From the NCBI GenBank assembly GCA_028748945.1, contig JAQTOL010000023.1, positions 1-15,435 on the forward strand: a stretch of 15,435 nucleotides of DNA. The letters run 5' to 3'. Within the stretch, counting starts at the first letter, position 1. The number at the start of each line of letters is the position of its first letter. The notes beneath the pieces were generated by a model, which did no database searches, had not been told where the DNA came from, and saw nothing but the letters and a program-made list of their open reading frames with translations. Shown piece by piece: positions 1-15,435 of the stretch. The DNA is from Paludibacter sp. GTDB taxonomy: Bacteria > Bacteroidota > Bacteroidia > Bacteroidales > Paludibacteraceae. The position numbers were made by a program, and so were the translations under genes.

Positions 1-37
1 GATATTAAATTCAAATATTGTTTTAATTAGAAGCAAT

Positions 38-1111
38 TCATTTATTAATCACGAATTTCTGAATGGTTTTCCTGTCACCTGATTGTAATTGCAATAAATA
101 CATTCCGTTTTGCAGTTGGTCGAGCCAGATGGTATGTTCGGGTCCTAGCTGATTTTGGAGCAAAACCTGACCGTTTAAGTTATAAATAATATAGGCAGGA
201 TTTACTTCGTCGCATTGAATATTCAATTCATTTTGAACCGGATTGGGTGAAATGGAAAATTGGATCTTCAATTCATTTATTCCCGAAGCTAACGACCAGC
301 TTTCTCCTTTGTGATTTCCCCAAATATATTCTGCCAGTTCCGGATGATCGATAAAGGGGTTTCGGTTTTTTTGTACAACATAAATGGCATTATTCCGACT
401 TATCTCCTTTGAACTTACCGGGTCCTGACGGGACCATTTCAGAAACAGATTAATAGCATAAGTAGATAAACCCAACGTTGGCGTTCCAAAAATAACCGAA
501 CCTTGTCCCTGTGTCCATGTACCACAATCGGATGCATAACGGGTTGCGATGTAAAAATAAATACGTGCAAAGTCACCTTTATATTCGTTTATTGGTTCAA
601 ATACCACACCTGAATATTCGGCGATACTTGATGATCCAAGTTTACTGCCATTGCCTGATGTATAACTTGGTGTTCCTACTTCTCCATATGGATTGTTCCC
701 TCTTTGTGCATTTACGTAGCTATCGGTTGGAACTAAATGTACTATATCCGAATATTGAGGTACAGTTTGAATACCTCCCCACCAACTATTTGGTACTGAG
801 TGTTCACGATTGTAATTTGTACATTCAGGTCCGGTAGTTCCTTTGTTTTGATCCACCGACCAGGTAAAGCTACAATTTGAATACATATCCCATATTTTTC
901 CGGTGGCTGGATTTATATCTGTCGTTGCATAAGCATTCCACAATCCCGGGGTATAAGTTAAAACAACTGAGCCATTGGTAATAATTGATTCAAGTGATGT
1001 TCGTAATGTTGCATCGCTTTTTCCTACAGCAGAATTATAATATCCTGTCGGTTCCTGAGCGAATATGTAAATTGAAAGACTAAGAAGAAAGAGTGTAAAA
1101 AGTTTTTTCAT
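38..1111 (-). CDS. Secreted endonuclease I family nuclease with T9SS sorting domain
   Basis: This 357-aa protein is a predicted extracellular, metal-dependent, non-specific nuclease of the endonuclease I (EndA/Vvn) family, cutting DNA and possibly RNA. Residues 1-18 form a signal peptide (MKK start, hydrophobic core, cleavage near FAQ-E). The family signature NREHSVPNSWWGG lies at 100-112; by family knowledge E103 and H104 correspond to the metal ligand and general base of the beta-beta-alpha-metal active site. N139/N140 in the following RGNNP segment, GDFAR (179-183) and RNPFIDHPE (250-258) are further family landmarks. Residues about 285-357 are a T9SS C-terminal domain beginning SISPNPV and ending KFVINK, so export through the outer membrane is expected. 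The frame can be extended upstream to a TTG at 1171, but that adds 20 residues before an ideal signal peptide and overlaps the likely promoter box, so ATG at 1111 is chosen. Likely roles are nutrient scavenging or extracellular DNA degradation (inference). Confidence 0.9.
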   Translation of the reverse strand: MKKLFTLFLLSLSIYIFAQEPTGYYNSAVGKSDATLRTSLESIITNGSVVLTYTPGLWNAYATTDINPATGKIWDMYSNCSFTWSVDQNKGTTGPECTNYNREHSVPNSWWGGIQTVPQYSDIVHLVPTDSYVNAQRGNNPYGEVGTPSYTSGNGSKLGSSSIAEYSGVVFEPINEYKGDFARIYFYIATRYASDCGTWTQGQGSVIFGTPTLGLSTYAINLFLKWSRQDPVSSKEISRNNAIYVVQKNRNPFIDHPELAEYIWGNHKGESWSLASGINELKIQFSISPNPVQNELNIQCDEVNPAYIIYNLNGQVLLQNQLGPEHTIWLDQLQNGMYLLQLQSGDRKTIQKFVINK

Positions 1112-1168
1112 AAATTCTATTACTGAAATTATTAATTGGAATTCCTCTGTTTTTAAAAAAGAGGGCTG

Positions 1169-1176
1169 CAAATGTA
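1169..1176 (-). promoter_or_regulatory. Bacteroidota-type -7 box for the endonuclease gene
   Basis: Read on the minus strand this is TACATTTG, an exact match to the TAnnTTTG consensus of the Bacteroidota primary sigma factor. It would place the transcription start near 1162 and give a leader of about 50 nt before the ATG at 1111. No convincing TTTG -33 element is seen at the usual distance, so this is a moderate-confidence prediction. Confidence 0.45.
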
Positions 1177-1201
1177 GGGAATATGTTTTGAATAATAAGG
1201 G

Positions 1202-1348
1202 TATGTTTGCATTTTTAAGTGTTCCATACCTGAAAATAGAGTAGAAACCTATTTTCAGAAAAGTTTATCAAGTTGGTTTTACAAAAAGATTACAATGTAG
1301 AAGCGTGGATTAAAGTGTTTCCTGAAGTCTGAAGACATTCAGTTTTTT
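1202..1348 (+). ncRNA. Candidate plus-strand small RNA with its own -7 box and terminator
   Basis: The plus strand has an exact TAnnTTTG box (TATGTTTG, 1202-1209) that would start a transcript near 1216. A perfect 10-bp inverted repeat follows (1230-1239 with 1249-1258, 9-nt loop). At the end is a terminator-like hairpin: CTGAAGTC (1322-1329), TGAA loop, and GAC-A-TTCAG (1334-1342) with one bulged A, followed directly by TTTTTTATTT (1343-1352). There is no plus-strand protein gene upstream that needs a terminator here, and I see no meaningful ORF in the segment. The predicted unit is about 130 nt and ends just before the convergent terminator of the minus-strand cohesin gene. No known RNA family is recognised. 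The call is an inference from signals only. Confidence 0.3.
1230..1258. repeat. Perfect 10-bp inverted repeat (hairpin or operator)
   Basis: CTGAAAATAG and CTATTTTCAG are exact reverse complements separated by 9 nt. The element sits between the minus-strand cohesin gene and the endonuclease gene, about 54 bp upstream of the endonuclease -7 box. It lacks a T-run on the minus strand, so it is not a standard terminator for that strand. It could be the 5' stem-loop of the candidate small RNA or a protein-binding site. Confidence 0.5.
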
Positions 1349-1367
1349 ATTTGTGAATACAACTTTC

Positions 1368-1419
1368 CAATAAAATAAAAAGCCCCGCATTTTCTCTACA
1401 TTAGAAAAAGCGAGGCTTT
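1368..1419 (-). terminator. Intrinsic terminator of the beta-helix/cohesin operon
   Basis: On the minus strand, AAAGCC-T-CGC (1419-1410) pairs with GCG-G-GGCTTT (1388-1379), interrupted by one mismatch. The stem is extended by an A/T-rich inner helix (TTTTCT with AGAAAA, 1390-1395 and 1403-1408) and followed by a T-rich tract (TTTTATTTTATT on the minus strand). It begins 15 nt past the stop codon of the 836-aa gene, as expected for an operon-ending terminator. Confidence 0.85.
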
Positions 1420-1434
1420 AACTTTCAATCAATA

Positions 1435-3945
1435 TTAACGTTTTATAATTTTGAATAATTCTGTTTTGTCATTAGTTGAAAGGTTCACGAAGTAAATACC
1501 CGAATCGAACGTACTGAAGTCAAACGTTATTACATTCCCTTCCAAAGTGCGATTAACCTTCAACATGCGTCCTGTAGCATCAAACACGACTAACTTCGAA
1601 TCGTTGCCCATCGGATTGTTTAAAGCAATATGCAACCGATCGTCAACCGGATTGGGGTATAACAATGCATTCGTACTTTTGTAAACGCTTAATCCTACCG
1701 TTGGTGAAAGTATAATGGCCAACGAATCGGCAGCTCCTAAACCACAATCGTTCACACCCTGCACTTTGATAAGAGCGGAGGTAAGCGTATTGTCGAAACT
1801 AACCGTGATGCTGTTGCTTGTGCTGTTTCCTGTTACTCCATCAGACAACTGCCAGAAATATGATTGGGCAAATGGAATAGCGGGAACAGTATAAGTAATG
1901 TTGTAAGACCCTTTTAATAATATCGAATCTCCCGAAATGGAAGCAGCTGCTACTGGCTTTGGATTTGCATGTATCAACAAATCAATCGAATAGACCAGAG
2001 TATCCGTTACACAGGGTTCGGTTGATACAACGCGACAGGATATTCTGTCACTATTTACAAGTCCGGTTATCTGAAGAGTATCAACGTTTCCATCCGAAAC
2101 CGGATTCCCGTTTTTAATCCATTGATAACGAGGTTTACCACCATTGATAACAAAAACGTTAAAATGCATCGGTTCACCTTCACAAATAAACGGATCGGAC
2201 TCATTCTGAATGACAGCAGAAACCGTATTCCTGTTTACCCCTGAAACACTTCCATTTCTTTCGATCAGGATCGCAGGTGAACTTTCATTTACGGTGAACG
2301 TTTCGAAGTGCATATTTGCCAGGGAACCGGCTTCAAAACCGGCTTTTGGTACAAACTTCAATCTCATAAGCACCCCGCTATGCTGTAATGCTGCGATTCC
2401 TGTTGATGCAAAATGAATCACTCCATCTTTTTCATTCTCAGCAGAAACCCAGTTTCTGGTCGAAGTTCCGGCAGTTTCCATACCTGCATAACTAAGTTTG
2501 GCATTATCGTAAGAAAGTTCCCCCTGAAAAGAATTTATTGAATCGTGGGGTAAACTTTCAAGATAGAGCGGATAGTGCAACACGCTATCGAAACGACAGA
2601 TGCTTGTATCGGGTATCATAATCCTCGTATCAAAAACTTCAAACTTATTGGAATACGCCGGTGCACCTGCCGAATCAATAACACTCACAATAACTTGTCC
2701 GTGCTTTTTTCCTTTTAGAATTCCCGTCTGATTAATATTTGCAACCGTTGAATCGCTTACTGACCATGTCCATGGCGGGATAGCTTCTCCATAAAGATTT
2801 AATTCAACGGATTCACCAACAATTAGAGCACCTTCTGACGGATAAATAGATCGGTTTTTGAAGTTCATGGGCGAAAAATATCCGTTGGATAAGGCAACCT
2901 TCAGATTTTCGTTCATCAGGGCATTATTTATTTCAATATTGGTTCCCCGTGGATAGGATAAAACCTTGAAACGCACATATACTAAAGTTCCCGGACCAGC
3001 TAAAGAAGTTGTTCCAGCAAAAGCAACAGATACGTTTCCTTCGGCTTTTTTCAAAAAGACCTGACAAGATTCCAAAAGTGTACCCGTCTGGATGATGCTT
3101 TCGGGCGACAACAGATTCGGATTAAAACCGATTTGGAAATTTCCGGACGAAATGTTTAGTCCGGTCAAATCGGTAGTTAGTACCGGAATATCGATAGTTG
3201 CACCTTCCCATTGCGTAAGATTGCCTGGAACACTCAGTTTCAGAGGTCGAATCTCAATAATCTGAGTCGTGTCTCTAACACCATATGCATCCATAGCAAC
3301 CACTTTCTCAATGCCACTGGCATTTGTCGTCAACAGACCATTTTGATCAATGCCGGCCAGATCTCCATTGGTTACATACCAGGCATAAGGAGCTGTTCCT
3401 CCGTAAACATTCATTTGTAACTGATCGCCTTTTGCAATTACTTTAGTATCGGGATAAATGGTAATAGTCGGCGCTTGCTGAATGTTTATATGTCCCGGTA
3501 TAAATGTTACAGCCGGTGATCCTTCGTTCAAATAATTATGCTTCACATCCGTAAAACTAAGTGATATCCACCCGGGATTTTTTAGTATCCATCTAATTAT
3601 AACCAGCTTCCCTTTTCCTGTTAATGGAGCAGTTCCTGCCGCGGCTAAGCTTACAATTCCGGATACTGAAGTATTCAGAACGGGCATACCAAGGAGTTCT
3701 CCTACTGTTCCGGTGATAATCGGCGATTCCGGTTGCAAATAATATGGATTATAACTTAGTTGAAAGGAATACGAATAGACCTCCTTTCCGGTCATTGTAC
3801 TATCCACGTACAATGGCATTTCTAAAATGGTACCTTGTACGGAAGTTGTGTCCGGCATTCGTAACCCAACGGATTGAGCATGTACCCAACCTTCTGCCAA
3901 TAGTATTGGCAGAAGGAAGAGGAATAAAACACTTATCTTCTTCAT
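1435..3945 (-). CDS. T9SS-exported protein with three cohesin-like modules
   Basis: This 836-aa secreted modular protein starts with a signal peptide (1-24, cleavage near VHAQS). Three beta-sandwich modules resembling cohesins follow at about 26-155, 234-357 and 440-567; each opens with a PLYV/IPVL-type strand, has an SYNP/GFNP/SYDN segment and an AxAGTxxLxGxGxL-like core, least clear in the third. The first two are each followed by a Big_2/Ig-like domain (158-232, 364-437). An Ig-like domain (573-662) and a PKD-like domain (665-746) come next, then a T9SS type A sorting domain (about 755-836, LYPNPV start, KIIKR end). No catalytic motif is visible. By family knowledge cohesins bind dockerins, and the gene 11 nt upstream encodes a dockerin, so a scaffold or docking role for that giant beta-helix protein is the favoured inference. 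Cohesin-like folds also occur in proteins without any cellulosome role. No carbohydrate-active enzyme is in the window. Confidence 0.8.
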   Translation of the reverse strand: MKKISVLFLFLLPILLAEGWVHAQSVGLRMPDTTSVQGTILEMPLYVDSTMTGKEVYSYSFQLSYNPYYLQPESPIITGTVGELLGMPVLNTSVSGIVSLAAAGTAPLTGKGKLVIIRWILKNPGWISLSFTDVKHNYLNEGSPAVTFIPGHINIQQAPTITIYPDTKVIAKGDQLQMNVYGGTAPYAWYVTNGDLAGIDQNGLLTTNASGIEKVVAMDAYGVRDTTQIIEIRPLKLSVPGNLTQWEGATIDIPVLTTDLTGLNISSGNFQIGFNPNLLSPESIIQTGTLLESCQVFLKKAEGNVSVAFAGTTSLAGPGTLVYVRFKVLSYPRGTNIEINNALMNENLKVALSNGYFSPMNFKNRSIYPSEGALIVGESVELNLYGEAIPPWTWSVSDSTVANINQTGILKGKKHGQVIVSVIDSAGAPAYSNKFEVFDTRIMIPDTSICRFDSVLHYPLYLESLPHDSINSFQGELSYDNAKLSYAGMETAGTSTRNWVSAENEKDGVIHFASTGIAALQHSGVLMRLKFVPKAGFEAGSLANMHFETFTVNESSPAILIERNGSVSGVNRNTVSAVIQNESDPFICEGEPMHFNVFVINGGKPRYQWIKNGNPVSDGNVDTLQITGLVNSDRISCRVVSTEPCVTDTLVYSIDLLIHANPKPVAAASISGDSILLKGSYNITYTVPAIPFAQSYFWQLSDGVTGNSTSNSITVSFDNTLTSALIKVQGVNDCGLGAADSLAIILSPTVGLSVYKSTNALLYPNPVDDRLHIALNNPMGNDSKLVVFDATGRMLKVNRTLEGNVITFDFSTFDSGIYFVNLSTNDKTELFKIIKR
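3890..3916. repeat. Perfect 27-bp inverted repeat within signal-peptide codons
   Basis: CCTTCTGCCAATA and TATTGGCAGAAGG are exact 13-nt reverse complements around a single central G. In the minus-strand mRNA of the 836-aa gene this covers nucleotides +30 to +56 from the A of the ATG (codons 10-19, encoding LPILLAEGW). It would fold into a stem of about 11 bp with a 5-nt loop. A perfect match of this length is very unlikely by chance in 15 kb. It could slow early translation, set the ratio of the two operon products, or bind a protein. Confidence 0.6.
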
Positions 3946-3956
3946 GGTTTTATCTT

Positions 3957-6900
3957 TTATTTACTGACCTGAAATAGTTGAGAGTCTGTGTAATTAGCTG
4001 TTTGCATCCGAATGACGTAAGTCCCCGATTCGAGTGGATAATCTTTATTTGTAATTTTAATCGAATAGGTTCCTTGTGTTTTATATTCATCAACCAAACC
4101 GGCTACTTTTTGTCCTAACAGATTGAATATATCAAATTTTACCCACTTAGAGTTTTCGTCGAGTTGATAAACCAATCTGGCTTCATCTTTAAACGGATTT
4201 GGATAAAGAGCAGCCATTCCCTGTGATTTGTCTGCGAGGGTAGTTGCAAATCCGGTTCCGCTTTTCATAATCGTTATCGAGCCCGGGGTAGCAGCAAAGG
4301 TGAAATCCTTTTCGTTTGCCAGGAATTTTTCAACACTGATATCCGTCACAATCGATGATGTTGCAATCGCTTTTAATTTCAGATTTGCTAAGGTTCCACT
4401 TCCGTTCAACGAAACCGATCTGGCCATAGCTATGGTAATTAAACCGGTCACATTATCGATATTAAATTCCATAAACATGGACGACAGAAGGTTCTCGACC
4501 GCAACAGCCTCCAGATATTGTGGATTAAATTTGAGTTTAATATCAGCACCCAACAATCCATCCATATTCGCAACACTAAGTGGAACCGTAAACTCGTTAC
4601 TATTATCTACGCTGGCACTTCCGATTGATAAAGCTACAGATGAAAGTTCAAGCGTGGATTTTTTCACTTTGTTAATTGGAAAAGTGGCATCCATCCCTAC
4701 CACATATTGCAAAATCAACGAAGCATCGTAGGCGGTAATACCAGCAGTTCCACTAACATCAGCTACTTGTTGTTGAGCCGGAGAAAGAGTCAGCAAGGTG
4801 GCGGCATGTTTCAAAACCAATGATGCATCGTAAGCCTGAATCAAACCATTGAGACTGACATCACCCATCAGTGGATTGATAACTCCGGTTGTTTTCCACG
4901 GTGTAAAATCAACATGGGTAGTTACATATTCCTGATCATGGCTTTCATCGGTAGTACCATCTGTTTGAATAGGACCTGCATTGCTTCCCCACCAACAATT
5001 AGAAGCCATAATATCAAATGATTTATCCACATTCTTGATTGCATAATAACGATTTTCGTTGAAATCGCAATTTGCAAAAACAGGATTGGATGCTCCGGTA
5101 GCATATACACCGTAATCATTTAAATTGAAGTAACAATTTGTGAATGAAGGGCTTGCATTAACAGTGTTAATTCCCTGTTCTGCATATCGGATAATACAGT
5201 TTTTCATCTTACACAACGGATCGAGTGACTGATCGGTATAAACTAAACCCGACCAGTCGGAAGTTGCCGGTGTGGTTGTCGTACTGTCGGAATTGGAGTC
5301 GCCACCATAAAAGTCATCAAATATACTGGTAAAGACAATTGTACTGTCAGGAGTTGCACCGCCTAAGGCAATCAATCCTCTCGATACTTCCATGCCGTAA
5401 GTATCCCACCAATTCCATTGCTTCCTGAATTTACAAATTACTCCGGGATCAATGGTCAATGACGCACTGGTTCCGATTTTGTAATTTTCGAAATAATATG
5501 GGATATTGTTTTTACCGCCGAAGTTTCTCTTTGGAAGAGTAATGTCCTGTGTCAGAATTTCATCCCTTACTTTGATAACTTTGTACGTACTGCCCGAAAT
5601 TAAATTCCCAACTGTTGAAGCAGGATATGATACCAACGAAATTTGCATTGGATAATTTTGCAAATTGTGGAAAGTACAACTATCAATTCTTGGAGCTGAA
5701 ACTCCATTCATATCAACACCGCAATACAAATTTTCGAAACGAAGATTTTTGAGAGACGGAGATGCGCTTTGATTGATAATCCCATTGTTTCCATATTTAA
5801 ATATTGCATGGTTAATGGAACTCAAATCATCACTCACATCATTAAAGGTAATCCAATCTCCATTCCTATCTGTTGGAGGCAGTGTGGCGGATCCGTTTTG
5901 ATTCATATCTGCCGGATTTCCATAACTGTCATCCAACGCACTGGTGAAAACGACAGGATTAGCGGTCGTCCCTTGTATAATCAACTTTCCATTGACAATA
6001 AATCCATTGGCCTGATTCCAAGTGTATTCTTCGGAACTGATACCAGCAGTGGATTTGAATACAACTCCTGCCGGAATGGTAATAGTAGCACCCGAATTAA
6101 TGTTACAAGGTGACTTCAGAAGATAGCTGATATTGGTATAGCCTCCAAAATCCCGAATTGGAATTGTATCCGATTTTGAATAGGTTTCCTGAATAACTGT
6201 CAAAGCCATATAACCGACATTGAGAGCGGAACAATTTATAAATGTTGGATTTGAGAACATGCTCAGTTCAATTGGAGAAAAATTAATATTATAGAACTGA
6301 CAATTTACAAATTCAGGATTAGCCGAACCAACAACTACGGCTCCGAAATATTGACATAACTGAAGAACACTATTCTCGATGGAAGCATGAGAGTTTTCAA
6401 TTCGCACTCCGGAACTAGCATAAGATATTTCGCAGTACTTTAGCGAATTAACGGTATCGGACACCATGCTGTTATCAACAAACTTAATACCCCCGGGTCT
6501 CACATAATACGGTTGACCCCAGTCTCCTTTTGCAGGAGCTGTGGTATTTCCGTTATTATTGGAATCACCACCTTTCGAGTCATCATTAAATGAGGTGAAA
6601 TAGATTTTGCTTGTTGGCGTACCATTGGCTATCAAATTACCATTTACAATAATATAGGTATTGTATGGCCAACTGTCACCTCTGAATTTCACAACTACAT
6701 CCGGTAAAATTGTCAACTTGGCATTGCTCGAAATAGTCAGTTTATCAACCACATAAGCAATATTGGCAATACCTGCCATAGTTCGTGGAGCCAAAGTAGC
6801 TCTCGTTGAAAGCGTTCCTTCAATAATTTTTATTGCCTGACTGTAATTAGATACAAATGCAATATGCGAAAAAGAAGGATTGGCCGTCAACGACATAGCA

Positions 6901-9422
6901 ATTGGATCCAAACTACTATTTTTAATATCAACACTATCAATCAAAGGTGTGGAATTTCCATTGCAATAAACCCCATAATTCGACGAATTTGTAATCGTAG
7001 AATTTTTTAGTTTTCCTGCTGCATTCTCGAAAGTAACTCCACCTTCATCAAGATTACCGGGATATTTAATTATTGCATTGTTAATCAAGCAAAAAGCATC
7101 ATCGCTGGTCGATCTGAATTTGATGGAGCTCCAGTCACCTGCAACAGGTGTCGATGCATTTCCATCGCCGTTGGTATCATAAGGGTTACCAGCATTATCG
7201 TCCTTGATGGAAGTAAATATAACTTTTTGATCAGGAGTTCCATTTACTTTTAATCCTCCATCAACGAATATACCGTATCCATCATTATTGTTAATTGCCT
7301 TAATAACAACGCCCGGATCAATATTTACATAAGTGCCTGAATTGATTGTCATATCGGACAACAATACGTAAGTGATATTCGTAAATCCGGCAACATCCCG
7401 TTTCTTGATGGTCCCGTTCAAACAGACGTTTCCGCCAATTAAGCCCAATGCATTCCAACCTACATTGGTATAAGTTATACCCGAAATGGTTGGATTGGAT
7501 GGTCCTGAAATATTGATAGGGGTGTTGAGAATATTCACCATCTGATTGTTTGACAGAACCGGACTGGCCGAACGATAACAGGAAACTGCATAATGCAAAT
7601 CCTTAAACTCGCAGTTGGAGATTGTAGGACTTGCATCAATAATTCCTATTGCCGTATTGTTAACATACTCTGTTACGCTGCATGATGAAAATGGATACCA
7701 ATTAATCTGAGCATATTTAACACGGCAATAATTCATTGTTCCACCACTACCGGGATTGAAGATAATGCCACCCCAGTCGCTCACTACAGGCGAAGTTACA
7801 GTTCCATCTTTATTGCAGTCGGCAGGATAACCGTAGTTATCATCCCTTGCCGAAGTAAAATTAATCATACTGTCAGCAGTAGCATTTGCTATCAGGTTTC
7901 CATTTACAATAATCCGGTGAGTATACCAATCGCCGGAATACGATTTAACGGTAATTCCTTTGTTAATAGTCAGTGTCTTACCGCTTGGGACGGTTATTTC
8001 GTCCAGTATCAAATACGTAATATTGGGAACATCGGTAAAAGTTCTGACTTTCAAGGTTCCATCAGCCAACATCTCGCCACCAATTATACCAATAGCATCA
8101 TAAGCATTATCCGAAAATGATAGTGTGTTAGTACTCATTGTTGGATTAGCTTCGAACGACATAGCCAACGGAGTCATTTGGCTGGATCCAATCGTATTAT
8201 TTGTCAGCACAGGATTGGATGTTCCCTGCATATAAACACCGATATAATTATTCGAAATCTCGCATAAATCTATTATTGGTGATGCATTGATTGTGTTGAC
8301 TCCTCCTTTGTTTCCCGAACCGGCATAGCGAATCATGCAACGACGTAATAAACAACCGGTATCAGAACTGGCATCCTGAAAATAGATACCATTCCAGTTT
8401 TGCGACTGTGGAGCCGTTGAAGTTCCATCTTTATTAGTGTCTCCACCCCAATTATCGTCCTGATATGAGGTGAAAAATATATTCTCTCCAACTGCAGCAT
8501 TAGCAATGAGAGCACCTTCAACACTCAAACTGGTACCATTGTAAAACTTGAGTATATTACTTGAACCTATAATTAGACTACCTGTTTCCTGTATAGTAAA
8601 CCATGAAAATAAGTATGGAATATCTACAACCGGAAGTGTCATGACATGATATAAATTACCAAAATTCATCCTTACGGCAGTCATATTATTTCCACTAAAA
8701 TTATTCAGTCCTCCTACAGTCAGATCTGCGTAATTATTATAGGTTATAGGATAATTACATGAACTAATAATTAAATCGGCTATACTCACATGAGCGTTTT
8801 CATTCAATCCTAATCCATTATTATAATTTAGAATATGAACTCCTTCCAGAGTTACATGTGAATCATTGTTTGACAGTATACCATCGCAGTAATTCAATGC
8901 GTTCGAGCTGGTTGAACTGATTGTACCATTGGTCATGTGTAGAACACCGGGAGCATCAATAGTGATGGCATTATTTGAAAAATTTGTCACATTGGTATTA
9001 TTCAGGGTTGCTGTTCCTTTATTGACAGAAAGCTCCGAACCATAAGCAATTTCACAATCAGTAAGGTTTATACTACCGGTGTTCCAGTAGTCTCCAATTT
9101 GGATCTGACCCCAATTGCCGGGTTGAGGACTTACATTGCTGGAAGTGAAAGTGACATTTGTGGCGTTCAATGTACCATTGACGTACAAATTTGCAGAGTT
9201 ATTGAATTTTACCGTTACACCTGACTGAATAGTCAGAGTAAATCCCGATTGCACAGTTAGATAAGAAGGAATCACATATGGGCTTCCGCTCAAATCTAAT
9301 ATTGAGTCTTTAGAAATTGTACCCGTAAGCTCGGTTTGTGCAAAAAGTGGTAAGACCATCAAGCAGGAGAACGAAAAGAATAAAACAATTCTTTTCGTGA
9401 GTTTAGATAAGATTGTTTTCAT
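3957..9422 (-). CDS. Giant right-handed beta-helix protein with dockerin, cohesin-like module and T9SS domain
   Basis: This 1821-aa protein is predicted to be secreted and surface-attached or released. Residues 1-29 are a signal peptide (LPLFAQ-T). Residues about 45-265 are a first beta-helix portion. Residues 267-1510 hold six units of about 200-215 residues, each starting near an (N/D)IxY segment, then a VNG-like strand, FTSxxDD, a Ca-loop-like DxNxDG segment, and PbH1-type turns (NASPxxxNC, GVYxxGxSNPV). A CWWGSNAGP motif typical of such helices lies at 1476-1484. Next come a dockerin-like pair of loops (1519-1582, each AYDASLxL), a cohesin-like module (about 1589-1718) and a T9SS domain (1735-1821, LYPNPF start). 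It is first in an operon, 11 nt before the three-cohesin gene. No catalytic residues of polysaccharide lyases are recognisable, so adhesion, structure or polysaccharide binding are all possible. Pairing with the downstream protein is inferred. Confidence 0.85.
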   Translation of the reverse strand: MKTILSKLTKRIVLFFSFSCLMVLPLFAQTELTGTISKDSILDLSGSPYVIPSYLTVQSGFTLTIQSGVTVKFNNSANLYVNGTLNATNVTFTSSNVSPQPGNWGQIQIGDYWNTGSINLTDCEIAYGSELSVNKGTATLNNTNVTNFSNNAITIDAPGVLHMTNGTISSTSSNALNYCDGILSNNDSHVTLEGVHILNYNNGLGLNENAHVSIADLIISSCNYPITYNNYADLTVGGLNNFSGNNMTAVRMNFGNLYHVMTLPVVDIPYLFSWFTIQETGSLIIGSSNILKFYNGTSLSVEGALIANAAVGENIFFTSYQDDNWGGDTNKDGTSTAPQSQNWNGIYFQDASSDTGCLLRRCMIRYAGSGNKGGVNTINASPIIDLCEISNNYIGVYMQGTSNPVLTNNTIGSSQMTPLAMSFEANPTMSTNTLSFSDNAYDAIGIIGGEMLADGTLKVRTFTDVPNITYLILDEITVPSGKTLTINKGITVKSYSGDWYTHRIIVNGNLIANATADSMINFTSARDDNYGYPADCNKDGTVTSPVVSDWGGIIFNPGSGGTMNYCRVKYAQINWYPFSSCSVTEYVNNTAIGIIDASPTISNCEFKDLHYAVSCYRSASPVLSNNQMVNILNTPINISGPSNPTISGITYTNVGWNALGLIGGNVCLNGTIKKRDVAGFTNITYVLLSDMTINSGTYVNIDPGVVIKAINNNDGYGIFVDGGLKVNGTPDQKVIFTSIKDDNAGNPYDTNGDGNASTPVAGDWSSIKFRSTSDDAFCLINNAIIKYPGNLDEGGVTFENAAGKLKNSTITNSSNYGVYCNGNSTPLIDSVDIKNSSLDPIAMSLTANPSFSHIAFVSNYSQAIKIIEGTLSTRATLAPRTMAGIANIAYVVDKLTISSNAKLTILPDVVVKFRGDSWPYNTYIIVNGNLIANGTPTSKIYFTSFNDDSKGGDSNNNGNTTAPAKGDWGQPYYVRPGGIKFVDNSMVSDTVNSLKYCEISYASSGVRIENSHASIENSVLQLCQYFGAVVVGSANPEFVNCQFYNINFSPIELSMFSNPTFINCSALNVGYMALTVIQETYSKSDTIPIRDFGGYTNISYLLKSPCNINSGATITIPAGVVFKSTAGISSEEYTWNQANGFIVNGKLIIQGTTANPVVFTSALDDSYGNPADMNQNGSATLPPTDRNGDWITFNDVSDDLSSINHAIFKYGNNGIINQSASPSLKNLRFENLYCGVDMNGVSAPRIDSCTFHNLQNYPMQISLVSYPASTVGNLISGSTYKVIKVRDEILTQDITLPKRNFGGKNNIPYYFENYKIGTSASLTIDPGVICKFRKQWNWWDTYGMEVSRGLIALGGATPDSTIVFTSIFDDFYGGDSNSDSTTTTPATSDWSGLVYTDQSLDPLCKMKNCIIRYAEQGINTVNASPSFTNCYFNLNDYGVYATGASNPVFANCDFNENRYYAIKNVDKSFDIMASNCWWGSNAGPIQTDGTTDESHDQEYVTTHVDFTPWKTTGVINPLMGDVSLNGLIQAYDASLVLKHAATLLTLSPAQQQVADVSGTAGITAYDASLILQYVVGMDATFPINKVKKSTLELSSVALSIGSASVDNSNEFTVPLSVANMDGLLGADIKLKFNPQYLEAVAVENLLSSMFMEFNIDNVTGLITIAMARSVSLNGSGTLANLKLKAIATSSIVTDISVEKFLANEKDFTFAATPGSITIMKSGTGFATTLADKSQGMAALYPNPFKDEARLVYQLDENSKWVKFDIFNLLGQKVAGLVDEYKTQGTYSIKITNKDYPLESGTYVIRMQTANYTDSQLFQVSK
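4677..4868 (-). other. Dockerin-like domain with degenerate calcium loops
   Basis: Residues 1519-1582 of the beta-helix protein contain two EF-hand-like segments, GDVSLNGLIQAYDASLVLKH and DVSGTAGITAYDASLILQYV. At loop positions 1, 3, 5, 9 and 12 they carry D-S-N-Q-D (D1521 to D1532) and D-S-T-T-D (D1555 to D1566). The end Asp residues are kept, but positions 3 and 5, usually N/D in classical type I dockerins, are S, N or T. The AYDASLxLxY helix start is typical of many non-clostridial dockerins. Confidence 0.75.
4893..8624 (-). repeat. Six tandem long beta-helix repeats with Ca-loop-like insertions
   Basis: Within the 1821-aa protein the (N/D)IxY start recurs at residues 267, 467, 682, 887, 1097 and 1306. 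The acidic loop recurs with its first Asp at 328, 535, 749, 953, 1172 and 1375. Loop sequences are DTNKDGTSTAP, DCNKDGTVTSP, DTNGDGNASTP, DSNNNGNTTAP, DMNQNGSATLP and DSNSDSTTTTP, each about 5-8 residues after a DD pair and shortly before an NW or DW. Spacing between loops is 203-219 residues. The units are clearly diverged at the protein level, so this is an old duplication rather than a recent array. Confidence 0.85.
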
Positions 9423-10095
9423 ATTTTTCTTTTAAAATCTAAAGTTATGACAAGATTTTTTTACGTATTTCGGGATGTAGTAAAGGGAAAAAGTCCCTAG
9501 AACTATTTTTTTTAGACAGCTTAAACTGTTCGATGAGGTGATAATCTTTTCAGATTAAATGATCACATATTGACTTTGAAAAGCCATATGTCATTGGATA
9601 CTAATTAAATAAATATATAATACCTGTAAAAAAAACAGATATTTTTCAATTAGTTTACGGAGCCAGTTCTGTTTGAGTATGAAGTTCTAATTGTTTCTCT
9701 AATCAGGAGTGTAAGAGAAATGTTGTGCTTTTGATATTCCATAGATTCAATTAATTAGGTAAATAAATCGGAATTACTAAAACAAAAAGAGAAAGCTTTG
9801 TATGTTTATAACAACTGCAAATTTAATAAGTTTTTGAGAGAAGGTGAAATAATTATATTTTTTTACACAATTAAGAAGTTTTGAAAGCCGGATGAAATGA
9901 AAATAATAACTGTAAATTATTTTTGTACAATTAGAGAAAAATTTCCGCAAATAGATCGTAATTTCTGTTTTTTATTTATAACTTTGCTGCCAATACAATG
10001 AATAGAGGTTTTTCTGGCATTTAACAACTTCAGATAGAGCATTTTCCTTATTTTTAATATATCATTTCCAAACAATCTATTTATCAAACATACTT
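9423..10095. promoter_or_regulatory. 673-bp AT-rich divergent intergenic region
   Basis: This region separates the leftward beta-helix operon from the rightward hydrogenase operon and has no ORF worth calling. Visible elements are a GGGA/TCCC-type hairpin (9484-9498), a near-palindrome ACAGCTTAAACTGT (9516-9529), a short hairpin with an A-rich loop near 9618-9641, a perfect 7-bp inverted repeat TTTCTCT/AGAGAAA (9694-9700 and 9714-9720), and an imperfect direct repeat (9851-9877 and 9915-9938). A TAnnTTTG-like minus-strand match TAACTTTA (9447-9440) lies 18 bp before the leftward ATG but deviates at the last base. A second exact minus-strand match, TAAATTTG (9825-9818), is far upstream. Nothing matches a known riboswitch that I can recognise. 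Confidence 0.5.
9979..9986 (+). promoter_or_regulatory. Likely -7 promoter box of the hydrogenase operon
   Basis: TAACTTTG is an exact TAnnTTTG match on the strand of the hydrogenase genes. Transcription from about 9993 would give a leader of roughly 100 nt before hydC. Another exact match (TATTTTTG, 9918-9925) lies 61 bp further upstream. Neither has an obvious TTTG -33 element at the usual spacing, so which is used cannot be told. Confidence 0.45.
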
Positions 10096-10614
10096 ATGTA
10101 TCCACAAATCACAGCAGCCATTCCCGAAATAGTTCTTGATGAAATCATTTTGAAGTACAGGGATAAACCCGGAATGTTACTTTCAACATTGGAAGAAGTG
10201 CAGGAAATAAATCCGTTGAAGTTTCTTTCAAAAGAGACTTTATCCGTAGTTTCCAGAAAATTAAATGTTCCCTACACGCAGGTTTATAGTGTGGCTACTT
10301 TTTACTCGTTTTTTAATTTAAAACCGCAGGGAAAGCACAGCATCATTGTTTGTCGCGGAACGGCATGTCATACCAAAGGCTCCAAAGCTTTGCTCAATGA
10401 AGTGGGTCCCATCCTGGGGCTCGGAACTGAGGAAATTGAAATTGATCCTTCGTTTACTACTCCTGATAATTTATTTACCATTAAAACAGTTGCCTGTTTT
10501 GGACAGTGTGCTCAGTCGCCTGTTGTGGCGGTGGATGGAATTATGTACAGCAATGTAAATTCCCAGAAACTACTGAAAATATTAAAGAAAGTAAAGTCGA
10601 ACCCAAATGCCTGA
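10096..10614 (+). CDS. hydC: NuoE-like [2Fe-2S] subunit of NAD(P)-linked [FeFe] hydrogenase
   Basis: This 172-aa cytoplasmic protein has the thioredoxin-like ferredoxin fold of the complex I 24-kDa (NuoE) family, called HydC or HndA in multimeric [FeFe] hydrogenases. The cluster ligands are C86 and C91 (CRGTAC, C-x4-C) and C134 and C138 (CFGQC, C-x3-C), all present. The N-terminal helical part (about 9-60) and the conserved VYSVATFYSFFNLKPQGKH stretch (63-81) fit the family, and the length is normal. No other complex I genes accompany it; the neighbours are a NuoF-like fusion and a [FeFe] hydrogenase catalytic subunit, so it belongs to a soluble hydrogenase complex. By analogy with HydABC it sits beside the FMN subunit and contributes one [2Fe-2S] cluster. 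No Shine-Dalgarno is seen, which is usual in Bacteroidota. The next gene starts 160 bp later. Confidence 0.92.
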   Translation: MYPQITAAIPEIVLDEIILKYRDKPGMLLSTLEEVQEINPLKFLSKETLSVVSRKLNVPYTQVYSVATFYSFFNLKPQGKHSIIVCRGTACHTKGSKALLNEVGPILGLGTEEIEIDPSFTTPDNLFTIKTVACFGQCAQSPVVAVDGIMYSNVNSQKLLKILKKVKSNPNA

Positions 10615-10628
10615 ATTTTGAAGAAACA

Positions 10629-10652
10629 CCCTGACCTAAAGGGGAATTTTTT
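10629..10652 (+). terminator. Weak terminator- or attenuator-like hairpin after hydC
   Basis: CCCT (10629-10632) can pair with AGGG (10640-10643) over a 7-nt loop, and a run of six T follows at 10647-10652. It begins 14 nt after the hydC stop. The stem is only 4 bp, so it may cause partial termination or serve as an mRNA 3' end at most. The remaining 120 bp up to the next gene holds no convincing promoter box. Confidence 0.3.
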
Positions 10653-10774
10653 CGAACAGACTTTACTTTATAAATTATTACAACAAAATATTTACGTTGA
10701 AGTTAACCCGTTTCCTTACCGGTTATTCTGATTATTAATCAAGAGGGTTAGTGGTTCTTAAATAATAAAGCAAT

Positions 10775-13700
10775 ATGAACGCAACAAAACTAGAAATCTT
10801 AAGACAGCAGAGTTTAGAAAATATACTTCCTTCCACACCCATGATAATGGTTGGAATGGGCACGTGTGGAATTGGTAATGGTGCCGATTTGATTTTTAAT
10901 CGTCTTCAGGAAGAAATTGAATCCAATAACTTCGAATGTAAATTAAAAATAACCGGATGTTTTGGATTTTGTTCTCAGGAACCGCTTGTAACTGTTTATC
11001 AGCCGGGAAAACCCTTATTGGTTTATAGTCAGGTGAGTGAAAAAGATACTTCCGGTATTGTCAAAGGATTGATTAAAGGGAAAGTTTATACAAAGAATAT
11101 ACTTTGCCGCATAGATTCATGGAATCACCAAACAGCAGAAATTAAGTATGGAAAAGACTATGAAGATATTCCTCATTGGGACGAGATTCCATTCTTCAAA
11201 GGGCAGAAAAAAATAGTTTTACGCAATGCCGGACTTATCGATCCTGAGTCAATAAATGATTATATAGCCATTGGCGGTTATCATGCTTTTACAAAAGCCC
11301 TGTATACTATGTCTTCATCGGAGGTTATAGGCGAAGTGCTGGAATCTAAACTCAGGGGACGGGGAGGCGCCGGCTATCCTACCGGTAAAAAATGGACGGT
11401 TTTACATCAGGCTGTTTCAGATGAAAAGTATCTTATCTGCAACGCGGATGAAGGTGACCCTGGTGCGTACATGAACCGTAACGAGATTGAAAGTGATCCG
11501 CATTCGATTATAGAAGGGATGTTGATAGGTGGATATGCAATGGGTGCTACTCATGGAATTGTTTATATGCGTGCTGAATATCCGTTGGCAGTTAAGCGGC
11601 TTAAAATTGCTATTGAACAGGCTAAAGAATTTCGATTTTTAGGCAATAATATTCTTGGATTAGGTTACGATTTTAATCTGGAAGTTGTTGAAGGAGCCGG
11701 TGCATTTGTTTGCGGGGAAGAAACTGCACTGATTGCATCCATCGAAGGGAAAGCGGGACGTCCTGTCCCACGACCACCTTATCCATCGCAAAGGGGATTA
11801 TATGGAAAACCTACGAGCATCAATAATGTGGAAACATGGTGTAATATCCCCGTTATTATTGAAAAAGGGAGTAAATGGTTTACTGAAACCGGTTCGGCAA
11901 ATAGTAAAGGAACAAAAGTTTTTTCGTTGGTTGGTAAGGTGAAAAATACCGGATTGGTAGAATTACCTTTAGGTTCAACCATCGAACAGTTTGTATTTCA
12001 GATTGGAGAAGGAACCGGAAATTCAAAACGGGTAAAAGCCGTTCAAACAGGCGGACCTTCGGGTGGATGCATCCCGTTGGAACATTTCTCAACTCCTGTT
12101 GATTATGAATCTTTGTCAGGTTTGGGAGCCATTATGGGGTCAGGAGGAATGGTTGTGATGGATCAGGATAATTGTATGGTTGATGTGGCCCGGTATTTTC
12201 TTGAATTTAATTCGGCGGAATCATGTGGAAAATGTACACCTTGCCGTGAAGGACTATCCCAGGCTTTGGCTATTCTTACCAAAATAACGAAAGGAAAAGG
12301 GACGCATGAGGATATTACAATGCTTGAGCTGTTAAGCAGAACAATTAAAGATACAGCAATTTGTGGATTGGGACAAACCGCTCCGAATCCAATTCTTACC
12401 ACACTGAAATATTTCAGACAGGAATATGAAGAACATATACAAGCCGGGCGTTGCTATGCCGGAACATGTGAATCCTTATATCTGGCTTTGTGCGAAAACA
12501 GTTGTCCGCTTCATATGAATATTCCCGGTTATATTGAACTCATAAAGGAAGATCGGATTGAAGAGGCTTTTGAACTTACCTTACGTGATAATCCGATTCC
12601 CGGAACAATAGGACGAATCTGTCATTTCCATTGTCAGATGCGTTGCCGTCGTGATCAATTGGATGAGCCGGTTTCGCAGGGTGAAATCCATCGTTATCTG
12701 GCGGATACTATGTACAAACTGGGAAAGGAGAGCGAGATATACAATAAGTTGATCAAAGAAAAACTTTCTTCCACCGGAAAACAAATTGCCATTGTCGGTG
12801 CCGGGCCGGCCGGACTCACAGCTGCTTATTACCTGATCAGGTTGGGTCATGCAGTGACAGTTTACGATGCTTTTCCTGAAGCTGGGGGCGTTGTCCGGTT
12901 TGGTATTCCGCAATACCGTTTACCAAAATCTGTATTACAAAAGGAAGTTGAATTTATCAAGAAACTGGGTGTAAAATTCGTATTTAATCAGAAATTAGGG
13001 GAAAATCTGTCGTTTGATTATTTAAGTAACGAATATGATGCGGTTTATCTCGCTATTGGAGCGTGGAAAGATATTGATCTGAATATTCCGGGCGAAAACA
13101 TAGCTGGTGTTTTTGCAGGTACCGATTTTTTAAAAGAACATGCTTTAGGTAAAACCCCGAAACTCGGTCAGCGGGTTGTTGTTATTGGTGCAGGAAATGT
13201 TGCCATCGATGCAGCACGAAGTATATGGCGAATGGGAAAAGAAGTGACAGTGGTTTACCGTCGTGAAAAAGCGGATATGCCGGCCAATGCAGCCGAAATA
13301 TTTGAATCGGAAGCTGAAAAAATCAACTATCATTTTCTGGCTGCTCCCAGCGAAATTATTTCGGATAAAACCGGACATGTGAAATCGCTGAAAGTTGAAG
13401 TGATGAAGGGTGGAAGTATTGATGCTTCGGGAAGAAGAAGGCCGGTATCGACCGGTAGATTCGAAGAAATCCCGTGTGATTCAATTATTCTGGCAGTGGG
13501 CGAGCGTGTCGATAATTATTTTATTACAGAAGAAGGTCTGAAACTTGAAACACGGAAAGATGGACGGTTAATTGTCGATCCTTTTACATTCCAAACTTCA
13601 CTTCCGGGAGTATTTGCCGGTGGTGATGCCGTTACCGGGCCGGCTACTGCGGCTGAAGCTATGGGGATGGCAAAAAAAGCTGCCGAATCAATTGATTTTA

Positions 13701-13915
13701 TATTGATGAAGGAAAAAAGATTCCATAAGTTATTCAGAACTTTCGAATATGCTAACAGGGTTCCCATTAATCCGAAGAAAAGCGCAAAGAATAGGTCTGA
13801 AAAACTTACGGTAGAAGAGCGGATTGGAAATTTCCAGGAAGTGGAAATCGGCTATTCAGGTGAACAGGCCAGAAATGAAGTAAACAGATGTTTGAGATGT
13901 GACGTAAAATGCTAA
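10775..13915 (+). CDS. hydB: HydB (NuoF-like) fused to GltD/NfnB-type flavoprotein
   Basis: This 1046-aa protein is predicted to be the NAD(H)-reactive diaphorase subunit of an [FeFe] hydrogenase complex, extended by a second flavin/NADPH module. Residues about 22-105 are a thioredoxin-like ferredoxin domain (C31, C62, C66). The NuoF core has RGRGGAGYPTGKKW (194-207) and NADEGDPGAYMNR (223-235) for FMN/NADH, GAGAFVCGEETALI (307-320), an SLBB-like part, and the [4Fe-4S] ligands C484, C487, C490 and C530. In place of the usual HydB ferredoxin tail comes a GltD-type Fe-S domain (C560, C565, C573, C577, C616, C620, C624). It is followed by an FAD-binding GAGPAG (675-680), an NAD(P)H-binding GAGNVA (805-810) with YRR (828-830), and the FAD motif GVFAGGD (945-951). 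The tail CLRCDVKC (1039-1046) adds three Cys. GxGxxA plus paired Arg suggests NADPH (inference). Residues 540-570 read through continuously, so this is a true fusion with no frameshift. A relationship to Sporomusa-type Nfn (Stn) transhydrogenases is possible. Confidence 0.9.
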   Translation: MNATKLEILRQQSLENILPSTPMIMVGMGTCGIGNGADLIFNRLQEEIESNNFECKLKITGCFGFCSQEPLVTVYQPGKPLLVYSQVSEKDTSGIVKGLIKGKVYTKNILCRIDSWNHQTAEIKYGKDYEDIPHWDEIPFFKGQKKIVLRNAGLIDPESINDYIAIGGYHAFTKALYTMSSSEVIGEVLESKLRGRGGAGYPTGKKWTVLHQAVSDEKYLICNADEGDPGAYMNRNEIESDPHSIIEGMLIGGYAMGATHGIVYMRAEYPLAVKRLKIAIEQAKEFRFLGNNILGLGYDFNLEVVEGAGAFVCGEETALIASIEGKAGRPVPRPPYPSQRGLYGKPTSINNVETWCNIPVIIEKGSKWFTETGSANSKGTKVFSLVGKVKNTGLVELPLGSTIEQFVFQIGEGTGNSKRVKAVQTGGPSGGCIPLEHFSTPVDYESLSGLGAIMGSGGMVVMDQDNCMVDVARYFLEFNSAESCGKCTPCREGLSQALAILTKITKGKGTHEDITMLELLSRTIKDTAICGLGQTAPNPILTTLKYFRQEYEEHIQAGRCYAGTCESLYLALCENSCPLHMNIPGYIELIKEDRIEEAFELTLRDNPIPGTIGRICHFHCQMRCRRDQLDEPVSQGEIHRYLADTMYKLGKESEIYNKLIKEKLSSTGKQIAIVGAGPAGLTAAYYLIRLGHAVTVYDAFPEAGGVVRFGIPQYRLPKSVLQKEVEFIKKLGVKFVFNQKLGENLSFDYLSNEYDAVYLAIGAWKDIDLNIPGENIAGVFAGTDFLKEHALGKTPKLGQRVVVIGAGNVAIDAARSIWRMGKEVTVVYRREKADMPANAAEIFESEAEKINYHFLAAPSEIISDKTGHVKSLKVEVMKGGSIDASGRRRPVSTGRFEEIPCDSIILAVGERVDNYFITEEGLKLETRKDGRLIVDPFTFQTSLPGVFAGGDAVTGPATAAEAMGMAKKAAESIDFILMKEKRFHKLFRTFEYANRVPINPKKSAKNRSEKLTVEERIGNFQEVEIGYSGEQARNEVNRCLRCDVKC

Positions 13916-13976
13916 AACCCCGAATCCACAATTCCATCTAATGGGGACAGGGGTAGTAGATTAAATATATACCAAT
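13916..13976 (+). other. Short hydB-hydA spacer with CCCC/GGGG inverted repeat
   Basis: CCCC (13918-13921) can pair with GGGG (13943-13946) across a 21-nt loop. The second arm lies in TCTAATGGGGAC, which resembles CCTAAAGGGGAA in the hydC-hydB spacer (9 of 12 positions). There is no T-run, so read-through into hydA is expected. Confidence 0.35.
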
Positions 13977-15435
13977 ATGAAAATAATAATAAACAATCAC
14001 ACAGTCGAAGTAAATAAAGGCACAACGATTATGGATGCCTGCCAATCCGTAGGAATAAATATTCCTTCCCTCTGTTACCTAAAAGATGTATCGAGCAATG
14101 CTTCATGTGGAGTTTGCGTGGTAGAAGTAAAAGACGCTCGTTCTTTATTACGTTCGTGCATCACTCCTGTTTTTGAAGGAATGGAAATTACAACGAACAG
14201 TCAGCGGGTGATGGAATCCAGAAAAGTAAATGTGGAACTGCTTATGGCTAACCATCCGCAGGATTGTTTGATTTGTGACCGGAATCAAAACTGCGAATTG
14301 CAACAACTTACTTTCGATCTGGGCATCGATAAAAAAAGATTTGTCCGCACACGCAAGGAGTATGGACATGAAGATGAAACGTCCTTTTCGTTGATTCGTG
14401 ATCCGGAGAAATGTATTTTGTGTGGCCGCTGTGTGGCTGTTTGCAGCGAAATGCAAACAGTGAAAGCCATTGATTTCTCGGGTCGTGGATTAAAAACTAA
14501 AATTTCCACTTTTTTTGATTTAGGACTGGGGATGGTAGCCTGTACCAATTGCGGACAATGTGCGTTGGTTTGTCCGACTGGTGCAATAACCGAGCGAAGC
14601 GAAATAAAGGAAGTCTGGAAAGCCCTGCACAATCCCGAAAAAGTAGTGTTGGTACAAACGGCTCCCGCCATACGCATTGGTATTGGCGAAGCCATGGGGA
14701 TGCCTAATGGAAGCCTTGTTACCGGACAAATGGTTGCCGGTCTGCGTAGATTGGGTTTTGATAAAGTGTTCGATACCAATTTTACAGCCGATTTGACAAT
14801 TATTGAAGAAGGCAATGAATTAATTAACCGGATCAAAAACGGAGGGGTTCTGCCAATGATAACTTCCTGTTCGCCCGGATGGATCAAATTCATCGAGCAT
14901 TTCTTTCCGCAATCGTTGAAACATTTGTCCAGTTGCAAATCGCCTCAACAAATGTTCGGAGCCATTGCCAAAACCTATTATGCTGAAAAAACAGGCATCG
15001 ATCCCCGGAATATTGTAGTCGTGTCGGTAATGCCTTGTACAGCTAAGAAATTTGAAGCCCGGCGTCCGGAAATGGATGGTGCTTTCCATTACTGGAAAGA
15101 CAAAATGAACCTGACAGAAGAATCCTACTTTTACGATGTGGATGCTGTTCTTACCACTCGTGAACTGGCCCGGATGTTCAAAGAGACCGGAGTTGATTTT
15201 AGTCATTTGCCACAGGAACAATTTGACAGTCCATTGGGGACATCCACAGGTGCTGCTGTTCTTTTCGGTGCAACAGGAGGTGTTATGGAGGCTGCTTTGC
15301 GTACGGCTTACGAAGTTTTTACCGGTTTGACTTTGCCAAATCTTGATTTTATTGCAGTACGTGGAATGGATGGAATTAAAGAGGCTGAAATTGATCTGAA
15401 CGGAACAAAAATCAAAGTGGCTGTAGCCCATACTT
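13977..15435 (+). CDS. hydA: [FeFe] hydrogenase catalytic subunit, 3' end beyond window
   Basis: The first 486 residues of a HydA/HndD-type [FeFe] hydrogenase are present; the frame is still open at the window edge. It catalyses reversible H2 formation at the H-cluster. In order: a plant-type [2Fe-2S] domain (C33, C44, C47, C61), a His-Cys [4Fe-4S] motif (H93, C97, C100, C106), and two ferredoxin-like [4Fe-4S] sites (C146-C149-C152-C156 and C189-C192-C195-C199). In the H-cluster domain, L1 reads TSCSPGW (296-302) and L2 reads MPCTAKKFE (352-360); the L3 motif with the last two cluster ligands lies past the end. Classical monomeric enzymes have TSCCPxW at L1; as I recall, Ser at the second Cys is common in NAD(P)-linked HydA/HndD relatives. 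ATG at 13977 immediately precedes the ferredoxin fold, 61 bp after hydB, so co-transcription with hydC and hydB is likely. Maturases (HydE, F, G) are not in the window. Confidence 0.93.
   Translation, partial: MKIIINNHTVEVNKGTTIMDACQSVGINIPSLCYLKDVSSNASCGVCVVEVKDARSLLRSCITPVFEGMEITTNSQRVMESRKVNVELLMANHPQDCLICDRNQNCELQQLTFDLGIDKKRFVRTRKEYGHEDETSFSLIRDPEKCILCGRCVAVCSEMQTVKAIDFSGRGLKTKISTFFDLGLGMVACTNCGQCALVCPTGAITERSEIKEVWKALHNPEKVVLVQTAPAIRIGIGEAMGMPNGSLVTGQMVAGLRRLGFDKVFDTNFTADLTIIEEGNELINRIKNGGVLPMITSCSPGWIKFIEHFFPQSLKHLSSCKSPQQMFGAIAKTYYAEKTGIDPRNIVVVSVMPCTAKKFEARRPEMDGAFHYWKDKMNLTEESYFYDVDAVLTTRELARMFKETGVDFSHLPQEQFDSPLGTSTGAAVLFGATGGVMEAALRTAYEVFTGLTLPNLDFIAVRGMDGIKEAEIDLNGTKIKVAVAHT

What the first reader, a model, noticed from the sequence alone, without database searches (positions are those of the whole stretch)
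10775..13915. HydB fused to a complete NfnB/GltD-type NADPH flavoprotein in an [FeFe] hydrogenase operon
The NuoF-like diaphorase, normally ending in a small ferredoxin domain in HydABC enzymes, here runs into a full GltD/NfnB module with FAD and NAD(P)H Rossmann motifs and 7 upstream plus 3 C-terminal Cys. Together with hydC and hydA this predicts a single complex with two pyridine-nucleotide sites, two flavins and the H-cluster. It might act as an H2-evolving transhydrogenase, oxidising NADH and NADPH (with or without ferredoxin) together, or bifurcating. Trimeric HydABC and Stn/Nfn transhydrogenases are known separately; having both in one operon through a fusion is what deserves attention. 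The functional claim is inference.
Basis: partly seen in the sequence, partly recalled or inferred. Interest (0 to 1): 0.75.

Follow-up and report, generated by a model that had tools for sequence, protein, structure and literature searches.

The report
Hydrogenase subunit with NADP(H) module
In a Paludibacter-like bacterium, the subunit that normally lets a hydrogen-making enzyme use ferredoxin has had its ferredoxin part swapped for a module that should use NADP(H), so the enzyme probably links hydrogen to both NADH and NADPH; the arrangement is real and widespread and was noted in print in 2024 for another phylum, but no measurement of what it does was found.

Summary
Window 10775-13915 is one intact 1046-residue gene: HydB (Trx-like, FMN/NADH and [4Fe-4S] domains) running into a complete GltD/NfnB-type FAD/NAD(P)H module, between hydC and hydA. 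It is no assembly error: 71 of 80 related loci carry both halves in one ORF, all 71 with hydC upstream, 68 with hydA downstream. The GltD module replaces the ferredoxin-binding B3/B4 domain of HydB; the presumed Zn-hinge ligands stay. It is circularly permuted as in StnC, so two C-terminal Cys complete a set of eight ligands for two [4Fe-4S] clusters. The eighth is His639 in this clade, Lys in other fusions and Stn, Glu in NfnB. Prior art: the same architecture was published in 2024 as 'sub-type I BfuB' of Hydrogenedentota, without biochemistry. New here: fused HydBs do not form one clade (AU p 3.7e-5), and some sit beside formate-dehydrogenase-type or Glu_synthase-domain genes. Best reading: a ferredoxin-free hydrogenase coupling H2 to NAD(H) and NADP(H), NADP(H) taking ferredoxin's place. 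That reaction is inferred, not shown.

The parts
10096..10614 (+). hydC: 172 aa Trx-like [2Fe-2S] subunit (cluster C1), four Cys 86, 91, 134, 138
   Evidence: PF01257 E 3.6e-40; Cys positions; a HydC with the four-Cys pattern precedes the fusion in 71 of 71 full-length loci
10775..13915 (+). hydB-GltD fusion gene, 1046 aa
   Evidence: both halves in one ORF in 71 of 80 loci
10838..11134 (+). N-terminal Trx-like domain of HydB (about residues 22-120); three Cys at the cluster positions (C31, C62, C66) instead of the usual four, as in T. sibiricus NfnB
   Evidence: alignment to 9n5u_B
11339..11851 (+). NuoF-type FMN/NADH domain (residues 189-359)
   Evidence: PF01512 E 1e-42; HydB half 54% identical over 546 columns to 9n5u_B
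12173..12469 (+). [quoted passage not shown]
   Evidence: all eight invariant in 57 fusions; passages
12488..12718 (+). Fer4_20 part: C573, C577, C616, C620, C624 and H639, six of eight predicted ligands for two [4Fe-4S] clusters
   Evidence: ligand columns; alignment to StnC and NfnL
12689..12691 (+). His639 codon: position of the non-Cys cluster ligand (Lys170 in StnC, Glu in NfnB)
   Evidence: alignment; His 20/20 in this clade, Lys 30/30 in other fusions, Lys 4/4 in Stn type, Glu 3 and one gap of 4 free NfnB/GltA-type modules
12782..13672 (+). FAD and NADP(H) Rossmann domains (residues 670-966), including R715 (= StnC R239) and Y828-R829-R830
   Evidence: PF07992 E 6.4e-37; these residues invariant in 57 fusions
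13805..13912 (+). C-terminal segment (about residues 1011-1046) that corresponds to the N-terminus of NfnB: circular permutation, supplies ligands C1039 and C1042
   Evidence: 5jca_L residues 14-48 match query residues 462-496 of the GltD half; same order as StnC
13977..15434 (+). hydA, [FeFe]-hydrogenase subunit, 486 aa up to the contig end; H-cluster motifs TSCSPGW and MPCTAKK present
   Evidence: PF02906 E 5.2e-80; best NCBIfam model FeFe_hydrog_A6, 721.8 bits, under its cut-off of 765 for this cut protein; motifs

Best explanation
A soluble three-subunit [FeFe]-hydrogenase in which the HydBC core keeps the NADH/FMN site, cluster B1, the HydC [2Fe-2S] cluster and the Zn hinge, but the mobile ferredoxin-binding domain (B3/B4) has been exchanged for a circularly permuted GltD module with two [4Fe-4S] clusters, FAD and an NADP(H) site. 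Proposed path: H-cluster and HydA clusters to B1 to FMN; FMN gives one branch to NAD(H) directly and the other through the HydC cluster and the two Fer4_20 clusters to FAD and NADP(H). NADP(H) thus takes ferredoxin's place: NADH + NADPH + 2 H+ <-> NAD+ + NADP+ + 2 H2, without ferredoxin. Shown here: gene, domains, ligand conservation, operon, absence of the ferredoxin domain. Inferred: cofactors, NADP specificity, electron path, obligatory coupling, direction. Likely role in a fermenter: venting NADH and NADPH electrons as H2 at about 100-150 Pa, against about 3 Pa for NADH alone.
For: Domain order. The match to solved HydBs ends at residue 568-575, before their ferredoxin domain, and a plain HydB (L197) shows an eight-Cys ferredoxin-like tail there. 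All eight ligands for two clusters present; H639 in the ligand column. Presumed Zn-hinge ligands invariant in 57 of 57 fusions. HydC Cys pattern in 71 of 71. R715 and Y828-R829-R830 invariant in 57, shared with NfnL 5jca, solved with NADP(H), and with StnC. In the 51 of 68 HydAs where my P3 pattern matched, only 76-99 residues follow the start of P3, so the HydA tail that forms a bridge with the HydB tail in T. maritima (passages) seems short or missing too. Model mean pLDDT 89.6, pTM 0.83; the best PDB chains match either the HydB half (9bp5_B) or the GltD half (9bov_A, 8oh5_C, 5jca_L); in the 50 Foldseek rows shown the longest alignment is 607 columns. H2 pressures computed from literature potentials (potentials from passages).
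Against: No activity data. Bfu enzymes are said to have an invariant core with five clusters in BfuB (PMC9304861 section 5), and a HydABC lacking B3/B4 did not bifurcate (quoted in PMC11406978). The Trx-like domain has three of four Cys. The NADH/NADPH gap is only about 90-100 mV, so strict coupling gains little. The genome also has NfnAB, which already links NADP(H), NAD(H) and ferredoxin. NADP specificity rests on recalled motif knowledge. The mobile-hinge mechanism may not tolerate a module of about 480 residues.
Confidence: 0.5

Rival explanations
1. No bifurcation: the enzyme is a plain hydrogenase with two independent doors, NADH at FMN and NADPH at FAD, also acting as an NADH/NADPH transhydrogenase. 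All cofactors are one wire.
For: B3/B4 absent; Trx domain keeps three of four Cys; S. wolfei-type HydABC without B3/B4 makes H2 from NADH alone (quoted); small energy gap between NADH and NADPH.
Against: The presumed Zn hinge and the HydC four-Cys cluster are kept in the fusions examined (57 of 57; 71 of 71). The short HydB of this genome on C306 lacks the hinge, though it too has a HydC-like neighbour (29% identity).
Confidence: 0.27
2. Two bifurcating flavins: the GltD FAD bifurcates in the NfnB manner (NADPH to ferredoxin and onward), giving a four-way H2/NADH/NADPH/ferredoxin enzyme. This is close to the suggestion in PMC11406978.
For: GltD fold close to NfnL (38-39% identity, TMt 0.83 to 5vj7_A and 5jca_L); the key arginine is present (R715); ferredoxin docks near these clusters in Nfn (recalled).
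Against: No NfnA gene seen in the operon as far as the window shows it (genes after hydA are not in the window). StnC, a near solved relative, keeps the arginine but does not bifurcate (PMC10482914 passages). The NfnB glutamate ligand is His here.
Confidence: 0.15
3. The GltD module is a structural or regulatory relic with no NADP(H) turnover.
For: StnC carries a dead FdhF domain, so relics occur.
Against: The seven Cys ligands, the Y-R-R motif and R715 are invariant in 57 fusions down to 44% identity, and the eighth position is His or Lys by clade.
Confidence: 0.05
4. Assembly or annotation artefact.
For: Fragmented genome, 540 contigs.
Against: Same ORF in 71 of 80 loci, including records titled Petrimonas sp. 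IBARAKI complete genome (L100), Seramator thermalis SYSU GA16112 (L091) and Proteiniphilum sp. X52 (L110).
Confidence: 0.01

Closest known systems
Sub-type I BfuABC hydrogenases of Hydrogenedentota (PMC11406978, 2024)
   Same: BfuB with the B3/B4 domain replaced by a DPD_II (two [4Fe-4S]) plus FAD/NAD(P) domain; group A3 [FeFe] hydrogenase operon.
   Different: Their nearest relatives are named as Spirochaetota, Pseudomonadota, Planctomycetota, Verrucomicrobiota, Kiritimatiellota, which fits names among the Lys-type fusions seen here (Sedimentisphaerales, Verrucomicrobia, Phycisphaerae, Spirochaetes) better than the window's His-type clade, though that clade too has Spirochaetota. No Hydrogenedentota sequence was at hand, so this is unproven. 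They propose FAD bifurcation; NADPH does not occur in the main text.
Bifurcating HydABC (T. maritima, A. woodii, T. kivui; group A3, Bfu type 1)
   Same: HydC, HydB core and HydA; 46-56% identity in HydB.
   Different: Ferredoxin domain B3/B4 gone; GltD added; NADP(H) instead of ferredoxin predicted.
StnABC / Nfn-Bfu transhydrogenase (S. ovata 8oh5, C. saccharolyticus 9bov, T. sibiricus 9n5u)
   Same: Same two ingredients: HydBC core and a circularly permuted GltD with FAD and NADPH site.
   Different: There GltD sits in the NuoG-like subunit and StnB keeps its ferredoxin domain; no H-cluster; Lys, not His, at the eighth ligand.
NfnAB
   Same: GltD/NfnB fold, FAD and NADP(H) motifs.
   Different: NfnB is not permuted, has Glu at the ligand position, pairs with NfnA.
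[FeFe] group A2 (HydDB: GltD-type protein, no NuoF, encoded downstream of HydA)
   Same: GltD linked to an [FeFe] hydrogenase.
   Different: Here NuoF and GltD are one protein, encoded upstream of hydA, so HydDB's rule on the downstream gene (passage) does not fit it.

Membership tests
Bfu / bifurcating HydABC (group A3) | HydC with C1 [2Fe-2S] (four Cys) | tested here: met
   C86, C91, C134, C138; pattern in 71 of 71 loci
Bfu / bifurcating HydABC (group A3) | NuoF-type FMN/NADH domain and B1 cluster ligands | tested here: met
Bfu / bifurcating HydABC (group A3) | B2/Zn hinge (three Cys, one His) | tested here: met
   C467, H554, C560, C565 invariant in 57; assignment of the four residues inferred and the alignment
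Bfu / bifurcating HydABC (group A3) | B3/B4 two-[4Fe-4S] ferredoxin domain at the HydB C-terminus | tested here: not met
   replaced by Fer4_20 + Pyr_redox_2; so not filed as a Bfu enzyme in the strict sense of PMC9304861
Bfu / bifurcating HydABC (group A3) | B5 cluster in the N-terminal Trx-like domain | tested here: inconclusive
   three Cys only (C31, C62, C66); T. sibiricus NfnB, from an enzyme shown to bifurcate (passage), has the same pattern
Bfu / bifurcating HydABC (group A3) | HydA with H-cluster motifs | tested here: met
   P1 and P2 in the window; P3 lies beyond the contig end; a HydA C-terminal piece with CPGGC is on contig C397, not joined
Bfu / bifurcating HydABC (group A3) | strictly coupled turnover of two electron carriers | not testable with these tools
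   needs purified enzyme
Sub-type I BfuABC (PMC11406978) | DPD_II + FAD/NAD(P) domain in place of B3/B4 | tested here: met
Sub-type I BfuABC (PMC11406978) | same clade as the Hydrogenedentota proteins | not tested
   no Hydrogenedentota sequence obtained; taxon names suggest the Lys-type fusions are nearer
Stn / Nfn-Bfu transhydrogenase | GltD inside the NuoG-like subunit, ferredoxin domain on StnB | tested here: not met
   against passages of PMC10482914
NfnAB | Glu at the non-Cys ligand position of NfnB | tested here: not met
   His639
NfnAB | NfnA partner encoded alongside | tested here: inconclusive
   none in the window, but genes after hydA lie beyond the contig end

The most novel reading that the evidence does not exclude
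Exchanging the ferredoxin domain of HydB for an NADP(H) module is a recurrent evolutionary move that turns the HydBC core from a ferredoxin/NADH into an NADPH/NADH bifurcating engine. It happened more than once and is coupled to hydrogenase, formate dehydrogenase and a glutamate-synthase-like partner; the window's clade is a separate version marked by a histidine-ligated [4Fe-4S] cluster.
Probability: 0.35. Interest if true: 0.75.

Novelty: new variant of a known kind. Interest (0 to 1): 0.52.

Why it matters
If NADP(H) replaces ferredoxin, these bacteria can turn NADPH and NADH into H2 directly, at H2 pressures (about 100-150 Pa) between those of NADH-only and NADH/ferredoxin hydrogenases. 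Annotation that reads a NuoF-linked [FeFe] hydrogenase as ferredoxin/NADH bifurcating (group A3) would then be wrong for members of Paludibacter, Proteiniphilum, Petrimonas, Ignavibacteriae and Spirochaetota that carry it. It also offers a natural domain-swap test of whether the HydBC core itself, rather than the ferredoxin domain, does the bifurcating. A Proteiniphilum bin was reported to express an '[FeFe]-type NADP+-dependent hydrogenase (HndABCD)' highly (PMC9853277, passages); whether that is this enzyme was not checked.

Tried and rejected
Artefact: rejected. Single origin of all fused HydBs: rejected on the HydB-core tree, AU p 3.7e-5 with 52 fused and 20 plain rows. An earlier test (p 7.8e-187, 51 against 21) had L048 labelled plain; it is a fusion cut by the end of its locus inside Fer4_20, so it was relabelled and the test repeated. 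Both tests left out two rows of the first tree: the long outgroup L002 and L193, identical to L137. The rows were my choice from the loci at hand, and the groups were set after a first look at similarity, so the p value is not a clean one; the tree is a quick one. The window's clade itself is one side of a branch with support 100. A Rnf/Nfn absence pattern as functional evidence: no use, 22 of 23 handles have a PF10418 hit and 18 of 23 an RnfC_N hit at E <= 0.001; G640 and G621 look like the same genome. Residues that would show a changed NADH site in the NuoF part: clade differences at 232-238, 305, 327, 329 and others could not be interpreted. P3 of HydA was found by my pattern in 51 of 68 HydAs; of the 17 misses several are cut sequences and the rest full-length variants not examined. 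Atomic distances between clusters: no model file was in the Python box. VIA-align rows mostly test residues 26-572; the ranges of a few HydB chains (9bp5_B, 9n5u_B, 8oh5_B) reach 633-636 and those of 7q4w_B and 8a5e_B 1044, with 409-555 residues aligned. Second structure job not used. Papers: PMC11406978 sections 7 and 8 whole plus passages; PMC9304861 section 5 parts 1 and 2 of 3 plus passages; PMC10482914, PMC9499530, PMC5037454, PMC6288185, PMC12918512, PMC6052044, PMC9853277, PMC7768429 passages only; others search listings only. Figures and supplements were not seen; Fig. 4 of PMC11406978 is said to show BfuB domains of 2,415 homologues and may include this clade. That I found no other description of the fusion, and no measurement of its activity, rests on searches.
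Full report
What is there. The window is the whole of contig C23 of a fragmented, 85% complete genome; it carries T9SS sorting tails and its relatives are Bacteroidota. On the + strand lie hydC (10096-10614), a 1046-residue hydB fusion (10775-13915) and hydA (13977 to the contig end). Pfam and NCBIfam read the middle gene as NuoF-type FMN/NADH and [4Fe-4S] domains followed by Fer4_20 and Pyr_redox_2. The nearest named genome found is Paludibacter sp. UBA6032, 94-99% identical over the three blasted parts of this protein.

Is it real? Yes. The best 120 protein clusters all span the fusion (of 7999 scored only these were listed). A scan of genome contigs with the Fer4_20/FAD-start part (residues 585-722) of the window's clade gave 178 stretches, 151 relatives, best 80 kept. 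Of these 80, 71 hold both halves in one ORF (judged on residues 121-560 and 661-1000). The other nine are seven cut by contig ends, L125 with a shortened N-terminal match, and L111 split over several ORFs. HydC precedes 71 of 71 and HydA follows 68 of 71: L070 and L078 end first, and L109 has its HydA in an overlapping frame my filter missed. They come from Paludibacter, Proteiniphilum, Petrimonas, Seramator, other Bacteroidota, Ignavibacteriae and Spirochaetota.

How common? At E <= 1e-130 and with only two or three candidates scored per genome (so lower bounds): 11 of 395 genomes of the phylum sample carry a full-length fusion, this one included. In the order sample there are 10 of 247, this one included, counting G400 (N-terminal part missing), G441 (alignment to residue 820, frame of 1094 aa with both halves) and G532 (cut inside Fer4_20). 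In a sample of the phylum of Rectinema (Spirochaetota), searched with a second-group fusion at E <= 1e-120, there are 25 of 247. Three other members of the window's own family in the order sample have no match.

Anatomy. Against solved HydBs the match runs to residue 568-575 and stops where their ferredoxin domain begins. A plain HydB (L197) has an eight-Cys ferredoxin-like tail there. The downstream half matches StnC residues 104-566 and NfnL 50-474. The NfnL N-terminal segment with its RCLQC motif matches the C-terminus of our protein, so the GltD module is circularly permuted, as in StnC. This gives eight ligands for two [4Fe-4S] clusters: C573, C577, C616, C620, C624, H639, C1039, C1042. 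All but H639 are invariant in 57 fusions. H639 is in the column of StnC Lys170 (named in PMC10482914, passages). In the GltD alignment this column is His in 20 of 20 rows of the window's clade, Lys in 30 of 30 other fusions, Lys in 4 of 4 Stn-type proteins, and Glu in 3 of 4 free modules with a gap in the fourth. A pattern search found His in 69 of 71 loci and no match in two. That His binds the cluster is a prediction.

HydB's Zn hinge (three Cys and one His, PMC9499530 passages) is kept, if as I infer it is C467, H554, C560, C565 (all invariant). The N-terminal Trx-like domain has three Cys, not four, like the bifurcating T. sibiricus protein. HydA has the H-cluster motifs P1 and P2; P3 is beyond the contig end. 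Its best NCBIfam model is 'NADH-dependent [FeFe] hydrogenase, group A6', under that model's cut-off.

Evolution. On a tree of the HydB core the window's clade is one branch with support 100, and other fused HydBs lie in several places among plain ones. With L048 relabelled, parsimony needs 5 changes, and one clade of all fused rows is rejected (AU p 3.7e-5, 52 against 20 rows; caveats in Tried and rejected). So the domain was exchanged, gained or lost several times.

Partners. In the second group of fusions 19 of 29 loci also show HydA with its hydrogenase part next door within 1.5 kb flanks. Eight loci that lacked this were opened wider (so not a random sample): five have a molybdopterin (formate-dehydrogenase-type) gene near the fusion (L203, L204, L205, L206, L209), two have a Glu_synthase-domain gene with a short NuoG-like gene (L207, L208), and L202 shows neither.

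Prior art. [quoted passage not shown] The architecture is therefore in print; I found no measured function. The Stn papers describe the same two ingredients arranged otherwise.

How it most likely works. NADP(H) at the GltD FAD takes the place of ferredoxin; NADH stays at FMN; HydA makes or uses H2. With E' of -280 mV (NADH) and -370 to -380 mV (NADPH), the equilibrium H2 pressure is 99-147 Pa, against 3 Pa for NADH alone and about 16 kPa for NADH plus ferredoxin at -500 mV. For scale, a purified NADH-only HydAB reached 2.2-40.2 Pa (PMC7311640, abstract start in the listing). Coupling is a guess: a non-bifurcating wire with two doors remains a serious rival. Confidence 0.5 for the full statement; I would put NADP(H) reactivity itself at about 0.75.

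Noticed in passing
window 1435-9422 (-): Two large proteins with T9SS sorting tails next to the operon: 836 aa with two cohesin stretches, Big_2 and PKD_6, and 1821 aa with beta-helix, cohesin and a weak dockerin match (20.5 bits, under the 22.9 cut-off). Cohesin and possible dockerin parts in a Bacteroidota secretome.
   Followed up: no
window 38-1171 (-): Endonuclease I with a T9SS sorting tail.
   Followed up: no
L202-L209 (Spirochaetota and Bacteroidota): GltD-fused HydB beside molybdopterin formate-dehydrogenase-type genes (5 of 8 loci opened) or a Glu_synthase-domain gene (2 of 8), instead of an ordinary HydA.
   Followed up: partly
G000 contig C306 (L002, L007): A second hydrogenase in the same genome: HydA with a short HydB (406 aa frame) without N-terminal Trx or C-terminal ferredoxin domain and with a HydC-like neighbour, the non-bifurcating look.
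   Followed up: partly
G000 contig C95 (L004, L155): Separate nfnAB: NfnB of 512 aa with the Glu ligand, next to the end of NfnA.
   Followed up: yes
G000 contig C397 (L010): C-terminal piece of a HydA whose start resembles the last 20 or so bases of the window with one mismatch; probably the rest of this hydA. Not joined.
   Followed up: partly
L100 12162-13586 and L093 11937-13337: A distant [FeFe]-hydrogenase-like gene (27% to HydA, 467-475 aa) a little downstream of the operon, possibly a sensory enzyme; the own genome has a 475-aa Fe-hydrogenase frame on C73.
   Followed up: no
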